Origin: Marivivens aquimaris
Lineage (GTDB): Bacteria > Pseudomonadota > Alphaproteobacteria > Rhodobacterales > Rhodobacteraceae
DNA: 64,000 bases
NCBI RefSeq assembly: GCF_015220045.1
Contig: NZ_JADBGB010000001.1
Span: 248,001-312,000, forward strand
Direction: 5' to 3'
In this document: positions 1 through 64,000 of the stretch, piece after piece
How the letters are laid out: each line of letters starts with the position of its first letter
Numbering within the stretch: position 1 is the stretch's first letter
Program-made: the position numbers and the translations under genes
The notes under the pieces: model-generated
Databases searched by the model: none
The model's input: the letters and a program-made list of their open reading frames with translations, nothing else
What the model was told of the DNA's origin: nothing

Positions 1-2183
<2,183 letters not shown>

Positions 2184-2285
2184 GTCAGCCTCTTTCCATT
2201 GCGGTTCCCACCCGATATAGACCCGCGGCCTGCGTTCGAAAAGGGCGTCTGGCAAGCAATACATCCTGAAAAACAAATATATACT

Positions 2286-2357
2286 CTTGCGTAAGGATGT
2301 TGCGCAAGTTTGAAATATTGTTGCGCATTGATGCTGTACTGAGTAATCTCTGCGCAA
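2286..2357. promoter_or_regulatory. Four TTGCGCAA-type sites between trxB and the Lrp-family gene
   Basis: Four related 8-mers: TTGCGTAA (2287-2294), TTGCGCAA (2300-2307), TTGCGCAT (2321-2328) and CTGCGCAA (2350-2357). Their centres are 13, 21 and 29 bp apart. The last lies about 20 bp before the regulator's start codon. They look like an operator array for the divergent Lrp/AsnC protein; that is inference from position and symmetry. Confidence 0.5.
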
Positions 2358-2376
2358 TAACCGAATGAGGAATAAA

Positions 2377-2877
2377 ATGCCGGGCAGCAAACTCGACGAA
2401 ATCGATCGTATGATTCTGGCAGAACTGCAGGCGGACGGTCGTATGACCAACGTCGAACTGGCCAAACGCGTCGGTATTTCCGCCCCTCCGTGCCTGCGCC
2501 GTGTGCGCACTCTGGAAGAGCAGGGCTACATTCGTGGTTACCACGCAGACGTCGATAGCCGCGAGCTGGGCTTTGAAGTCCAAGTCTTCGCGATGGTCGG
2601 TCTTTATAAGCAGGCCGAAGCTGATCTGTCCGCGTTCGAAGCACTCTGCCGCGGCTGGCCGCTCGTACGTGAGTGCCACATGCTTAATGGTGAAGTAGAC
2701 TTCATCCTCAAGTGCGTTGCGCCCGATCTGCGCACGTTCCAGAGCTTCCTGACCAATGACCTTCTGACTGCAGACAACGTCTCGCAGGTCAAAACCTCGC
2801 TCGTCATTCGCGGTGCCAAAGACGAGCCCGGTGTTCCGTTTGAAGTTCTCGAAGAACGTCTCGCACGCGAAGCCTGA
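2377..2877 (+). CDS. Lrp/AsnC family transcriptional regulator
   Basis: DNA-binding regulator of the feast/famine family, 166 residues. The N-terminal winged helix-turn-helix covers about residues 4-60 ([35 protein letters not shown]); the ligand-sensing RAM domain follows ([19 protein letters not shown]). I chose ATG 2377 because GAGGA sits five bases before it; an in-frame ATG at 2365 has no ribosome binding site. The family usually autoregulates, and the TTGCGCAA-like sites in front of the gene are candidate targets. Its effector and target genes cannot be read from the sequence; control of trxB is a guess from position. Confidence 0.93.
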
Positions 2878-2892
2878 TTTTTCGGAAGATTT

Positions 2893-2956
2893 ACAGAAAA
2901 GACGACCCCGATGTAGTTGCGCGAGAGGCTTGTGCGCTGCGGGGTCGTCTTTCTGT
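2893..2956 (+). terminator. Long-stem terminator-like hairpin after the Lrp-family gene
   Basis: ACAGAAAAGACGACCCC pairs with GGGGTCGTCTTTCTGT almost perfectly (one bulged A) across a 31-nt loop that itself contains GCGC repeats. The descending arm includes TCTTTCTGTT, a weak U-rich tail. Most likely the terminator of the Lrp-family gene, though the arms and loop are long for that. The interval from 2957 to 3157 holds nothing I can support. Confidence 0.6.
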
Positions 2957-3157
2957 TGAGTGATCCGACCTCTGGCCGGACAAGCGGGCGCGCAATACGC
3001 CCTGAACTTGAGCCAGCGTTTGCCAGAATGTGGCAGAGGTTGTCAAACTTTTTGCATCATTGTGCTGCAATCGGGAACGCTCACCGACGGCAGTACCCTG
3101 ATTGTTGACCGAGAACATTCAATCTCCGCTGCGGCCGGATTTCCGTAACCCCGAATC

Positions 3158-3184
3158 GAAAAATGGCGGCCCATCGGACCGCCA
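3158..3184 (-). terminator. Intrinsic terminator of the 49-residue gene
   Basis: TGGCGGCCC / GGACCGCCA stem around the three-base loop ATC, with one mismatch. On the minus strand it is followed by a T run (AAAAA at 3159-3163 on the plus strand). It lies 35 bases past the stop of the small gene at 3219-3368. Confidence 0.75.
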
Positions 3185-3218
3185 GTACTCTCGAGAATAA
3201 CAGGGGAGGAGAGTAGTC

Positions 3219-3368
3219 TTACGCCGCTGTCTTTGCCTTGACCGGAGCCGAGGCAGCCTTGCGGCGGATAATCAGGTCATCGCGACGGGCGCCACGCTCC
3301 CACGGGAGCGAAACTTCTTCGGTTTCAGCAGCAGCAATGATGGTCTTGAGCCAGCGCAGTTTGGTCAT
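3219..3368 (-). CDS. Small basic protein of unknown function (49 residues)
   Basis: Reads MTKLRWLKTIIAAAETEEVS, then LPWERGARRDDLIIRRKAAS and an Ala/Lys tail. ATG 3368 has AGAAGGGA eight bases upstream and the gene ends in front of a clean terminator, so it is a real stand-alone transcription unit. I recall similar tiny proteins with a central 'LPWERGARR' block in Rhodobacteraceae, all hypothetical. There is an amphipathic N-terminal half and a strongly positive centre, with no signal peptide and no cysteines. Function unknown; RNA or DNA contact is only a guess from charge. Sequence from 3369 to 3614 shows no further gene. Confidence 0.75.
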   Translation of the reverse strand: MTKLRWLKTIIAAAETEEVSLPWERGARRDDLIIRRKAASAPVKAKTAA

Positions 3369-3614
3369 GTCCGTTATCCCTTCTGTTCCATGCCCGTCGG
3401 GGCGTTGAAGTCAGTTATCAGGGTTAACAGGGGCAGCACTAAGGCAGGTCTGTGCCGCAATTTTGGAATTTGCGTAGGGCAGAAAATTGATCGTCTGCGC
3501 GTAGCTACGTCCTTGTTTTATTGGGGAAATCTCAGCGCTCAGAAACAATAGCGCACAACCTATTGGGATTGTTTCGCTGCAATTGTGGCGGGTTTCTGGC
3601 GGATGCGTTCTATT

Positions 3615-4370
3615 TCAGAGCCGGATAGCAGCGATCAGACGTCCGTAGTCCGCTTCTTTGCGATGCGTTGTCCGGCGGTAGCTATAGAAGCGGTTCACGT
3701 CGGAATAGGTGCAATGCCCTGTCCACTCCGCATCACCGATGCCGGCTTCGCGCAGCTTGTGGAGGCCGAACATCGGCAGGTTGAACAGGTAACGGTCGCC
3801 TTCGCCGTTCGCAAAGAAACGCGCGTATTCATCGTCTTCGACAAGAAACGCATCAAGGAATTCGGGTCCGACTTCGTAGACGCGCTGGCTTATGGTTGGC
3901 CCAATGATCGCGACGGTGTTCTTGCGATCCGCGCCGATGGCTTCCATTGCGGCGAGGGTGTTTTCCAGCACGCCCCCGAGCGCACCTTTCCACCCAGCAT
4001 GGGCCGCACCGACGACGCCTGCGTTGTGGTCGGCGAAAAGCACGGGCTGGCAGTCGGCGGTCAGGATCGACAGCGCGAGGCCGGGTACGTTGGTGACCAT
4101 CGCATCCGCAGCGGGGCGAGGCTCCGACGCGTCGGTGATTGTGAGAACATCGGCCGAGTGGACCTGATGCACACCGACCAGCGCGTTTTCATCGACATCC
4201 ATCGCTTCGGCGACGCGATTGCGGTTCATTGTGACCGCTTCACGCATGTCGGACGAGCCGTACCCGCAGTTCAGCCCTTCGAAGATGCCCGAAGACGCAC
4301 CACCTTTGCGGCCGAAAAAGCCATGCTTCAACGTGCCAAGCGAACGGTGAGTAATGATGTCCAGAGTCAT
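3615..4370 (-). CDS. pgeF: Peptidoglycan editing factor PgeF (YfiH/laccase-domain protein)
   Basis: 251 residues. Members of this copper/zinc-binding 'polyphenol oxidase' family remove mis-incorporated amino acids from muropeptides in E. coli, and several act as purine nucleoside phosphorylases or deaminases. The metal-site signature is plain: the conserved Cys in LTADCQPVLFAD and the His in VVGAAHAGWKGALGG, with an earlier His in GVHQVHS. Start ATG 4370 overlaps the stop of the upstream methyltransferase gene by four bases, so the genes lgt, midA-like and pgeF are translationally coupled in that order. Confidence 0.93.
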   Translation of the reverse strand: MTLDIITHRSLGTLKHGFFGRKGGASSGIFEGLNCGYGSSDMREAVTMNRNRVAEAMDVDENALVGVHQVHSADVLTITDASEPRPAADAMVTNVPGLALSILTADCQPVLFADHNAGVVGAAHAGWKGALGGVLENTLAAMEAIGADRKNTVAIIGPTISQRVYEVGPEFLDAFLVEDDEYARFFANGEGDRYLFNLPMFGLHKLREAGIGDAEWTGHCTYSDVNRFYSYRRTTHRKEADYGRLIAAIRL

Positions 4371-5422
4371 GCTTCCAAGCCTGCAGGAGGTGTGCTGTTT
4401 GCGGGGTAAAGCCCGATTACTTTAAACAGGTCGCCCATTTCTGCGGGGTGGGTCAAGCGGCGATGGGCCGCGATGTGCGATTCCAGTGCGTTACCGCTCA
4501 GTCTGGAGGCAAGTGCCCGCGCGCGGTCCGTAATGCCGAGCCGTTCGAGGAACACGCCCTGCGGCGTGACGCGTGTGAACTTGGCGGGGGCTGCGTTCAA
4601 CGCGATCGCTTCGAAATCAACGTGGCACGTCAGGTCGGCACTGCCGGGCTCGGCTAGCGGATCGGTGCGTTCGTGGCCTTTGAGCGCCTGAAGCGTATCG
4701 CCGAGCGAGCGCCAGTCACCGTAATCGATGAACAGCGCCAAGCCGCCGTGGTTGTCGATGCGCTCTCCGATCTGGGACGTGATGGCGGGCAGGGCGGAGC
4801 AGACCTCGACCAAATCGCCGTCGTTTGTGTCCTCCAGCCGGTGCTTCAGCATCTCGAGCGGCGCTGCGGTCGAAAGGCCGAAGGTCAGCGCGTCGTCCTC
4901 GACCCCTATCACCCGCTCGCGCCAAGCATCACCATCGCGAACAAACTGACGGACGGGGAGGGCGTCGAAAAACTCGTTCGCGGCGAGAAACAGCGGACCC
5001 TCGGGCAGGTCGGCAATCTGGTCGTGGAACGCTTTGACAGGGACCCGCTCGGCTTGCGCTTTGCGGAGCACAGGTGACGCTTCGACCAGATGGACATCCA
5101 GCGCTTCATGAAAACCGGGAACGCCCTTTGTCGCGCGCAGGATGTCCGCCATCAGCGTCCCGCGACCGGGGCCGAGTTCGGCAAGGATGCCCTTAGGCTG
5201 TCCCTGATCTATCCAAGCCTGCGCGATGCAGAGGCCGATGACCTCACCGAACATCTGCGAAATCTCGGGCGCGGTGATAAAGTCGCCCTGCTGTCCGAAC
5301 GGATCGCGGGTGGCGTAGTAGCCGTGCTCGGGGTGCAACAGAGCTTCTCGCATGTAGTCGGCGAGCGTCAGCGGGCCCGTGCGAGCAATGCGGGCCTTCA
5401 GGATATCCGTCAGCGCCGTCAT
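4367..5422 (-). CDS. MidA/NDUFAF7-family class I SAM-dependent methyltransferase
   Basis: 351 residues from ATG 5422 (MTALTDILKARIARTG). The SAM-binding motif is AELGPGRGTLMADILR, preceded by HGYYATRDPFGQQGDFITAPEISQMFGE, the hallmark block of the DUF185 family. The mitochondrial member NDUFAF7 dimethylates an arginine of the complex I subunit NDUFS2. Whether the bacterial protein does the same to NuoD is not shown here. It overlaps lgt and pgeF by four bases on each side (ATGA type), an arrangement I recall from other Rhodobacteraceae. Confidence 0.92.
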   Translation of the reverse strand: MTALTDILKARIARTGPLTLADYMREALLHPEHGYYATRDPFGQQGDFITAPEISQMFGEVIGLCIAQAWIDQGQPKGILAELGPGRGTLMADILRATKGVPGFHEALDVHLVEASPVLRKAQAERVPVKAFHDQIADLPEGPLFLAANEFFDALPVRQFVRDGDAWRERVIGVEDDALTFGLSTAAPLEMLKHRLEDTNDGDLVEVCSALPAITSQIGERIDNHGGLALFIDYGDWRSLGDTLQALKGHERTDPLAEPGSADLTCHVDFEAIALNAAPAKFTRVTPQGVFLERLGITDRARALASRLSGNALESHIAAHRRLTHPAEMGDLFKVIGLYPANSTPPAGLEA

Positions 5423-6297
5423 GCGCGCTTCCGTGCCCAGATGACGAGGCCGATGCCGATGATGATCATTGGCAGCGAAAGGAACTGTCCCATCGTCAGG
5501 CCGTAACCGCCGATATGGTAGGCAAGGCCCAGCGGGTTGCCTGGCGTCTGGAACTGCGCGTCCGGCTGGCGGAAGAATTCGACGATAAAACGGGAGATGC
5601 CGTAGCCCGCGAAGAACACGCCTGTGATGAGCCAAGGGGTCTTCAGCGCGCCGCGGCGGAACGCGAGGTAAAGCAGCACGCCGCCAAGGATCAGACCCTC
5701 CATCGCGGCTTCATAGAGCTGCGAGGGGTGGCGGGCGCAGACGGGCAGAAGGCACGACTGTGCCGCTTCGCCCGGGAAAATCACAGCCCACGGCACATCG
5801 GTGACGCGGCCCCAAAGCTCTGCGTTCACAAAATTCGCGATGCGGCCCAGCAACAGCCCGAATGGCGTACCGAGCGCCATGCTGTCTGCCACTGATCCGA
5901 GGCGCAAACCCTTCACCCGCGAATAGATTAACACTGCGAGGATCACGCCGAGGAAGCCGCCGTGGAACGACATGCCGCCCTGCCAGACCATCATGATCTC
6001 TGCGGGGTTGGAGAGGTAATAATCGAGCCGATAGAACAGGATGTACCCGAAACGACCACCCAAAATGACGCCGACGATGATCCACGTCATCAGGTCTTCG
6101 AGCGTCCGCTTGTCCATCGGCGGAGTGTCGTTATGCCAGAGCGCAGGCCTTGACAGCGCGCGGCGCACGGTCAGCCAGCCAAGGCCGATCCCGACAATAT
6201 AGGCCAGAGCATACCAGCGCAGGGCAAACTCGTTGCCGAAGAGGTTGATCGAGAAAACCTCGGGTGAAAGATCGGGAAAGGGGATCGCTGCAATCAT
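5419..6297 (-). CDS. lgt: Prolipoprotein diacylglyceryl transferase
   Basis: Inner-membrane enzyme that moves diacylglyceryl from phosphatidylglycerol to the lipobox cysteine of prolipoproteins such as Pal in this window. 292 residues from ATG 6297 (MIAAIPFPDL), with about seven membrane segments. The family signature reads GRIANFVNAELWGR, and the essential region MSFHGGFLGV carries the catalytic-site histidine. The open frame extends far upstream, but without family similarity. First gene of the lgt-midA-pgeF operon; divergent from ubiK across about 100 bp. Confidence 0.96.
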   Translation of the reverse strand: MIAAIPFPDLSPEVFSINLFGNEFALRWYALAYIVGIGLGWLTVRRALSRPALWHNDTPPMDKRTLEDLMTWIIVGVILGGRFGYILFYRLDYYLSNPAEIMMVWQGGMSFHGGFLGVILAVLIYSRVKGLRLGSVADSMALGTPFGLLLGRIANFVNAELWGRVTDVPWAVIFPGEAAQSCLLPVCARHPSQLYEAAMEGLILGGVLLYLAFRRGALKTPWLITGVFFAGYGISRFIVEFFRQPDAQFQTPGNPLGLAYHIGGYGLTMGQFLSLPMIIIGIGLVIWARKRA

Positions 6298-6399
6298 GAC
6301 CGAGTGATGATGCGCCGCGCGCAAGGTGTCAACGGCTGACGGGGTTGTCACGCACGCCTTGGCAGCCCATATAAAGCTCGAGCAATGCCGGAGTGACAC

Positions 6400-6639
6400 A
6401 TGCAGACGCGTAACAAGATCCTTGATGATTTTTCCCAGCTGATGACCAATGCCATGGGCGTGGCCCAGGGTGCCAAGGACGAAGCGAACAACGCTATGAA
6501 GTCCATGCTGGACCGCTGGCTGGCCGAACGCGACTTCGTGACCCGCGAAGAGTTCGACGCTGTCCGCCTGATGGCCCAGAAGGCCCGCGAAGAGAACGAA
6601 GCGCTCAAGGCGCGGCTCGACGCACTGGAAAACAAGTAA
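6400..6639 (+). CDS. ubiK: Ubiquinone biosynthesis accessory factor UbiK (BMFP domain)
   Basis: 79 residues, the full family length. UbiK (YqiC) binds lipids and UbiJ and promotes the late, oxygen-dependent steps of ubiquinone synthesis in E. coli. The sequence is an N-terminal amphipathic helix (QTRNKILDDFSQLMTNAMGVAQGAKDEA) followed by a C-terminal coiled coil (REEFDAVRLMAQKAREENEALKARLDALE), exactly the BMFP layout. GGAG stands six bases before ATG 6400. Monocistronic, ending in a strong terminator. Confidence 0.9.
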   Translation: MQTRNKILDDFSQLMTNAMGVAQGAKDEANNAMKSMLDRWLAERDFVTREEFDAVRLMAQKAREENEALKARLDALENK

Positions 6640-6645
6640 GACATC

Positions 6646-6676
6646 GGGGCGCCATCGGGCGCCCTTTTGTTTTCCG
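6646..6676 (+). terminator. Intrinsic terminator of ubiK
   Basis: GGGCGCC / GGCGCCC stem with a short loop, then CTTTTGTTTT, directly after the ubiK stop. Confidence 0.88.
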
Positions 6677-6794
6677 CAAAGGGATGGTGCGGATGACACA
6701 AACAGGGCTGCGTCGCTTGACGTGGGGATGCCATTGAGCGTTACCGCCCTATAGTCCATCCAAGTTCGGCATGTTACGGACGAATTGATTGGGG

Positions 6795-7850
6795 ATGGCA
6801 ATGCCAGCGACTACAGCGCACAAATCTGTGCTGCGCTATTTTTATCTTGCTTTTATAGTCACTGCTATCGGTCTGGTGCTGAGCACCTTTGTCGGCTGGA
6901 GCATGCACGGCACCGTCAAGGGCCTCGTGAATGTTCTGTTCATCACGGCGGTCCTGTCCGTGCTGGAAATCTCGCTTTCCTTCGACAACGCCATCGTCAA
7001 CGCCAATAAACTGCGGGAAATGACGCCTGTCTGGCAGCACCGTTTCCTGACGTGGGGTATCCTGATCGCGGTCTTTGGCATGCGGATCGTGTTCCCCGTT
7101 CTGGTCGTCGCGATTGCCGCCAAGGTAGGGCCGCTTCAGGCGGTCAATCTGGCTCTGTCGCATCCACACGAATATGCCGAGATCATGGAAGGCGCCCGCG
7201 TGCCGATCAGCGCATTCGGCGGCACATTCCTTTTGATGGTCGCGCTTTCCTATTTCTTCGACCCCGACAAAGAGGTCCACTGGCTCCCCGGTGTGGAGCG
7301 TCTGATGGCGAAGGTCGGCGGCGCGAAGTTCCTCGTCGTGACCATCGTTCTGGGCACGATTACCTTTGTCTCCAGCCTGTTCGATCCGCTGATGAGTTCG
7401 CTGTTCCTCCGCTCCGCGATCTGGGGACTGCTGACGTTCCTGCTGGTCGAGGTGCTGAGCGATTATCTTGATACGGGCAACACGGGCGTTGCCGCGTCGG
7501 GCGGTCTGGGCGCGTTCCTCTACCTCGAAGTACTGGACGCGTCGTTCAGTTTCGACGGCGTAATCGGCGCGTTTGCCTTGACGCAGAACCTTTTCATCAT
7601 CGCGATCGGCCTCGGCATCGGTGCGATGTATGTGCGATCAATGACGGTGATGCTGGTCGAGAAGGGGACCTTGAACGAATATCGCTACCTCGAGAACGGA
7701 GCCTTCTGGTCGATCCTCGTGCTTGCGATTATCATGTTCGTGCAAGTCACCCACCACGTACCCGAAGCTCTCACCGGCCTCATCGGGGGCGTCTTGATCG
7801 GAGCCTCGTTCTTTGCATCCGTCCGGCACAACCGCATCCATGGAAGCTGA
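6795..7850 (+). CDS. DUF475 (TerC-like) integral membrane protein
   Basis: About 351 residues with roughly nine membrane helices. It belongs to the DUF475 branch of the TerC/LysE-like membrane proteins. Two internal repeats carry acidic intramembrane motifs, EISLSFDNAIVNANKL near the N-terminus and DASFSFDGVIGAF in the second half, as in TerC proteins linked to manganese export and tellurite resistance. Its own substrate is unknown. Start is uncertain: TTG 6789, ATG 6795 and ATG 6801 all lie in frame, and only a weak GGGGA can serve 6801. Its last 11 bases overlap the TusA-like gene, so the two are coupled. Confidence 0.88.
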   Translation: MAMPATTAHKSVLRYFYLAFIVTAIGLVLSTFVGWSMHGTVKGLVNVLFITAVLSVLEISLSFDNAIVNANKLREMTPVWQHRFLTWGILIAVFGMRIVFPVLVVAIAAKVGPLQAVNLALSHPHEYAEIMEGARVPISAFGGTFLLMVALSYFFDPDKEVHWLPGVERLMAKVGGAKFLVVTIVLGTITFVSSLFDPLMSSLFLRSAIWGLLTFLLVEVLSDYLDTGNTGVAASGGLGAFLYLEVLDASFSFDGVIGAFALTQNLFIIAIGLGIGAMYVRSMTVMLVEKGTLNEYRYLENGAFWSILVLAIIMFVQVTHHVPEALTGLIGGVLIGASFFASVRHNRIHGS

Positions 7851-8067
7851 TCGCGAAGTCGACGCGATCGGCCTGCTGTGCCCGCTGCCTGTGCTGAAGG
7901 CCCGCAAGGTGCTCGAAGCGATGGAGCCGGGGCAGGTGCTGCGCCTGCTGGCATCGGACAAGATGGCGGCGGTGGACCTGCCGCTTTTCTGCCGCGAGGC
8001 GGGACATGAGTTTCTGGGCGCAACGGATGTCGATGGCGGCACGGCCTATCTGATCCGCAGGAGCTAG
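7840..8067 (+). CDS. TusA-family sulfurtransferase
   Basis: 75 residues from ATG 7840 (MEADREVDAIGLLCPLPVLKAR). The family signature CPLP with its active cysteine is at residues 14-17, and the short beta-alpha-beta-alpha-beta-beta domain is complete. TusA-like proteins relay persulfide sulfur to tRNA thiolation, molybdenum cofactor enzymes or selenium metabolism. The next genes, mobA and a DUF2478 protein, make a molybdenum-cofactor role attractive, but this is inference. A longer start at 7813 would lie deeper inside the upstream gene. The stop shares the palindrome CTAG with the stop of mobA on the other strand. Confidence 0.87.
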   Translation: MEADREVDAIGLLCPLPVLKARKVLEAMEPGQVLRLLASDKMAAVDLPLFCREAGHEFLGATDVDGGTAYLIRRS

Positions 8068-8606
8068 CTTTCCAGATCTTTGGGCGTGTTGAAGTTGCGG
8101 AAGATGTCGCCGTCGAACCGGACTTCCTTCGCGCCGACCTGCTTGGCCCAGCCCATCACACGTCGCTCGCCACTTTCTAAATATGCGCGCAGATGTGGTG
8201 CAAGGCTGGTCTGCCAAAGACCCAACGTGGGATGCGCCCGCCATTCGCCGTCCACCAGCGAGGCGGCATAGGAGGGGGCCGTCAGCCGCTGTACCAGATC
8301 GTGCGGCAGGCAAACCGTATCACCGGCGACGACAAGCACTTCGTTGCCCTCGGCCCATTCCAGCGCAGTCAACAGTCCCGACAGCGGTCCGCAGTCGGGC
8401 AGGCCGTCCGCGACGACTTCGCCATATCCCGCATACCGCGCTGGATCGCCGCCCGCGTTGATCGCGATATCTCCCACCTGACCTGCTAGGCCTTCCAGCA
8501 CATGCTCGATCAGCGGACGCCCGCGCCAGTGCATCAACGGTTTGTCGCCGCCGCCCATGCGCGTGGCCTTGCCGCCTGCGAGGATGACTGCCGGTGGTTT
8601 GTGCAT
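8064..8606 (-). CDS. mobA: Molybdenum cofactor guanylyltransferase
   Basis: Adds GMP to molybdopterin to give the MGD cofactor of DMSO-reductase-type enzymes. 180 residues from ATG 8606 (MHKPPAVILAGGKATRMGG), with AAAGGCGA upstream. Nucleotide-binding motifs are LAGGKATRMGGGDKPL (residues 9-24), NAGGD and the metal site VVAGDTVCLP, which in most MobA proteins reads GD(T/M)P. The frame extends upstream to 8657 but without similarity. Convergent with the TusA-like gene (four-base overlap) and divergent from the DUF2478 gene 63 bp away. Confidence 0.94.
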   Translation of the reverse strand: MHKPPAVILAGGKATRMGGGDKPLMHWRGRPLIEHVLEGLAGQVGDIAINAGGDPARYAGYGEVVADGLPDCGPLSGLLTALEWAEGNEVLVVAGDTVCLPHDLVQRLTAPSYAASLVDGEWRAHPTLGLWQTSLAPHLRAYLESGERRVMGWAKQVGAKEVRFDGDIFRNFNTPKDLES

Positions 8607-8668
8607 AGCTCGCCTTTCCTTTTCCCGCGCATCCTGCAATCCTGCGCGTACCGTCACAAGAGGAAGCC

Positions 8669-9178
8669 ATGCTCGGCTATATCATCGCGACCAAAACGCA
8701 GACCGCCAATACCACTCTGACCGAGGTGTCTCGCCGCTTGCTGGCGGAAGGCGTCACGCTGGTCGGTGCCTGCCAGATCAACGACGATCCGCAGGACGGC
8801 ACGCCCTATCACATGGACCTGCACCTGATCCCCGATGGCGATATCATCCGCATCAGCCAGAACCTCGGCCCGCTGGCGTCGGGTTGCCGACTGGATGGGG
8901 CCGCGTTGGAGCAAGCTGCTGGCAAGGTTCAAACAAAGCTGTCAGGTGCGCCGCAGATGTTGCTCGCCAACAAATTCGGCAAGCAAGAGGCTGAGGGACG
9001 CGGGTTCCGTCCCGTGGTGGGCGAAGCGCTCGCCGCCGGAATTCCCTGTCTGCTCGCCGTGCGTGACGAAACCGTACCTGCGTTCATCGAATTCACCGAT
9101 GGCATGGGGGAAGAGCTTCCCAACGATGTCGATGCGGTGATGGCGTGGGCCAAGCAGACGTTGCTGGAGACAGCATAA
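8669..9178 (+). CDS. DUF2478 domain protein
   Basis: 169 residues (MLGYIIATKTQTANTTLTEV). Matches the DUF2478 family as I know it: short cytoplasmic proteins, often beside molybdate transport or molybdopterin genes and sometimes annotated as nucleoside-triphosphatase-like. Visible blocks are the N-terminal strand LGYIIA, LLANKFGKQEAEGRGFRPVVGEALAAGIPCLLAV and PAFIEFTDGMG. GAAGCC stands just before ATG 8669. Its place next to mobA supports a molybdenum link. Biochemical role unknown. Confidence 0.82.
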   Translation: MLGYIIATKTQTANTTLTEVSRRLLAEGVTLVGACQINDDPQDGTPYHMDLHLIPDGDIIRISQNLGPLASGCRLDGAALEQAAGKVQTKLSGAPQMLLANKFGKQEAEGRGFRPVVGEALAAGIPCLLAVRDETVPAFIEFTDGMGEELPNDVDAVMAWAKQTLLETA

Positions 9179-9201
9179 AGGGGCCCGAAGGCCCCTTTTT
9201 T
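9178..9201 (+). terminator. Intrinsic terminator of the DUF2478 gene
   Basis: AGGGGCC / GGCCCCT stem around CGAA, followed by six T. It also reaches the stop codon of potI on the opposite strand, so it separates the two convergent units. Confidence 0.9.
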
Positions 9202-10010
9202 CAGTTCGCTTTCTGCTCGTCCGCCATCCGCTTGAGGGTTCGGCGTTTCGACGAGAACGAGAAGATCAGCACACCCACCGTCACAATCGCGATCATGATC
9301 GTCGAAAGCGCGTTGATCTGCGGTTTCACACCGCGCCGCACTTCCGAGAAAATCTCGATCGGCAGGGTGGTGGCGCCGGGGCCTGTGGTGAAGGACGCAA
9401 TCACGAGGTCATCGAGCGACAGCGTGAACGCGAGCAACCAGCCGGAGATGACCGCAGGCGCAATGTTCGGCAGCGTCACATTGATGAACGTGTCGAATGC
9501 CGACGCGCCAAGGTCCGACGCGGCTTCTTCCAGCGACTGGTCGAAGGTCAGCAGGCGGGACGATACGACCACCGACACGTAGCACATCGCGAAGGTCGTG
9601 TGTGCCAGCACGATGGTCAGCATGCCCATCTGGTTGAACATCGCCTTAAACAGCAACAGCAGCGACAGACCGAGGATCACGTCCGGCATCACGAGCGGCG
9701 CGTAGGTCATGCCCGAGAAAAGCGTGCGGCCGTAGAACTTGCCTCCGCGCACCAAGACATAGGCCGTGATGGTGCCGAGGATCGTGGACAGCGTTGCCGT
9801 GGCGAAGGCCACCCGCAATGTCACCCAAGCGGCGTCGAGGAACTTCTCGTCGTGGAACAGTTCGCCGTACCACTTGGTCGAAAAGCCGCCCCAGATCGCG
9901 ACGTTGCGGCCACCGTTGAACGAGAAAATCACGAGGATGATCATCGGGATGTAGAGGAACGCGAAACCCAGCGTCAGCGACGTGAGGTTGAACCAGCTCA
10001 TTTTCTTCAT
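9201..10010 (-). CDS. potI: Putrescine/polyamine ABC transporter permease PotI
   Basis: 269 residues with six predicted membrane helices (first at about residues 8-28). The EAA loop that docks on the ATPase reads EEAASDLGASAFDTFINVTLPNIAP. The gene order potF-potG-potH-potI and sequence blocks such as LAFTLSLDDLVIASFTTGPG identify it as the E. coli PotI type. ATG 10010 overlaps the potH stop by four bases (ATGA). Last gene of the transporter operon. Confidence 0.94.
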   Translation of the reverse strand: MKKMSWFNLTSLTLGFAFLYIPMIILVIFSFNGGRNVAIWGGFSTKWYGELFHDEKFLDAAWVTLRVAFATATLSTILGTITAYVLVRGGKFYGRTLFSGMTYAPLVMPDVILGLSLLLLFKAMFNQMGMLTIVLAHTTFAMCYVSVVVSSRLLTFDQSLEEAASDLGASAFDTFINVTLPNIAPAVISGWLLAFTLSLDDLVIASFTTGPGATTLPIEIFSEVRRGVKPQINALSTIMIAIVTVGVLIFSFSSKRRTLKRMADEQKAN

Positions 10011-11071
10011 TGGTCAGCCTCCGCCTGTTTTTGCTGGTTGCGCTGGAACAGCACGATCGGGACCACGAGGATCAGCAGCAGGATCACCGCTACCGCAGAG
10101 GCCACCGGCCAGTCGCGGTTGGAGAAGAACTCTTCATACAGGATCTTACCGATCATCAGCGTGTCTGATCCGCCAAGCAGCGACGGGATTACGAATTCGC
10201 CGAGCACGGGGATGAACACGAGGAAACAGCCCGCGATGATACCCGGCATCGAAAGGGGCAGGGTGACGAGCCAGAAGCCTTGCGTACGGGTGCAGCCAAG
10301 GTCTTCGGCCGCTTCGAGCAGCGAGACGTCCAGCTTTTCCAGCGTCGCATAAATCGGCAGGATCATGAACGGCAGGTAGGTGTAGACGATGCCGACATAG
10401 ACCGCGAAATTCGTGTTCAGCATGGTCAGCGGCTCGTCGATGATCCCGAGCCACAGCAGGAAGCTGTTCAGGAACCCTTCGCGACCCAGAATGCCCATCC
10501 ATGCATAAACGCGGATCAGGAACGAGGTCCAGAACGGCAAAATAACAAGCATCATCAAGGTCGGGCGCCATTCCTCGGAGGCTTTCGCCATGCCGTATGC
10601 AATCGGGAAGGCGACAAGCAATGTGATCGCGGTCGAGATGATCGCGATTTTGGCCGAGGACAAATAGGCGGTGTAGTAAAGCGGGTCGCTGGCGAGGAAT
10701 TCGAAATTCTCGAAGTCCAGATTGCCGAAGAACGACTTAAGGCCGGTCCATCCCTCCGACATCTCAAGCGTCGGGGTATAGGGCGGGATCGCGATGGCGG
10801 GGTCCGACAGTGAAATCTTCACCACGATGATGAAGGGCACGAGGAAGAACACCAGCAGCCACAGGTAGGGTACCGCGATCACGGCAAGACGGCGGTTGAT
10901 ACGGTAGGCCGCGACGAAAACCGCGAAGGCAATCAGCAAGCCGCCGGTAAAGTGGCTGCCATCCGCTTGGTTCAGCCAGATCAATGCGACGCCTGCCACT
11001 GCGAGCAGGGCGGCAAGGACCAGATCGGCCTTACTGGCGTATGCCGACTCCAGAGTTTGGGAAAAGCGCAT
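10007..11071 (-). CDS. potH: Putrescine/polyamine ABC transporter permease PotH, with N-terminal extension
   Basis: 354 residues. The core from about residue 62 (RLAVIAVPYLWLLVFFLVPFIIVVKISLSDP) matches PotH closely, including WTSFLIRVYAWMGIL, the EAA loop EAAEDLGCTRTQGFWLVTLPLS and FIPVLGEFVIPSLLGG. Compared with E. coli PotH (317 residues) it is longer at the N-terminus. The added part contains two hydrophobic stretches (about 16-33 and 43-57), which would give eight rather than six membrane segments. Ten bases separate it from potG. The function of the extension is not known. Confidence 0.94.
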   Translation of the reverse strand: MRFSQTLESAYASKADLVLAALLAVAGVALIWLNQADGSHFTGGLLIAFAVFVAAYRINRRLAVIAVPYLWLLVFFLVPFIIVVKISLSDPAIAIPPYTPTLEMSEGWTGLKSFFGNLDFENFEFLASDPLYYTAYLSSAKIAIISTAITLLVAFPIAYGMAKASEEWRPTLMMLVILPFWTSFLIRVYAWMGILGREGFLNSFLLWLGIIDEPLTMLNTNFAVYVGIVYTYLPFMILPIYATLEKLDVSLLEAAEDLGCTRTQGFWLVTLPLSMPGIIAGCFLVFIPVLGEFVIPSLLGGSDTLMIGKILYEEFFSNRDWPVASAVAVILLLILVVPIVLFQRNQQKQAEADQ

Positions 11072-11080
11072 ACCGCCCCC

Positions 11081-12220
11081 TTACTCGGTCAGCACAACGC
11101 CGGCGGTGTCGGTCCACGACAGCCAGACATTGTCTTCCCAAGTGAAGTCGCGGCGCGACAGGCGGCGGCTGTTGGTCATCGAGGCCTCGACCTTCTGACC
11201 GTTGCCCAACGTGACGAAGTAGCTCGACAGGTGACCAAGGTAGCCGATGTCGAGAATGGTGCCGTGCGCGTGGTTTGCGCGGTCGGTCATCGGTTCAGAA
11301 GTCACAGCGATTTTCTCGGGGCGGATGGCGTAGGACACGCGCTGGCCGTCGGTGATGTGTTTGTCCGTCTTGGCATGGATCGGCGCGGCACCTTCGGCGT
11401 AGTGGATTTCGATCCCGCCTTCGACGACCTTTGCGTTGCCTTCGATGATGTTCACATCACCAATAAAGTCGGCCACATAGACGCTGTTGGGCTCTTCGTA
11501 GATGCCGGAGGGCGTGTCGACCTGAATGAGCTTGCCGTTGTCCATGACCGCGATGCGGCTGGCGACGGTCATCGCTTCTTCTTGGTCGTGGGTCACGATG
11601 ACGAAGGTCGTGCCCGTCTTCTCCTGAATGTCCATCAGTTCGAACTGCGTGTCGTTGCGCAGCTTTTTATCAAGCGCGCCAAGCGGCTCGTCGAGCAGCA
11701 GGAGCTTGGGTGCCTTGGCGAGCGAGCGGGCGAGGGCGACGCGCTGGCGCTGGCCACCGGATATCTGGTGGGGTTTGCGCTTGGCAAACTTCTCAAGTCG
11801 CGTGAGACGGAGCATCTCTGCAACGCGGTCCTTGATCTGGTCTTTGGGCATGTCGGAGCGGCGCAGACCGAAAGCGATGTTGTCGAACACGCTCAGGTGC
11901 GGGAACAGCGCGTAGCTTTGGAACATCATGTTAACGGGGCGCTTGTTTGGGGGAACTTTCACGATGTCCTGTCCGCCAAGAAGGATCTGGCCTTCGCTCG
12001 GCATCTCGAAACCTGCGAGCATCCGCATTAGCGTGGTCTTGCCGCAGCCCGACGGGCCGAGGAGAGCAAAGAATTCCTTGGCGTAGATGTCGAGGGTCAG
12101 GTTGTCGATTGCGGTGAAATCACCAAACCGCTTGGTCACGTTCTTGAACTGGATCAGCGGCTTTTCGTTGGGGTCATTCCACGGGGCAAAGACTACCGGC
12201 GTTTTGGAAAGTTCGGCCAT
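11081..12220 (-). CDS. potG: Putrescine/polyamine ABC transporter ATPase PotG
   Basis: 379 residues from ATG 12220 (MAELSKTPVVFAPW). It powers uptake through PotH/PotI. Walker A is GPSGCGKTT, the Q-loop MMFQSYALFPHL, the ABC signature ISGGQRQRVALARSLA and Walker B LLLLDEPLGALD; the switch histidine is in VIVTHDQEEA. The C-terminal 120 residues form the TOBE regulatory domain of MalK-like ATPases. I preferred this start over an in-frame extension to 12280 because similarity begins here and AAGGAG lies about a dozen bases upstream. A GC-rich hairpin lies between it and potF. Confidence 0.95.
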   Translation of the reverse strand: MAELSKTPVVFAPWNDPNEKPLIQFKNVTKRFGDFTAIDNLTLDIYAKEFFALLGPSGCGKTTLMRMLAGFEMPSEGQILLGGQDIVKVPPNKRPVNMMFQSYALFPHLSVFDNIAFGLRRSDMPKDQIKDRVAEMLRLTRLEKFAKRKPHQISGGQRQRVALARSLAKAPKLLLLDEPLGALDKKLRNDTQFELMDIQEKTGTTFVIVTHDQEEAMTVASRIAVMDNGKLIQVDTPSGIYEEPNSVYVADFIGDVNIIEGNAKVVEGGIEIHYAEGAAPIHAKTDKHITDGQRVSYAIRPEKIAVTSEPMTDRANHAHGTILDIGYLGHLSSYFVTLGNGQKVEASMTNSRRLSRRDFTWEDNVWLSWTDTAGVVLTE

Positions 12221-12249
12221 AATTCCGAAATGCTCCTTGTAAAATAGGA

Positions 12250-12301
12250 CCCCGCGCCCGTGTTTCAGGGCGCGGGGCAACAGGCATCAAATTAGATGCC
12301 C
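12250..12301 (-). promoter_or_regulatory. Tandem stem-loops between potF and potG
   Basis: Two inverted repeats lie end to end. GGCATC / GATGCC (12283-12300) spans the potF stop codon. A perfect 10-bp stem CCCCGCGCCC / GGGCGCGGGG (12250-12277) follows and, on the minus strand, is trailed by TCCTATTTTAC. Such structures after a binding-protein gene usually act as partial terminators or 3' mRNA stabilisers that raise binding-protein output. Confidence 0.65.
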
Positions 12302-13374
12302 GATTTGATCTTGGTCCACAGACGGGTCAGCGTACGCTGCGAACGCGCATCCCACGGGGTTGTGGTGTAGAGGCTTTCGAGCGTGGCTTCGTCCGGATAG
12401 ATCGCGGTGTCGCCGATGACGTCTTCGATCAGGTACTCTTGCGAAGCGAGGTTGCCGTTCGCGTAGTAAACGTAGTTCGAAGCCGCAGCCATGTTCTCTG
12501 CGTCCATGATGAAGTTCAGGAACGCGTGGGCACCTTCGGGGTTCGGCGCGTCAGCCGGAATGGCCATCATGTCGAACCACATCATCGCGCCTTCGGCCGG
12601 AGCGTTGTAGGCAATCTCTACGCCGTTGTCGGCTTCCCAAGCACGGTCACGCGCCTGAAGGATGTCGCCCGACCAACCCAGAGCAACGCAAATTTCGCCG
12701 TTGGCGAGGGCGTTGATGTATTCCGAGCTGTTGAACTTCTGGATGTAGGGACGAACAGCCATGATGACTTCTTCGGCCTTTGCCAGCGACTCTTCGTCGT
12801 GGCCATCGGGGTCCATGCCTGCGTAGGCGAGGGCAGCCGGAATGACTTCGACCGGAGCGTCGAGCAGTTGGATGCCGCATTCGGACAGTTTTTCAGCGTT
12901 TGCCGGATCGAAGATCAGCGACAGGCTGTCGAGCGGAGCGTCCTCGCCGAGGATTTCCTGAACCTTGTCGACGTTCACGCCAATACCGGTGGTGCCCCAC
13001 ATGTAGTTGATGGCGTATTCGTTGCCGGGGTCATACTCGGCGGTGCGGTCCTTGATCAGGTCCCACAGGTTTTCCGCGTTCGGCAGCTTCGAGTAGTCGA
13101 GCGGCTGAAACGCGCCCGCAGCGATCTGGCGCTGAAGGAAAGTGCCGGTCGGAACAACGACGTCGTAGCCCGAACCGCCCGAAAGCATCTTGGTTTCCAG
13201 AACTTCGTTCGAGTCGAACACGTCATAGACCAGTTCATAGCCGGTTTCGGCTTCGAATTTGTCCAGCAGTTCTTCGTCGATGTAGTCGGACCAGTTGTAG
13301 ACGTGGACTTCTTCGGCAGCGGCAACCGAGCCGAAGGCCATCAGTGCCGCGATCGGCAGCATCGTCTTTTTCAT
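12292..13374 (-). CDS. potF: Periplasmic putrescine-binding protein PotF
   Basis: 360 residues starting at ATG 13374 with a Sec signal peptide (MKKTMLPIAALMAFGSVAAA, cut near residue 20). The mature part matches E. coli PotF block by block: VHVYNWSDYID, YDVFDSNEVLETKML, MWGTTGIGVNVDKV, SSEYINALANGEICVALGWSGD and the C-terminal TRLWTKIKSG. It captures putrescine or related polyamines for PotGHI. The promoter region carries a palindrome shared with the divergent aminotransferase gene and the nearby GntR gene, so expression is probably linked to polyamine supply. Confidence 0.95.
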   Translation of the reverse strand: MKKTMLPIAALMAFGSVAAAEEVHVYNWSDYIDEELLDKFEAETGYELVYDVFDSNEVLETKMLSGGSGYDVVVPTGTFLQRQIAAGAFQPLDYSKLPNAENLWDLIKDRTAEYDPGNEYAINYMWGTTGIGVNVDKVQEILGEDAPLDSLSLIFDPANAEKLSECGIQLLDAPVEVIPAALAYAGMDPDGHDEESLAKAEEVIMAVRPYIQKFNSSEYINALANGEICVALGWSGDILQARDRAWEADNGVEIAYNAPAEGAMMWFDMMAIPADAPNPEGAHAFLNFIMDAENMAAASNYVYYANGNLASQEYLIEDVIGDTAIYPDEATLESLYTTTPWDARSQRTLTRLWTKIKSGI

Positions 13375-13421
13375 GTTTGATCTCCCATGTTGTACTGTCG
13401 GTCACGTTACCGACTTTCGAA

Positions 13422-13431
13422 TTTGATCAAA
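13422..13431. promoter_or_regulatory. Palindromic operator candidate in front of potF
   Basis: Perfect palindrome TTTGATCAAA about 50 bp upstream of the potF start. Read on the minus strand it continues as TGATCAAATTCG, a 12-mer repeated exactly in front of the GntR gene at 17634-17645. Probable binding site of that regulator. Confidence 0.5.
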
Positions 13432-13696
13432 GTACAGTGCGTCGTGACCGTAGTTATTGGCAGTGCCACTTTGCATCCCGCCACGGTAGCGACGAAAAAA
13501 CAAGCATTGTTGTAGGTCAGTTTTGCATTATCGACAGCAGATGGCGCGAATTTGGGCGTAATGTTAAGCTTGTTCCCGACAAGCGGGTGCCGCAAACCAC
13601 CTAAATCGGTGTGATCGAAAATCCATCGTCGTGTCCGTTGAAAGGTGCAATCCGGCATCGCGATTCCCGTCCGGATGCGCTGACCTCCGGTGGCAA

Positions 13697-13706
13697 TTTG
13701 ATCAAA
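13697..13706. promoter_or_regulatory. Palindromic operator candidate in front of the aminotransferase gene
   Basis: The same palindrome TTTGATCAAA, four bases upstream of the TTGACA box at 13711. A protein bound here would sit against RNA polymerase at the -35 region. The rest of the 13375-13806 divergent gap contains no gene I can support. Confidence 0.5.
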
Positions 13707-13710
13707 ATAC

Positions 13711-13738
13711 TTGACAGTAGACCTGCTTAAAATATCCT
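13711..13738 (+). promoter_or_regulatory. Promoter of the aminotransferase operon
   Basis: TTGACA (13711-13716), 16-base spacer, TATCCT (13733-13738). This is the best sigma70-type match in the divergent region, giving a leader of about 60 bases before ATG 13807. Confidence 0.55.
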
Positions 13739-13806
13739 CGCCACAAAGGACACCGGCCCGAGGGCCGCCGACTGTCCGCTCTATTCCGCCCTTTGCAGGA
13801 GCAGCT

Positions 13807-15204
13807 ATGAACCTCATCAGCACCCAGACCCCGACCGCCGAACTTCAGGCGCTCGATTCCGCGCACCACATGCACCCGTTCACCGACGCCGAGGGCCTTG
13901 CTGCCAAAGGTGCCCGCGTCATTACCCGCGCGGAAGGCGTTTGGCTGCAGGATAGCGAAGGGCACCGCATCCTCGACGGTATGGCCGGTCTGTGGTGCAT
14001 GAACATCGGCTACGGCCGCGACTCGCTGGCCGAAGTCGCCGCGCGCCAGATGAAAGAACTGCCGTACTACAACACCTTTTTCCAGACGACCCACGTCCCC
14101 GTCATTGCGCTGTCCGCAAAGCTGGCCGAACTGGCGCCGGGCGATCTGAATAACGTCTTCTTCGCTTCGTCGGGTTCGGAAGCCAACGATACCAACCTGC
14201 GCCTCGTGCGCCGCTACTGGCAGTGCAAGGGCCAGCCCCAGCGCCGCATCGTGATCGGCCGCAAGAATGGCTACCACGGTTCGACCATGGCCGGTGCGAG
14301 CCTTGGCGGCATGGGCGGGATGCAGGACCACGGCGGCGGCATTATCGACGGCATCGAACACATCAACCAGCCGAACTGGTGGTCCGAAGGTGGTGATATG
14401 TCGCCCGAGGACTTCGGTCTCGCCCGCGCGAAAGAGCTGGAAGACAAAATCCTCGAAGTCGGCCCCGAAAACGTCGCTGCCTTCATTGGTGAACCGGTGC
14501 AGGGTGCTGGCGGCGTGATCGTTGCTCCCGATACCTACTGGCCAGAAATCCAGCGCATCGTCGACAAGTACGGCATCCTTCTGATCGCTGACGAAGTCAT
14601 CTGCGGCTTCGGTCGTACCGGTGAATGGTTCGGCTCGACCACTGTCGGCATCAAGCCCGACATCATGACCATCGCGAAGGGTCTGTCTTCGGGCTACATC
14701 CCGATCGGCGGTTCGATCGTGTCGGACGAAATCGCGCAAACCGTCGGCGCGCAGGGCGACTTCAATCACGGTTACACCTACTCGGGTCACCCCGTTGCGG
14801 CAGCCGTTGCGCTGGAAAACCTGCGTATCCTAGAGGAGGAAAACCTCGTCAGCTACGTGAAGAACGACATCGGGCCGTACCTTGCAGAAAAGTGGCACAG
14901 CCTTGCGGATCACCCGATGGTGGGCGAGACCAAGATCGTCGGCCTGATGGCCAGCCTCGCGCTGACCCCGAACAAGGACGCCCGCGCCAAATTCGCCAGC
15001 GACGAAGGCACCATCGGCTTCATGACCCGTGAGCGTTGCTTTGCCAACGACCTGATCATGCGCCACGTTGGCGACCGCATGATTATCGCTCCGCCGCTCG
15101 TCATCACCCGCGAAGAGGTCGACGAACTGATCGTGCGCGCCCGCAAGTCGCTGGATGAAGCCTACGAGCAGGTGAAAGAGCAGGGTCTCTTCGTGGCGAA
15201 GTGA
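13807..15204 (+). CDS. Class III (omega) aminotransferase, probably putrescine-pyruvate type
   Basis: 465 residues from ATG 13807, with AGGAG six bases upstream. A PLP enzyme of the class III family: the PLP phosphate site is FFASSGSEANDTNLRL, the conserved aromatic region YHGSTMAGASLGG, the Asp motif LIADEVICGFGRTG and the Schiff-base lysine in IAKGLSSGYIPIGG. The full N-terminal HHMHPFTD block is of the SpuC/putrescine-pyruvate aminotransferase type, which also resembles taurine and beta-alanine enzymes. Polyamine use is inferred from the divergent potFGHI and shared operator. Its stop overlaps the next gene's start. Confidence 0.88.
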   Translation: MNLISTQTPTAELQALDSAHHMHPFTDAEGLAAKGARVITRAEGVWLQDSEGHRILDGMAGLWCMNIGYGRDSLAEVAARQMKELPYYNTFFQTTHVPVIALSAKLAELAPGDLNNVFFASSGSEANDTNLRLVRRYWQCKGQPQRRIVIGRKNGYHGSTMAGASLGGMGGMQDHGGGIIDGIEHINQPNWWSEGGDMSPEDFGLARAKELEDKILEVGPENVAAFIGEPVQGAGGVIVAPDTYWPEIQRIVDKYGILLIADEVICGFGRTGEWFGSTTVGIKPDIMTIAKGLSSGYIPIGGSIVSDEIAQTVGAQGDFNHGYTYSGHPVAAAVALENLRILEEENLVSYVKNDIGPYLAEKWHSLADHPMVGETKIVGLMASLALTPNKDARAKFASDEGTIGFMTRERCFANDLIMRHVGDRMIIAPPLVITREEVDELIVRARKSLDEAYEQVKEQGLFVAK

Positions 15205-16499
15205 TGGATTTCCTGACAGCAAACGACAAGCTCGGCGAATATCCGTCGAGCTGGTACGCCGCCACGGCAAAGCCTCTGCCCCCTCAGCCCGCGCTGCGGG
15301 GGCATGTGCATTGCGACGTCTGCGTTGTGGGCGGCGGTTTCACGGGCCTCTCGACTGCGCTGCATCTGGCTGAGCGCGGCTACAAGGTGACCTTGGTCGA
15401 AGCACAGCGCGTGGGTTTCGGTGCTTCGGGCCGCAACGGTGGTCAGGTCGCGCAAGACCAGCGGCTCGATCAGGAAGAGCTGGAAAAGATGATGGGCAAG
15501 GATATCGCCCGCCAGCTTTGGGCCTTGGGGCAGGAGAGTGCGCAGCTTGTCCGTGACCTTGATGCCAAGTGGGATTGCGGTGCCGGTTGGGTGCCGGGGA
15601 TCATCCACGCGGACCACAAAGAGCGGTTCGTCGGGCATTCCCATGCCTACGCCGAGAAGCTGAACCGCGAATACGATTACGATCTGATCCGCCCGCTGGA
15701 CCGCGACGAAATCCGCGAACTGGTGGCATCTGAGGCCTACCACGGCGGCACGCTCGATATGGGCGGCGGGCACATCCACCCCCTCCGTTTCGCGCTGGGC
15801 CTCGCCCGCGCCTGCCAGCAAGGCGGGGTGACCATCTACGAACAGACCCGCGTGGTCGACATCGTGGACGACAGCCCTGCGCAGGTCATCTGCGAGCATG
15901 GCACGGTCGAGGCCGACTATGTCGTGATGGGGTGCAACGGCTATCTTGGCAAGATGAACGGCCACGTCGCGGCCCGCGTCATGCCGATCAACAACTTCAT
16001 CGTGGCGACCGAGCCGCTGGACGACCCCGATGCGGTGCTCAAAAACAATCACGCCGTTGCCGACAGCAAGTTCGTCATCAACTATTTCCGCCTGTCCGAG
16101 GACAACAGGATGCTGTTCGGTGGGGCAGAGAGCTATGGCTACAAGTTTCCGTCTGACATTGCCTCGCTTGTCCGCAAACCGATGTCAGAGATTTTCCCGC
16201 AGCTTGCTGACGCCCGTATCGACTACGCTTGGGGCGGCACGCTCGGTATCACAATGAACCGGATGCCGCATTTCGAGCGACTCTCGGGCAATGTTCTGAG
16301 CCTTTCAGGCTATTCGGGCCACGGTGTCGCGATGGCGACGCTTGCGGGCAAACTCGCTGCCGAAGCTATTGCGGGGCAGGCCGAACGGTTCGACCTCATG
16401 GCTTCCGTTCCCACGCCGCGCTTCCCTGGTGGTGCTGCGCTGCGCTGGCCGCTGCTGGTGCTCGCAATGGTCTGGTACAGTATGCGGGACAAACTTTGA
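15204..16499 (+). CDS. FAD-dependent amine oxidase/dehydrogenase (DAO family, PuuB-like)
   Basis: 431 residues from ATG 15204, coupled to the aminotransferase by a TGATG overlap. The N-terminal ADP-binding fold is DVCVVGGGFTGLSTALHLAERGYKVTLVEA, followed by GFGASGRNGGQV, the block typical of gamma-glutamylputrescine oxidoreductase (PuuB) and related amine oxidases. C-terminal FAD contacts lie in LSGYSGHGVAMATLAGKLAAEA. The neighbours suggest oxidation of a polyamine, its glutamyl conjugate or a downstream amine. The exact substrate cannot be read. Confidence 0.86.
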   Translation: MDFLTANDKLGEYPSSWYAATAKPLPPQPALRGHVHCDVCVVGGGFTGLSTALHLAERGYKVTLVEAQRVGFGASGRNGGQVAQDQRLDQEELEKMMGKDIARQLWALGQESAQLVRDLDAKWDCGAGWVPGIIHADHKERFVGHSHAYAEKLNREYDYDLIRPLDRDEIRELVASEAYHGGTLDMGGGHIHPLRFALGLARACQQGGVTIYEQTRVVDIVDDSPAQVICEHGTVEADYVVMGCNGYLGKMNGHVAARVMPINNFIVATEPLDDPDAVLKNNHAVADSKFVINYFRLSEDNRMLFGGAESYGYKFPSDIASLVRKPMSEIFPQLADARIDYAWGGTLGITMNRMPHFERLSGNVLSLSGYSGHGVAMATLAGKLAAEAIAGQAERFDLMASVPTPRFPGGAALRWPLLVLAMVWYSMRDKL

Positions 16500-16933
16500 T
16501 CCGTCTCGCCGTGCCGTCGGACGTCGCCGCGATCACCGCCATCGCGTCGGCATCCTTCGCGCACTACGTCCCTCGTATCGGCCAGCCGCCTGCACCAATG
16601 GTTGCGGACTATGCAGAGCTGGTGAGTTCGGGCGGCGCCTATGTATTCGAGGACGAATTGATCCTCGGCTATCTCGTTCTGGAAGTGTTGGACGACGCCA
16701 TGCTGCTCGACATCGTCGCGGTGTCACCTGAAGCGCAGGGTCGCGGGGTAGGGAAGGCGCTAATGGTCTTTGCCGAAAATCAAACGTGCGCCGCAGGTTC
16801 GAGCGCGATCCGCCTCTACACCAACGCGCTGATGCACGAGAATGTCGGGCTCTATGGCAAGATTGGCTACGTCGAAACGGGGCGGAAAACCGAGAACGGC
16901 TTTGACCGCATCTATATGGAAAAGCAGCTTTAG
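16496..16933 (+). CDS. GNAT family N-acetyltransferase
   Basis: 145 residues. The acetyl-CoA binding motif A reads LDIVAVSPEAQGRGVGKALMVFAE, followed by the beta-bulge region AIRLYTNALMHENVGLYGKIGYVETGRK. I place the start at TTG 16496, whose TTGA overlaps the stop of the oxidase gene and keeps the third gene of the operon coupled; no better in-frame ATG exists. In this setting it may acetylate a polyamine or a product, but the family is too broad to say. It converges on the GntR gene with a four-base stop overlap. Confidence 0.82.
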   Translation: MIRLAVPSDVAAITAIASASFAHYVPRIGQPPAPMVADYAELVSSGGAYVFEDELILGYLVLEVLDDAMLLDIVAVSPEAQGRGVGKALMVFAENQTCAAGSSAIRLYTNALMHENVGLYGKIGYVETGRKTENGFDRIYMEKQL

Positions 16934-17580
16934 CTCATCGACGAGCGAATCTGATCAAAGCCCTGCGCGATGTCGGCGTAGATCGCAGCGCCGACACCCG
17001 TCGCGTCCTTACGGCGAAGCGCTGCAATCGCGTCCGCGTGTTTGTCGTCCAGCGTCGCGGTGCCGAACCGCCCACCCATGACCCGCAGGCTTGGACCCAT
17101 CCGCAGCCACAGCGTATCGGCCAGTGCGACCGTCGTGCGCGCTTCGGATGCCGCGTAGAGCGTGGCGTGGAAACGGTAGTTCTGAATGAGGTAGCTGCGC
17201 ACATCACCACGGTCGATGGCGCGGTTGACCTCTTGGTCGATGGCCTCAAGCTCCAGAATTGCCTCCGGAGTGATCTTTTCCGCAGCCCAGATGGCCAGTT
17301 GCGGCTCTAGCGCCAGACGTGCGAACGCGAGTTCTTCGATGTCGTCAGCCCGAAGAACGGGCACGCAAACGCGGCGGTTGCCAAGAAATTCCAGCGCGTT
17401 TTCGGCAGTCAAACGGCGGATCGCTTCACGCACAGGCGTCATGCCCGCGTCAAGCTCCTGCACCAGTCCTTGGATCGTCACCGCTTGCCCCGGTTCCAAT
17501 TCGCCGCACAGGATCATCTCGCGCAGGCGGCGATAGACCAATTCGTGGGCGGGAACCTTCGGGCTTTGGGCGTCGTCCAA
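16930..17580 (-). CDS. GntR family regulator with FCD ligand domain
   Basis: 216 residues starting at TTG 17580, chosen because AAAGGA lies seven bases before it; the open frame continues to 17622. The winged helix covers about residues 7-70 (VYRRLREMILCGELEPGQAV ... MTPVREAIRRLTAENALEFLGNRRVCVPVL). The rest is a helical FCD domain with metal-site residues in NYRFHATLYAAS and DDKHADAIAALRRKD. It stands at the far end of the polyamine locus and its own promoter carries the motif also found in front of potF and the aminotransferase, so it is the likely local regulator. Confidence 0.9.
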   Translation of the reverse strand: MDDAQSPKVPAHELVYRRLREMILCGELEPGQAVTIQGLVQELDAGMTPVREAIRRLTAENALEFLGNRRVCVPVLRADDIEELAFARLALEPQLAIWAAEKITPEAILELEAIDQEVNRAIDRGDVRSYLIQNYRFHATLYAASEARTTVALADTLWLRMGPSLRVMGGRFGTATLDDKHADAIAALRRKDATGVGAAIYADIAQGFDQIRSSMS

Positions 17581-17630
17581 TCTACGATCCTTTCGGCGGT
17601 GTTTCTCGCGATAGTGGCGCACCGGAACGA

Positions 17631-17645
17631 AATGATCAAATTCGT
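17631..17645. promoter_or_regulatory. Operator candidate in front of the GntR-family gene
   Basis: AATGATCAAATTCGT lies about 50 bp before the GntR start. TGATCAAATTCG matches the potF site exactly. The wider segment is an inverted repeat, AACGAA and TTCGTT separated by nine bases. This suggests autoregulation. Confidence 0.5.
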
Positions 17646-17649
17646 TTTG

Positions 17650-18213
17650 TCAGGCGAGGGAGCCTTCACCGAATTTCAGGATAATAGGGACGATCAGATC
17701 CTCTTCGTCGTCGAGGTGCCGCTGGATCAGACGGTCGAGACGGCCAAGGTCGGTGTGGAACGTGCCCGCTGCATCGCGCAGAGCAATCGGGTCGTCCAGT
17801 TTCTGCAACGTGTTGTTCGCGGAGTCGACAAAACCCGCCAGCAGACCGTCGAGCGATTTGTGATCGCCGTCCAGCAGTTCGAACCCGTACTCCAGCCGCT
17901 CGTCCATCTGCGAGAGGCGGGGGAAATAGTGCATGTCCTCGATCTGGTGGTGGCCGTGCAGGTTGTTGACGAACATCGAGCCATAGCGCGAAATCCGGCC
18001 CGCAAATGTCTGCGCAGACCCGCCATCAAGCAGGCTCTCTGTCTCGCCATTCATCGCAGTAAGCAGGCGGCGGAACTCCATATGCTTTGACAGCCAGAAT
18101 TCGACGAGACCACGGAAGTTCGGGTCCTGCTCCCACGCTTCACGCGGAAAATCGGCCAGCAGGACGCGGAGCGCCTCCGGCAGGCCGTCTCTGTTTTCAA
18201 GCGAAAGGTCCAT
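17650..18213 (-). CDS. Hemerythrin domain protein
   Basis: 187 residues forming a four-helix HHE domain. Candidate di-iron ligands are in FWLSKHMEFRRLL, NLHGHHQIEDMHYFPRL, LDGDHKSLDGLL and LIQRHLDDEEDLIVPIIL. Such proteins bind oxygen, nitric oxide or iron; this one has no signal peptide and should be cytoplasmic. ATG 18213 overlaps the last base of tamB, so it is the third gene of a tamA-tamB operon. I know of no functional link between a hemerythrin and the TAM complex. Confidence 0.88.
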   Translation of the reverse strand: MDLSLENRDGLPEALRVLLADFPREAWEQDPNFRGLVEFWLSKHMEFRRLLTAMNGETESLLDGGSAQTFAGRISRYGSMFVNNLHGHHQIEDMHYFPRLSQMDERLEYGFELLDGDHKSLDGLLAGFVDSANNTLQKLDDPIALRDAAGTFHTDLGRLDRLIQRHLDDEEDLIVPIILKFGEGSLA

Positions 18214-21200
18214 TAGTAGTCCCGTTCATAGTAAATACCGATCGAGGTTTCGCCGTCCGATCCGAAGGAGCCCTTGGCCGTGATGTCGTTAGTCACATCG
18301 AGGTTCAGGTTGATTTCGGAGGTACCGTCGGCGCTGACCGTGACGTCGGTATAAACATTCTCGCTCAGGTATTTACCAGCCCGAACCGCGGCGTTGCCCG
18401 CGTCGTCGGTCGTGATGTCGAGGTCATCAAGGCCCGCATTCATACGGAAATCATTGATGAAACCGCCATCGCCGCGACCTGCGAGCGTACCGACGGCAGC
18501 GGCAAGCTGGACGGCTTGCAGCGGGCTGATCGACGACAGGTCACGCCCGAAGATGAGCTGCGATAGTACTTCGTCCTGCGGCAGTTCCGGCGAGCTTTCG
18601 AAGGTGACCGAGGGATCGCTGACGGGGCCAGCGATAATGATGCTCACGTCGGTACCCGTTTCCGCCTCGGTCTGTGCGACCAGTCGGATGTAGGGGTCGA
18701 AATCGCCTTGCAGGGTGATAATACCCTCGGACAGATCGAACCGCTGCTGGAGGATGTCGAGGCGCCCACGGATCAGGCTGAATTGGCCCGACGGGATGAC
18801 CTGATTGGTCGTGCCGCTGATCTGAACGCTACCGCCAAGCTCGGCATCTAGGCCGCGACCACGGATGAATACGCGAGACGGCGCATTGATCGTCAGGTTC
18901 AGCGGATAGGCCACGCGGGTGCCGCCGCTCGTGGTGCCGCTGCTGGATGCATTGGCAGCGCCGGCACGGCTGAGCGTCGCGCTCACATCGGCAGGAGTGT
19001 TCAGGTGGATTACCTCCGGCAAGGAGCCGAGGCTACCCACGGTGGAGGAGGGCACGCGCACCTCGGTCCGGCCGAGGTTGACGACACCGCCGATGACAGC
19101 ACCGCCCGTGAGGCCACCGTTCAGTGTGACTTGGCCCGACGCGGTGGTTTCATAGAGCAGCGGGTCACGAAGAACGATCTCTTGCAGTCCGATGTTGAGG
19201 TTGGCGGGGTAGTTGCCCGACAGACCGACACGGCCACCCACGCTGATCTGTCCACCCTGACCGGATTGGCCATTCAGTGTGATATCAGCCGAGCCGCCGC
19301 CCAGCGTGACGCGGGCGTTGATGCTGTTGAGCGATTGGCCCAGCGTCGGCGCCGATAGAGCGGCGTTCGTCGTGGTGATGGTCCCGCTGACCGAATTCAG
19401 CGTGGCAGGGCCGTTGATGCGCAGGTTGAAGTTCGCCAGACCACTCAGACGGCGAGGTTCGAGCAGGCCATTGATCAGACCGAGCGGCGCGCTGCCATCA
19501 ACATCGAGGTTCAGATTGCCGCTGGTCGAGGCAGTGCCTGCGATATCGGCTTGCGTACCGCCAGGGCCGGTCGCCGAAACGTCAATGTTCCAGTTGTCGC
19601 CTTGCTGGCGGGCGGTGCCGTTGGCGGTAAGTGGGCCACGAAATTCTGACGTGAACATGCCGATGTCGGCCAGACGCAGTTCGAAGTCTGCTGCCGATTG
19701 ACCGTCGGTGTTGTCCAGATCGCCCGTCAGCGAAATGTTCGGGAAGCTCAGATCGAGGCCGCGCACGCCGAACTGGTTGCCTTCGCGGGTGATCTGGCCC
19801 GACAGGCGACCAGTGCCAGCAAGTAGTTGGTCTACCTGAGTATTCCCGATGCCGAGGCTGTTTGCGGTCGATGTCAGGTCGATCACGAACTCCGACGCAT
19901 CGCGGGTCGCCTGACCGTTGATACGCGCATCAAGTGCGCCGCGCAGCGACTGGCCGGTGAGGCCCGCAAATTGGCTGAGATCGGTGAGGTGCAGGTCGCC
20001 ATTGATGGTGCCAAGACCCTCTTGCGGCAGGGACAGGGTCACGGTGATCAGGTCTTCAGCACGCGCGATCGACGCGTCACCGCTCACGCGGCCTTCGGCA
20101 TCGAGGCTACCGCGCGCGTTAATTGCGAGGCGGTCGCTTGCACCGGGGAAGACGTTTTCGGCATCCGTCTCAACATCGACAGCCGCCGTCAGGATCGCGT
20201 CGGTATAGCTCAGGTCGCCAGTGAGCAAGGTTTCGGGTGTCTCGATCCGCAGGTCTTCGACACGAGTGCCTTCCTCGTCGCGGATCAGGTGCACGTCGAC
20301 GGTGCCGTCACCGGCGATGAGGTTGTCGACTTGCTCGATTCCCACGGTAAGGTCGGTTGTCGCCGCATCAACCGTGAGGTCGGCTGCGCTCGACAGGATG
20401 TCGATGGTGCCGGACACCTGCATATCCGCCGAGCCGCCAAGGCCGGGCAAATTGGCGAGCGTTGCAAAGCGTCCCAGACCTTGCACGGAAAGGGTCAGAT
20501 CGGGCGTCACGCGAACTTCGTTTTCCAGCGTCTCGATCGTCGCGGTCAGGTCGCCGTCGATGCCAGAGCCGTTGAGGGTGAATTTGCGCACGTTGATCGG
20601 CTGCCCTTCGGCATAGTCGATGCCAAGCTCACCACTGAGGCGGGAGCCGAGTGCCTGCGCCGTGCCGATATCGTCAAGTTCGATACCATTGGCGGCATAG
20701 TTCAGATCGACGGTGACAGAGCCGTCCTCGCGGCTGATCGTGCCGCCGCCGGAAAGTTCCAGTTCGGGCAGCGACAGTCCGGGACGGCGGAAGCCGTTGG
20801 CGCGGATGTTGGCCGTCCACGCTTCGCCCGCGTTCTGGTCGAAGCTGATGTCGAGGATCGCATTGTCGATTTCGGTCTGCGGGCCGGAAATCGGCAGGAT
20901 GACCGGCGAGCCGTCGGGGCTCTGCATCGTGCCGCTCAGACGGAAACGCTCGGGCCACCCGTCAGCGCCAATAGCAAGGTCGCCGGTCAGGTCGAGCGAT
21001 TGCGCGTCGAGGTTCAGGTCGGACAGGATCACGCGGCCATCGGGGTCTTTGCGGCCTTCGGCGATCAGTTCGATGTTCTCGCCAAAGAAGTCGCGATATT
21101 GCGGCATGAACAGCGCGGTGACGTCACCGCCGACATCAAGACGGAAGGTCTGCGTCGCGGCCTCGGTGCTGCCTTCAGCGGGCTGTTCAGTTGCCAGAAC

Positions 21201-21962
21201 GACGTCGCCCGAGAGGCGTTCGACGCCGTCGGTCGCGATGGTCAGGTTCGCAGCGTAGTCCGAAATCGGGCCGGAGCCTTGGAGTTCAAGCAGGACCGCG
21301 GGCTCACCGGGCAGGCCGATGGTGGTCGCAGCCAGACCTTCGGGGCCTTCTTCAAGGCGCATGGTCAGGTCAAGCTCGCGGGTCGCGTTCGAATACGCGG
21401 CGTCGATCAGGAATTCACCCTGCTTGTCATCGGTCCGGCTGGCCGCGAAATTGGCGGAGCCTTCACCGCCCGAGAGGCTGGCCTGACCCGAGATGTTCAT
21501 CTGCACTGGCTCGCCCAGCAGCGTCTCGCCCAGATCCAGCTCTCCGATTTCGAATTGGTCGACTTTGATCGAAACGGGGAGTTCCGGTAGCGCGAAGGGC
21601 TGCGCGGTCGGTTCGGGCGGGGCAGCCTCGGTCTGGGGCGCGCGGATGATCTCGATCCGTCCTGCGGTCAGTTCGGAAATGTCGATCTCTCCCCCCAAGA
21701 GGGCAGAGCGGTCCCAGTCCAGAACCAGATCCTGCGCGTCGAGCCAGATGCCTTCGTCATCGCCGATGGTGAGGCGGTCAATGGTAGCGCGGGAGCTCAG
21801 CGCACCTTCGAAGCCGTAAATCTGGACAGAGCGACCCGCGCTCGAAAGCTGGTCCTGAATGAAACCTGCGATCAATCCACGGTCTGCGGTTTGTTGTTCT
21901 TCGTCCTGCGCCCATGCGGTGACGGGCATGCAGGCGACTGCTGTGATGAGTAGTTTACGCAT
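18213..21962 (-). CDS. tamB: TamB, inner-membrane-anchored AsmA-like translocation/assembly protein
   Basis: 1249 residues. TamB spans the periplasm as a long beta-taco groove and works with TamA in outer-membrane protein insertion and phospholipid transport. It begins with a signal-anchor (MRKLLITAVACMPVTAWAQ), continues with a long run of repeated beta segments rich in 'LTGDL' and 'ISGTI' units, and ends in the conserved DUF490 domain (FIRGRGLDAELGGSVQISG, RGRLDILQQRFDLSEGIITLQGDFDPYI, ELPQDEVLSQLIFGRD and a terminal YYERDY). Its start overlaps the tamA stop by one base. Confidence 0.94.
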   Translation of the reverse strand: MRKLLITAVACMPVTAWAQDEEQQTADRGLIAGFIQDQLSSAGRSVQIYGFEGALSSRATIDRLTIGDDEGIWLDAQDLVLDWDRSALLGGEIDISELTAGRIEIIRAPQTEAAPPEPTAQPFALPELPVSIKVDQFEIGELDLGETLLGEPVQMNISGQASLSGGEGSANFAASRTDDKQGEFLIDAAYSNATRELDLTMRLEEGPEGLAATTIGLPGEPAVLLELQGSGPISDYAANLTIATDGVERLSGDVVLATEQPAEGSTEAATQTFRLDVGGDVTALFMPQYRDFFGENIELIAEGRKDPDGRVILSDLNLDAQSLDLTGDLAIGADGWPERFRLSGTMQSPDGSPVILPISGPQTEIDNAILDISFDQNAGEAWTANIRANGFRRPGLSLPELELSGGGTISREDGSVTVDLNYAANGIELDDIGTAQALGSRLSGELGIDYAEGQPINVRKFTLNGSGIDGDLTATIETLENEVRVTPDLTLSVQGLGRFATLANLPGLGGSADMQVSGTIDILSSAADLTVDAATTDLTVGIEQVDNLIAGDGTVDVHLIRDEEGTRVEDLRIETPETLLTGDLSYTDAILTAAVDVETDAENVFPGASDRLAINARGSLDAEGRVSGDASIARAEDLITVTLSLPQEGLGTINGDLHLTDLSQFAGLTGQSLRGALDARINGQATRDASEFVIDLTSTANSLGIGNTQVDQLLAGTGRLSGQITREGNQFGVRGLDLSFPNISLTGDLDNTDGQSAADFELRLADIGMFTSEFRGPLTANGTARQQGDNWNIDVSATGPGGTQADIAGTASTSGNLNLDVDGSAPLGLINGLLEPRRLSGLANFNLRINGPATLNSVSGTITTTNAALSAPTLGQSLNSINARVTLGGGSADITLNGQSGQGGQISVGGRVGLSGNYPANLNIGLQEIVLRDPLLYETTASGQVTLNGGLTGGAVIGGVVNLGRTEVRVPSSTVGSLGSLPEVIHLNTPADVSATLSRAGAANASSSGTTSGGTRVAYPLNLTINAPSRVFIRGRGLDAELGGSVQISGTTNQVIPSGQFSLIRGRLDILQQRFDLSEGIITLQGDFDPYIRLVAQTEAETGTDVSIIIAGPVSDPSVTFESSPELPQDEVLSQLIFGRDLSSISPLQAVQLAAAVGTLAGRGDGGFINDFRMNAGLDDLDITTDDAGNAAVRAGKYLSENVYTDVTVSADGTSEINLNLDVTNDITAKGSFGSDGETSIGIYYERDY

Positions 21963-23737
21963 TAGAATGCCTGCCCGATACCAATGTAGACGTCCACGTT
22001 TTTGCCTGCGTTCTCGCCCGAGGCGGAGGTCGCAACGTCGAGCCTGATCGGGCCGATGCCTGTGTTGTAACGAAGGCCGAGACCCGCACCCGCGTGGTCG
22101 TCGCCGTCTTGAAGAGGGATTTCGCTGCCACCGACGTAGCCGTAGTCATAGAAACCCACGACGCCGATGCTGTCGGTCACATCAAAGCGCGCCTCGACCG
22201 AGGCAACGGCTAGGCTGAGACCGCCCGAGTAGACGCCGGGGGAGTATTCATAGCCGAGCGACTGGTAGCTCTGGCCGCGCACGGTACCGCCGCCGCCCGA
22301 ATAGAACAGGTAGTCGGCAGGGGCCTCATCGGCGTCCACACCGAGCACGCTCCCGACTTGGCCGCGCGCTGCGAGGGTGAAGCGGTTATCTTCACCAAAG
22401 CTGCGGTACACGCGACCGTCGAAGTAGACGCGGCCGCCGGTGCCAGCGTTGTCGATGCCGATGAATGGCGTCAGCTCAAGATTACCGTACCACCCGTCTT
22501 TCGGGTTCAGCGCATTGTCGCGGTGATCGACCTCTCCGGTGAGCGGGATCGTGGCCAGTACGTACTCGCGGTAGCCGAAGTCATCGTCGGTTTTCGCCGC
22601 GATGAAGCCCAAACCGCCGGTGATGTAGGTATATTCGCCGATCTGGCGGTCGACGGTGATCGAGCCGGTCAGCTGGTCGAGGAAATAAGTCGGCTCGTCC
22701 TTGCGTTCGAGGCCGAGTTTCACGGTCGCGGTGGTGTCGATCGCAAACGGGCGGGGGTATTTGAACAGCAGGTTCAGCGCATAATCGACGCCGCCCGTAT
22801 CACCCGCAATGCCCGAAATCTCGCCGTCGAGGCGGAGGCTTTCCGCGCCGCCGAACACATTGCGGTTCAGCCAGTAGGCGGTCAGCGACAGACCGTCGGT
22901 CGAGGACACCTCGGCACCCGCTCCAACGCGGTAGCGGGGCATCTCGGCGACTTCCATTGTGATTGGCAGAGTGTTGTTCGGGCCGATGGTGTCGCTTTCG
23001 ACCATGGCCACAGACGAAAACGCGCCGGTTTTGCGGAGACGCTCGGCAACTTGGTCCAGCTTCTCGGGCGAATAGATTTCGCCGGTCGGCATCCCCGCGA
23101 TACGCAGGATTTTCTGCGTCTGGACCATTTCGTTGCCTTCGACCGCCAAGGGGCCAAAGGTCAGTTGCGGGCCGGAGCCGATGACGACAACCGCGTCCAG
23201 TTCTTCGTCCTGATGGCGTGCGGTAATGCGCTGGCTTTCAACCTCGGCCTTGGCGTAGCCTTCTTCGCGCCACGCGTTCACGCCGGTGCTGACAGCAGAG
23301 CGGATTGCGTCGACGCGGGCGACCTCGCCGCTGCGGAATTCTTCGGGCAGTTCTGTGCCTTGGGGGACAGGCGCAACCTCGGCGCGGCCAAAGTCGAAAC
23401 GCGGGCCTGCGGTAACCGTCATGATGACGTCGCTGATCTCGGTGGGGCCACCGAGCGGCGCGATGGTGGAGGCTTCGCGTCCGTCAATCTGAATGGAAAT
23501 CGTCGGGCCGTAGTAGCCTTCGGAATAAAGTCCGGTCAGCAGACGTTCATAGTCCGCACGGGCCGCCGCGACGACGTCCTGCGCGGTCGCCCCGCCTTCG
23601 TCGAGAATGCTTTTGACCAGCGACGCGCTGTCAAGCTTCTGCTGCAGACTGTCTTCATCGACACGGATTTCGAGGTTTTGCGCGACACCCGCAGTGCCAA
23701 CGCCGACTGCAAGCAGCCCGACTACCAGTTTCTTCAC
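21962..23737 (-). CDS. tamA: TamA, BamA-like outer-membrane barrel protein
   Basis: 591 residues from GTG 23737, chosen because the signal peptide then begins correctly (VKKLVVGLLAVGVGTAGVAQ). The N-terminal 250 residues are POTRA domains; the C-terminal half is a 16-strand barrel with the Omp85 signature around the VRGQSYQSLGYEY region and a terminal phenylalanine. TamA is the outer-membrane partner of TamB. The upstream frame continues to 23788 without family similarity. Divergent from a TetR gene. Confidence 0.93.
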   Translation of the reverse strand: MKKLVVGLLAVGVGTAGVAQNLEIRVDEDSLQQKLDSASLVKSILDEGGATAQDVVAAARADYERLLTGLYSEGYYGPTISIQIDGREASTIAPLGGPTEISDVIMTVTAGPRFDFGRAEVAPVPQGTELPEEFRSGEVARVDAIRSAVSTGVNAWREEGYAKAEVESQRITARHQDEELDAVVVIGSGPQLTFGPLAVEGNEMVQTQKILRIAGMPTGEIYSPEKLDQVAERLRKTGAFSSVAMVESDTIGPNNTLPITMEVAEMPRYRVGAGAEVSSTDGLSLTAYWLNRNVFGGAESLRLDGEISGIAGDTGGVDYALNLLFKYPRPFAIDTTATVKLGLERKDEPTYFLDQLTGSITVDRQIGEYTYITGGLGFIAAKTDDDFGYREYVLATIPLTGEVDHRDNALNPKDGWYGNLELTPFIGIDNAGTGGRVYFDGRVYRSFGEDNRFTLAARGQVGSVLGVDADEAPADYLFYSGGGGTVRGQSYQSLGYEYSPGVYSGGLSLAVASVEARFDVTDSIGVVGFYDYGYVGGSEIPLQDGDDHAGAGLGLRYNTGIGPIRLDVATSASGENAGKNVDVYIGIGQAF

Positions 23738-23942
23738 AATGCCCCCGTCACCACATCTTGCGTCATAAAATAAATTTCGAGTCACCATAGCCTATGCACT
23801 ATCCGGATGACATGACCACTACATACCACGCGGGTTCCCGCCTATCCCATCACATGTAACTGATCCGCGAGCGGGCCGCTTCAAGATAGAGCGCATTGAT
23901 ACGGGCAGCGGGGATTGGTATCCAATGCGTCCGGAGGCCGAT

Positions 23943-24548
23943 ATGACCCAATCCCCCCGCCGAAAATCCATCGGCTCCCAGCGAAATCCTGAAACAATCG
24001 CGGCGGTGCGTGCAGCTGCCGAAGCTGTCCTTGAGCAAAAAGGGCTGGCGGGTTTCACCATCGAGGCCGTTGCCAAAGAGGCACGGGCTGGCAAGCCCAC
24101 GATATACCGTGGATGGGGCGGAAGGGCAGGATTGTTGCTCGACATATACCAATCCCGGAAACCTGCGGACCTGCATCCCGACACGGGGTCCGTCCGTTCG
24201 GATATCGCTGCGTTTCTCGTCAATCTGATGGACAGTTGGGAAGGCACCAGCGCGGGACCGATCTTCCGCTCCATTGTGGTTGAGGCGCAACAAACCGCAG
24301 CATCGCGCAACGCGTTGGACGGCTATTTCGTCGAGGTGATCGCGGAAACCGAAGCGATGCTGTCTCGTGGCGCAGCGAACGGCGAAATTTCCAAAGACGC
24401 CAACCTTCCGCAAGCGGCAGAGATGCTGCTGTCGATCACTGTGCAGCGTTTGCTGTCAGGGCGGAGCCTTGGGGTTAAGGACGCGGGCTTGATGGCCGAC
24501 ATGATCCTGAGCGGCATCGCGCCTCAGACGAACGGATCGTCCTCGTAA
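23943..24548 (+). CDS. TetR/AcrR family transcriptional regulator
   Basis: 201 residues from ATG 23943, which has GGAGG five bases upstream; an in-frame ATG at 23925 lacks one. The helix-turn-helix is [46 protein letters not shown] (about 25-70), and the C-terminal ligand domain is of the TetR_C_16/AefR-like kind. Its targets are unknown; the divergent neighbour tamA is the nearest candidate. The 3' end overlaps truA on the other strand by 25 bases. Confidence 0.9.
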
Positions 24549-25291
24549 CCCACGCCTGCGAGGTAGAGTCCCTCGGGCGGACAAACGGGGCCGCAAGCCG
24601 AGCGCTCCTTGGCCTCGAGCGCTTCAGTCACGTCATCGGGCGTCCAGCTGCCTGCGCCGACACGCTCCAATGTGCCGACGAACGAGCGCACCTGATTGTG
24701 CAGGAACGAGCGCGCGCGGACGTGGAAACGGAATTCCTGCGCGTCGGGGCGTTCGATTTCCTCGACGCGCAGTTCATCGAGTGTCCGCACGGGGCTGTCG
24801 GCCTGACATATCGATGAGCGGAACGTCGTAAAGTCGTGCCGACCGAGCAGTCTGTTCGCACCTTCCTGCATTGCCGCACCGTCGAGCGGGTTTTTCACCT
24901 GCCAGACAAGTCCGCCCTCATGCACGAGCGGCGCACGGCGCACGACCAGACGGAACAGATACCGCCGCTCGTTGGCCGAAAAACGCGCGTGCCAGTCATC
25001 GGCGACGCGTGCGGCTTTAACGATGGCGATAGGCTGCGGCTTGAGGTGGTAATTGAGCGCTTCGGACAGACGAAACGGATCCCACTCACGCTCCATGTCG
25101 CAATGCGCAACCTGATGCGTCGCGTGAACGCCCGCGTCGGTACGGCCAGCGGCAGCGATGGTGTGGGCGCGAGGCTCCAGTTTCGCCAGCGCAGCCTCTA
25201 TCGCGCCCTGAACGGACGGCTGGTCGGCCTGCCTCTGCCATCCGGCAAAAGGCGCACCATGGTATTCGACCTGAAGAGCATAACGGGGCAT
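24524..25291 (-). CDS. truA: tRNA pseudouridine(38-40) synthase
   Basis: 255 residues. Isomerises uridines 38-40 of the anticodon stem. The catalytic aspartate is in [15 protein letters not shown] (about residues 48-62), the N-terminal block is [18 protein letters not shown], and the C-terminal [21 protein letters not shown] closes the active site. Complete and of normal length. Convergent with the TetR gene. Confidence 0.96.
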
Positions 25292-25396
25292 GTCAGCCCG
25301 ATAAGCCGATGCGGCATGGATTTCAATGCTGCGCGCACCCTACCAATGGCAGGCATTCCGACCTATCTATCTGGCAGGGCCGAAACGGAGAGACCA

Positions 25397-26809
25397 TTGC
25401 CGCTCAATAGCATTGTGAACGGGATCACCCGCACGATTGAAACCGCGACCGATGTGGTGACCTCGCCGTTTTCCGAACCCGTGATCCGTCTGGGCGTCAC
25501 CGGCCTCAGCCGTGCGGGTAAAACCGTGTTCATCACCTCGCTCGTCGCCAATCTGATGGACCGCGGACGGATGCCGCAGTTCGTGCCCGCCGCGAATGGC
25601 GCGATCCTTTCCGCCTATTTGCAGCCGCAGCCCGACGACACCGTTCCGCGCTTTCCGTTCGAGGATCACCTGTCCAAAATTACGTCGAAGACCCCGTCGT
25701 GGCCCGAAGGCACCCGCCGCACGTCGGAGCTGCGCCTATCGCTGCGGGTTCGCTCGTCGGGTCTGCTGTCGGGTGTCTCGGGGCCGCGCACGGTTCACCT
25801 CGATATCGTTGACTATCCGGGCGAATGGCTGCTCGATCTCGCGCTCTTGGAAAAGACCTACGAGCAGTGGAGCGCAGAGACGCTCGACCGTATGAATTAT
25901 CGCAAATCCGCTGACGGTTTCCGCAACACGCTCGACCAGTTCGATGCGACGGCAGAGTTTCAAGAGACCGCGCTGGGCGCGCTATCCGCCGCCTTCGCCG
26001 ATTATCTGGAGGCTGCGCGGCAGGAGGGCTATTCCGACCTCACCCCCGGTCGTTTCCTGCTGCCCGGCGACCTTGAAGGCTCGCCTGTGCTGACCTTCGC
26101 GCCGCTGCCCGATGATGCACCGCAAGGGCGGGGGACCTACTGGCGCGAGTGCGAGCGCCGTTTCGAGGCGTATAAGAAACAGGTCGTTAAGCCGTTCTTC
26201 CAAGAGCATTTCGCCCGCATTGACCGCCAAATCGTTCTCGTCGATGTGCTGGGGGCGATCCATAACGGACCGCGCGCGGTCGAGGATTTGCGGACCGCGA
26301 TGGCCGATATCCTGTCGGCGTTCCGTCCGGGCCGGAACGCGTGGCTGTCGCGTATCCTCGGGGGCAAAAGGGTCGAGAAGATCCTGTTTGCCGCGACAAA
26401 GGCCGATCACCTGCATCATTCCCAACACGCCAAGTTGACGGCGATCACTGCTGCGCTGCTGCGTGACGCCAAGGATCGCGCCGACTTTGCTGGCGCTGAA
26501 ACCCAAGCCATGTCGATTGCTGCCTTGCGCGCCACCACCGAAGACACCGTCGTTCACGACGGCACCGAATTGAATGTCGTCAGAGGCACGCTCGAAAACG
26601 GTCGGCAGGCGGCATTCTATCCGGGCGCTCTGCCGGATGATCCCGCGCATCTGCTCGGGCCGGCCCGCGACCGCGCCGAGCAATGGCTCGATGAGGACTA
26701 CGGCATCATGAATTTCTCGCCCGCGCCGCTGACACTTAAGGCCGGAGACGGTCCGCCGCATATCCGCCTCGACCGCGCTGCCCAATTCCTGTTCGGAGAC
26801 CGCCTGTGA
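25397..26809 (+). CDS. ycjX: YcjX-family (DUF463) P-loop protein
   Basis: 470 residues. YcjX proteins are GTPase-like, with a Walker A here of GLSRAGKTVFITSLVA (residues 36-51) and LDIVDYPGEWLLDLALL as the G3-like segment; they are induced by envelope or heat stress in enterobacteria. I chose TTG 25397 (GGAGA five bases upstream, matching the N-terminus of relatives) over ATG 25346. It overlaps the next gene by four bases, the usual ycjX-ycjF pair. Confidence 0.88.
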   Translation: MPLNSIVNGITRTIETATDVVTSPFSEPVIRLGVTGLSRAGKTVFITSLVANLMDRGRMPQFVPAANGAILSAYLQPQPDDTVPRFPFEDHLSKITSKTPSWPEGTRRTSELRLSLRVRSSGLLSGVSGPRTVHLDIVDYPGEWLLDLALLEKTYEQWSAETLDRMNYRKSADGFRNTLDQFDATAEFQETALGALSAAFADYLEAARQEGYSDLTPGRFLLPGDLEGSPVLTFAPLPDDAPQGRGTYWRECERRFEAYKKQVVKPFFQEHFARIDRQIVLVDVLGAIHNGPRAVEDLRTAMADILSAFRPGRNAWLSRILGGKRVEKILFAATKADHLHHSQHAKLTAITAALLRDAKDRADFAGAETQAMSIAALRATTEDTVVHDGTELNVVRGTLENGRQAAFYPGALPDDPAHLLGPARDRAEQWLDEDYGIMNFSPAPLTLKAGDGPPHIRLDRAAQFLFGDRL

Positions 26810-27807
26810 CCCGCAAAGGCCCGATCCTTATCGACCTCGAACCCAACGACGCGCCGAACCCCGCCGAGGCGCCGCCGATCCTTGATGACGACGTGCCGCC
26901 GCAGGGCGCAGCGATGCAGCAACTCGCGGCGCTTTCGGTGCGTCGGCGTTCACCGCTGCTCAAGTGGTTCTTTGGTCTGCTAGCATCGCTGATCGGCTTT
27001 ATCATTTCGCTCGCGGCTTGGGACTATGTGACGAGCCTGCTGAACCGCTCGCCAGTTCTGGGCCTCATCGCGACGGTGCTGATCGGGGCGGTGCTGCTGT
27101 TGCTCGCACTTTTGGCGCTCAAGGAAATCTGGGCGCTTTCGCGGATGAAGCGGCTCGACCGTGTGCATCAGGCAGCGATGGACGCGGCGGCCTCGCGTGA
27201 TTTGAAGGCGGCAAAGGACGTGGTCGCGCAGGTCGAGGCGCTTTATGCGCACCGCGCGGACATGAAGTGGGGGCTGCAAACCCTGAAAGAGCGCAAAGAC
27301 GAAGTGCTCGACGCCGATGGCCTTCTGGGTTTGGCGGAGACTTCGCTGCTGCTGCCGCTTGACCAGCGCGCGCGGGCCGAGGTTGAGGCGGCCTCGCGTC
27401 AGGTGGCAACTGTCACGGCCATCGTGCCGCTCGCATTGGCGGACGTGTTCACGGCGCTTAGCGCGAACCTGCGGATGATCCGCCGGATTGCAGAGATTTA
27501 CGGGGGGCGTTCGGGCACGCTGGGGTCGTGGAGGCTGACTCGTTCTGTGTTGTCGCACTTGGTCGCAACTGGCGCTGTGGCGGTGGGTGATGACCTGATC
27601 GGTACCGTTGCTGGAGGTGGCGCGCTGACCAAAGTGTCCCGCCGTTTCGGCGAGGGTGTTGTGAACGGAGCGCTGACGGCACGCGTTGGCCTCGCCGCAT
27701 TGGAGGTCTGCCGCCCGCTGCCCTATGTCGTGGCGCAGAAGCCGACGGTTTCTGGTTTGGTCGGTCGTTCGCTCACCGGCCTCTTCGGGCGGAATTCGGC
27801 ATCATAG
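26806..27807 (+). CDS. ycjF: YcjF-family (TIGR01620/DUF697) membrane protein
   Basis: 333 residues from GTG 26806, inside the stop of ycjX. Two adjacent membrane helices lie at about residues 49-70 and 82-104 (WFFGLLASLIGFIISLAAWDYV, then VLGLIATVLIGAVLLLLALLAL). The C-terminal DUF697 region includes ALADVFTALSANLRMIRRIAEIYGGRSG. Function unknown; always paired with ycjX. A hairpin-and-T repeat follows the stop. Confidence 0.88.
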   Translation: MTRKGPILIDLEPNDAPNPAEAPPILDDDVPPQGAAMQQLAALSVRRRSPLLKWFFGLLASLIGFIISLAAWDYVTSLLNRSPVLGLIATVLIGAVLLLLALLALKEIWALSRMKRLDRVHQAAMDAAASRDLKAAKDVVAQVEALYAHRADMKWGLQTLKERKDEVLDADGLLGLAETSLLLPLDQRARAEVEAASRQVATVTAIVPLALADVFTALSANLRMIRRIAEIYGGRSGTLGSWRLTRSVLSHLVATGAVAVGDDLIGTVAGGGALTKVSRRFGEGVVNGALTARVGLAALEVCRPLPYVVAQKPTVSGLVGRSLTGLFGRNSAS

Positions 27808-27814
27808 ATGCCGA

Positions 27815-27848
27815 TGCCTCCGGCGGAGGTATTTTTATCAGAATGAAG
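27815..27848 (+). repeat. Copy 1 of a dispersed Rhodobacteraceae intergenic repeat (short form)
   Basis: GCCTCCGGCGGAGGTATTTTTATC, then AGAATGAAG. The hairpin CCTCC/GGAGG followed by TATTTTTAT also makes a terminator-like end for ycjF. Its flank (CTTCATTCTGA on the minus strand, then AAATACCTC) recurs at 62840-62865. I recall this element at many gene ends in the family. Confidence 0.6.
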
Positions 27849-30044
27849 TCAGTAGAAGCTCTGCGGATCGATGTCGATCGCAAGCCGGACGTTGTTCGGG
27901 AGCTTCAGGTGCGAGGTCCACTGGGTGAGTGCCTGCTGGAGCGGCGCTGCCTTTTCTGCCTTCACCAATAGCCTGATCCGGTTGCGGCCGCGGATGCGGG
28001 CGATGGGCGCTGGGGCGGGGCCGAAAACCTGCGCGCCGATGCGGTGCAGGGGTTCGGCATTGCGGGCGAGGTGATTGCCGAGGTCGAAAATCTCGGCCAG
28101 TTCGGGGCCGGAGATGACGATACCAGCCATGCGGCCATAGGGCGGCACGCCAGCGGCGCGGCGTTCGGCTGCTTCGGCTTCCCAGAATTGCTCTTCGTCG
28201 CCGGAGAGGATCGCGCGGATGACATGGTGTTCAGGTTGGTAGGTCTGGAGGAGGGCAGTGCCTGCTTTGGCGGCGCGGCCAGCACGGCCTGCGACCTGAC
28301 GCATGAGTTGGAAGGTCCGCTCGGCGGCGCGGAGGTCGGAGCCTTGCAGGCCGAGGTCTGCGTCAATGACGCCGACGAGTGTCAGCAGTGGGAAGTTGTG
28401 GCCCTTCGCGACGAGTTGGGTGCCGATAATGATGTCGGCTTCGCCATTGGCAATCTCTTCGATCTTTTCCTTCAGCGCACGAGCAGAGCCGAAGAGGTCC
28501 GACGACAGAACGGCGACGCGGGCATCAGGAAAGAGTTCGGTCACTTCTTCGGCCATACGTTCGACACCAGGGCCGACGGGGTTCAGCTTGCCCTCGACGT
28601 GGCAGGAGGGGCAGGCGTCCGGCATCGGTTTGGTTTCGCCGCACTGGTGGCACATGAGCCGCTTGAGAAAGCGGTGTTCGACCATCCGTGCGTCGCAGTG
28701 GTCACAGGCGATCTGGTGGCCGCAGGCTCGGCAAATCGTCAGTGGAGCGTAACCGCGGCGATTGAGGAAGACGAGAGATTGCTCACCCTTTTCAATGCGC
28801 TCGGTGATCGCGGTACGCAGCGAATTGGAAATCCAGCGGCCCGAGGGAACCTGTTCGTTCCGCATGTCGATGGCGTTCATCTCGGGCATGACGGACTCGC
28901 CGAAGCGGGAGGTCAGAGTGATCCGCTTGTACTTGCCAAGGTCCGCATTGGCCCAGCTTTCGAGGCTCGGCGTGGCCGAGGCGAGGATGATCTGCGCGTC
29001 GTTGAGGCTTGCGCGAAGCACAGCCATATCGCGGGCATTATAAAGGACGCCGTCATCCTGTTTGTAGGATGTGTCGTGTTCCTCATCCACGACGATCAGG
29101 CCAAGATCGCGGTAGGGCAGGAACAGCGCAGACCGCGCGCCAACAACGAGTTGCGCATCACCTTGGCCAACCATTTTCCAGCAGCGGCGGCGTTCGGTCA
29201 TCGTCACGCCGGAGTGCCACTCGGCGGGCTTCATGCCGAAGCGGGCCTCGACGCGGGTGATGAATTCGGAGGTCAGCGCGATTTCCGGCAGCAGGACAAG
29301 TGCTTGGCGGCCTTGGCGCAGACATTCGGCCACGGCTTCAAGGTAGACCTCGGTCTTGCCCGAGCCGGTCACGCCTTTCAGGAGTGTGCAGCCATAGCGC
29401 TGAGTTCTGACGCCTTCGCGCAGTTCGGCTGCGGCAGTCGCTTGGTCTTCGCTCAGGTCTTTGCCGCCGAAATCGGGGTCGAGCGGTGGGTAGGCGGTGT
29501 CGCGGGGCGCGTCTTCTTCGCTCACCGCGCCAAGCTTCACGAGGCCCTTGACCACGGAGGTGCCGCAGCCCGCCATCTCGGCCAGTTCTTTGAGCGTGAA
29601 TGATGCGCCGCCGTAGTCGCGCAGCACGTCGATGACGCGGGAGCGGGCTTCGGTCAGCTTGTTCGGGATCGAGCCGCCCATCCTGTAGACTTTGCGCATG
29701 GACGGCGCATCACCAAGTCCGGGCGCGCGGGTGCCCAAGCGCAGCATCGCGTTCATCGGAGTGAGGGTGTAGCTGCCCACGCGGATCAGGAATTCGCGCA
29801 GCTCGTCGCGCATCGGGGCAACATCCAAAACGCGGTTGATGGGGCGACATTTGTTGATGTCGAAGTCACCGCGGCCACGTCCCCACACAACGCCGAGGAT
29901 TTTGCGGGGGCCGAGTGGCACGTCGACGAATGCACCGGTCCAGCAGCCTCCGGCGGGGGCCTTGTAGTCCAGCATCCGGTCCAACTGCGTCGTCAGAACC
30001 GAAACCAATTCGCCTTCTTCGAAGTAATCCGCCACGCTTTCCAC
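27849..30044 (-). CDS. priA: Primosomal protein N' (replication restart helicase)
   Basis: 731 residues. 3'-to-5' DEAD/H-type helicase that reloads DnaB at stalled forks. It has the N-terminal DNA-binding domain, Walker A GVTGSGKTEVYLEA, Walker B VVDEEHDTSYKQ, a two-zinc module of paired cysteines (CRACGHQIACDHCDAR, CHQCGETKPMPDACPSC) and a C-terminal helicase lobe ending in the QVAGRAGRAAKAGTALLQT motif. GTG 30044 has GGAGA just upstream; a second GTG lies three codons in. Monocistronic. Confidence 0.95.
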   Translation of the reverse strand: MESVADYFEEGELVSVLTTQLDRMLDYKAPAGGCWTGAFVDVPLGPRKILGVVWGRGRGDFDINKCRPINRVLDVAPMRDELREFLIRVGSYTLTPMNAMLRLGTRAPGLGDAPSMRKVYRMGGSIPNKLTEARSRVIDVLRDYGGASFTLKELAEMAGCGTSVVKGLVKLGAVSEEDAPRDTAYPPLDPDFGGKDLSEDQATAAAELREGVRTQRYGCTLLKGVTGSGKTEVYLEAVAECLRQGRQALVLLPEIALTSEFITRVEARFGMKPAEWHSGVTMTERRRCWKMVGQGDAQLVVGARSALFLPYRDLGLIVVDEEHDTSYKQDDGVLYNARDMAVLRASLNDAQIILASATPSLESWANADLGKYKRITLTSRFGESVMPEMNAIDMRNEQVPSGRWISNSLRTAITERIEKGEQSLVFLNRRGYAPLTICRACGHQIACDHCDARMVEHRFLKRLMCHQCGETKPMPDACPSCHVEGKLNPVGPGVERMAEEVTELFPDARVAVLSSDLFGSARALKEKIEEIANGEADIIIGTQLVAKGHNFPLLTLVGVIDADLGLQGSDLRAAERTFQLMRQVAGRAGRAAKAGTALLQTYQPEHHVIRAILSGDEEQFWEAEAAERRAAGVPPYGRMAGIVISGPELAEIFDLGNHLARNAEPLHRIGAQVFGPAPAPIARIRGRNRIRLLVKAEKAAPLQQALTQWTSHLKLPNNVRLAIDIDPQSFY

Positions 30045-30114
30045 GTTCTCCGCTCGCCTGCGACATGAGTAATCACTGACGGCGAAAAGGAAAAGGCGGA
30101 CTCGCGGGTTCGTG

Positions 30115-30588
30115 TCAGTTCACGCGTTTTTCGAGGTGACCGATCACGAAGAGGACCACCACCACAATGAACGTTGCCATCGCGGCGAGGGGGATCTGAC
30201 CCGTACCGCACGCAAGGCCGATCGCGCCCGACAGCCACAGCGACGCGCCTGTGGTGATGTTCTGCACCTTGCCGCCGGAGGTGAAGATGATGCCCGCCGC
30301 GAGGAAAGCGACGCCCGAGGTCACGGCCTCGATCAGGCGGAGCGGGTCAAGCTGGACGTTGGCGTTGGAAAAGCTCATCGTCGCGAGCTCTTGCGACACG
30401 AGGATGAAAAGGCAGGCTGCCAGCGCCACCAGCATGTTCGTGCGCAATCCCGCAGGTTTGCCTTTGCGTTCACGCTCAAGGCCGATGATTGAACCCAAGG
30501 TGAGAGCGGCGATAAGCCTGACGGCGGCGATCTGGGCGGGGACTTCGGGGAAGGTATTGCTGAGTTCGTCGATGATGGCCTGAAACAT
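30115..30588 (-). CDS. MgtC/SapB family membrane protein
   Basis: 157 residues with about four membrane helices. The family signature RLIAALTLGSIIGLERERKGKPAGLRTNMLVALAACLFIL fills residues 24-63. This is the short form without the C-terminal soluble domain of Salmonella MgtC. Related proteins help growth in low magnesium or modulate ATP synthase. No MgtA-type pump is nearby. A spacer of about 185 bp separates it from the divergent DUF484 gene. Confidence 0.88.
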   Translation of the reverse strand: MFQAIIDELSNTFPEVPAQIAAVRLIAALTLGSIIGLERERKGKPAGLRTNMLVALAACLFILVSQELATMSFSNANVQLDPLRLIEAVTSGVAFLAAGIIFTSGGKVQNITTGASLWLSGAIGLACGTGQIPLAAMATFIVVVVLFVIGHLEKRVN

Positions 30589-30773
30589 GTCCGTCCCGCT
30601 GTTTTGTTCGTGATTTCAACGTGAACGAGAGGGTCAGAGTTCCGTGTCATCTGCGTTGCACTATTGCAGCGCGGGGTTTGCGCTCGGACCTTGCCCTTGC
30701 GCCAATTGGTGGAATTAACCATACATAAAGTAGTGGTTGTGTAATATCGGGTATGAATATGGAAGAGGCTCAG

Positions 30774-31481
30774 ATGAGCGGCAGGCCGCAAATCGACTCT
30801 CGTACGCGCGAAATGATCCTGTCGGATCCCGGCGTTGTGCTGGATGACAAGGATCTCATGCAGGCGCTGGTTGCCGGCAACGAGCGTGCGATGGGGAACA
30901 ACATCGTGGATCTGCGCGGCATCGCTATGTCGCGTCTTGAGACACGTCTGGACCGCCTCGAAGAAACCCACCGCAATGTCATTGCTGCGGCTTACGACAA
31001 TCTTGCAGGCACCAACCAGATCCACCGCGCGACGTTACGCGTGCTGGAAGTGAATACTTTCGAAGAATTTATTGCTGAACTCAGCGGTGAAATCCCCGAA
31101 ATTCTGCGACTTTGCGCTATGCGCCTTGTGCTTGAAAGTGGTGCGGAGGAAAGCGATCCAGCAGTGCAGCGCCTCGACAGTACGCTGCGTATCGTTCCCG
31201 CCGGTTTCGTCGATGACTATCTGACCCGCGGTCGCCAGTCCCCGATCCGCTATGTCACGCTCCGTCAGGTCGTGCCGCAGGCGGAAGGCATCTATGGCGA
31301 CAAGGCTGCGGACATCCGTTCGGAGGCGTGTCTGCGCCTTGATCTGGGGCAGGGGCGTTTGCCCGCGATGCTTGCAATGGGCGCAGAAGATCCTCACCAG
31401 TTCACCCCGCAGCAAGGCACCGATCTGCTTGCCTTCTTCGGCGGTGTTTTCGAACGCGCCATGCGGCGCTGGCTGGATTGA
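30774..31481 (+). CDS. DUF484 (GAF-like) protein
   Basis: 235 residues from ATG 30774, with AGAGG five bases before it; ATG 30753 has none. The family pattern is an N-terminal coiled segment (DLRGIAMSRLETRLDRLEETHRNVIAAAYDNL) then a GAF-like domain. The E. coli homologue YigA also lies just before xerC, and here the stop overlaps the start of xerC by four bases (TTGA). Role unknown; the constant neighbourhood hints at a link with dimer resolution. Confidence 0.87.
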   Translation: MSGRPQIDSRTREMILSDPGVVLDDKDLMQALVAGNERAMGNNIVDLRGIAMSRLETRLDRLEETHRNVIAAAYDNLAGTNQIHRATLRVLEVNTFEEFIAELSGEIPEILRLCAMRLVLESGAEESDPAVQRLDSTLRIVPAGFVDDYLTRGRQSPIRYVTLRQVVPQAEGIYGDKAADIRSEACLRLDLGQGRLPAMLAMGAEDPHQFTPQQGTDLLAFFGGVFERAMRRWLD

Positions 31482-32410
31482 TCTCCCCCGCGCTGACAGA
31501 CGCTTTGGGCCGCTGGCTCGACCACACCAGAGCAATTGACGGCGCGGCGGACAACACTGTCAAAGCCTACCAGACAGATGTTCTGGCTTTTCTGGCATTC
31601 ATTTCTGAACATCATGGCGGGGCAGAGGGGCTTGGACCTCTCTCGAAATTGACAATTTCCGATATGCGAGCGTGGATGGCACATGAGCGGTCCCGCGGCG
31701 TCGCGGCCCGTTCGCTCGCACGGATGCTTTCGGCGGTGAAGTCATTTTACAAATGGCTGGCGGCCCGCGAAGGGTTCGATGCGAGCGCCGTACTCATGGC
31801 CCGTGCACCGAAATTCCAGAAAAAGCTCCCGAGGCCGCTGGCCGAGGACGCGGCGGCGAAGTTGCTTGATACGGTCGAGCTCCAGCACGAAACGCCGTGG
31901 GTCTCGGCCCGCGATGTGGCGGTAATCACGCTGCTCTACGGCTGCGGTTTGCGGATATCGGAAGCGCTGGGTCTCGCCGGTGATGACGCGCCGTTGCCCG
32001 AAGTTTTGCGGATCATCGGTAAGGGCGGGAAAGAGCGGATCGTGCCGGTGATCGACAGGGCGCGGGATGCTGTCAAACTGTATACCGACCTTTGCCCTTA
32101 CGAACTGGAGGCGGGCAAGCCGCTGTTTCGCGGTGTTCGTGGCGGCGCGCTACAACCTGCAATCGTGCAGAAGGTCATGGCCCAGACCCGCATGCAGCTT
32201 GGTCTGCCCGCAACGGCCACACCGCACGCGCTGCGCCATTCCTTCGCCACGCATCTGCTGAATGCCGGAGGAGACCTTCGCGCCATTCAGGAACTGCTGG
32301 GCCACGCCTCGCTCAATACGACGCAGGTTTATACAGCCGTCGATACCGCGCGCCTGATGGAAGTATACCAACGCGCGCATCCTCGCGCGAACGAGAGCCA
32401 GAATAATTGA
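31478..32410 (+). CDS. xerC: Tyrosine recombinase XerC
   Basis: 310 residues from TTG 31478. With XerD it resolves chromosome dimers at dif. Catalytic residues are all visible: Arg in YGCGLRISEALGL, Lys in IGKGGKERIVPV, HxxR in PHALRHSFATHLL, His in LLGHASLNTTQVYT and the nucleophile Tyr in the same block. The N-terminal SAM-like core-binding domain (AYQTDVLAFLAFI ... SFYKWLA) is complete. No phage or integrative element surrounds it, so it is the housekeeping enzyme. Confidence 0.94.
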   Translation: MISPALTDALGRWLDHTRAIDGAADNTVKAYQTDVLAFLAFISEHHGGAEGLGPLSKLTISDMRAWMAHERSRGVAARSLARMLSAVKSFYKWLAAREGFDASAVLMARAPKFQKKLPRPLAEDAAAKLLDTVELQHETPWVSARDVAVITLLYGCGLRISEALGLAGDDAPLPEVLRIIGKGGKERIVPVIDRARDAVKLYTDLCPYELEAGKPLFRGVRGGALQPAIVQKVMAQTRMQLGLPATATPHALRHSFATHLLNAGGDLRAIQELLGHASLNTTQVYTAVDTARLMEVYQRAHPRANESQNN

Positions 32411-32449
32411 AACCTTGTGTCGTTAGACCGTTTCGTCCATGAGGGCCGG

Positions 32450-33148
32450 ATGACACTGACACACAAAGCTCTTGGCGTTCACCTTCTGACCGCAACCGGA
32501 TCGGTTTTCGCAATGCTGTCGATGCTGGCGGCGGTGGAAAACCAATGGAGCCTGATGTTCCTCTGGCTCGTCGTGGCGTTCTTCGTGGACGGGATCGATG
32601 GTCCGCTCGCCCGCAAGTACGACGTGAAAAAGAACGCGCCGATCTACGACGGCGTGCTGCTCGATCTCATCATCGACTACCTGACTTATGTGTTTGTGCC
32701 GGCCTACGCACTGTTCAAACATCCCGAGCTTCTGCCGGGTTGGGCGGGCTGGTTCGCCATCCTCGTCATCACCTTCACTTCGGCCCTTTATTTCGCGGAT
32801 ACGCGAATGAAAACAAAGGACTATTCGTTCAGCGGCTTCCCTGGCTGCTGGAACATGTTTGTCCTCGTCGTATTCGCGGTGAAGCCCGATTACTGGGTGA
32901 TCCTCGCGCTCGTCGCACTGCTGTCGGTGTCGATGTTCCTGCCGATCAAGTTCGTTCACCCGACCCGCACGGCGCGCTGGCGCAAGGTCACGCTGCCGAT
33001 GGCGATCCTTTGGACGGCGTTTGCAGGCTGGGCCGCTTGGGTGGACTTTCACCCGCAGAGCTGGGCGCACTACGGGCTGGTTGTGACGTCGATCTACCTA
33101 GTCGCGGCTGGCGCTTTTCAGCAGATCATCTACGGCAAAGAAGGTTAA
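32450..33148 (+). CDS. pcs: Phosphatidylcholine synthase
   Basis: Condenses choline with CDP-diacylglycerol to make phosphatidylcholine in the inner membrane. 232 residues with about eight membrane segments. The CDP-alcohol motif reads DGIDGPLARKYDVKKNAPIYDGVLLDLIIDYLTY, the Pcs form of the DG-AR-G-D-D pattern. I chose ATG 32450 (GAGGG upstream) over GTG 32417. 39 bases after xerC; convergent with the acetyltransferase gene, with stop codons overlapping in TTAA. Confidence 0.93.
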   Translation: MTLTHKALGVHLLTATGSVFAMLSMLAAVENQWSLMFLWLVVAFFVDGIDGPLARKYDVKKNAPIYDGVLLDLIIDYLTYVFVPAYALFKHPELLPGWAGWFAILVITFTSALYFADTRMKTKDYSFSGFPGCWNMFVLVVFAVKPDYWVILALVALLSVSMFLPIKFVHPTRTARWRKVTLPMAILWTAFAGWAAWVDFHPQSWAHYGLVVTSIYLVAAGAFQQIIYGKEG

Positions 33149-33564
33149 AGCTTCTTTCGCATGAGGCGATGCGGGATGCCCGCGTCGTCGAATTCCGGCC
33201 CTTCGGCCTTGAACCCCAGCTTTTCGTAGAACGGAATCGCGTAGACCTGTGCGTCGAGGCGCGCTTCGCTTTTGCCCAGTTCCATGGCGCGGTCGAGCAT
33301 CGCTTGTACCAACGCACGGCCTAGGCCGGTGCCGCGTGCATCCTTCGACACTGCGATGCGTTGTAGCTTGGCATATCCTTTGTCCATCAGCCGCGCAGTG
33401 CCCATCGGCTGCCCGTCGATCCGCGCAATAAAGTGGACGCACTCGTCCTCATGCTCGTCGATCTCCAGATCGAGCGGGACGTTCTGTTCATCGACAAAAA
33501 CCTGCGTGCGGATGTCATAGCAGAGCTGGCGTTCGTCGGCGGTGGCGATGCGGATATCGGTCAT
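33145..33564 (-). CDS. GNAT family N-acetyltransferase
   Basis: 139 residues from ATG 33564 (MTDIRIATADERQLCYDIRTQVFVDEQ), AAGGA eight bases before. The acetyl-CoA motif is LQRIAVSKDARGTGLGRALVQAM, then AQVYAIPFYEKLGFKAEGPEFDDAGIPHRLM, the YjcF/ElaA-like pattern. Substrate unknown. A longer frame to 33612 has no support. Confidence 0.87.
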   Translation of the reverse strand: MTDIRIATADERQLCYDIRTQVFVDEQNVPLDLEIDEHEDECVHFIARIDGQPMGTARLMDKGYAKLQRIAVSKDARGTGLGRALVQAMLDRAMELGKSEARLDAQVYAIPFYEKLGFKAEGPEFDDAGIPHRLMRKKL

Positions 33565-33633
33565 AACGGAGGTCCTTCTTAACTTGCCCAGACCCTGATC
33601 CTGCGCGCCCACGATGACAAGGTGCCCGAATGC

Positions 33634-33668
33634 AAAAAGGCCCCTGCGCTATAGCAGGGGCCTTTCTT
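33634..33668 (-). terminator. Intrinsic terminator of ileS
   Basis: GGCCCCTGC / GCAGGGGCC with a six-base loop, flanked by A and T runs, 20 bases past the ileS stop. On the minus strand it ends in a T run. Confidence 0.88.
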
Positions 33669-33687
33669 TGGGTTGTGCCGCGGGCAG

Positions 33688-36591
33688 TTAGCCCAGAGCG
33701 GCGTCACAGCGGGCGCAGACGCCCTCGTGCTTGTGCGTGCCGACGTCGGGCAGGATCTTCCAGCAGCGCTGGCACTTCTCGCCTTCGGCCTTTTCGAACA
33801 CGACGGCCACGCCTTCGACTTCGCCCATACGGTAGGCTTCGGCCGGAGCGGCGTCGTTGGTCAGCTCGATGCCCGAAGTGATGCACAGATCGTCGAAGGT
33901 GACGGTCTTGAGCGCGGCGAGTGTGTCTGCATCGTCAACGTGAACGACCGGCGCGGCCTCAAGCGAGGCGCCGATGACCTTGTCGCGGCGCTGTACTTCG
34001 AGTGCGGCGGTCACGACACGGCGGACCTTGCGGATCGCGGCCCACTTGGCGGCCAGTTCGGGATCGAGCCATTCCGAAGGGGTCTCGAAGAAGTCCACGA
34101 GGTGAACCGAAGCGCCTTCTTCCTTGTGGCGCTCGAGCCAGACCTCTTCCATGGTGAAGGCGAGGATCGGGGCGAGCCACGTCGTCAGGCGCTTGAACAG
34201 GATGTCCAGAACGGTGCGCGAGGCACGACGCTGGAGCGTATCGCCATCGCAGTACAGGGCATCCTTGCGGATGTCGAAGTAGAACGCGGACAGATCGACA
34301 GTCGCGAAGTTGAACAGCGCTTGGAACACGCCTTGGAAGTCGTAGGCGTTGTAGCCTTCGCGTACGACCTTATCGAGCTCGGCCAAACGGTGCAGGACCC
34401 AACGTTCCAGTTCCGGCATGTCAGCAGGCTCGACGCGGTCGGCTTCGGTGAAGTCGTTCAGCGAACCGAGCATGAAGCGCATGGTGTTGCGCAGACGGCG
34501 GTAGCTGTCGGCAACGCCCTTGATGATCTTATCACCGATGCGCTGGTCGGCAGTATAGTCGGTCTGGGCGACCCACAGACGCAGGATGTCGGCACCGAAT
34601 TGGTCGATGACTTCTTGCGGAACGATGGTGTTGCCGAGCGACTTGGACATCTTCATGCCCTTTTCGTCGAGCGTGAAGCCGTGGGTCAGTACGCCCTTAT
34701 ACGGCGCACGGCCCTTGGTGCCGCAAGCCTGAAGCATCGACGAGTGGAACCAACCGCGATGCTGGTCGGTGCCTTCGAGGTAAAGATCGGCGATGCCGTC
34801 AGCGGCACCATCGGGACGGTCGCGCAGAACGAAGGAGTGGGTCGAGCCGGAGTCGAACCACACGTCCAGAACGTCGAACACCTGATTGTAATCGTCGGGG
34901 TTCGCGTCGCTGCCAAAGACCTTTTCCTTGAAGCCTTCTGTATACCAGACGTCAGCGCCTTCGGCTTCGAACGCTTCGCAGATGCGGGCGTTGATGGCTT
35001 CGTTGCGCAGCAGAAAGTCCGGATCGGTCGGCAGGGTGTCTTTCTTGACGAAGCAGGTGAGCGGGACGCCCCACGCACGCTGGCGCGAGAGAACCCAGTC
35101 AGGGCGTGCTTCGATCATAGAATAGATACGGTTGCGGCCGGTCTGCGGCGTCCACTTGACCAGTTGGTCGATAGAGGTCAGCGCGCGTTCGCGGATGGTC
35201 TTGCCGTAGGTGTCCTGACCGTCGCCGACTTCCTTGTCGATGGCGGCAAACCACTGCGGGGTGTTGCGATAGATGACCGGAGCCTTCGAACGCCACGAGT
35301 GCGGGTACGAGTGCTTGAGCTTCGCCTTGCCGAACAGCGCCTTGGTGTAGGCCATCTGCTTGATGTTGGCGACGTTTGCCGGACCTTCCTTGCCATCGGG
35401 CAGGATGATGTGCATTCCGGCGAAGATCGGCAGATCCTTGCGGTAGCTCGAATCCTCGGTGACGTTGTAGGTCATCGGCAGGCCGAACTTCAGGCCAAGC
35501 TGGTAGTCGTCGTCACCGTGCGACGGCGCGGTGTGGACAAAGCCCGTACCCGCTTCTTCGGTGACGTGATCGCCCGGCAGCATCGGAACGTCGTAGTCCC
35601 ATTCGCCATTGGCTTCTTCTGCGCCACGGTAGGGGTGCGCGAGGACCATGCCTTCGAGGGCTTCGGCAGTCACATCGGCAACCTTTTCGAACGCAGTGAC
35701 GCGAACGCCCTGCATCACGCTTTCGGCCAGCGAGTTGGCGAGCAGAACGACTTCACCAACGGTCGCTGCTGAGTGCTCGTGCACTTCGGTCACTTTGTAG
35801 AGGCCGTATTCGATGGTCGGACCGAACGCGACGGCGCGGTTCTGCGGGATGGTCCACGGGGTGGTGGTCCAGATTACGACACTGAAGTCTTCGCCCGATA
35901 CCTTCTCGCCGCCCGAAACCGGCTTGAAGCGCACCCAGACCTGATGGCTGGTGTGGTCGTGGTATTCGACCTCGGCTTCGGCCAGAGCGGTTTTCTCGAC
36001 AGGCGACCACATGACCGGCTTCGAGCCCTGATAGAGCGTGCCGTTCATGAGGAACTTCATGAATTCTTCAGCGATCACGCGCTCGGCGTGGAAATCCATC
36101 GTGAGGTACGGCTGCGGCCAGTTGCCGGTGATGCCGATACGCTTGAACTCTTCGCGCTGGATGTCGACCCAGCCCTCGGCGAACTTGCGGCATTCCTGAC
36201 GGAAGTCGACGACGTTCACTTCGTCCTTGTTCTTTCCCTCGGCGCGGTACTTTTCTTCGATCTTCCATTCGATCGGAAGGCCGTGGCAGTCCCAACCCGG
36301 AACGTAGCGCGCGTCTTTGCCCATCATCTGCTGCGAGCGGACGATGAAGTCCTTGAGAACCTTGTTCAGCGCGTGCCCGATGTGTAGGTGGCCGTTCGCA
36401 TACGGAGGGCCATCGTGCAGGATAAACGGCGTGCGGCCTTCTTTTTCACGCAGGCGATCGTAGATGCCGATCTCGGCCCAGCGGGCCAGCCATTCGGGTT
36501 CGCGCTGCGGGAGACCTGCGCGCATCGGGAAATCGGTTTCCGGCAGGTTCAGGGTGTCTTTGTAGTCGACTGCTGTGGTGTCAGCACACAT
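33688..36591 (-). CDS. ileS: Isoleucyl-tRNA synthetase
   Basis: 967 residues. Class I synthetase that charges tRNA-Ile and edits valine. The ATP-binding HIGH motif is [14 protein letters not shown] (about residues 59-72) and KMSKS is [10 protein letters not shown] (about 645). The editing domain lies between them, and the C-terminal zinc module is [11 protein letters not shown] ... CARCD. Start ATG 36591 has CCAAGGATCC upstream. The roughly 138-base leader in front contains an Ile-rich mini-ORF and a hairpin, described separately, so regulation by isoleucine charging is likely. Confidence 0.96.
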
Positions 36592-36663
36592 GTCAGGGGG
36601 ATCCTTGGATAGGCTGTGTCACTTCAAATACGGTGGGGCGGCGCGGTAGGCATACGCCATTGG

Positions 36664-36691
36664 CCCGGCGGCTCAATCTCAGAGCGCCGGG
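36664..36691 (-). promoter_or_regulatory. Hairpin in the ileS leader, overlapping the leader-peptide stop
   Basis: CCCGGCGGCTC and GAGCGCCGGG pair over 10 bp with one bulged G around loop AATCTCA. On the minus strand the ascending arm lies in the last codons of the Ile-rich mini-ORF and its TGA is at the loop edge. A ribosome stalled on the Ile codons or released at the stop would change this fold. It has no T run, so it is not a simple terminator. Confidence 0.6.
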
Positions 36692-36729
36692 TTAATAATT
36701 CGAATAATGAAGTGCGCCACGTAGAACAT
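36679..36729 (-). CDS. Putative isoleucine-rich leader peptide of ileS (16 residues)
   Basis: ATG 36729 opens MFYVAHFIIRIINPAL with TGA at 36681-36679. Four of 16 codons are Ile (ATT ATT CGA ATT ATT), in the leader of the isoleucyl-tRNA synthetase gene. The nearest promoter places transcription start at about 36730-36729, so the peptide would be leaderless, beginning with 5'-AUG. The layout (regulatory codons, then stop inside a hairpin) is that of a ribosome-mediated attenuator. Not tested; a chance ORF is possible but would not be expected to be Ile-rich here of all places. Confidence 0.6.
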   Translation of the reverse strand: MFYVAHFIIRIINPAL

Positions 36730-36736
36730 GCCCGCG

Positions 36737-36765
36737 TATATAGGCGGCAATAAACCAAGGGTAAA
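36737..36765 (-). promoter_or_regulatory. Promoter of ileS
   Basis: On the minus strand TTTACC (36765-36760), a 17-base spacer, then TATATA (36742-36737). Seven bases later comes the A of the leader-peptide ATG (36729). Four of six matches to consensus in each box and ideal spacing. Confidence 0.6.
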
Positions 36766-36934
36766 CCCGCATCAGAGGGCAACTTTCAAAAAGCCGTCGG
36801 GGTATCTTGGAGCGTGCCGAACGGCGCGCGATACCTGCTTGGGTCACACTTTGCGCAAATGAGCAGATATGAGGCGCACTGCGAGCCCGCGCAAAATTCT
36901 AGGCAGAACGCCGGAAAAGGCTTATCCGCGAGGC

Positions 36935-38167
36935 ATGGCACGCATTGTTCCGCTTTCCGAAGCACATCACCTTCCTCTCTGGCGCCAACCCCGTTCGCTG
37001 CTGTTTCTCATGGCTATGGCCATGCCTGTTGCGTTCAACGTGTGGTCCGCGCTGCTTAATAACTTTGTCATCGAAGCCGCCGATTTTCACGGCGAGGATA
37101 TCGGCCTGCTGCACACGGTCCGAGAAATCCCCGGCTTCCTTGCGATAGGTGTAATCCTCGTTCTGTGGGTCGTGCGCGAACAGAAGTTGGCACTGTTTTC
37201 GCTGATGCTGCTGGGCATCGCGACCGGCGTGACAGCTTGGTTTCCTACCTTGGGCGGCATCCTGATCATCACGCTGCTGTCCTCTATCGGCTTCCACTAT
37301 TACGAGACCGTCAACCAGTCGCTCCAGCTTCAGTGGATCGAAAAGGAGAGGGCTCCCCAAACCATCGGCTGGCTGCTCGCGGCGGGGTCGGGGGCGACGC
37401 TGGTCGCCTATGGCCTGCTGGTCCTGACGTGGAAGACCTTCGATCTGTCCTACAACTTCGTCTATATGATCGGCGGCGGCTTCACGTTCATCGTGGCCGT
37501 GATCGCGCTCTTCGCCTATCCGCAGTTCGAAGCACCGCATCCGCAGAACAAATCCTTCGTCCTGCGCCGCCGTTATGGCCTCTATTATGCGCTGCAATTC
37601 ATGGCCGGTGCGCGCCGTCAGATTTTTGTCGTTTTTGCTGGCTTCATGATGGTCGAACGGTTCGGCTTCGAAGTGCACGAAGTGACAGGTCTGTTCCTCA
37701 TCAACCTCGTCGCCAACATGATCATTGCGCCGCAGATCGGCCGATTGGTCCACCATTGGGGCGAGCGCCGTGCGCTGCTAATCGAGTACGCGGGCCTCGT
37801 CATTGTCTTCTCGCTCTACGGCGGGGTCTACTGGTTCGGCTGGGGCGTTGTGCTGGCATCCGCGCTCTATGTCGTCGACCATATGTTCTTTGCGATGTCG
37901 CTGGCGCTCAAAACCTACTTCCAGAAAATCGCCGATCCCAAGGACATCGCGCCCACCGCAGCGGTCGCATTCACGATCAACCACATCGCAGCCGTGTTCC
38001 TCCCTGTGTTGCTCGGCCTGTTGTGGATGTCTTCGCCGATGTGGGTGTTCCTGCTGGCGGCGGGGATGGCTGGCACTTCCTTCTGTCTGGCGCTTCTGAT
38101 ACCCCGCCATCCAGAACCGGGGCGTGAAACCGTGTTTACCCGACCGATTGCCGCCCCCGCTGAATAA
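36935..38167 (+). CDS. Major facilitator superfamily transporter
   Basis: About 410 residues with 12 predicted membrane helices (first at about 21-42, LLFLMAMAMPVAFNVWSALLNNFV). I placed the start at ATG 36935 (MARIVPLSEAHHLPLW), though ATG 36869 is also open in frame and neither has a strong ribosome site. Sequence such as REIPGFLAIGVILVLWVVREQKLALFSL does not point to a substrate I recognise. Ten bases after its stop prmA begins, so they may be co-transcribed. Confidence 0.83.
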   Translation: MARIVPLSEAHHLPLWRQPRSLLFLMAMAMPVAFNVWSALLNNFVIEAADFHGEDIGLLHTVREIPGFLAIGVILVLWVVREQKLALFSLMLLGIATGVTAWFPTLGGILIITLLSSIGFHYYETVNQSLQLQWIEKERAPQTIGWLLAAGSGATLVAYGLLVLTWKTFDLSYNFVYMIGGGFTFIVAVIALFAYPQFEAPHPQNKSFVLRRRYGLYYALQFMAGARRQIFVVFAGFMMVERFGFEVHEVTGLFLINLVANMIIAPQIGRLVHHWGERRALLIEYAGLVIVFSLYGGVYWFGWGVVLASALYVVDHMFFAMSLALKTYFQKIADPKDIAPTAAVAFTINHIAAVFLPVLLGLLWMSSPMWVFLLAAGMAGTSFCLALLIPRHPEPGRETVFTRPIAAPAE

Positions 38168-38177
38168 AGAGCCTGCA

Positions 38178-39059
38178 ATGTCCGACGAAATGACCTATTC
38201 CGCCATCGCAGTCTGTTCCTCGCTGGATCAGGCCGAAGCCCTTGCCGCTGCTTGCGATAATCTGTTCCCCGAACCGACAGGCGTCGGCTCGTTCGAGATC
38301 GAGGACGGATCGGGTCTGTTCGAGGTCGCTTGCTACTTTACCGAAGAACCCGACCGCGCTGGCCTCTCGCTGCTGGCGACGATGCACGGCGCCAAGGATT
38401 TCGTCGTGTCCGAAGTTCCGCAAATCGACTGGGTCGCCCATGTCCGCCGCGAACTTGCGCCGGTCGAGGCTGGCCGCTTCTTTGTCTACGGCAGCCACGA
38501 CGCCGACAAGCTGCCCGAGGGCCGCATTGGTCTGCTGATCGAAGCTGCAATGGCATTCGGCACCGGTCACCACGGCACCACGCTGGGCTGTCTGCGCGCA
38601 CTCAACCGTCTGGTCGAAGAGGGCGTAAAGCCCGCACGTGTCATTGACGTAGGCTGCGGCACCGCCGTTCTGGCCATGGGCGCTGCACGCGTCTGGCCCG
38701 AGGCCGCGACGCTCGCGTCCGATATCGATCAAGTTGCCGTAGACGTGGCCGAGGCGAACCTCGCCGCCAACGGTATGTCGGGCGCTGTCTTCTGCCTCGA
38801 AGCGGCAGGCTTCAACGCCAAGGAAATCGAACAGGCCGCGCCGTTCGATCTGATCTTCGCGAATATTCTGAAGGGGCCGCTGGTCGCTCTGTCCCCCGAC
38901 ATGGCCAAGCACATCGCCTCGGGCGGTCATGCTATCCTGTCGGGCATCCTGAACGAGCAGGCCGATGCGGTTCTCGCGACATATCAGGACAACGGTTTTG
39001 TCCTGAAAGAACGCGAAGTGATCGGCGATTGGACCACGCTCACTCTGACGCACGGCTAA
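38178..39059 (+). CDS. prmA: Ribosomal protein L11 methyltransferase
   Basis: 293 residues from ATG 38178 (MSDEMTYSAIAVC). Trimethylates ribosomal protein L11. The SAM-binding motif is VIDVGCGTAVLAMGAARVWPEA, preceded by AFGTGHHGTTLGCLRAL, the PrmA hallmark, and the post-motif FDLIFANILKGPLVAL holds the catalytic-region Asn. AAAGAG sits six bases before the start. Followed by a terminator shared with a convergent small gene. Confidence 0.93.
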   Translation: MSDEMTYSAIAVCSSLDQAEALAAACDNLFPEPTGVGSFEIEDGSGLFEVACYFTEEPDRAGLSLLATMHGAKDFVVSEVPQIDWVAHVRRELAPVEAGRFFVYGSHDADKLPEGRIGLLIEAAMAFGTGHHGTTLGCLRALNRLVEEGVKPARVIDVGCGTAVLAMGAARVWPEAATLASDIDQVAVDVAEANLAANGMSGAVFCLEAAGFNAKEIEQAAPFDLIFANILKGPLVALSPDMAKHIASGGHAILSGILNEQADAVLATYQDNGFVLKEREVIGDWTTLTLTHG

Positions 39060-39085
39060 GTCGTCAGACCCGAGCCCTAGAAATC

Positions 39086-39120
39086 AAAAAGGCCGCCTCA
39101 TCGAGGCGGCCTGTGTGTTT
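39086..39120. terminator. Bidirectional terminator between prmA and the DUF1127 gene
   Basis: AGGCCGCCTC / GAGGCGGCCT stem with loop ATC. On the minus strand it is followed by CTTTTTGATTT; on the plus strand by TGTGTGTTT, so it is stronger for the DUF1127 gene. Confidence 0.8.
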
Positions 39121-39137
39121 CCAGAGGTCCTCGGAGA

Positions 39138-39347
39138 TCAGAAGCGAGCGCGTGCTTCGAGCTTGGCGATATCTGCACGAACCAGGCCAATATCGTCCAG
39201 CTCGCGATCGGTCAGCTTACGCAGCTGCTTGGCGGTCGTTTTCGCATTATAAGCGAACTCGATACGGTCGAGCAGGTCGTAGAAGAAGCCGGTGACCAGG
39301 TAGGTCAGGCGCGGGCTGACGGCGCGGGTGTTGTCGATAGTAACCAT
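39138..39347 (-). CDS. DUF1127 small protein
   Basis: 69 residues from ATG 39347, with GGAG six bases upstream. The C-terminal DUF1127 motif is TAKQLRKLTDRELDDIGLVRADIAKLEARARF. In Rhodobacter and Agrobacterium such arginine-rich small proteins affect RNA turnover, phosphate and stress responses. The N-terminal half (TRAVSPRLTYLVTGFFYDLLDRI) is partly hydrophobic. Its promoter lies in the 335-bp gap to ruvC. Confidence 0.9.
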   Translation of the reverse strand: MVTIDNTRAVSPRLTYLVTGFFYDLLDRIEFAYNAKTTAKQLRKLTDRELDDIGLVRADIAKLEARARF

Positions 39348-39629
39348 GAGGCACTCCAAGAGGTTTGCTGCATCGCAGCGCTATGTGTTGTTCATGTCGC
39401 CCAATTAGTCAGCAGTTTTGAAACGCGAAAGAGTGCGTTTTGCATGACTGATATGCGACTTGTGCATGGCGGAAAATCGACACTTCGCCCTTTAAAAACG
39501 GCCGATGTGGCGACGAACGGTCAAAAGCCGACAAATGTCGTTTTCGGATTTCGGACAGTCGTCGGCAAATCCGATTTTGCCATTTCTGCAGTGCAGCATC
39601 ACGGCGATTTCAAAACGAACTTGGTTTAT

Positions 39630-39644
39630 GTTCGCGTTTTGTGC
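39630..39644 (+). promoter_or_regulatory. Near-consensus SOS (LexA) box upstream of ruvC
   Basis: GTTCGCGTTTTGTGC matches the alphaproteobacterial LexA site GTTC-N7-GTTC with one mismatch (GTGC) and has the common GTTTT centre. It ends 38 bases before the ruvC start. The rest of the 39348-39682 gap shows no supportable gene. Confidence 0.5.
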
Positions 39645-39682
39645 TAGTGAGGCTCAACAACAATAATTTTCAGAGGCAGACC

Positions 39683-40192
39683 ATGCGCGTCATCGGTATC
39701 GACCCCGGTTTGCGGAATATGGGCTGGGGCATCATCGAATCGGTCGGTTCGCGACTCACCCATGTGGCGAACGGCACCTGCAAATCGGATGGCAAAGCGG
39801 ACCTGTCGGAACGTCTCTTGTCGCTCTACGACCAGCTCAATGACGTTTTCCAGACCTACCAGCCCGACGCTGCCGCCGTCGAACAGACCTTCGTCAACAA
39901 AGACGCCGTGGCGACCCTGAAACTGGGGCAGGCGAGGGGCATCGCGCTGCTCGTCCCCGCGCAAGCCGGACTGCGGGTGGGGGAGTATCTGCCCAACGCA
40001 GTCAAGAAAGCGGTCGTCGGGGTCGGTCATGCTGACAAGAAACAGATCGGCCACATGGTCGGTGTTTACTTGCCAGGCGTCAAAGTCCATGGACCCGACG
40101 CTGCCGACGCGCTCGCCATCGCGATCTGCCACGCCCACCACTGTCAATCCGCGAACCATCTGTCGCGCGCAGTCATGAAGGCAGGCGCATGA
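39683..40192 (+). CDS. ruvC: Holliday junction resolvase RuvC
   Basis: 169 residues from ATG 39683, with AGAGG upstream. Cuts Holliday junctions with RuvAB. The acidic catalytic residues are in [12 protein letters not shown] (N-terminus), [23 protein letters not shown] (Glu) and [16 protein letters not shown] (C-terminal Asp pair). [16 protein letters not shown] is the DNA-binding segment. Four-base overlap with ruvA; ruvC, ruvA and ruvB form one operon, probably under SOS control. Confidence 0.96.
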
Positions 40193-40848
40193 TCGGGAAA
40201 ATCTCTGGTATCGTCGACTATAAGGGCCTCGACCACGTTCTCATCGACGTGCGCGGTGTCGGATATGTCGTCTACTGTTCTGACCGCGTCATGGCGGCCC
40301 TGCCTCCAGTCGGTGAGGCGACGGCCCTCTATACTGACATGCTCGTGCGCGAGGATCTGCTGCAACTCTTTGGTTTCACGACCCTCGTGGAGAAAGAATG
40401 GCACCGCTTGCTGACCGGCGTGCAAGGCATCGGCCCGAAGGCGTCACTTGCGATCCTTGGTACGCTCGGCCCCGAAGGTGTCAGCCGCGCCATCGCGCTG
40501 GGCGACTGGTCCGCGATTGCCAAGGCCAAAGGCGTCGGCCCCAAAACCGCGCAGCGTGTGACGATGGAGCTGAAAAACAAAGCGCCATCCGTCATGTCGA
40601 TGACCGGCGCAGAGGCGACCGTAAATGACGACGTGATCGAAACCGAAGCGCCCGCCAAGCCGCGCAAGCGTGCCGCTCCGCCCAAACAGTCCGCTGCCCA
40701 GCCCGAAGCGCTGTCTGCGCTGGCGAACCTTGGCTATCAACCGTCCGAGGCGGCCGGCGCCGTCGCTCAGGCCTTGGCCGATGATCCAGACCTTGATACC
40801 GGTGCCCTCATCAAGACAGCGCTCAAGCTGCTCGCACCGAAAGGCTAA
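40189..40848 (+). CDS. ruvA: Holliday junction branch migration protein RuvA
   Basis: 219 residues. Tetrameric junction-binding subunit that loads RuvB. Domain I ([31 protein letters not shown]), the paired helix-hairpin-helix domain II ([35 protein letters not shown]) and the C-terminal RuvB-contacting domain III ([23 protein letters not shown]) are all present, joined by a proline/lysine-rich linker. Confidence 0.96.
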
Positions 40849-40851
40849 CGG

Positions 40852-41868
40852 ATGGAACGGCAGGAAGAACTCAATCCCGAGCGCAAGCCCGAGGACCGCG
40901 ACCGCGCTTTGCGACCGCAAGGTCTCGAAGAGTTCATCGGTCAGGCAGAAGCCCGCGCCAACCTCCGCGTCTTCATTGAATCCGCCAAACGCCGCGGCGA
41001 GGCGATGGACCACACGCTGTTCCACGGCCCGCCAGGTTTGGGCAAAACGACCCTTGCACAGATCATGGCCCGCGAACTGGGCGTGAATTTCCGCATGACC
41101 TCCGGCCCCGTGCTGGCCAAAGCGGGCGACCTCGCTGCGATCCTGACGAACCTCGAAGCCAGAGATGTCCTGTTCATCGACGAAATCCACCGCATGAACC
41201 CTGCGGTGGAAGAGGTGCTCTACCCCGCGATGGAGGACTACGAGCTCGACCTCGTCATCGGCGAAGGCCCCGCTGCGCGCACCGTCCGTATCGAACTGCA
41301 ACCCTTCACGCTGGTCGGCGCAACGACGCGGCTCGGCCTGCTGACCACGCCGCTGCGTGACCGCTTCGGCATTCCGACCCGCCTTCAGTTCTATAACGTC
41401 GAAGAACTCCACCAGATTGTGCAGCGCGGTGCCCGTCTGATGGGCGCACCTGCCGACGACGACGGTGCGCGCGAGATTGCAACCCGCGCACGCGGCACGC
41501 CCCGTATTGCAGGCCGCCTGCTGCGCCGCGTCGTGGACTTCGCCATCGTCGAAGGCGATGGCCGCGTCACTCAAGCCCTTGCAGATCGCGCCCTGACGCG
41601 CCTCGATGTCGACCACCTCGGCCTCGATGGCGCCGACCGCCGCTATCTCAAGCTCATCGCCGAAAGCTATGGCGGCGGCCCAGTTGGCATCGAAACCCTC
41701 TCTGCCGCGCTGAGCGAAAGCCGCGACGCGCTCGAAGAAGTTATAGAACCCTACCTCCTCCAGCAGGGCCTCATCCAGCGTACCCCGCGGGGACGTATGC
41801 TCACTCGCGCCAGCTGGCGGCACCTCGGCCTCGAGGCTCCGAAATCCGAAAGCGATCTCTTCGGCTGA
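40852..41868 (+). CDS. ruvB: Holliday junction branch migration helicase RuvB
   Basis: 338 residues. AAA+ motor of branch migration. Walker A is [16 protein letters not shown], Walker [17 protein letters not shown], sensor 1 [20 protein letters not shown] with the arginine finger region, and the C-terminal winged helix [19 protein letters not shown]. Three bases after ruvA. Followed by a copy of the dispersed intergenic repeat. Confidence 0.97.
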
Positions 41869-41876
41869 CCTGCCTT

Positions 41877-41933
41877 TGTGCCTCAAATATCCCGGGGGTG
41901 AATTGGCGAAGCCAAGAGGGAGCAGCGCCCCCG
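41877..41933 (-). repeat. Copy 2 of the dispersed intergenic repeat (long form)
   Basis: Reads GCCTCAAATATCCCGGGGGTG, then AATTGGCGAAGCCAAGAGGG and AGCAGCGCCCCC. The same modules in reverse orientation occur at 62805-62867. GGCGAAGCC is itself a small hairpin. It lies just after ruvB. Confidence 0.65.
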
Positions 41934-41977
41934 CCGCGCCATTGAACTGAAACCAACTTCGGGTTAATTGCGATCCA

Positions 41978-42595
41978 ATGACGCCAGAAGATATTACCGC
42001 ACTGTTCACCCGCAAAGACGGCTCCTACCTCTGCGCCCGCTGGGGCAGGCCAATTGTGCCTGTCGTTTTCGGGGTCGAGGATGAAACGCTCCAGACCGTG
42101 AAAGGCGCGATTGAAGCCATCGTCGCGCTGGCCGGTCACAACATGGACGAGACCGACACGGAACTTGGCGCCAACCTCATGGTATTTTTCTGCCGTGAGT
42201 GGAGCGAGCTCGAGGGCGTGCCGAACCTCGGTCAGCTCATCGACGGACTGCCGGATCTGGTGCAGCGCCTCGATGCGGCCGGCGCCAATCAGTACCGCAC
42301 CTTCCGTTTCGACCAGCAGGGCGCGATCAAACTCTGCATCGTATTCGTCCGCATGGACGCGGAACTGGCCAAACAGCCAGCCGAGACCATCGCTCTCGCG
42401 CAGGCCGCTCAACTCATGCTCACATGGTCGGATCAGGCATTCGCTGACCGCTCTCCGCTGGCACTGGCCAATGGCAACGCGGTTCTGCGGCCTGAAATCG
42501 GCGCGGTCATTCAGGCGGCTTACGATCAAGTGATGCCGGTCAGCGCGCAGAACAGCAGCCACGCCCTGCGGCTATACGCCCGAACGCTGGGCTGA
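41978..42595 (+). CDS. Conserved hypothetical protein (205 residues)
   Basis: MTPEDITALFTRKDGSYLCARWGRPIVPVVFGVEDETLQTVKG and so on. Soluble, acidic, no signal peptide or membrane segment; mixed alpha/beta pattern with a conserved-looking FFCREWSELEGVPNLG and FRFDQQGAIKLCIVFVRMD. I do not recognise a family. I recall proteins of this size between ruvB and ybgC in related Rhodobacterales. Transcribed alone or with ruvCAB; about 55 bases before ybgC. Confidence 0.75.
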   Translation: MTPEDITALFTRKDGSYLCARWGRPIVPVVFGVEDETLQTVKGAIEAIVALAGHNMDETDTELGANLMVFFCREWSELEGVPNLGQLIDGLPDLVQRLDAAGANQYRTFRFDQQGAIKLCIVFVRMDAELAKQPAETIALAQAAQLMLTWSDQAFADRSPLALANGNAVLRPEIGAVIQAAYDQVMPVSAQNSSHALRLYARTLG

Positions 42596-42649
42596 GTGCT
42601 AGACGCAGCGCGGAGGGCACCCTAACGTGCCCTCAATTCTGGAGGCCCG

Positions 42650-43039
42650 ATGATCCACTCGTTCAACTGCCGCGTTTATTACGAAGACACCGACCTCGCC
42701 GGTATCGTCTATTATGCGAACTACCTGCGGTTCATCGAACGTGCCCGCTCAGAATGGGTGCGTGCGCGGGGTGTGAATCAACGGGCTTTGAAAGAGACCG
42801 AGGGCGTGGTTTTCGCCGTCCGCCGCGTGGAGGCCGACTACCTTCAGCCTGCCAAGTTTGATGACGAACTCACCGTACTGACCGAGATTGAAAACATCGG
42901 CGGTGCGAGCATGACGCTGAAGCAATCTGTAACACGGGATGGTGTGATCCTGTTTACTGCGGTGGTGACACTTGTCGCAATAGGCGCAAACGGGGCACCG
43001 GTCCGACTACCTGCTATTCTGCGCAAGCCTTTGCACTGA
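42650..43039 (+). CDS. ybgC: Tol-Pal-associated acyl-CoA thioesterase
   Basis: 129 residues, hot-dog fold. FNCRVYYEDTDLAGIVYYANYLRFIERARSEWVR contains the 4HBT active-site Asp (YEDTDLAGIVYYANY). In E. coli YbgC hydrolyses acyl-CoA and binds acyl carrier protein and phospholipid-synthesis enzymes. GGAGG lies four bases before ATG 42650. It opens the tol-pal cluster; the 171 bases before tolQ probably hold a second promoter. Confidence 0.94.
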   Translation: MIHSFNCRVYYEDTDLAGIVYYANYLRFIERARSEWVRARGVNQRALKETEGVVFAVRRVEADYLQPAKFDDELTVLTEIENIGGASMTLKQSVTRDGVILFTAVVTLVAIGANGAPVRLPAILRKPLH

Positions 43040-43210
43040 TTGAATAAACGGCGTGTCGGGGTGCCTGTCGCGCTCACCGCAGTATACCCCTGATTGGCCG
43101 CTTTTTGCTCACGCGGAACCGTGATGCAGGATATCTAGCCTTGGTTCTGCAAATCCTGTATTTGTTGGTAAAAATGCGGCCAAAGTGAGCCGCCCGAAAC
43201 GAGCAGGCAG

Positions 43211-43885
43211 ATGGAAGCAGCAACCGATTATACGATGTGGGCACTTTTTGCCCGCGCGACCCTTCTTGTAAAACTCGTGATGATCCTTTTGGTCATGGCA
43301 TCCATCTGGTGCTGGGCCGTCATCGTCGACAAGATCCGCCAGTACCGCAAAGCCCGCGCAGAAGCCGCCGAGTTCGATCGTGCGTTCTGGTCGGGTGAAC
43401 CTCTCAACGAACTCTACGACCAGATCGGCAACAATCCCGAAGGTCCGGCGCAGCGCATCTTCGTGGCAGGTATGCTCGAATGGCAGCGCAGCATCCGTGA
43501 CGACGGACGGTTCATTGCCAACGCGCAGGCCCGCATTGACCGCTCGATGGATGTCGCCATCGCGAAGGAGGCCGCGAACCTCCAGAAAGGTCTGCCGGTT
43601 CTGGCAACCGTTGGTTCGACCGCGCCGTTCGTTGGCCTGTTTGGTACCGTCTGGGGCATCATGAACTCGTTCATCGAGATCGCCGAAGCCCAGAACACCA
43701 ACCTCGCCGTCGTTGCGCCCGGTATCTCCGAGGCGCTGCTGGCCACCGGTCTGGGTCTTCTGGCCGCTATCCCTGCGGTTATTTTCTACAACAAACTCTC
43801 GAATGACAGCGATCATATCATCGCGGGCTACGAGGCGTTTGCTGACGAATTCTCGACCATCCTCGGTCGTCAGCTGGATAGCTGA
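43211..43885 (+). CDS. tolQ: Tol-Pal proton channel subunit TolQ
   Basis: 224 residues, three membrane helices (about 18-40, 125-147, 163-190). MotA/ExbB family: [28 protein letters not shown]-type block and [26 protein letters not shown] are the channel helices. With TolR it converts proton flow into movement of TolA, drawing in the outer membrane during division. Two bases before tolR. Confidence 0.95.
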   Translation: [224 protein letters not shown]

Positions 43886-43887
43886 TC

Positions 43888-44364
43888 ATGGGTGCTGGTG
43901 TCATGAACAAGGGCGGAGGAGGCGGAAGCCGCCGTCGCCGTCGCCGCACGTCAGGTGGCAGCAAAGCCATGGCCGAAATCAACATCACGCCGTTCGTGGA
44001 CGTGATGCTGGTTCTGCTCATCATCTTCATGGTCGCTGCGCCGCTCATGACGGTGGGCGTGCCTGTCGAACTGCCGAAAACCCAAGCCAGCGCGCTGCCG
44101 ACCGATGAGGAAGAGCCGTTGACTGTCACCATTACCGCCGAAGGTGTGCTGCTCATCCAGAACACCGAAACGGAAGAGGGTGAACTGGTTGCCAAACTGC
44201 AAGCCATCGCGGCAGAGCGTTCTTCGGACCGCATCTATCTGCGAGCGGACGGCAGCAACGCTTGGAATAACGTGGCCGAGGTTATGGGCCTTCTGAACGC
44301 TGGTGGTTTCTCCAACATCGGTCTTGTGACCGATGTCGCATCCCCCGCGGGGACGGACGGGTAA
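43888..44364 (+). CDS. tolR: Tol-Pal proton channel subunit TolR
   Basis: 158 residues. The single membrane helix carries the essential Asp: INITPFVDVMLVLLIIFMVAAPLM. The N-terminus is unusual in being glycine-rich followed by six arginines in a row, a strong positive-inside signal. The C-terminal periplasmic domain ends in NVAEVMGLLNAGGFSNIGLVTD. An alternative ATG is at 43903. Coupled to tolQ and tolA by two- and three-base gaps. Confidence 0.94.
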   Translation: MGAGVMNKGGGGGSRRRRRRTSGGSKAMAEINITPFVDVMLVLLIIFMVAAPLMTVGVPVELPKTQASALPTDEEEPLTVTITAEGVLLIQNTETEEGELVAKLQAIAAERSSDRIYLRADGSNAWNNVAEVMGLLNAGGFSNIGLVTDVASPAGTDG

Positions 44365-44367
44365 GCC

Positions 44368-45507
44368 GTGGACTTCCGTCGTTACAGCGCCGGTACTTAC
44401 GTTTCAGCAGCAGGGCACACCGCTTTGCTGTTCTGGCTCCTATTCGGCTGGGGCTTGAACAACGAGCCGATGGATTTTGACATCACCGAAGTGTCGGTCG
44501 TGTCGGGTGCGGAGTATGACGCGATCGTCGCTGCGTCCACGCCTCAAGCTACCACCGAAGAGCCTGCGCCGATGGCTCCGCCCGTTGTCGATGACACGCT
44601 GCCCGAGCCGACACCCGCCGAGGAAGCGCCTCAGCAGTCGCAGCCCGACGTGCCTGCCGCGCCGGTAGAAGAAACTCCGCCGCCTGAACCGCCGAGCCGC
44701 CCCGAACCGCCTGCCCAGATCGCCGAGGACGTGCCGGTTCTGCCCGCACCGCCCGCGCCGCCTGCTGCTGCGCCCGATCTGCCGCCGTCGGACCGTCCGG
44801 TTCCGCGTCCTGCAGACCGTGTCGCGAGCGAGGCCACGCCGCCTCCGCCGCCCGAGGCAGAGATTGCGCCTGACGCTCAGCAGGAAGTCGCGGAGGATGC
44901 CGAGGTCGTTCTGCCCGAGCCGGTTGAGGAAGAGCAGAGCGCCGCTGCGCCCGAAGAGTCGACGACCGAGATCGTAACCGAAGCGGAAACGCCTGCGGGT
45001 GCCGTCCAAAGCTCGCCGCGTCCGCCGTCGCGTCCGAACCGTCCGACGCCTCAGCCGGTCCAGACCGCAGAGACGGAACCGGAAGAAGAACCCGAACCCG
45101 CGCCGCAGCAGACCGAAGACGAAGCTGCCGCCCTGGCCGCTGCGCTTGCTGCTGCCAGCACGCCGACCGAAACGACGGCTCCCGCTGGTCCGCCGCTCAC
45201 GGGCGGCGAGCAGGAAGCGTTCCGTCTGTCGGTCCAGAGCTGCTGGAACGTGGACACGGGTGCCGAGTGGGCCAATGTGGTTGTTACAGTTGGTTTCAGT
45301 CTGTCACGCGAAGGGCAAGTCATCGGCGAGATCAAAATGCTGAACTCGTCGGGCGGCACGTCCGCGCAAGCCAACACCGCATTCCAGGCTGCACGCCGCG
45401 CCGTGCTGCGTTGCCAGTCGAGCGGCTACAACCTTCCGGCTGAAAAATACGATAGCTGGAAAGAGGTTGAGATCACCTTCGACCCCTCGCAGATGGTGTA
45501 CCGCTGA
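44368..45507 (+). CDS. tolA: TolA-like energy-transducing protein
   Basis: 379 residues from GTG 44368. One membrane helix near the N-terminus (TAALLFWLLFGWGL-type, about 11-29), then a 200-residue periplasmic stalk very rich in Pro, Glu and Ala instead of the Ala/Lys coiled coil of E. coli TolA. It ends in a compact domain (LSVQSCWNVDTGAEWANVVVTVGFSLSREGQVIG ... AVLRCQSSGYNL) of TolA/TonB-C type. Links TolQR to TolB and Pal. Stop overlaps the next start (TGATG). Confidence 0.9.
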   Translation: MDFRRYSAGTYVSAAGHTALLFWLLFGWGLNNEPMDFDITEVSVVSGAEYDAIVAASTPQATTEEPAPMAPPVVDDTLPEPTPAEEAPQQSQPDVPAAPVEETPPPEPPSRPEPPAQIAEDVPVLPAPPAPPAAAPDLPPSDRPVPRPADRVASEATPPPPPEAEIAPDAQQEVAEDAEVVLPEPVEEEQSAAAPEESTTEIVTEAETPAGAVQSSPRPPSRPNRPTPQPVQTAETEPEEEPEPAPQQTEDEAAALAAALAAASTPTETTAPAGPPLTGGEQEAFRLSVQSCWNVDTGAEWANVVVTVGFSLSREGQVIGEIKMLNSSGGTSAQANTAFQAARRAVLRCQSSGYNLPAEKYDSWKEVEITFDPSQMVYR

Positions 45508-45758
45508 TGCGTGGGGTTGTCGTTGCAGTGCTTGTGGTTCTGGCAGCGGCGGTCACCGCCGCTCCGCAAAGCCGCCTGCGGCCCACGCCGAACGAGAAAA
45601 TGCTTTGCCTGAATACGCACCGCTATGACGATAGCGTTATTCACAAAGATACCGCCTTGCGCTGTCAGGCCGTGGATGCGGTTCTATCTACAGAGCAAAA
45701 GAAAATTAAGACGGAGGGATGGATGAAGATCGACGCAGCGAAAGACGGGGCCAACTGA
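45507..45758 (+). CDS. Small secreted protein inside the tol cluster (83 residues)
   Basis: ATG 45507 overlaps the tolA stop. MRGVVVAVLVVLAAAVTAAP is a convincing Sec signal peptide, leaving a mature part of about 64 residues with two cysteines that could form a disulfide (KMLCLNTHRYDDS; TALRCQAVDAV). No lipobox and no family I recognise. Position between tolA and tolB suggests a periplasmic accessory of the Tol-Pal machine. It may also be an overlooked ORF without function; the signal peptide and coupling argue for a gene. Confidence 0.62.
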   Translation: MRGVVVAVLVVLAAAVTAAPQSRLRPTPNEKMLCLNTHRYDDSVIHKDTALRCQAVDAVLSTEQKKIKTEGWMKIDAAKDGAN

Positions 45759-45872
45759 TGCCCGAGTTTTGCTGCACGAGAGCTACGCAAACGATGCCGG
45801 CATTTGTGCTAGGCGCGTCAGCGAATTCCCGTTCGACATCCATTCGTTTCGTTCATTTAAACGAGGAAGCCC

Positions 45873-47198
45873 ATGTTTAAACGACTGTTGGCCCTGCTCT
45901 GCGCGATTGTGCTGGCCGGTCCTGTGATGGCCCAGACGCCGCTGCGCCTGACGATTACCGATGGTGTGATCGAGCCGCTGCCGTTCGCCGCCCCGACCTT
46001 TACCGCCGAGGTTGGCGGGTCGGAGCAGATGGCCGCCGACATCACACGCGTCATGTCCGAGGATCTGGTCAACACCGGTTTGTTCCGCCAGATCCCGTCG
46101 ACCGCCTTCATCAGCCAACACACCTTTGGCGTTGCGCCGTCCTTCTCTGACTGGCGCGCTGTGAACGCGCAGGCGCTGGTTTCGGGCGCCGTGTCGGTTC
46201 AAGGCGATCAAGTTGTCGTCAAATTCCGCCTCTATGACGTGTTCTCGGGCAACGAGCTTGGCGAAGGTCAGCAGCTTGTCGCATCGACAAACGGCTGGCG
46301 CCGCCTTGCGCACAAGGTTGCCGATCAGGTTTACAGCCGCATCACGGGTGAGGCCGGCTACTTTGACAGCCGCATCATCTATGTCGCTGAGAGCGGTCCG
46401 AAGGACAACCGCCGCAAGGTCATCTCGATTATGGACTACGACGGCAACCCGAGCAGCGTCACCCAGCTGACCACCGGCAGCTCGCTGGTGCTTGCGCCGC
46501 GTTTCTCGCCCACTGGCGACCGCGTACTGTACACCGACTACGCGTCGGGCAGCCCGCGGATCAACATGATCAACGTGGCCAACCCCGCGCCGATCCAGAT
46601 CCAGACGGCTCCGGGCAACATGGCGTTCACGCCGCGTTTCTCGCGCGATGGTTCCAAGGTGATTTACTCGCTGGAAACCGGCGGTAACACCGACATCTGG
46701 ATTACCGATATCGCCAGCGGCCAGCACACCCGTCTGACCAACGCAACGTCCATCGAGACCGCACCGTCGCTTTCGCCGGATGGCTCGCGTATCGTGTTCG
46801 AAAGCGACCGCTCGGGCTCACAGCAGTTGTACGTCATGCCGATCACCGGTGGTGAGCCGCAGCGTATTTCGTTCGGCGAAGGCCGTTATGGCACCCCTGT
46901 CTGGTCGCCGCGCGGTGACCTGATCGCTTTCACCAAGCAGAACGCGGGCGCGTTCCACATCGGCCGTATGCGCACCGATGGCAGCGACGAACGCCTTCTG
47001 TCGTCCGCGTCGGGTAGCTTCCTTGACGAAGGTCCGACTTGGGCGCCGAACGGCCGCGTGATCATGTTCTTCCGCGAACGCCTCGGCACTGACGGTGGTC
47101 CGTCGCTCTACACGGTTGACGTGTCGGGCCGGAACCTGCGTCAGATCCCGACCAACGGCTTTGCTTCGGACCCGTCGTGGGGCCCGCTCCGCAATTAA
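45873..47198 (+). CDS. tolB: Tol-Pal periplasmic beta-propeller protein TolB
   Basis: 441 residues with signal peptide [20 protein letters not shown]. The N-terminal alpha/beta domain covers about 22-165 and a six-bladed WD40-like propeller follows, with repeats such as [42 protein letters not shown] and [25 protein letters not shown]. Binds Pal and TolA. ATG 45873 with GAGGAAGCCC upstream. Confidence 0.96.
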
Positions 47199-47283
47199 CC
47201 CCTTCGGTATGGGAGATTCCCAAGTGGCGTCTCCCATGCTACCTTGAAATAAAACGAGCATTCGAATTTACAGGAACCCCACC

Positions 47284-47808
47284 ATGCGTAGCACCCTGAC
47301 CAAAGCGGCTCTCGCCGTCCTCGTCCTTGGCACCGCCGCTTGTACGAACCCCAACCGCTTCGGCGGCAACAGCAACAGCGTCGATCTGAACGCGAACGGC
47401 GCTTACGGCGCTGGCGCGAATGGTATGGCTGCCGATCCGTCGAGCCCTGCCTACTTCCAGCAGACGATCGGCGACCGCGTTCTGTTCAACGTCGACCAGT
47501 CGACCCTGACGCCCGCTGCGATGCAGACCCTCGACGGTCAGGTCCAGTGGCTGATGACCAACCTCGACTACACCGCCGTGATCGAAGGCCACGCCGACGA
47601 ACAGGGTACTCGCGAGTACAACCTTGCTCTGGGCGCACGCCGTGCGAATGCCGTCTACGAATACCTTGTCAGCAAGGGCATCCCCGCATCGCGTATCCGC
47701 ACTGTGTCCTACGGCAAAGAGCGTCCGGCAGCGACCTGCGCGAACGAAAGCTGCTACACGCAGAACCGCCGTGCCGTCACCGTGATCAACATCGCGGCAC
47801 TGAGCTAA
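47284..47808 (+). CDS. pal: Peptidoglycan-associated lipoprotein Pal
   Basis: 174 residues. The signal peptide ends in a lipobox (VLVLGTAAC, cysteine at about 20), a substrate for the lgt enzyme in this window. The OmpA-like peptidoglycan-binding domain includes LFNVDQSTLTPAAMQTLDGQVQWL, EGHADEQGTREYNLALGARRANAVYEYL and SYGKERPAA. Anchors the outer membrane to peptidoglycan and docks TolB. Confidence 0.96.
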   Translation: MRSTLTKAALAVLVLGTAACTNPNRFGGNSNSVDLNANGAYGAGANGMAADPSSPAYFQQTIGDRVLFNVDQSTLTPAAMQTLDGQVQWLMTNLDYTAVIEGHADEQGTREYNLALGARRANAVYEYLVSKGIPASRIRTVSYGKERPAATCANESCYTQNRRAVTVINIAALS

Positions 47809-47831
47809 GCTGAAACGAAGGGGAGAGAGCT

Positions 47832-48656
47832 ATGATCCGCAAGTCTATCGTTGCGCTCGCGCTATCTGTCGCTCTGCCTTGTGCCGCTCTGGCGCAGGAC
47901 GGAACACTCGCTGACGTGCGTCAGGAGCTCACGACCCTTTACGTCGACGTGCAGTCGCTCAAAGCGGAGATGACATCGACCGGTGAACTGACCATGGGCA
48001 CCGTCGGGAACACTCCGCTTGAGCGTCTGGACTCGATTTCCGCGCAGCTTCAGGTTCTAACGTCGAAGACCGAAGAGCTGGAATTCCGCATCAACCGCAT
48101 TGTGCAGGATGGCACCAACCGCATCGGAGACCTCGAATTCCGCCTGTGTGAGCTGGAAGAGTCTTGCGATATCGCGACCCTCGGCGACACCCCGTCGCTG
48201 GGTGGCAACATCGGTGCAGGCAACCAGCCGGTCGCACAAGAGCCGATCGATATCTCGCCGCAGCCTGAAATGGCGATGAGCGAGCAGTCCGATTTCGACA
48301 ACGCTGTCGCGGCGATGGAAGAGGGCGATTTCGAAGGCGCGGCCCAGATGTTCGAAAGCTTCGCGAACACCTATCCTGGCAGCACGCTGTCGCAACAGGC
48401 GCATTACTTCCGCGGCGAAAGCTACGAGTCCCTTGGGCGTATGACCGACGCGGCGCGCGCCTACCTCGACGCGTATTCGACCGACCAGAACGGTGTAATG
48501 GCGGCTGATGCGATGTTCAAACTCGGCATGTCGCTGGGTGCAATCGGCCAGACGCAGGACGCTTGCGTGACGCTCCAGCAGGTCGGACTGAAGTTCCCCG
48601 ACAGCGAGGCGGTTTTGGACGCCGAAGCCGCTATGCAGAACCTGTCGTGCCAGTAA
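47832..48656 (+). CDS. cpoB: Cell division coordinator CpoB (YbgF)
   Basis: 274 residues, signal peptide MIRKSIVALALSVALPCAALAQ. An N-terminal coiled coil (about 35-105: LTTLYVDVQSLKAEM ... EELEFRINRIV) is followed by a C-terminal TPR domain (DNAVAAMEEGDFEGAAQMFESFANTYPGSTLSQQAHYFRGESYESLGRMTDAA). Couples outer-membrane constriction with septal peptidoglycan synthesis. Overlaps tilS by ten bases. Confidence 0.93.
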   Translation: MIRKSIVALALSVALPCAALAQDGTLADVRQELTTLYVDVQSLKAEMTSTGELTMGTVGNTPLERLDSISAQLQVLTSKTEELEFRINRIVQDGTNRIGDLEFRLCELEESCDIATLGDTPSLGGNIGAGNQPVAQEPIDISPQPEMAMSEQSDFDNAVAAMEEGDFEGAAQMFESFANTYPGSTLSQQAHYFRGESYESLGRMTDAARAYLDAYSTDQNGVMAADAMFKLGMSLGAIGQTQDACVTLQQVGLKFPDSEAVLDAEAAMQNLSCQ

Positions 48657-49885
48657 CGCCTCAGAGCGAGTTGGACCACGTTTTACATAAGATCGAACAG
48701 CGGGCCGGAGACGGCCCGTTTGCTATTGCGGTGTCCGGTGGCGGGGACTCGATGGCTTTACTCGATATGGCTATTCGCGTTGCGCCTGATCGTGTGAGGG
48801 CTGTGACGGTTGATCACGGCCTGCGTGCAGAAGCCGCAGCAGAGGCGGAAGCCGTTGCTGCGTTTTGTACTGAACGCGGCGTGCCGCATACGGTGCTTCA
48901 CTGGAATGGCGATGAAGCCGAGGGCAACCTGATGGAAGCCGCACGTCAGGCCCGCTACGGCTTGATTGCAGACTGGGCCGAGGGGCAGGGGATCGGTAAG
49001 GTCCTTCTTGGTCAAACCAAGGATGATCAGTCCGAGACGTTCCTCATGCAGCTGACCCGTGGCGCTGGAGTTGACGGTCTCTCGGCGATGGCGGACGCGT
49101 TCGATGTGGGCGGTGTATCGTTCATCCGCCCGATGCTTGATGTCACGCGTGAGGACTTGCGGGATTATCTGACCGACCGAAACATCGCTTGGGCCGACGA
49201 TCCGACCAATGACAATCCGAAATACGCCCGCGTGCGTTTCCGACAGGCGATGCCGCAACTCTCCGACCTTGGACTAACCCATGACGCTCTGGCAAAGACG
49301 GTGGCGGCCATGCAGTCGGGCAAAGACGCGCTGGACCACTATGCGGCAATCGAGGCCGCGCGGCTTGTCACCATTGTTGATGGCGACGCCGTCATCCCGC
49401 AGCACATCCAGCCCGCGATCCCTGCGGACATCGAACGGCGCATCTGGCTCGCGATCCTGATGTGGATCGGTGGGGGCACCCATACGCCGCGCCAAAGCGC
49501 GCTCGACGAACTGACTGCTGCAGTTGCCGATGGCCGCGGGCACACAGTCAACGGCTGCCAGATTACCATCAAATATGGCGCCGTCAGGATCACGCGCGAA
49601 CTGAGCGCGATCAGCGGAAAAAGAATCGCTTCTACCGAAATCTGGGATCGTAGGTGGCGCCTGAATGGTCCCCACAAGGCCGGATTGAAGATCGCGCCGC
49701 TCGGTGAACAGGGTCTGCGCGATTGCCCCGATTGGCGAGAAACCCGTCAACCGAGGCACACTCTGATCGCTTCGCCTGCGGTTTGGCAGCAAGAACGGCT
49801 TGTTTCCGCGCCTTTGGCAGGATTTTCGAACGATTGGGAAGCGCAGATTGTCACGCCTTTCACTGTGGGGAAGAAGGTCCATTGA
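48647..49885 (+). CDS. tilS: tRNA(Ile)-lysidine synthetase
   Basis: 412 residues. Converts C34 of tRNA-Ile(CAU) to lysidine, making it read AUA. The PP-loop is IAVSGGGDSMALLDMA, then AVTVDHGLRAEAAAEA and LGQTKDDQSETFLMQLTRGAGVDGLSAM. I chose GTG 48647, which overlaps the cpoB end; the longer frame from 48563 lies wholly inside cpoB. In the alphaproteobacterial order pal-cpoB-tilS-ftsH. The C-terminal tRNA-binding part is short and divergent. Confidence 0.93.
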   Translation: MPVTPQSELDHVLHKIEQRAGDGPFAIAVSGGGDSMALLDMAIRVAPDRVRAVTVDHGLRAEAAAEAEAVAAFCTERGVPHTVLHWNGDEAEGNLMEAARQARYGLIADWAEGQGIGKVLLGQTKDDQSETFLMQLTRGAGVDGLSAMADAFDVGGVSFIRPMLDVTREDLRDYLTDRNIAWADDPTNDNPKYARVRFRQAMPQLSDLGLTHDALAKTVAAMQSGKDALDHYAAIEAARLVTIVDGDAVIPQHIQPAIPADIERRIWLAILMWIGGGTHTPRQSALDELTAAVADGRGHTVNGCQITIKYGAVRITRELSAISGKRIASTEIWDRRWRLNGPHKAGLKIAPLGEQGLRDCPDWRETRQPRHTLIASPAVWQQERLVSAPLAGFSNDWEAQIVTPFTVGKKVH

Positions 49886-49962
49886 ACCTCCCCGCGCGAT
49901 CCCTATTTTAAGACGGAAGCATGCCGTGCGTATAAGCGGCACGAAGTCAAAGGAGTTCCCCC

Positions 49963-51873
49963 TTGGGTAACGCAAGAAACATCGTCTTCTGGCTCGTCCT
50001 CTTTGTGTTGGTCGTGTCACTGTTCAACGTCATCTCTTCGCCGCCGTCGTCGCTTCAGTCGACCTCGCGCAGCTACTCGGAATTCATCGAGGCTGTTGAG
50101 AATGACCAAGTGGCCAGCGTCGAGCTGGACGGTGAGCGTGTCACCTATGTCGGAACCGACGACCGCACCTATTCGACGGTCAAACCCGAAGACGCATCGG
50201 TCACCGATATCCTGATTGCGAACGACGTTCCGGTTTCGGCCGATCCGCAAGAGCAGTCGATCTTCCAAGCGATCCTCGTGAGCCTGCTGCCGTTCCTGCT
50301 GCTGATCGGTGTCTGGATCTACTTCATGAACCGCATGCAAGGCGGCGGTCGTGGCGGCGCGATGGGCTTTGGCAAATCGAAGGCCAAGATGCTGACCGAA
50401 AAGCATGGCCGCGTCACCTTTGACGACGTTGCCGGTATCGACGAAGCCAAGGAAGAACTCGAAGAGATCGTTGAATTCCTGCGCAACCCGCAGAAATTCT
50501 CGCGCCTCGGCGGCAAGATCCCCAAGGGTGCGCTGCTTGTAGGCCCTCCGGGTACTGGTAAAACCCTGCTTGCCCGCGCAATCGCTGGCGAAGCCGGTGT
50601 TCCGTTCTTCACCATTTCCGGCTCGGACTTCGTTGAAATGTTTGTCGGTGTGGGTGCGTCCCGCGTCCGCGACATGTTCGAACAGGCCAAGAAAAACGCG
50701 CCGTGTATCGTCTTCATTGACGAAATCGACGCAGTCGGTCGTCACCGTGGTGCCGGTTATGGCGGCGGTAACGACGAGCGCGAACAGACCCTCAACCAGC
50801 TGCTGGTCGAGATGGACGGTTTCGAAGCCAATGAAGGTGTGATCATCGTTGCTGCGACCAACCGCCGTGACGTGCTCGACCCCGCGCTTCTGCGTCCGGG
50901 CCGTTTCGACCGTCAGGTCACCGTTCCGAACCCTGACATCAAAGGCCGCGAGAAGATCCTCGCTGTTCATGCTCGCAAAACTCCGCTGGGCAAAGACGTC
51001 GACCTGCGCATCATCGCACGCGGTACGCCGGGCTTCTCGGGTGCTGACCTGATGAACCTTGTCAATGAGGCTGCCCTGATGGCTGCCCGCGTTGGCCGCA
51101 GCTTTGTCACCATGGTCGATTTCGAGAACGCAAAAGACAAGGTCATGATGGGTGCGGAGCGTCGCTCGATGGTTCTGACGCAGGACCAGAAGGAAAAGAC
51201 CGCTTACCACGAAGCTGGTCACGCCGTTGTCGGTCTGACTCTGCCGAAGTGTGACCCTGTCTACAAGGCGACCATCATTCCGCGCGGTGGCGCGCTGGGT
51301 ATGGTTGTCTCGCTACCGGAAATGGACCGCCTGAACTGGCACAAGTCCGAATGTCACCAGAAGCTTGCGATGACGATGGCGGGTAAGGCCGCCGAAATCA
51401 TTAAGTACGGTGAGGACGAGGTCTCCAACGGTCCGGCTGGCGATATCCAGCAGGCATCGCAACTGGCGCGCGCCATGGTGCTGCGTTGGGGCATGTCGGA
51501 CAAGGTCGGCAACCTCGACTATTCGGAAGCTCACGAAGGTTACTCGGGTAATACTGCCGGCTTCTCTGTTTCGGCTCGGACCAAAGAGCTGATCGAAGAA
51601 GAGGTCCGCGACTTCATCCAGCATGGCTACGAAGAAGCTTACCGCATCCTGACCGAAAAGAAGGATGAGTGGGAGCGTCTGGCCCAAGGTCTGCTCGAAT
51701 ACGAGACCCTGACTGGCGAAGAGATCAAGCGCGTCATGAAAGGCGAGCCGCCGCAAGGTAACGGCGACGATCAGGACAAGGACGAGAGCGGTTCCGTCCA
51801 CGCGATGCCGAAGACACGCAAGGCCAAGAAGCCGAGCGATGACAGCGGCCTCGAACCGGAGCCGACGGCTTGA
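49963..51873 (+). CDS. ftsH: ATP-dependent membrane protease FtsH
   Basis: 636 residues from TTG 49963, with AAAGGAG upstream. Two membrane helices (about 7-26 and 104-124) flank a periplasmic domain. AAA module: Walker A GPPGTGKT, Walker [34 protein letters not shown]. Zinc protease: [10 protein letters not shown] and the third ligand Asp near [11 protein letters not shown]. Degrades misfolded membrane proteins and regulators such as LpxC or RpoH in relatives. The acidic/basic C-terminal tail (about 600-636) is low complexity. Confidence 0.97.
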
Positions 51874-51881
51874 CCCCGACG

Positions 51882-52658
51882 ATGAAAAACGACTGGCGCC
51901 CCGAAACCTACGCAAGGTTTCGGGGCGTTCGTTTGCGGCCTGCCCTCGATCTGCTGGCGCAGATCGGTGAATTGCCCGAAGGCGACGTGATCGACCTTGG
52001 TTGTGGTGACGGCGCGGTGGCTGAAGCACTTGCCCTGCGCTTTGCCGATAAGGCGATCAAGGGCGTCGACAGCAGCCCCGCGATGCTCGCCAAAGCATCT
52101 GCGACGCGCTGCTACGATGACCTTGTCCACGCGGACATCGTGCATTGGGAGCCTGCGGATACGCCTGCGGTGATCTTCTCCAACGCTGCGCTGAACTGGG
52201 TGTCCGACCACAAACAGATGATGCCACGCATCGCCGCGTTCCTGCCACAGGGCGGGGTGCTCGCCGTGCAGATGCCCGGCCAGCACGACGCACCGTCGCA
52301 CGCGCTCGCCCGCAAGGTCGCCAAGCGCATGTTCCCCGACCGTTATCCGTGGCCCGATCCGGTTGCGCACGTGCTCAATCCTGCCGAATACCTCGACCTG
52401 CTAGCGCCGATTGGTAATGTCGAGGCGTGGGAGACAACGTACATCCAGACGCTTTCTGCCGATGACGGCAGCCATCCGGTTCGACGTTTTACCGAGGCGA
52501 CCTACCTCCGTCCCATCCTTGACGTGCTGAACGACGAGGAGACCGACAGCTATATTTCCGAGTACGAGGCAGAACTTGGCAAGGCATATCCCGTCAGCTA
52601 CCAAGGCGTGTGCCAGATGCCATTCCGGCGCGTATTCTTTGTATTGACGAAAGACTAA
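51882..52658 (+). CDS. tam: Trans-aconitate 2-methyltransferase
   Basis: 258 residues from ATG 51882 (MKNDWRPETYARFRGVRLRPALDLLAQIG). Methylates trans-aconitate, an inhibitor of aconitase. The SAM motif VIDLGCGDGAVAEALALRF and the Tam-specific VIFSNAALNWVSDHKQMMPRI are present. TTG 51870 is an alternative start that would overlap the ftsH stop and has GGAG at a good distance. Stop overlaps the MOSC gene start (TAATG). Confidence 0.9.
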   Translation: MKNDWRPETYARFRGVRLRPALDLLAQIGELPEGDVIDLGCGDGAVAEALALRFADKAIKGVDSSPAMLAKASATRCYDDLVHADIVHWEPADTPAVIFSNAALNWVSDHKQMMPRIAAFLPQGGVLAVQMPGQHDAPSHALARKVAKRMFPDRYPWPDPVAHVLNPAEYLDLLAPIGNVEAWETTYIQTLSADDGSHPVRRFTEATYLRPILDVLNDEETDSYISEYEAELGKAYPVSYQGVCQMPFRRVFFVLTKD

Positions 52659-53242
52659 TGCCCGCACTCGTTCCGACCGACTATTACGGTAAAATCACTT
52701 GGCTGGGCTTCATGCCCGTTTTGTCCGACCGCACCATCACCTCTGAAGGGGTGACGGAGATGCCGCTGGACCTCAATGGTTTCGAAAAGGACGCCCACTA
52801 TGGCCGCACGCGCCCGTCGTGCAGCCGCGTGACGCTCCAGCATCCCAAGAACACCGAGATCGCGAACGTGCGCCAGCTGTCGATCCTGTCGGCAGAAGAG
52901 ATGGCTGCCATTGCGATGAAGCTGGATCTGGAGGAGCTCGATCCTCTCTGGCTCGGCGCGACCGTCGTGGTGTCCGGCATCCCCGATTTCACCCATATTC
53001 CCCCGTCGAGTCGCCTTCAGGCACCGAACGGGACGACGCTCATCGTCGATATGGTAAACCAGCCCTGCAACATCGTTTCGATGACGATCGAGCAGGACAA
53101 ACCGGGGCACGGCAAAAAATTCCGCCAAGCTGCTCAAGGTCGCCGCGGCGTCACCGCATGGGTCGAACGCGAAGGCGGATTGAAGATCGGCGACCTCCTG
53201 AGGCTCCACGTTCCCCAGCAACGGGCATGGTCGCCGGACTAA
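52658..53242 (+). CDS. MOSC domain protein
   Basis: 194 residues. MOSC domains bind sulfur or molybdenum cofactor groups through a conserved cysteine, here in [14 protein letters not shown]. Other domain marks are [29 protein letters not shown] and the C-terminal [20 protein letters not shown]. Stand-alone form without the MOSC_N or ferredoxin part. Coupled to tam by one base. Physiological role unknown. Confidence 0.87.
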
Positions 53243-53420
53243 AACGCGAGTTTCCTATACGAAAATAACGGACCTGCCTTGGCCGATTCCACGCCTGAAA
53301 ACGTCGGAAATCGCGCGCGTTCCTTATTTCGTTGAAGCTAGGAGTGTGGCAACTCAACGCCGCAGCGGCAGAGTGTGCGCCTGTCCGTTGCTACCAACTG
53401 ACCAGAACGAAGAGGACCCG

Positions 53421-54311
53421 ATGAGCGCGAAAGTAATCGACGGCAAAGCGTTTGCGGCAAACGTCCGCGAAAAGGTTGCGGGCCATGTGACCCGCCTCAA
53501 GGAAGAGAACGGCATCACGCCCGGTCTCGCTGTGGTTCTGGTCGGTGAAGACCCCGCGTCGCAGGTCTACGTCCGTATGAAGGGCAAGCAGACCGTCGAA
53601 GTCGGCATGAACTCCTACGAGCACAAGCTGGACGCCGACACCTCGGAAGAGGCGCTGCTCGCGCTGATCGACCAGCTGAATAACGATCCGGCAGTTCACG
53701 GCATCCTCGTCCAGCTTCCGCTGCCGTCGCATCTGAACTCCGACCTCGTCATCAACTCGATTTCGCCTGCGAAGGACGTCGATGGTTTCCATACCTCGAA
53801 CGTTGGTCTGCTCGGTACCGGTCAGAAGTCGATGGTACCCTGCACGCCGCTCGGCTGCCTGATGATGCTGCGTGACCACCACGGCTCGCTCTCGGGTATG
53901 AACGCCGTCGTCATTGGTCGCTCGAACATCGTGGGCAAGCCGATGGCCCAGCTGCTGCTGAATGACAGCTGCACCGTAACGATCGCTCACAGCCGCACCA
54001 AGAACATTCAGGACGTCGTCAAGCAGGCAGACATCGTCGTCGCCGCTGTCGGTCGTCCCGAGATGGTCACCGGCGAATGGATCAAGGATGGCGCGACCGT
54101 CATCGACGTGGGCATTAACCGGATCGAGCGCGACGGCAAAACCAAGCTGGTCGGTGACTGCGAGTATGATTCCTGCGCCGAAGTGGCTGGCGCCATCACG
54201 CCCGTGCCGGGCGGCGTCGGTCCGATGACTATCGCCTGTCTGCTGGCGAACACCGTGACGGCCTGCTGCCGCGCGAACAATCTGGCAGAGCCCGAAGGCC
54301 TCACCGCCTGA
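53421..54311 (+). CDS. folD: Methylenetetrahydrofolate dehydrogenase/cyclohydrolase FolD
   Basis: 296 residues from ATG 53421 ([18 protein letters not shown]), AAGAGG upstream. Interconverts 5,10-methylene-, methenyl- and 10-formyl-tetrahydrofolate. The catalytic Lys is in [14 protein letters not shown], substrate site [10 protein letters not shown], the NADP site [17 protein letters not shown] and the C-terminal [15 protein letters not shown]. The frame stays open upstream to GTG 53346, but that extension is rich in Arg/Cys and not part of the family. Confidence 0.96.
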
Positions 54312-54334
54312 TCTGGTAGGATAATCTGACTAAA

Positions 54335-54357
54335 AGCGGGCCTTCGGGCCCGTTTTT
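54335..54357 (+). terminator. Intrinsic terminator of folD
   Basis: GCGGGCC / GGGCCCG with a TTC loop, followed by TTTTT, 24 bases past the folD stop. Confidence 0.9.
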
Positions 54358-54541
54358 CATTTTGCCGCCACGTATTCCTTGCCGCGACCCGTTTTCATGT
54401 GTGCAAAGTGAATCACATTTTGCGTAAAAAATTTGCATAGTTCCAAAGTGCGTCTGGCAACCTGTCTTTTTGTGCAATATTGCCGACTTTATCCAGTGAA
54501 TCGCAGTTTTCGTGCATTTGAGCAAAGCATCGGGGGATACC

Positions 54542-55372
54542 TTGCCCAGTTATCGCGAGGCGCCATTGCCATCTTTTCGTCCGCGCGTGCGGATCGCAGC
54601 AATTATGAGTGTGATTGCCGGCTGGACCGCGCCGTTTAACACCATTTGGATTCAGCCTGTCGCTCTGCGTATGTTGTTCTGGGCGAGTATTTGCTTCGGC
54701 ACGATTTTCGTCGTCCAAGGCATTCGCTTGGTGATCGTTCGCATTGTTCCGGACTGGATGCGGTATCAGGTCGACATTCTTTCGATGTTCCTGATGACCT
54801 TCATCGCCGCGCCTGTCATCTACTTCGCATTGAGGTTCGGCGGCGCGCCGGAAGCGCTGCGGCCTGAGTTACTGGTGCTATGGCTCGATATCTTCGTGGT
54901 TTGCGTAGCCATTGCGTTGATCCGCACCGTCGTTCTTCGCCAGCGCTGGCAGCCTGTCCCCGTGGTCACAATTGCAGCGAATGTGGCGCATGAATTCACC
55001 GCGCCGGTGAAGGTGCAGATGCTCGAACGGTTGGAAGGCGTCGACGATGCCAGCAAGATCATCCGCCTCAGCAGTGACAACCATTATGTCGTCGTGACGA
55101 TCGTCGGACAGGAGCAGCAGCGCGTGCTCATGCGCCTTGGCGATGCGGTTAAGGAGATGACTGGCGTCGATGGCATTCAGGTCCACCGTTCACATTGGGT
55201 CGCCCGCGCCGCAATCGAGCGTATCGGCCGCGTGGACTCCCGCGACTACGTCTGGCTGACGGACGGCTCCCAGGTGCCTGTCTCCAAGAGCGGCAAGGAA
55301 AGCCTGCGTGAGGCGGGGATTATCTTCGACGCGCAGCCTTCAACGGCACAGCAAGACATCGCGGCCCAGTAA
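54542..55372 (+). CDS. Membrane-anchored LytTR DNA-binding protein
   Basis: 276 residues from TTG 54542, chosen because GGGGGA precedes it; GTG 54512 and ATG 54605 are alternatives in the same frame. Three or four membrane helices fill the first 130 residues (FWASICFGTIFVVQGIRLVIV; DILSMFLMTFIAAPVIYFAL; LDIFVVCVAIALIRTVVL). The C-terminal LytTR domain reads IIRLSSDNHYVVVTIVG ... MTGVDGIQVHRSHWVARAAI. No histidine kinase or response regulator receiver is nearby, so it may sense a membrane signal directly. The 3' end overlaps pdeM by 53 bases. Confidence 0.85.
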   Translation: MPSYREAPLPSFRPRVRIAAIMSVIAGWTAPFNTIWIQPVALRMLFWASICFGTIFVVQGIRLVIVRIVPDWMRYQVDILSMFLMTFIAAPVIYFALRFGGAPEALRPELLVLWLDIFVVCVAIALIRTVVLRQRWQPVPVVTIAANVAHEFTAPVKVQMLERLEGVDDASKIIRLSSDNHYVVVTIVGQEQQRVLMRLGDAVKEMTGVDGIQVHRSHWVARAAIERIGRVDSRDYVWLTDGSQVPVSKSGKESLREAGIIFDAQPSTAQQDIAAQ

Positions 55373-55982
55373 GCACGGCAATCGCCGCCGCGCTGAACAT
55401 CTGCACAAGCGGGGCGCGGTTTGCGTACATGCCGCCTGTGTAGGTCCCGAAAGCGGGCATGATCAGGCGGTTTTCGTCATAGACAAATGCGGGCCGCGAC
55501 TGGCCGGAAATGCTGTGCTTGGGGTGATAATGGCCCGAAACCTCGGCCACCGCGCCGTCCTCGGCGATATGGCGGAACACCAGCGGTCCGACCTTGTACT
55601 CGGCAAGGTAATCGCCTCCGAGCTCGACCGGCCCTGCATCATGGTTGCCCGCGATCCAGATCCACTCGCGACCGGCCTGCATGCGCGTGAGCCAGAGGCG
55701 TTCGTTGTCGGGCATGGCTTCAATGGCTTCGACGTCATCGAAACTGTCGCCGAGGCAAACCACGCAAGCCGGATCATAAAGCTGGATGTCCTCGTCAAGC
55801 CGAGCGAGCGTATCGCGTGTCTCGTAGGGCGGGAGCATTCCACGACCTTTACGCGCAAACCGTTCCGCTTTGCACAGGTGCAGGTCCGAAACGACAAGCG
55901 TCCGCGTCTCCGCAAGCCAAAGCGCGCCAGAGGGCAGGGCGGTCAGTGGGACACCGGCAAGAGTGAAGGCATGAGTGGTCAT
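55320..55982 (-). CDS. pdeM: Ligase-associated DNA-repair phosphoesterase PdeM
   Basis: 220 residues. Calcineurin-like metallophosphoesterase with metal motifs VVSDLHLCKAERFARKG, CLGDSFDDVEAIE, WIAGNHD and VSGHYHPKHS. PdeM is normally encoded beside an ATP-dependent ligase, a DEXH helicase (Lhr-like) and an exonuclease; none of these is visible next to it here. Converges on the LytTR gene with a 53-base coding overlap. Confidence 0.88.
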   Translation of the reverse strand: MTTHAFTLAGVPLTALPSGALWLAETRTLVVSDLHLCKAERFARKGRGMLPPYETRDTLARLDEDIQLYDPACVVCLGDSFDDVEAIEAMPDNERLWLTRMQAGREWIWIAGNHDAGPVELGGDYLAEYKVGPLVFRHIAEDGAVAEVSGHYHPKHSISGQSRPAFVYDENRLIMPAFGTYTGGMYANRAPLVQMFSAAAIAVLTGPRCLAVPLKAARRR

Positions 55983-56030
55983 GCCGGTTTTCTTGAGCCT
56001 TTCCCGCGAATGGTCAAGTGCACGGAAGCG

Positions 56031-57077
56031 TTAGAACGGGCGAAGGTGGCAGGGGATGCGGATAGGATCGACCTGCTTGGGCTTTTTACCGATGAGGCCG
56101 AAAAGGGCCTCCAGCATCGCCGGCACGTCCTGTTCGACCATCCCGACGTTGCCAGGAAGGTAGGACCCGAAGGGATCCCAGTCGAAACAGCCGTAGCGAA
56201 CTTGGGCAGCCGCCTCGCCAAGGCCGCTGTGCCAGCGCACGACACCTTCGAGCGATATGGTGGAGTTCACGAAAATGCCCATCGGACCGTCAGGGCGCAG
56301 ATCGGCAAGCCGTCCGGCGGCGCTGTTGGCCGAGTAACCTGCGGCCATGATGTGATCGTCGGGGACGTCGATGCCGCGCTCGTTGTGGGCACGGAAAAAG
56401 CCGTCGAGACGGGCGGCGGTGTTGTTATCCGACAAGCGACCACCGACGAAGCGCAGCGGGCCCTCCCAGCCGAGATCAGCCTTGCAGCGGTCGAGGATAA
56501 GGTTCGTCAGCGCATAGGCGGCGTTGCCGTTGTCCGAAATAACCGAAGGCGCATCGTGGCCGGGCAGGTCGAGGTTCAGCGATTGCACACCATTCGCGGC
56601 ACAAAGCGCGGTGATGCGGTCGGGATCGGTCGCACCGGTCGAGATCAGGCAGTCCACTTGATAGGATAGCAACTCGCGCGCGGCCTCGACTTCGAGCTCG
56701 GGATCACGCTGCGTGCAGGTGATGACTGGAAACATGTTGTTGGCGCGGGCGAGGGCTTCGAACTGTTCGGCAATCGCTCCGAAAAAACGGTTGTCGTACT
56801 TGGGCATAATCATCCCGACGATGTTCGAGCGGTCCTTGCGTAGGGCGCTCGCCTGCATGTTCACAGCGTAGCCTTGCTCCTCCGCCACCTTGAGGATTCG
56901 TTGCGCAAGTTTCTCGCTGATTCGACGCTTCTTCCACGAGCCGTTAATCACCGAACTGACCGCCGTGGGCGACGTTTCGGCGATTTTCGCAAGATCGTAG
57001 ATCGTTGGCCTCTTTGAAGAATTTGTCTCGTTCAACGCCTTACACGCCCTGTCGAATGTAACTTTTTGCAACCCCAT
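56031..57077 (-). CDS. LacI family transcriptional regulator of the pentitol operon
   Basis: 348 residues from ATG 57077; TTG 57035 would give a more typical N-terminus (NETNSSKRPTIYDLA) and is a serious alternative. The helix-turn-helix with hinge is RPTIYDLAKIAETSPTAVSSVINGSWKKRRISEKLAQRILKVAEEQGYAVN; the sugar-binding domain follows (IVGMIMPKYDNRFFGAIAEQFEALARANN). Divergent from the ABC operon, whose promoter has a tandem repeat that is the likely operator. Confidence 0.92.
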   Translation of the reverse strand: MGLQKVTFDRACKALNETNSSKRPTIYDLAKIAETSPTAVSSVINGSWKKRRISEKLAQRILKVAEEQGYAVNMQASALRKDRSNIVGMIMPKYDNRFFGAIAEQFEALARANNMFPVITCTQRDPELEVEAARELLSYQVDCLISTGATDPDRITALCAANGVQSLNLDLPGHDAPSVISDNGNAAYALTNLILDRCKADLGWEGPLRFVGGRLSDNNTAARLDGFFRAHNERGIDVPDDHIMAAGYSANSAAGRLADLRPDGPMGIFVNSTISLEGVVRWHSGLGEAAAQVRYGCFDWDPFGSYLPGNVGMVEQDVPAMLEALFGLIGKKPKQVDPIRIPCHLRPF

Positions 57078-57118
57078 GTTGACAGGATGCGTAAGCGGTG
57101 GCAATCATGCTCCATCGG

Positions 57119-57147
57119 TTGAGCAAATGTTTGAGCAAATGCACAAT
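57119..57147 (+). promoter_or_regulatory. Promoter and tandem operator repeat of the pentitol operon
   Basis: TTGAGCAAATG occurs twice in direct orientation (57119-57129 and 57131-57141), and the junction CAAATGTTTG has inverted symmetry. The first TTGAGC with a 17-base spacer and CACAAT (57142-57147) forms a plausible promoter, so a repressor bound here would cover it. The remaining leader to 57297 has no gene. Confidence 0.5.
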
Positions 57148-57297
57148 CGGTGTAGCAGCCCGAGGAGGGGCGAGGGAGGACATCGCTGATACCGGAAGTC
57201 GTGTGCGCGGCTTTCCTGTAGCGCGGCCCACAGTTGTGGCGCCGGTCCCCCTTCGTTTGGCCGCAAAAACGGGCATAAAAAACCGGAGGAGATTGGA

Positions 57298-58338
57298 ATG
57301 AAATTCCGTAAGACATCGCTGGCCGCAGCTTCGACCGTCGTCGCTGCACTTTTCACCACCGCCGCTACGGCTGAGACCGTTGCGTTCCTGATGCCCGACC
57401 AGGCATCGACCCGCTATGAACAGCACGACTATCCGGGCTTCCAGGCCGCTATGGACGAGCTCTGTGCTGACTGCACCGTGATCTACCAGAACGCAAACGG
57501 CGACGTTGCTCTCCAGCAGCAGCAGTTCAACTCGGTCATCGCGCAGGGCGCGAGCGTCATCGTTCTCGACCCCGTCGACTCGTCGGCTGCTGCGGCTCTG
57601 GTTCAGATCGCACACTCGCAGGACGTCAAAGTCGTCGCCTATGACCGCCCGATCCCGGACGTTCCGGCTGACTTCTACGTCTCGTTCGACAACGAAGGCA
57701 TCGGCCGCGCTATCGCCCAGTCGCTCGTTGACCACCTCGAAGAGATGGGCGTCGAAGAAGGCGCTGGCGTTCTCCAGATCAACGGCTCGCCGACCGACGC
57801 TGCTGCCGGCCTGATCCGTGACGGTATCGACTCGGCTCTGGACAACTCGATCTACGTGACCCTGTCCGAGTTCGACACTCCGGATTGGGCTCCGCCGAAG
57901 GCGCAGGAATGGGCTGCAGGTCAGATCACCCGCTTCGGTTCGGACATCAAAGGCATCGTGGCTGCGAACGACGGCACCGGTGGCGGCGCGATCGCTGCTC
58001 TGAAAGCTGCCGGTGTTGACCCGCTTCCGCCGGTCACCGGTAACGACGCAACCATCGCTGCTCTCCAGCTGATCATCGCTGGCGACCAGTACAACACCAT
58101 CTCGAAGCCGTCGGAAATCGTTGCCGAAGCTGCCGCACACGTTGCCATGCAGTTGATCAACGGTGTGACCCCTGAAGCGACCTCGACCCTGTACGACACG
58201 CCTTCGCAGCTGTTCGTTCCGGCCGTTGTCACTCAGGAAAACATCAAGGCCGAAATCTTCGACAAGGGCATCCAGACTGCTGAAGAAGTCTGCACCGGCG
58301 AATACGCTGACGCCTGCGCCGAACTGGGTATCGAGTAA
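57298..58338 (+). CDS. Sugar/polyol ABC transporter periplasmic binding protein
   Basis: 346 residues with signal peptide (KFRKTSLAAASTVVAALFTTAATA). Periplasmic binding protein family I (XylF/RbsB-like): VAFLMPDQASTRYEQHDYPGFQ, VIVLDPVDSSAAAALV, VVAYDRPIPDVPADFYVSFDNEGIG and PPVTGNDATIAALQLIIAGDQYNTI. It should bring a pentose or pentitol to the permease; ribitol is inferred from the enzymes downstream. GGAGGAGA stands before ATG 57298. Two cysteine pairs in the mature part. Confidence 0.91.
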   Translation: MKFRKTSLAAASTVVAALFTTAATAETVAFLMPDQASTRYEQHDYPGFQAAMDELCADCTVIYQNANGDVALQQQQFNSVIAQGASVIVLDPVDSSAAAALVQIAHSQDVKVVAYDRPIPDVPADFYVSFDNEGIGRAIAQSLVDHLEEMGVEEGAGVLQINGSPTDAAAGLIRDGIDSALDNSIYVTLSEFDTPDWAPPKAQEWAAGQITRFGSDIKGIVAANDGTGGGAIAALKAAGVDPLPPVTGNDATIAALQLIIAGDQYNTISKPSEIVAEAAAHVAMQLINGVTPEATSTLYDTPSQLFVPAVVTQENIKAEIFDKGIQTAEEVCTGEYADACAELGIE

Positions 58339-58347
58339 TCCAACGGC

Positions 58348-58370
58348 GGGGGCGGCATCCAGCCGCCCCC
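58348..58370 (+). promoter_or_regulatory. GC-rich stem-loop after the binding-protein gene
   Basis: Perfect 9-bp stem GGGGGCGGC / GCCGCCCCC with loop ATCCA, followed by AACGCCATTTTAAG, between the binding-protein and ATPase genes. Likely a partial terminator or mRNA stabiliser. Confidence 0.65.
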
Positions 58371-58397
58371 AACGCCATTTTAAGGGGAGGGGAGCCA

Positions 58398-59180
58398 ATG
58401 ACGGCTGATAAAGGCGAGCTTATTCTCAAGCTTCGTGGAGTTTCCAAACAGTTCGGAGCGGTGACTGCGCTCAAGGACATCGAACTGGACGTACATGCCG
58501 GAGAGGTTGTCGCGCTGGTCGGTGACAACGGCGCAGGCAAATCGACGCTGATCAAGGTTCTGGCAGGTGTTCACCAGCCGACCGAAGGTACGATCGAATG
58601 GTGCGGCAAGCCCGTGTCGCTCGACAGTCCGGGTACGGCGCTGGAGCTTGGCATCGCGACCGTATTCCAGGATCTCGCGCTCTGCGAAAACCTCGACGTT
58701 GTGTCGAACCTCTTCCTCGGTCACGAAATCAATCCGTGGCAGCTTGATGAAGTGCAGATGGAGGTCCGTGCATGGACGCTTCTGCGCGAGCTGGCCGCCC
58801 GTATTCCGTCGGTCCGCGAACCCATCGCTTCGCTCTCGGGCGGTCAGCGCCAGACGGTTGCGATTGCGCGTTCGCTGCTGCTCGACCCCAAGATCATCAT
58901 GCTCGACGAACCGACCGCTGCGCTGGGTGTCGCCCAGACCGCCGAGGTTCTGAACCTGATCGAGCGCGTCCGTGATCGTGGTCACGGCGTGATCCTGATT
59001 TCGCACAACATGGAAGATGTGCGTGCTGTTGCCGACCGTATCGTCGTGCTGCGTCTGGGTCAGAACAACGGTGTCTTCACCAACGAGACCTCCCATCAGG
59101 AACTGGTCGCCGCCATCACCGGCGCGTCCGAAAATGCCGTGTCGCGCCGTATGGCCCGCAAACAGGAGGAAGCGGTATGA
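58398..59180 (+). CDS. Sugar ABC transporter ATPase, single-domain type
   Basis: 260 residues, GGGGAGGGG upstream. Walker A GDNGAGKSTLIKVLAG, signature LSGGQRQTVAIARSLLLD, Walker B KIIMLDEPTAAL, switch His in ILISHNMEDV. Unlike RbsA or XylG, which carry two ABC cassettes in about 500 residues, this has one, as in the FrcA fructose transporter of Sinorhizobium. The active transporter therefore needs a homodimer of it. Overlaps the permease gene by four bases. Confidence 0.92.
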   Translation: MTADKGELILKLRGVSKQFGAVTALKDIELDVHAGEVVALVGDNGAGKSTLIKVLAGVHQPTEGTIEWCGKPVSLDSPGTALELGIATVFQDLALCENLDVVSNLFLGHEINPWQLDEVQMEVRAWTLLRELAARIPSVREPIASLSGGQRQTVAIARSLLLDPKIIMLDEPTAALGVAQTAEVLNLIERVRDRGHGVILISHNMEDVRAVADRIVVLRLGQNNGVFTNETSHQELVAAITGASENAVSRRMARKQEEAV

Positions 59181-60415
59181 CCAATATTTCCGACCAACTC
59201 GACCGCGAAGACAGCCGCGTCCGTCATGACGAAGGCATCGGCGGCGCCATCCGTGCGTTTTTCGACCGCGTGAAATCCGGCGACCTCGGCATGCTGCCGG
59301 TCTTCATCGGCCTCCTGCTGATTTCGGTCGTGTTCAGCTCCCTGAACCCCGTCTTCCTTGCCCCGAATAACCTTGTGAACCTGCTGTTCGATGCGGCCGC
59401 TATCGGTCTGATTTCGCTCGGTGTTGTCTGCGTTCTGCTACTGGGCGAGATTGACCTGTCCATCGGTTCGATGAGCGGTCTGGCCTCCGCGCTGATCGGT
59501 GTGCTCTGGGTGAATGCTGGCCTTCCGTGGCCGTTCGCCGTTGTGCTTGCCGTGCTCGCCGGTGCGGCTGTCGGTCTGCTCTACGGCTTCCTGCGCAATA
59601 AGTTCGAGATGCCCTCGTTCGTTGCGACCCTCGCCGGTCTGCTCGCGCTGCTCGGCCTTCAGCTTTACCTGCTGGGTTCGACCGGTTCGATCAACCTGCC
59701 GTATACCTCGACCCTCGTGAAGTTCGGTCAGATCATGATCATGCCCGCTTGGTTGAGCTACATCTGCGCGCTTCTGCCGGGTGCCGTCATTGTCTACACC
59801 GGCATGAACACCAACAAACGCCGCCGCGCCGCCAATCTGTCGAGCCCGGGTATGTCGGTGGTCTTTGCCAAGGCAATCATCATCACCGTCGCGCTGGTCT
59901 TCTGCGTCTACTACCTCGAACTTGGTCGCGGTGTGCCGTGGATGTTCGCTGTCTTCACAGTCTTCGTGATCGCTCTCGAATACGCTCTGCGCCGCACCAA
60001 ATGGGGCCGCTCGATGTTCGCTGTCGGTGGTAACGCCGAAGCTGCCCGCCGCTCGGGTATCAATGTCCGCGGCATCCGTATGTCGGCCTTTATGATCTGT
60101 TCGGCCTTCGCCTCGCTCGGCGGTGTGTTTGCGGCCTCGCGTCTTGCCTCCGCCAGCCAGCAGGCCGGTACGGGCGACGTGAACCTCAACGCGATTGCCG
60201 CGGCTGTGATCGGTGGCACCTCGCTCTTTGGTGGCCGTGGTTCGGCTTGGTCCGCGCTGCTCGGTGTGATCGTGATCCAGGCGATTTCGAACGGTCTGAC
60301 CCTTCTGAACCTCAGCTCTTCGCTGCGCTACATGATCACAGGTGCCGTTCTGGCCATCGCCGTGATCGTCGACTCTCTTGCTCGTCGCTCCCGCGCCAGC
60401 CACGGTCGTGCGTGA
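59177..60415 (+). CDS. Sugar ABC transporter permease
   Basis: 412 residues with about ten membrane helices; branched-chain/ribose-type permease family (XylH/FrcC-like). SVVFSSLNPVFLAPNNLVNLLFDAAAIGLISLGVVCVLLLGEIDLSIGSMSGL and NAEAARRSGINVRGIRMSAFMICSAFASLGGVFAASRL are typical. A hydrophilic N-terminal tail of about 45 residues precedes the first helix. Coupled to the ATPase gene; 15 bases before the dehydrogenase gene. Confidence 0.92.
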   Translation: MTNISDQLDREDSRVRHDEGIGGAIRAFFDRVKSGDLGMLPVFIGLLLISVVFSSLNPVFLAPNNLVNLLFDAAAIGLISLGVVCVLLLGEIDLSIGSMSGLASALIGVLWVNAGLPWPFAVVLAVLAGAAVGLLYGFLRNKFEMPSFVATLAGLLALLGLQLYLLGSTGSINLPYTSTLVKFGQIMIMPAWLSYICALLPGAVIVYTGMNTNKRRRAANLSSPGMSVVFAKAIIITVALVFCVYYLELGRGVPWMFAVFTVFVIALEYALRRTKWGRSMFAVGGNAEAARRSGINVRGIRMSAFMICSAFASLGGVFAASRLASASQQAGTGDVNLNAIAAAVIGGTSLFGGRGSAWSALLGVIVIQAISNGLTLLNLSSSLRYMITGAVLAIAVIVDSLARRSRASHGRA

Positions 60416-60430
60416 TCGAAAGGACCAATC

Positions 60431-61153
60431 ATGCTCATGAAAGATAAAACCGCCGCCATTACCGGAGCCGCCTCTGGCATCGGTCTGGCCTGTGCCAAGA
60501 AGCTGCTCGAAGAAGGTGCCAAGGTCGTTCTGATCGACCGCGATGCCGAAAAGCTCGAAAAGCTCTGCGGCGAGCTGGGCGAGAATGCCAAGCCGATGGT
60601 CCTCAATCTGTTCGACGGTGCTGCGGTGTCCGGCATGATGCCGAAGATCGAAGAACTGGTCGGTCCGCTTGATATCTTCCACGCCAACGCCGGTGCTTAC
60701 ATCGGCGGGGCGGCGGCAGAGGGTGATCCCGACGCTTGGGACCGTATGCTGAACCTCAATATCAACGCGGCTTTCCGCTGTGTGAATGCGGTTCTGCCCA
60801 AGATGATCGAACGCAAAACTGGCGACGTGATTTTCACGTCGTCGGTGGCGGGCGTCGTCCCCGTCGTATGGGAGCCGATCTACACCGCGTCCAAGTTCGC
60901 GGTTCAGGCGTTCATGCACACCACCCGCCGACAGGTTTCCGAACACGGCATCCGTATGGGTGCCGTCCTCCCAGGGCCGGTCGTCACAGCACTGCTGGAT
61001 GACTGGCCCAAAGCGAAAATGGACGAAGCTCTGGCCAACGGCTCGCTGATGCAGCCTGTCGAAGTGGCCGAAGCCGTTCTGTTCATGCTCAGCCGTCCGC
61101 GCAATGTGGTGATCCGTGACCTCGTGATCCTGCCCAACAGCGTGGACCTCTAA
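60431..61153 (+). CDS. SDR-family dehydrogenase, probably ribitol 2-dehydrogenase
   Basis: 240 residues, AAAGGA seven bases before ATG 60431. Classical short-chain dehydrogenase: cofactor motif TGAASGIG (about 11-18), Asp in IDRDAEKL that favours NAD over NADP, NAG in [11 protein letters not shown], catalytic Ser in FTSSVAGVV and YTASK. Overall resembles RbtD, which oxidises ribitol to D-ribulose. The kinase next door and the polyol-type transporter fit this; other pentitols cannot be excluded. Confidence 0.86.
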
Positions 61154-61173
61154 GGCCCGCGAAGGAGAAACTC

Positions 61174-62793
61174 ATGACTGGAGGAGAGGGCGGCTACGTC
61201 GTCGGTGTCGATGTCGGCACCGGTAGCGCACGGGCCGGTATCTTTACGCTCGCGGGGGAAATGGTCGGCACCGACAAGTGCGCCATCACGCTCTACCGCG
61301 ATCCGGGTTCGATCGTCGAACAGTCGAGCGACGAAATCTGGCAAGCCGTCGTCAAATCGGTGCGCGGCGCTGTCGCTGCCGCCAAGGTCGATCCGGCGGA
61401 CATCAAGGGCATCGGTTTCGACGCCACCTGTTCGCTAGTCGTGCTGGGCGAGAACGGTCAATCGATGCCTGTCGGTGATCCGGCCAAGCCCGAGCGCAAC
61501 ATCATCGTGTGGATGGACCACCGCGCGCTTGAGCAGGCCGAGCGTATCAACGCCAAGGGACACCGCGTTCTCGACTATGTCGGGGGGCGCATCTCGCCCG
61601 AGATGGAAACGCCCAAGCTGCTGTGGCTCAAGGAAAACCGACCTGAGATTTTCGCAAACGCCTGGCAGTTCATGGACCTGACGGACTTCCTGACGTGGCG
61701 GGCCACGGGTGACGTGTCGCGGTCGGTTTGTACGGTGACGTGCAAGTGGACCTATATGGCGCACGAGAATGCGTGGGACGCGAGCTACTTCAACTCTGTC
61801 GGTCTCGAAGAACTGACCGAGGACGGGTTCAAGCGCATCGGGGACATCGTTGTGCCTGCGGGTCAGGCGCTGGGGCAGGGGCTTGATGCCCGCGCTGCCG
61901 AAGAGTTGGGCTTGCTGGCGGGAACGCCTGTGGGCGCAGGTCTGATCGACGCCCATGCGGGCGGGATCGGTACTGTCGGCGCGGCCGGTGGTGGCGGGGC
62001 AGAGGCGAACCTCGCCTATGTGTTCGGCACCTCGTCCTGCACGATGACGTCGACCGCAGAGCCTGTCTTTGTGCCCGGCGTTTGGGGGCCTTATTATTCG
62101 GCGATGGTGCCGGGTCTGTGGCTCAACGAAGGCGGCCAGTCCGCTGCGGGCGCTGCCATCGATCACCTGCTGGAGCATCATCCCGCGACCGCTGAAGCGC
62201 GGGAACTGGCGGCGGCCGACGGCAAGTCCTTGCCCGAGTGGTTGGCGGATCGCGCTGCGGCTTCGCTAAAATCGGGTGGTCATGCTGCCGACCTGGCAAG
62301 CGGCCTGCACGTGGTGCCAGAGTTCCTCGGTAACCGTGCACCCTACGCTGATCCGCATACCCGTGCGGTGATTGCGGGCCTCGGGATGGAGCGAGACGTG
62401 GACAGCCTCGTGTCGCTTTACATCGCGGGACTTTGCGGCATCGGCTACGGCCTTCGCCAGATCGTCGAAGCGCAGGATCGCGCGGGCGCGAGCATCGACA
62501 GCATCGTCATCAGCGGCGGTGCAGGTCGGAACGAAATGATCCGCCAACTCCTCGCCGATGCGACGGGCAAGGAAATCGCGGTGCCTGCGGTGGACGAACC
62601 TGTTCTCCTCGGTTCGGCTATTCTTGGCGCTGTGGCGGCAGGCATCCACGCAGACATCCCTGCTGCGATGATGGAGATGTCGCAGTTTGCCAATCGCTAT
62701 GCCCCCGAGGCAGAGGCGCGCGAAGTGCACGAGAGCCGTTTCCGCACGTTCGAGCAGTTGCAAGCTGTTGCCCGCGCGGCGGCTATTCGCTGA
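61174..62793 (+). CDS. FGGY-family pentulose kinase, probably D-ribulokinase
   Basis: 539 residues. Actin-like sugar kinase of the pentulose kinase branch: phosphate-1 loop VGVDVGTGSARAGIF, substrate segment IIVWMDHRALEQAERIN, VFGTSSCTMTSTAEP and IVISGGAGRNEMIRQLLADATGKEIAVP near the C-terminus. It should phosphorylate D-ribulose made by the dehydrogenase, sending it to the pentose phosphate pathway. Last gene of the operon, followed by the dispersed repeat. Confidence 0.89.
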   Translation: MTGGEGGYVVGVDVGTGSARAGIFTLAGEMVGTDKCAITLYRDPGSIVEQSSDEIWQAVVKSVRGAVAAAKVDPADIKGIGFDATCSLVVLGENGQSMPVGDPAKPERNIIVWMDHRALEQAERINAKGHRVLDYVGGRISPEMETPKLLWLKENRPEIFANAWQFMDLTDFLTWRATGDVSRSVCTVTCKWTYMAHENAWDASYFNSVGLEELTEDGFKRIGDIVVPAGQALGQGLDARAAEELGLLAGTPVGAGLIDAHAGGIGTVGAAGGGGAEANLAYVFGTSSCTMTSTAEPVFVPGVWGPYYSAMVPGLWLNEGGQSAAGAAIDHLLEHHPATAEARELAAADGKSLPEWLADRAAASLKSGGHAADLASGLHVVPEFLGNRAPYADPHTRAVIAGLGMERDVDSLVSLYIAGLCGIGYGLRQIVEAQDRAGASIDSIVISGGAGRNEMIRQLLADATGKEIAVPAVDEPVLLGSAILGAVAAGIHADIPAAMMEMSQFANRYAPEAEAREVHESRFRTFEQLQAVARAAAIR

Positions 62794-62804
62794 AACCTTG
62801 GCTG

Positions 62805-62867
62805 GAGGGGCGCTGCCCCTCTGGCCTGCGGCCATTCACCCCGAGGTATTTGGGTCAGAATGAAGAG
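62805..62867 (+). repeat. Copy 3 of the dispersed intergenic repeat (long form)
   Basis: AGGGGCGCTGCCCCTCTGGC, then CTGCGGCCATTCACCCCGAG and GTATTTGGGTCAGAATGAAG. In reverse complement its modules (AAATACCTCGGGGTGAA, a short GGC hairpin, AGGGGCAGCGCCCC) align with copy 2 at 41877-41933; its outer end aligns with copy 1 at 27815-27848. Confidence 0.65.
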
Positions 62868-62905
62868 CCGCTTGCGCGAGCGGAAATGCTATCGCACAAG
62901 GGCTC

Positions 62906-63355
62906 ATGGTCTTTCGCAGTTACATGTCAGAAGCGCTGGAAGAAGCGCGGCTTGCCGGAGAGCGCGGCGAGGTGCCGGTTGGCGCTGTTGTCGTATCGCC
63001 TGACGGCGAGGTCGTGGCGCGAGCAGGGAACCGGACACGGGAGTTGTCTGACCCCACGGCCCATGCCGAGACTTTGGCGATCAGAGCGGCTTGTGCTGCG
63101 GCGGGGTCGGAGCGGCTAACGGGCTATGATCTGTACGTGACGCTCGAGCCGTGTCCGATGTGCGCGGCGGTCATTTCGTTTGCGCGGATCGGGCGGCTTT
63201 ATTACGGGGCATCCGATCCGAAGTCGGGCGGTGTGGCGCAAGGGCCGCGCGTTTATTCCCATCCGCAATGCCACCACGCGCCCGAGGTGTACGACGGGAT
63301 CGCAGCACCCGAGGCGGAACGGATGCTGCGGGAGTTCTTTGCCAGCCGCCGTTAG
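62906..63355 (+). CDS. tadA: tRNA-specific adenosine deaminase
   Basis: 149 residues. Makes inosine at wobble position 34 of tRNA-Arg(ACG). Zinc and catalytic motifs are TAHAETLAIRAA (HAE) and TLEPCPMCAAVI (PCxxC). ATG 62906 has AAGGG three bases before it; ATG 62924 (MSEALEEARLAGERG) is also plausible and closer to most relatives. Convergent with the hydrolase gene; the stops overlap in TTAG. Confidence 0.95.
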   Translation: MVFRSYMSEALEEARLAGERGEVPVGAVVVSPDGEVVARAGNRTRELSDPTAHAETLAIRAACAAAGSERLTGYDLYVTLEPCPMCAAVISFARIGRLYYGASDPKSGGVAQGPRVYSHPQCHHAPEVYDGIAAPEAERMLREFFASRR

Positions 63356-64000
63356 AGCGTGATCGTTTCCATCACTTCGGGCGAGAGGACATCGACGTTC
63401 GGCAATGCCTCGATCAGTTCGGTCGGTTCCTGAGCCAGCAGCGGGAACGTGCGGTAGTGGCAGGGGATCACGGTTTTGAAATCGAAGAACCGTTTCGCCG
63501 CATAGGCGGCGCCTTCCATATCCATCGTGAAGTGCCCACCGCAGCACAGAATGCCGATGTCGGGTTTGTAGCGGTCTGCGATCAGCTCCATGTCCATCAT
63601 GACATCGGTATCGCCGGTGAAGTAGATCGAGTGGCCTTCGGCGCGGATCACGAAGCCTGCCTCGCCGCCAGCGTAGACGGGCATTCCGCCTTTGTAGTCG
63701 ATGCTGGAAGAGTGGACGGCATTCACCATCGTCACGCGCACGTCGCCCAGAGTGATCGTGCCGCCCTTGCCGAAGCCGTTGGTTTTGGCGCCGTCTTCGG
63801 TGAGGATGTCGGACAGCTCGTGCATACACAGGATCGGGATGTCGAGGTCCTTGGAGATGCTGACGCAATTGCTCGCGTGGTCGCCGTGTCCGTGGGACAG
63901 CAGGATGGCGGTTGCGCCTTTAATGGCGTCGTCGCGGCGGTCTTCGGGGAAGGCGGGGTTGCCCGAGAGCCAAGGGTCGATCAGCAGGATCTGGTCTGCG
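63352..64000 (-). CDS. UPF0173-type metal-dependent hydrolase, 5' end cut by the window
   Basis: 216 visible codons of a metallo-beta-lactamase fold protein entering from the right edge. The metal motif SHGHGDHASN (HxHxDH) lies in the part upstream of position 63830, followed by TLGDVRVTMVNAVHSS, the metal-binding YFTGDTDVMMDMELI and the C-terminal CHYRTFPLLAQEPTEL. Family members lack a firmly assigned substrate. Internal ATG 63825 is not the start, since the catalytic motif lies before it. Confidence 0.92.
   Translation of the reverse strand, partial: ADQILLIDPWLSGNPAFPEDRRDDAIKGATAILLSHGHGDHASNCVSISKDLDIPILCMHELSDILTEDGAKTNGFGKGGTITLGDVRVTMVNAVHSSSIDYKGGMPVYAGGEAGFVIRAEGHSIYFTGDTDVMMDMELIADRYKPDIGILCCGGHFTMDMEGAAYAAKRFFDFKTVIPCHYRTFPLLAQEPTELIEALPNVDVLSPEVMETITL

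Follow-up and report, generated by a model that had tools for sequence, protein, structure and literature searches.

The window (the whole 64,000-nt stretch of DNA analysed here) carries ileS on its minus strand, preceded by a compact leader region whose features are collected in Table 1. We take the product of this gene to be isoleucyl-tRNA synthetase from a signature motif of this enzyme. Read along the minus strand, the leader ORF is followed by hairpin A, hairpin B, a spacer, AAGGA, and ileS, whose ATG stands at 36591. The leader ATG (36729–36727) lies 7 nt after TATATA, the four isoleucine codons of the ORF are arranged as ATT ATT CGA ATT ATT, and the leader TGA occupies 36681–36679. An earlier note on this DNA had described TTTACC-N17-TATATA, a gap of 7 nt, and a 16-codon ORF with four isoleucine codons before ileS, all of which can be read directly from the sequence. 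It had also described a single 10-bp hairpin at 36664–36691 that contains the TGA; the coordinates and the stop codon within the hairpin (in its loop, as we read it) are right, whereas a bulged base splits the stem into 7 and 3 bp, and a second hairpin, at 36640–36658, had been missed.

Table 1. Features of the ileS upstream region in the window
Feature	Position	Strand	Basis and remarks
Putative promoter	36737..36765	-	TTTACC 36765-36760, N17, TATATA 36742-36737; putative start at leader ATG
Leaderless 16-codon leader ORF MFYVAHFIIRIINPAL, TGA	36679..36729	-	Sequence, family conservation, frame test
Constant core CGA-AUU-A (Arg and Ile codons plus next base)	36696..36702	-	AUU 36699-36697; family and other families
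Hairpin A, leader stop codon in loop, stem starting after 5 nt from AUU	36664..36691	-	Covariation in alignments A1 and A5
Hairpin B (GGCGU / GCGCC plus inner pairs)	36640..36658	-	Covariation in A1
Shine-Dalgarno-like AAGGA of ileS	36602..36606	-	Sequence; aaGGAC in family consensus
ileS, isoleucyl-tRNA synthetase (967 aa), presumed regulated gene	33688..36591	-	Signature motif, homologues

By itself the window sequence is weak evidence for a regulatory element, because its folding is unremarkable (the 138-nt leader has a z-score of -1.23, its fold being equalled or bettered by 18 of 200 shuffles) and no promoter is called at the leader by a generic sigma-70 pattern scan. Chance becomes unlikely in view of the ORF, frame, and covariation found across the family, described below, and of a covariance model of the leader (R1) that returned one match, the ileS leader site, when run against the whole genome of origin at E<=10.

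Of the 394 family genomes, 391 encode a homologue of the first 190 residues of IleS at E<=1e-30. We assembled 195 ileS upstream loci from the family, 35 from searches, 80 from listed best matches, and 80 named loci, with some species represented twice. An ATG-started leader ORF with the peptide pattern I-[ITSMV]-x-P-[ASVGT] was present in 195/195; the loci were chosen by ileS, and the pattern presupposes the spacing, yet none failed it. A first pattern had missed seven of the 195 (L068, L119, L141, L143, L159, L161, and L195), and the relaxed form matched all. Immediately 5' of the ORF lies a TATA-like stretch in 194 of the 195 loci, and a TATAN box falls 6–12 nt before the leader ATG in 192, with 153 at 7–8 nt. 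We also applied a frame test that makes no use of the peptide pattern. Among 166 non-redundant family loci, 161 were testable, and in 160 of these the first ATG after the TATA box is in frame with the AUU of the core; control ATGs further upstream are spread 88/81/77 over the three frames. The proposal of a leaderless, conserved leader peptide is thereby borne out.

The constant part of the leader is short. In all 170 distinct family peptides the key isoleucine codon (position 0) is ATT and the following base is A; the third codon after it is CCG in 169, and the arginine codon before it is CGA in 164. At the nucleotide level, AUUA followed by four bases and CCCG occurs in 194 of the 195 loci. 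The run of isoleucine codons, which the earlier note had treated as the key part, is not constant, the number per peptide ranging from 1 to 7 (mode 4) with only 1 or 2 in 24 of the 170. That the isoleucine codons are under selection is nonetheless apparent at position -3, where 135 of 166 loci have a codon beginning with AT and a single one of these is ATG. Among the 170 distinct peptides this position varies synonymously (ATC 76, ATT 57, ATA 6), and the presence of all three isoleucine codons beside a lone ATG points to selection for isoleucine and not for one codon.

At four of the ileS upstream loci CGA is replaced while AUUA stays: L119 and L143 have AGC, L159 has GTC, and L161 has ACC. 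L119 is from Loktanella and L159 from Yoonia, and another Yoonia locus, L140, retains CGA. These four loci offer a natural test of what CGA contributes. We also considered programmed frameshifting at CGA-AUU and rejected it. The +1 frame stays free of stops over 70 nt or more in 116 of 166 loci (92 +/- 6 in shuffled sequences), and the stop in the +1 frame of 50 of the 166 means that frameshifting is not required.

The constancy of AUUA also bears on RNA processing. RNase E prefers to cleave at RN↓WUU, to which GA↓AUU conforms, and CGAAUUA could be a site of this type beside a protecting hairpin, with leader translation guarding or exposing it and the message beginning with hairpin A after cleavage. 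An A+U stretch does precede a GC hairpin here, and AUUA is nucleotide-constant in 170 of 170 distinct peptides, beyond what codon choice explains. Processing alone leaves unexplained the conserved, synonymously varying isoleucine codons upstream and the recurrence of the element before isoleucine-pathway-like genes described below, and we regard it as an improbable account of the whole.

We examined the hairpins in an alignment (A1) of 80 sequences drawn at random from 164 usable family sequences, with the window's own sequence kept. Across hairpins A and B, 94.5% of cells are paired, 11 of 17 pairs have changed on both sides, and double-change cells number 81 as opposed to 22.5 in shuffles; none of 500 shuffles reached the observed value on any of five measures. 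The compensatory changes that had been proposed as a check are thus found in both hairpins. Of the 7 pairs of hairpin B, 6 show one or more changes of both partners; the hairpin alternates across the family between GGCG/CGCC and GGUG/CACC, and its conservation is not obvious in our reading of ileS loci from other families. The spacer between AUU and the foot of hairpin A measures 5 nt throughout A1 (80 rows) and alignment A2 (41 rows), with no indels. A further alignment, A5, has 76 rows, includes other families, and was aligned to the covariance model, which favours structure; here hairpin A has 96 double-change cells against 32.4 in shuffles and 90.5% of cells paired against 79.9%, whereas its count of doubly changed pairs does not exceed that of shuffles (6 versus 5.5; the observed value is reached in 258 of 500).

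Of the five column pairs that covary most strongly in A1, four lie within A or B, and the fifth (columns 23 and 59) is a non-standard pair. The latter columns are the bases flanking hairpin A, where G stands with A in 51 of 80 sequences and other bases stand mostly with C, as if lengthening of the hairpin were avoided. The strongest covarying pairs of A1 revealed no helix that would compete with A or B. The 3' arm of A could pair with the 5' arm of B over 4 bp; this is too short to count as a trp-like 2:3 helix and is not among the strong covarying pairs. A search for pairing between the leader and the start of ileS found none. The earlier suggestion that stalling switches hairpin A is therefore unsupported.

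In classical ribosome-mediated transcription attenuation, a stalled ribosome would favour an antiterminator, and otherwise a terminator would halt RNA polymerase before ileS. Regulatory codons stand before the cognate gene as this mechanism would have it, a U-run follows hairpin A in a few loci outside the family (for example L282, L233, and L297), and a cysS leader of Rhodobacterales is presumed, in the part of the report available to us, to act in this manner (PMC8632094). However, our pattern scan of 36540–36900 detected no terminator-like site, in agreement with the earlier note, which had found no classical U-tract terminator, and a U-rich tail is rare in the family, following A in 6 of 165 scorable loci and B in 6 of 151. 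The strongest covariation, moreover, falls within A and B, and the only alternative pairing, between A 3' and B 5', is short. With no terminator and no competing helix found, classical attenuation is unsupported, and we consider it unlikely.

The core extends beyond the family. Within the order, model R1 at E<=0.01 matched 146 genomes out of 149, every one of the same family, and missed three; a second, weak match turns up in a few. At E<=0.1 it gave matches in 48 of 289 genomes of the class, and in 9 of 26 checked loci these stand before ileS of other families. We then gathered 102 ileS upstream loci outside the family, spanning 60 families and taken from the listed best IleS matches in the 289-genome sample (266 with a match), leaving out L271, L275, and L280, which have no usable ileS start. 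CGAATTA followed by four bases and CC[CG]G occurs on the gene strand in 37 of the 102, from 22 families, and on the opposite strand in none; CGAATTA alone occurs in 42 on the gene strand versus 4 on the other. The figure of 37 is the stricter count, one of 38 class matches (L356) having been dropped as lying inside a longer ORF. A simple hairpin test was passed by 33 of these 37 loci. The core is absent from 65 of the 102. Outside the family its invariance is in part a product of selection, since there the motif itself served to count or model the loci.

By eye, the short ORFs outside the family mostly end R-I-x-x-P-[AV], sometimes with more residues, and mostly begin 7–9 nt after a -10-like box. 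The isoleucine run is thus, on present sequences, an elaboration of Rhodobacterales; what the families have in common is CGA-AUU-A, the spacer, and hairpin A, in whose loop the stop codon often lies. As far as sequence comparison can establish it, the leader element is real and conserved family-wide, and a minimum of 22 other families in the class have it too. The earlier note, which considered only Rhodobacterales, was too narrow in scope.

A second covariance model (R2), built on a MAFFT alignment with shifted 3' arms and used as the basis of later alignments, placed the element before further genes. At E<=0.01 it matched 87 of 289 genomes of the class. In a phylum sample it matched 38 of 249 genomes, all 38 of this class, the non-class share of the 249 not being given. 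We inspected 71 R2 sites, made up of 30 returned loci, L404, and 40 sites fetched for lying away from ileS. The gene in the stretch is ileS at 23, a small protein at 39, and neither at 9; within the 40 picked off ileS, the corresponding numbers are 2, 29, and 9.

The small protein carries the designation PF26954 and is named acetolactate synthase small/regulatory subunit or ACT domain protein, and elsewhere hypothetical; its identity rests on these source-given names, on PF26954, and on one weak NCBIfam match. We obtained no Pfam match among the 15 members of its alignment (A4), and against solved structures the best hits have E=0.26 and 0.98, the latter being an acetolactate synthase small subunit. 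In the window's own genome it has no match at E<=1e-6; its profile weakly matches an ORF there (L452) that reads as ilvH by eye.

The neighbouring genes add to this picture. At L368 the gene after the small protein begins like threonine ammonia-lyase IlvA over the first 160 aa, which were the part compared and score below the curated cut-off set for the whole protein, and at L418, among the 29, citramalate synthase (above its cut-off) comes after the small protein. Two genomes of family f128 (G702 and G600) have the small protein directly before ileS. Among the nine sites with neither gene, L413 has the element twice before a threonine ammonia-lyase-like gene (below curated cut-offs), and small kinase-like genes follow at L447, where AAA_33 is shown, and at L414, by eye. 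One of the nine, L441, is by eye a false match inside rho, and the rest are L424, L428, L442, L445, and L449. The core also stands before a small kinase-like gene at L409, by eye. Tandem copies of the core, about 200 nt apart before one gene, occur at L385 (1319–1368 and 1501–1548) and at L413 (1457–1504 and 1658–1704). At L457 and L475 a doubled CGAATTA, encoding Arg-Ile-x-x-Arg-Ile, precedes a small acetolactate-synthase-subunit-like gene.

We also picked loci by homology to the small protein. CGAATTA lies within about 250 nt upstream in 21 of 30 such loci (at L466 without the CCCGG foot) and in 8 of 15 from genomes that did not supply A4; contig ends spoil the coordinates of some of these loci. 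Among the 39 small-protein loci found by R2, we scored 30 for overlap between leader and gene, setting start codons by a Shine-Dalgarno rule of thumb. In 15 of the 30 the leader ORF extends through the hairpin to a stop 14–35 nt inside the next gene, with CGA 73–79 nt from the start codon; the remaining 15 leaders stop short of the gene. The link to isoleucine suggested in the earlier note is reinforced by recurrence before genes of, or like those of, the isoleucine pathway.

This distribution also allows two readings in which the leader peptide has no sensing role to be weighed. In one, the RNA would be bound by a protein or tRNA, as in IleRS autoregulation, a T-box-like element, or a riboswitch, and the ORF would be incidental. 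A near-exact RNA core of fixed geometry is what such an element might look like, and the ligand might be IleRS or an ACT-like protein that binds isoleucine. The frame conservation and the selection for isoleucine codons indicate, on the contrary, that translation matters. The small protein cannot be a general ligand, because it has no match in the window's own genome at the threshold given above. Rfam has no match, T-box or other, in 36300–37000 up to E=1, on which we rejected a T-box for the ileS leader, and none in 10 related loci at gathering scores. We judge a binding element very unlikely. In the other reading, the upstream ORF would play no part in regulation and the region would be an ordinary conserved 5' UTR. 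According to the portion of PMC4833913 available, many short leader genes are believed to be free of regulation by amino acids, and in the available text of PMC4117421 a Caulobacter ileS leader CDS serves merely as a negative control in a motility assay. The depth of conservation, the covariation, and the recurrence before isoleucine-pathway-like genes run counter to so plain an upstream ORF, which we find the least credible of the alternatives.

We think it likely that the element is an isoleucine-responsive ileS leader working through the ribosome that translates the leaderless peptide, and isoleucine sensing by a ribosome-stalling leader is well supported by the comparative data. Transcription would start at the leader ATG, so that a ribosome could load at once and translate the leaderless message while it emerges. 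In ribosome geometry, a hairpin foot at about +12 from the first P-site base lies near the mRNA entry; the 5-nt spacer would set the foot of hairpin A there when CGA occupies the P site and AUU the A site. Hairpin A would then delay the ribosome exactly at the isoleucine codon AUU, making this step dependent on Ile-tRNA; the additional upstream isoleucine codons of Rhodobacterales would raise sensitivity. Low Ile-tRNA would lengthen the stall with A (and B) folded, and with sufficient Ile-tRNA the ribosome would open hairpin A and terminate in its loop. This difference in stalling is predicted to raise ileS expression under isoleucine shortage.

How the stall is read out may differ between genes. 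Since the leader ORF in the window ends inside hairpin A, about 90 nt upstream of ileS, an output other than start-codon overlap is needed there. Candidates are mRNA cleavage at AUUA, message stability, and Rho; RNase E cleavage could thus serve as the output step of the stalling leader, and the C-rich, G-poor spacer after hairpin B (30% C, 17% G) is weak evidence for Rho, which it would suit. Because the leader ORF overlaps the next start codon in one branch, control there, before acetolactate-synthase-subunit-like genes, is probably translational: a ribosome passing the isoleucine codon would cover the start codon, and a stalled one would leave it free.

The same arrangement before ileS and isoleucine-synthesis-like genes in many Alphaproteobacteria suggests that the element is probably a widespread isoleucine sensor. 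We propose more tentatively, and with doubt still outweighing confidence, a class-wide isoleucine regulon of Alphaproteobacteria built on a hairpin-gated, single-codon AUU sensor (CGA in the P site, the hairpin 5 nt on) that dispenses with a terminator and has a gene-specific output, at the RNA level for ileS and by occlusion or coupling for the acetolactate-synthase-subunit-like gene. If this is true, many Alphaproteobacteria would have an isoleucine sensor common to the synthetase gene and to biosynthetic-branch genes, with a codon-level design lacking the usual terminator.

A comparative study of attenuation in aminoacyl-tRNA operons was reportedly made by Lopatovskaya et al. 2010. Given that study, priority is unsettled; in the open PMC literature, as far as its text was accessible, we found no isoleucine leader regulating ileS in Proteobacteria. 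Set against the trp/his/ilv type, the ileS leader has a translated leader with cognate codons, as judged from frame conservation, whereas an intrinsic terminator with a U-tract before the gene was not found in the window, and U-rich tails are rare in the family. The trp, his, and ilv leader-peptide attenuators of proteobacteria use regulatory codons, which the ileS leader shares; it differs from them in that no terminator/antiterminator was found and in that its common feature is one constant codon and not a run. T-boxes bind tRNA directly, without a peptide, and the ileS leader has no Rfam T-box match. They resemble it as RNA leader control of ileS, known from Actinobacteria in the part of the report seen (PMC1262725). 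The leaderless start is common to the trpL/peTrpL leader of Sinorhizobium, described as leaderless in the available part of PMC10117765.

Small CDS constructs in Caulobacter crescentus, also an alphaproteobacterium, include an "ileS leader CDS (CCNA_03934)" in the accessible text of PMC4117421; going by its name, it is likewise a small CDS in the leader of ileS. If the two are homologous, our reading would give the Caulobacter leader CDS a function. Also close is the uORFC-8-2 motif before cysS in Rhodobacterales, which, in the part of the report available, comprises an upstream ORF with Cys codons, two stems, and a terminal U-run (PMC8632094). The word ileS does not occur in the main text of that report. 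The two leaders are alike in having a short upstream ORF with tandem cognate codons, an aminoacyl-tRNA synthetase gene, the same order, and two stems. The isoleucine codons, the gene ileS, and the lack of a U-run led us to reject membership of the ileS leader in uORFC-8-2 as the motif is there described. In uORFC-8-2, so far as its description was available, the U-run is terminal and the Cys codons lie inside the first stem, whereas the ileS leader is without a U-run, its isoleucine codon ends 5 nt before the hairpin, and its core extends beyond the order and to several genes.
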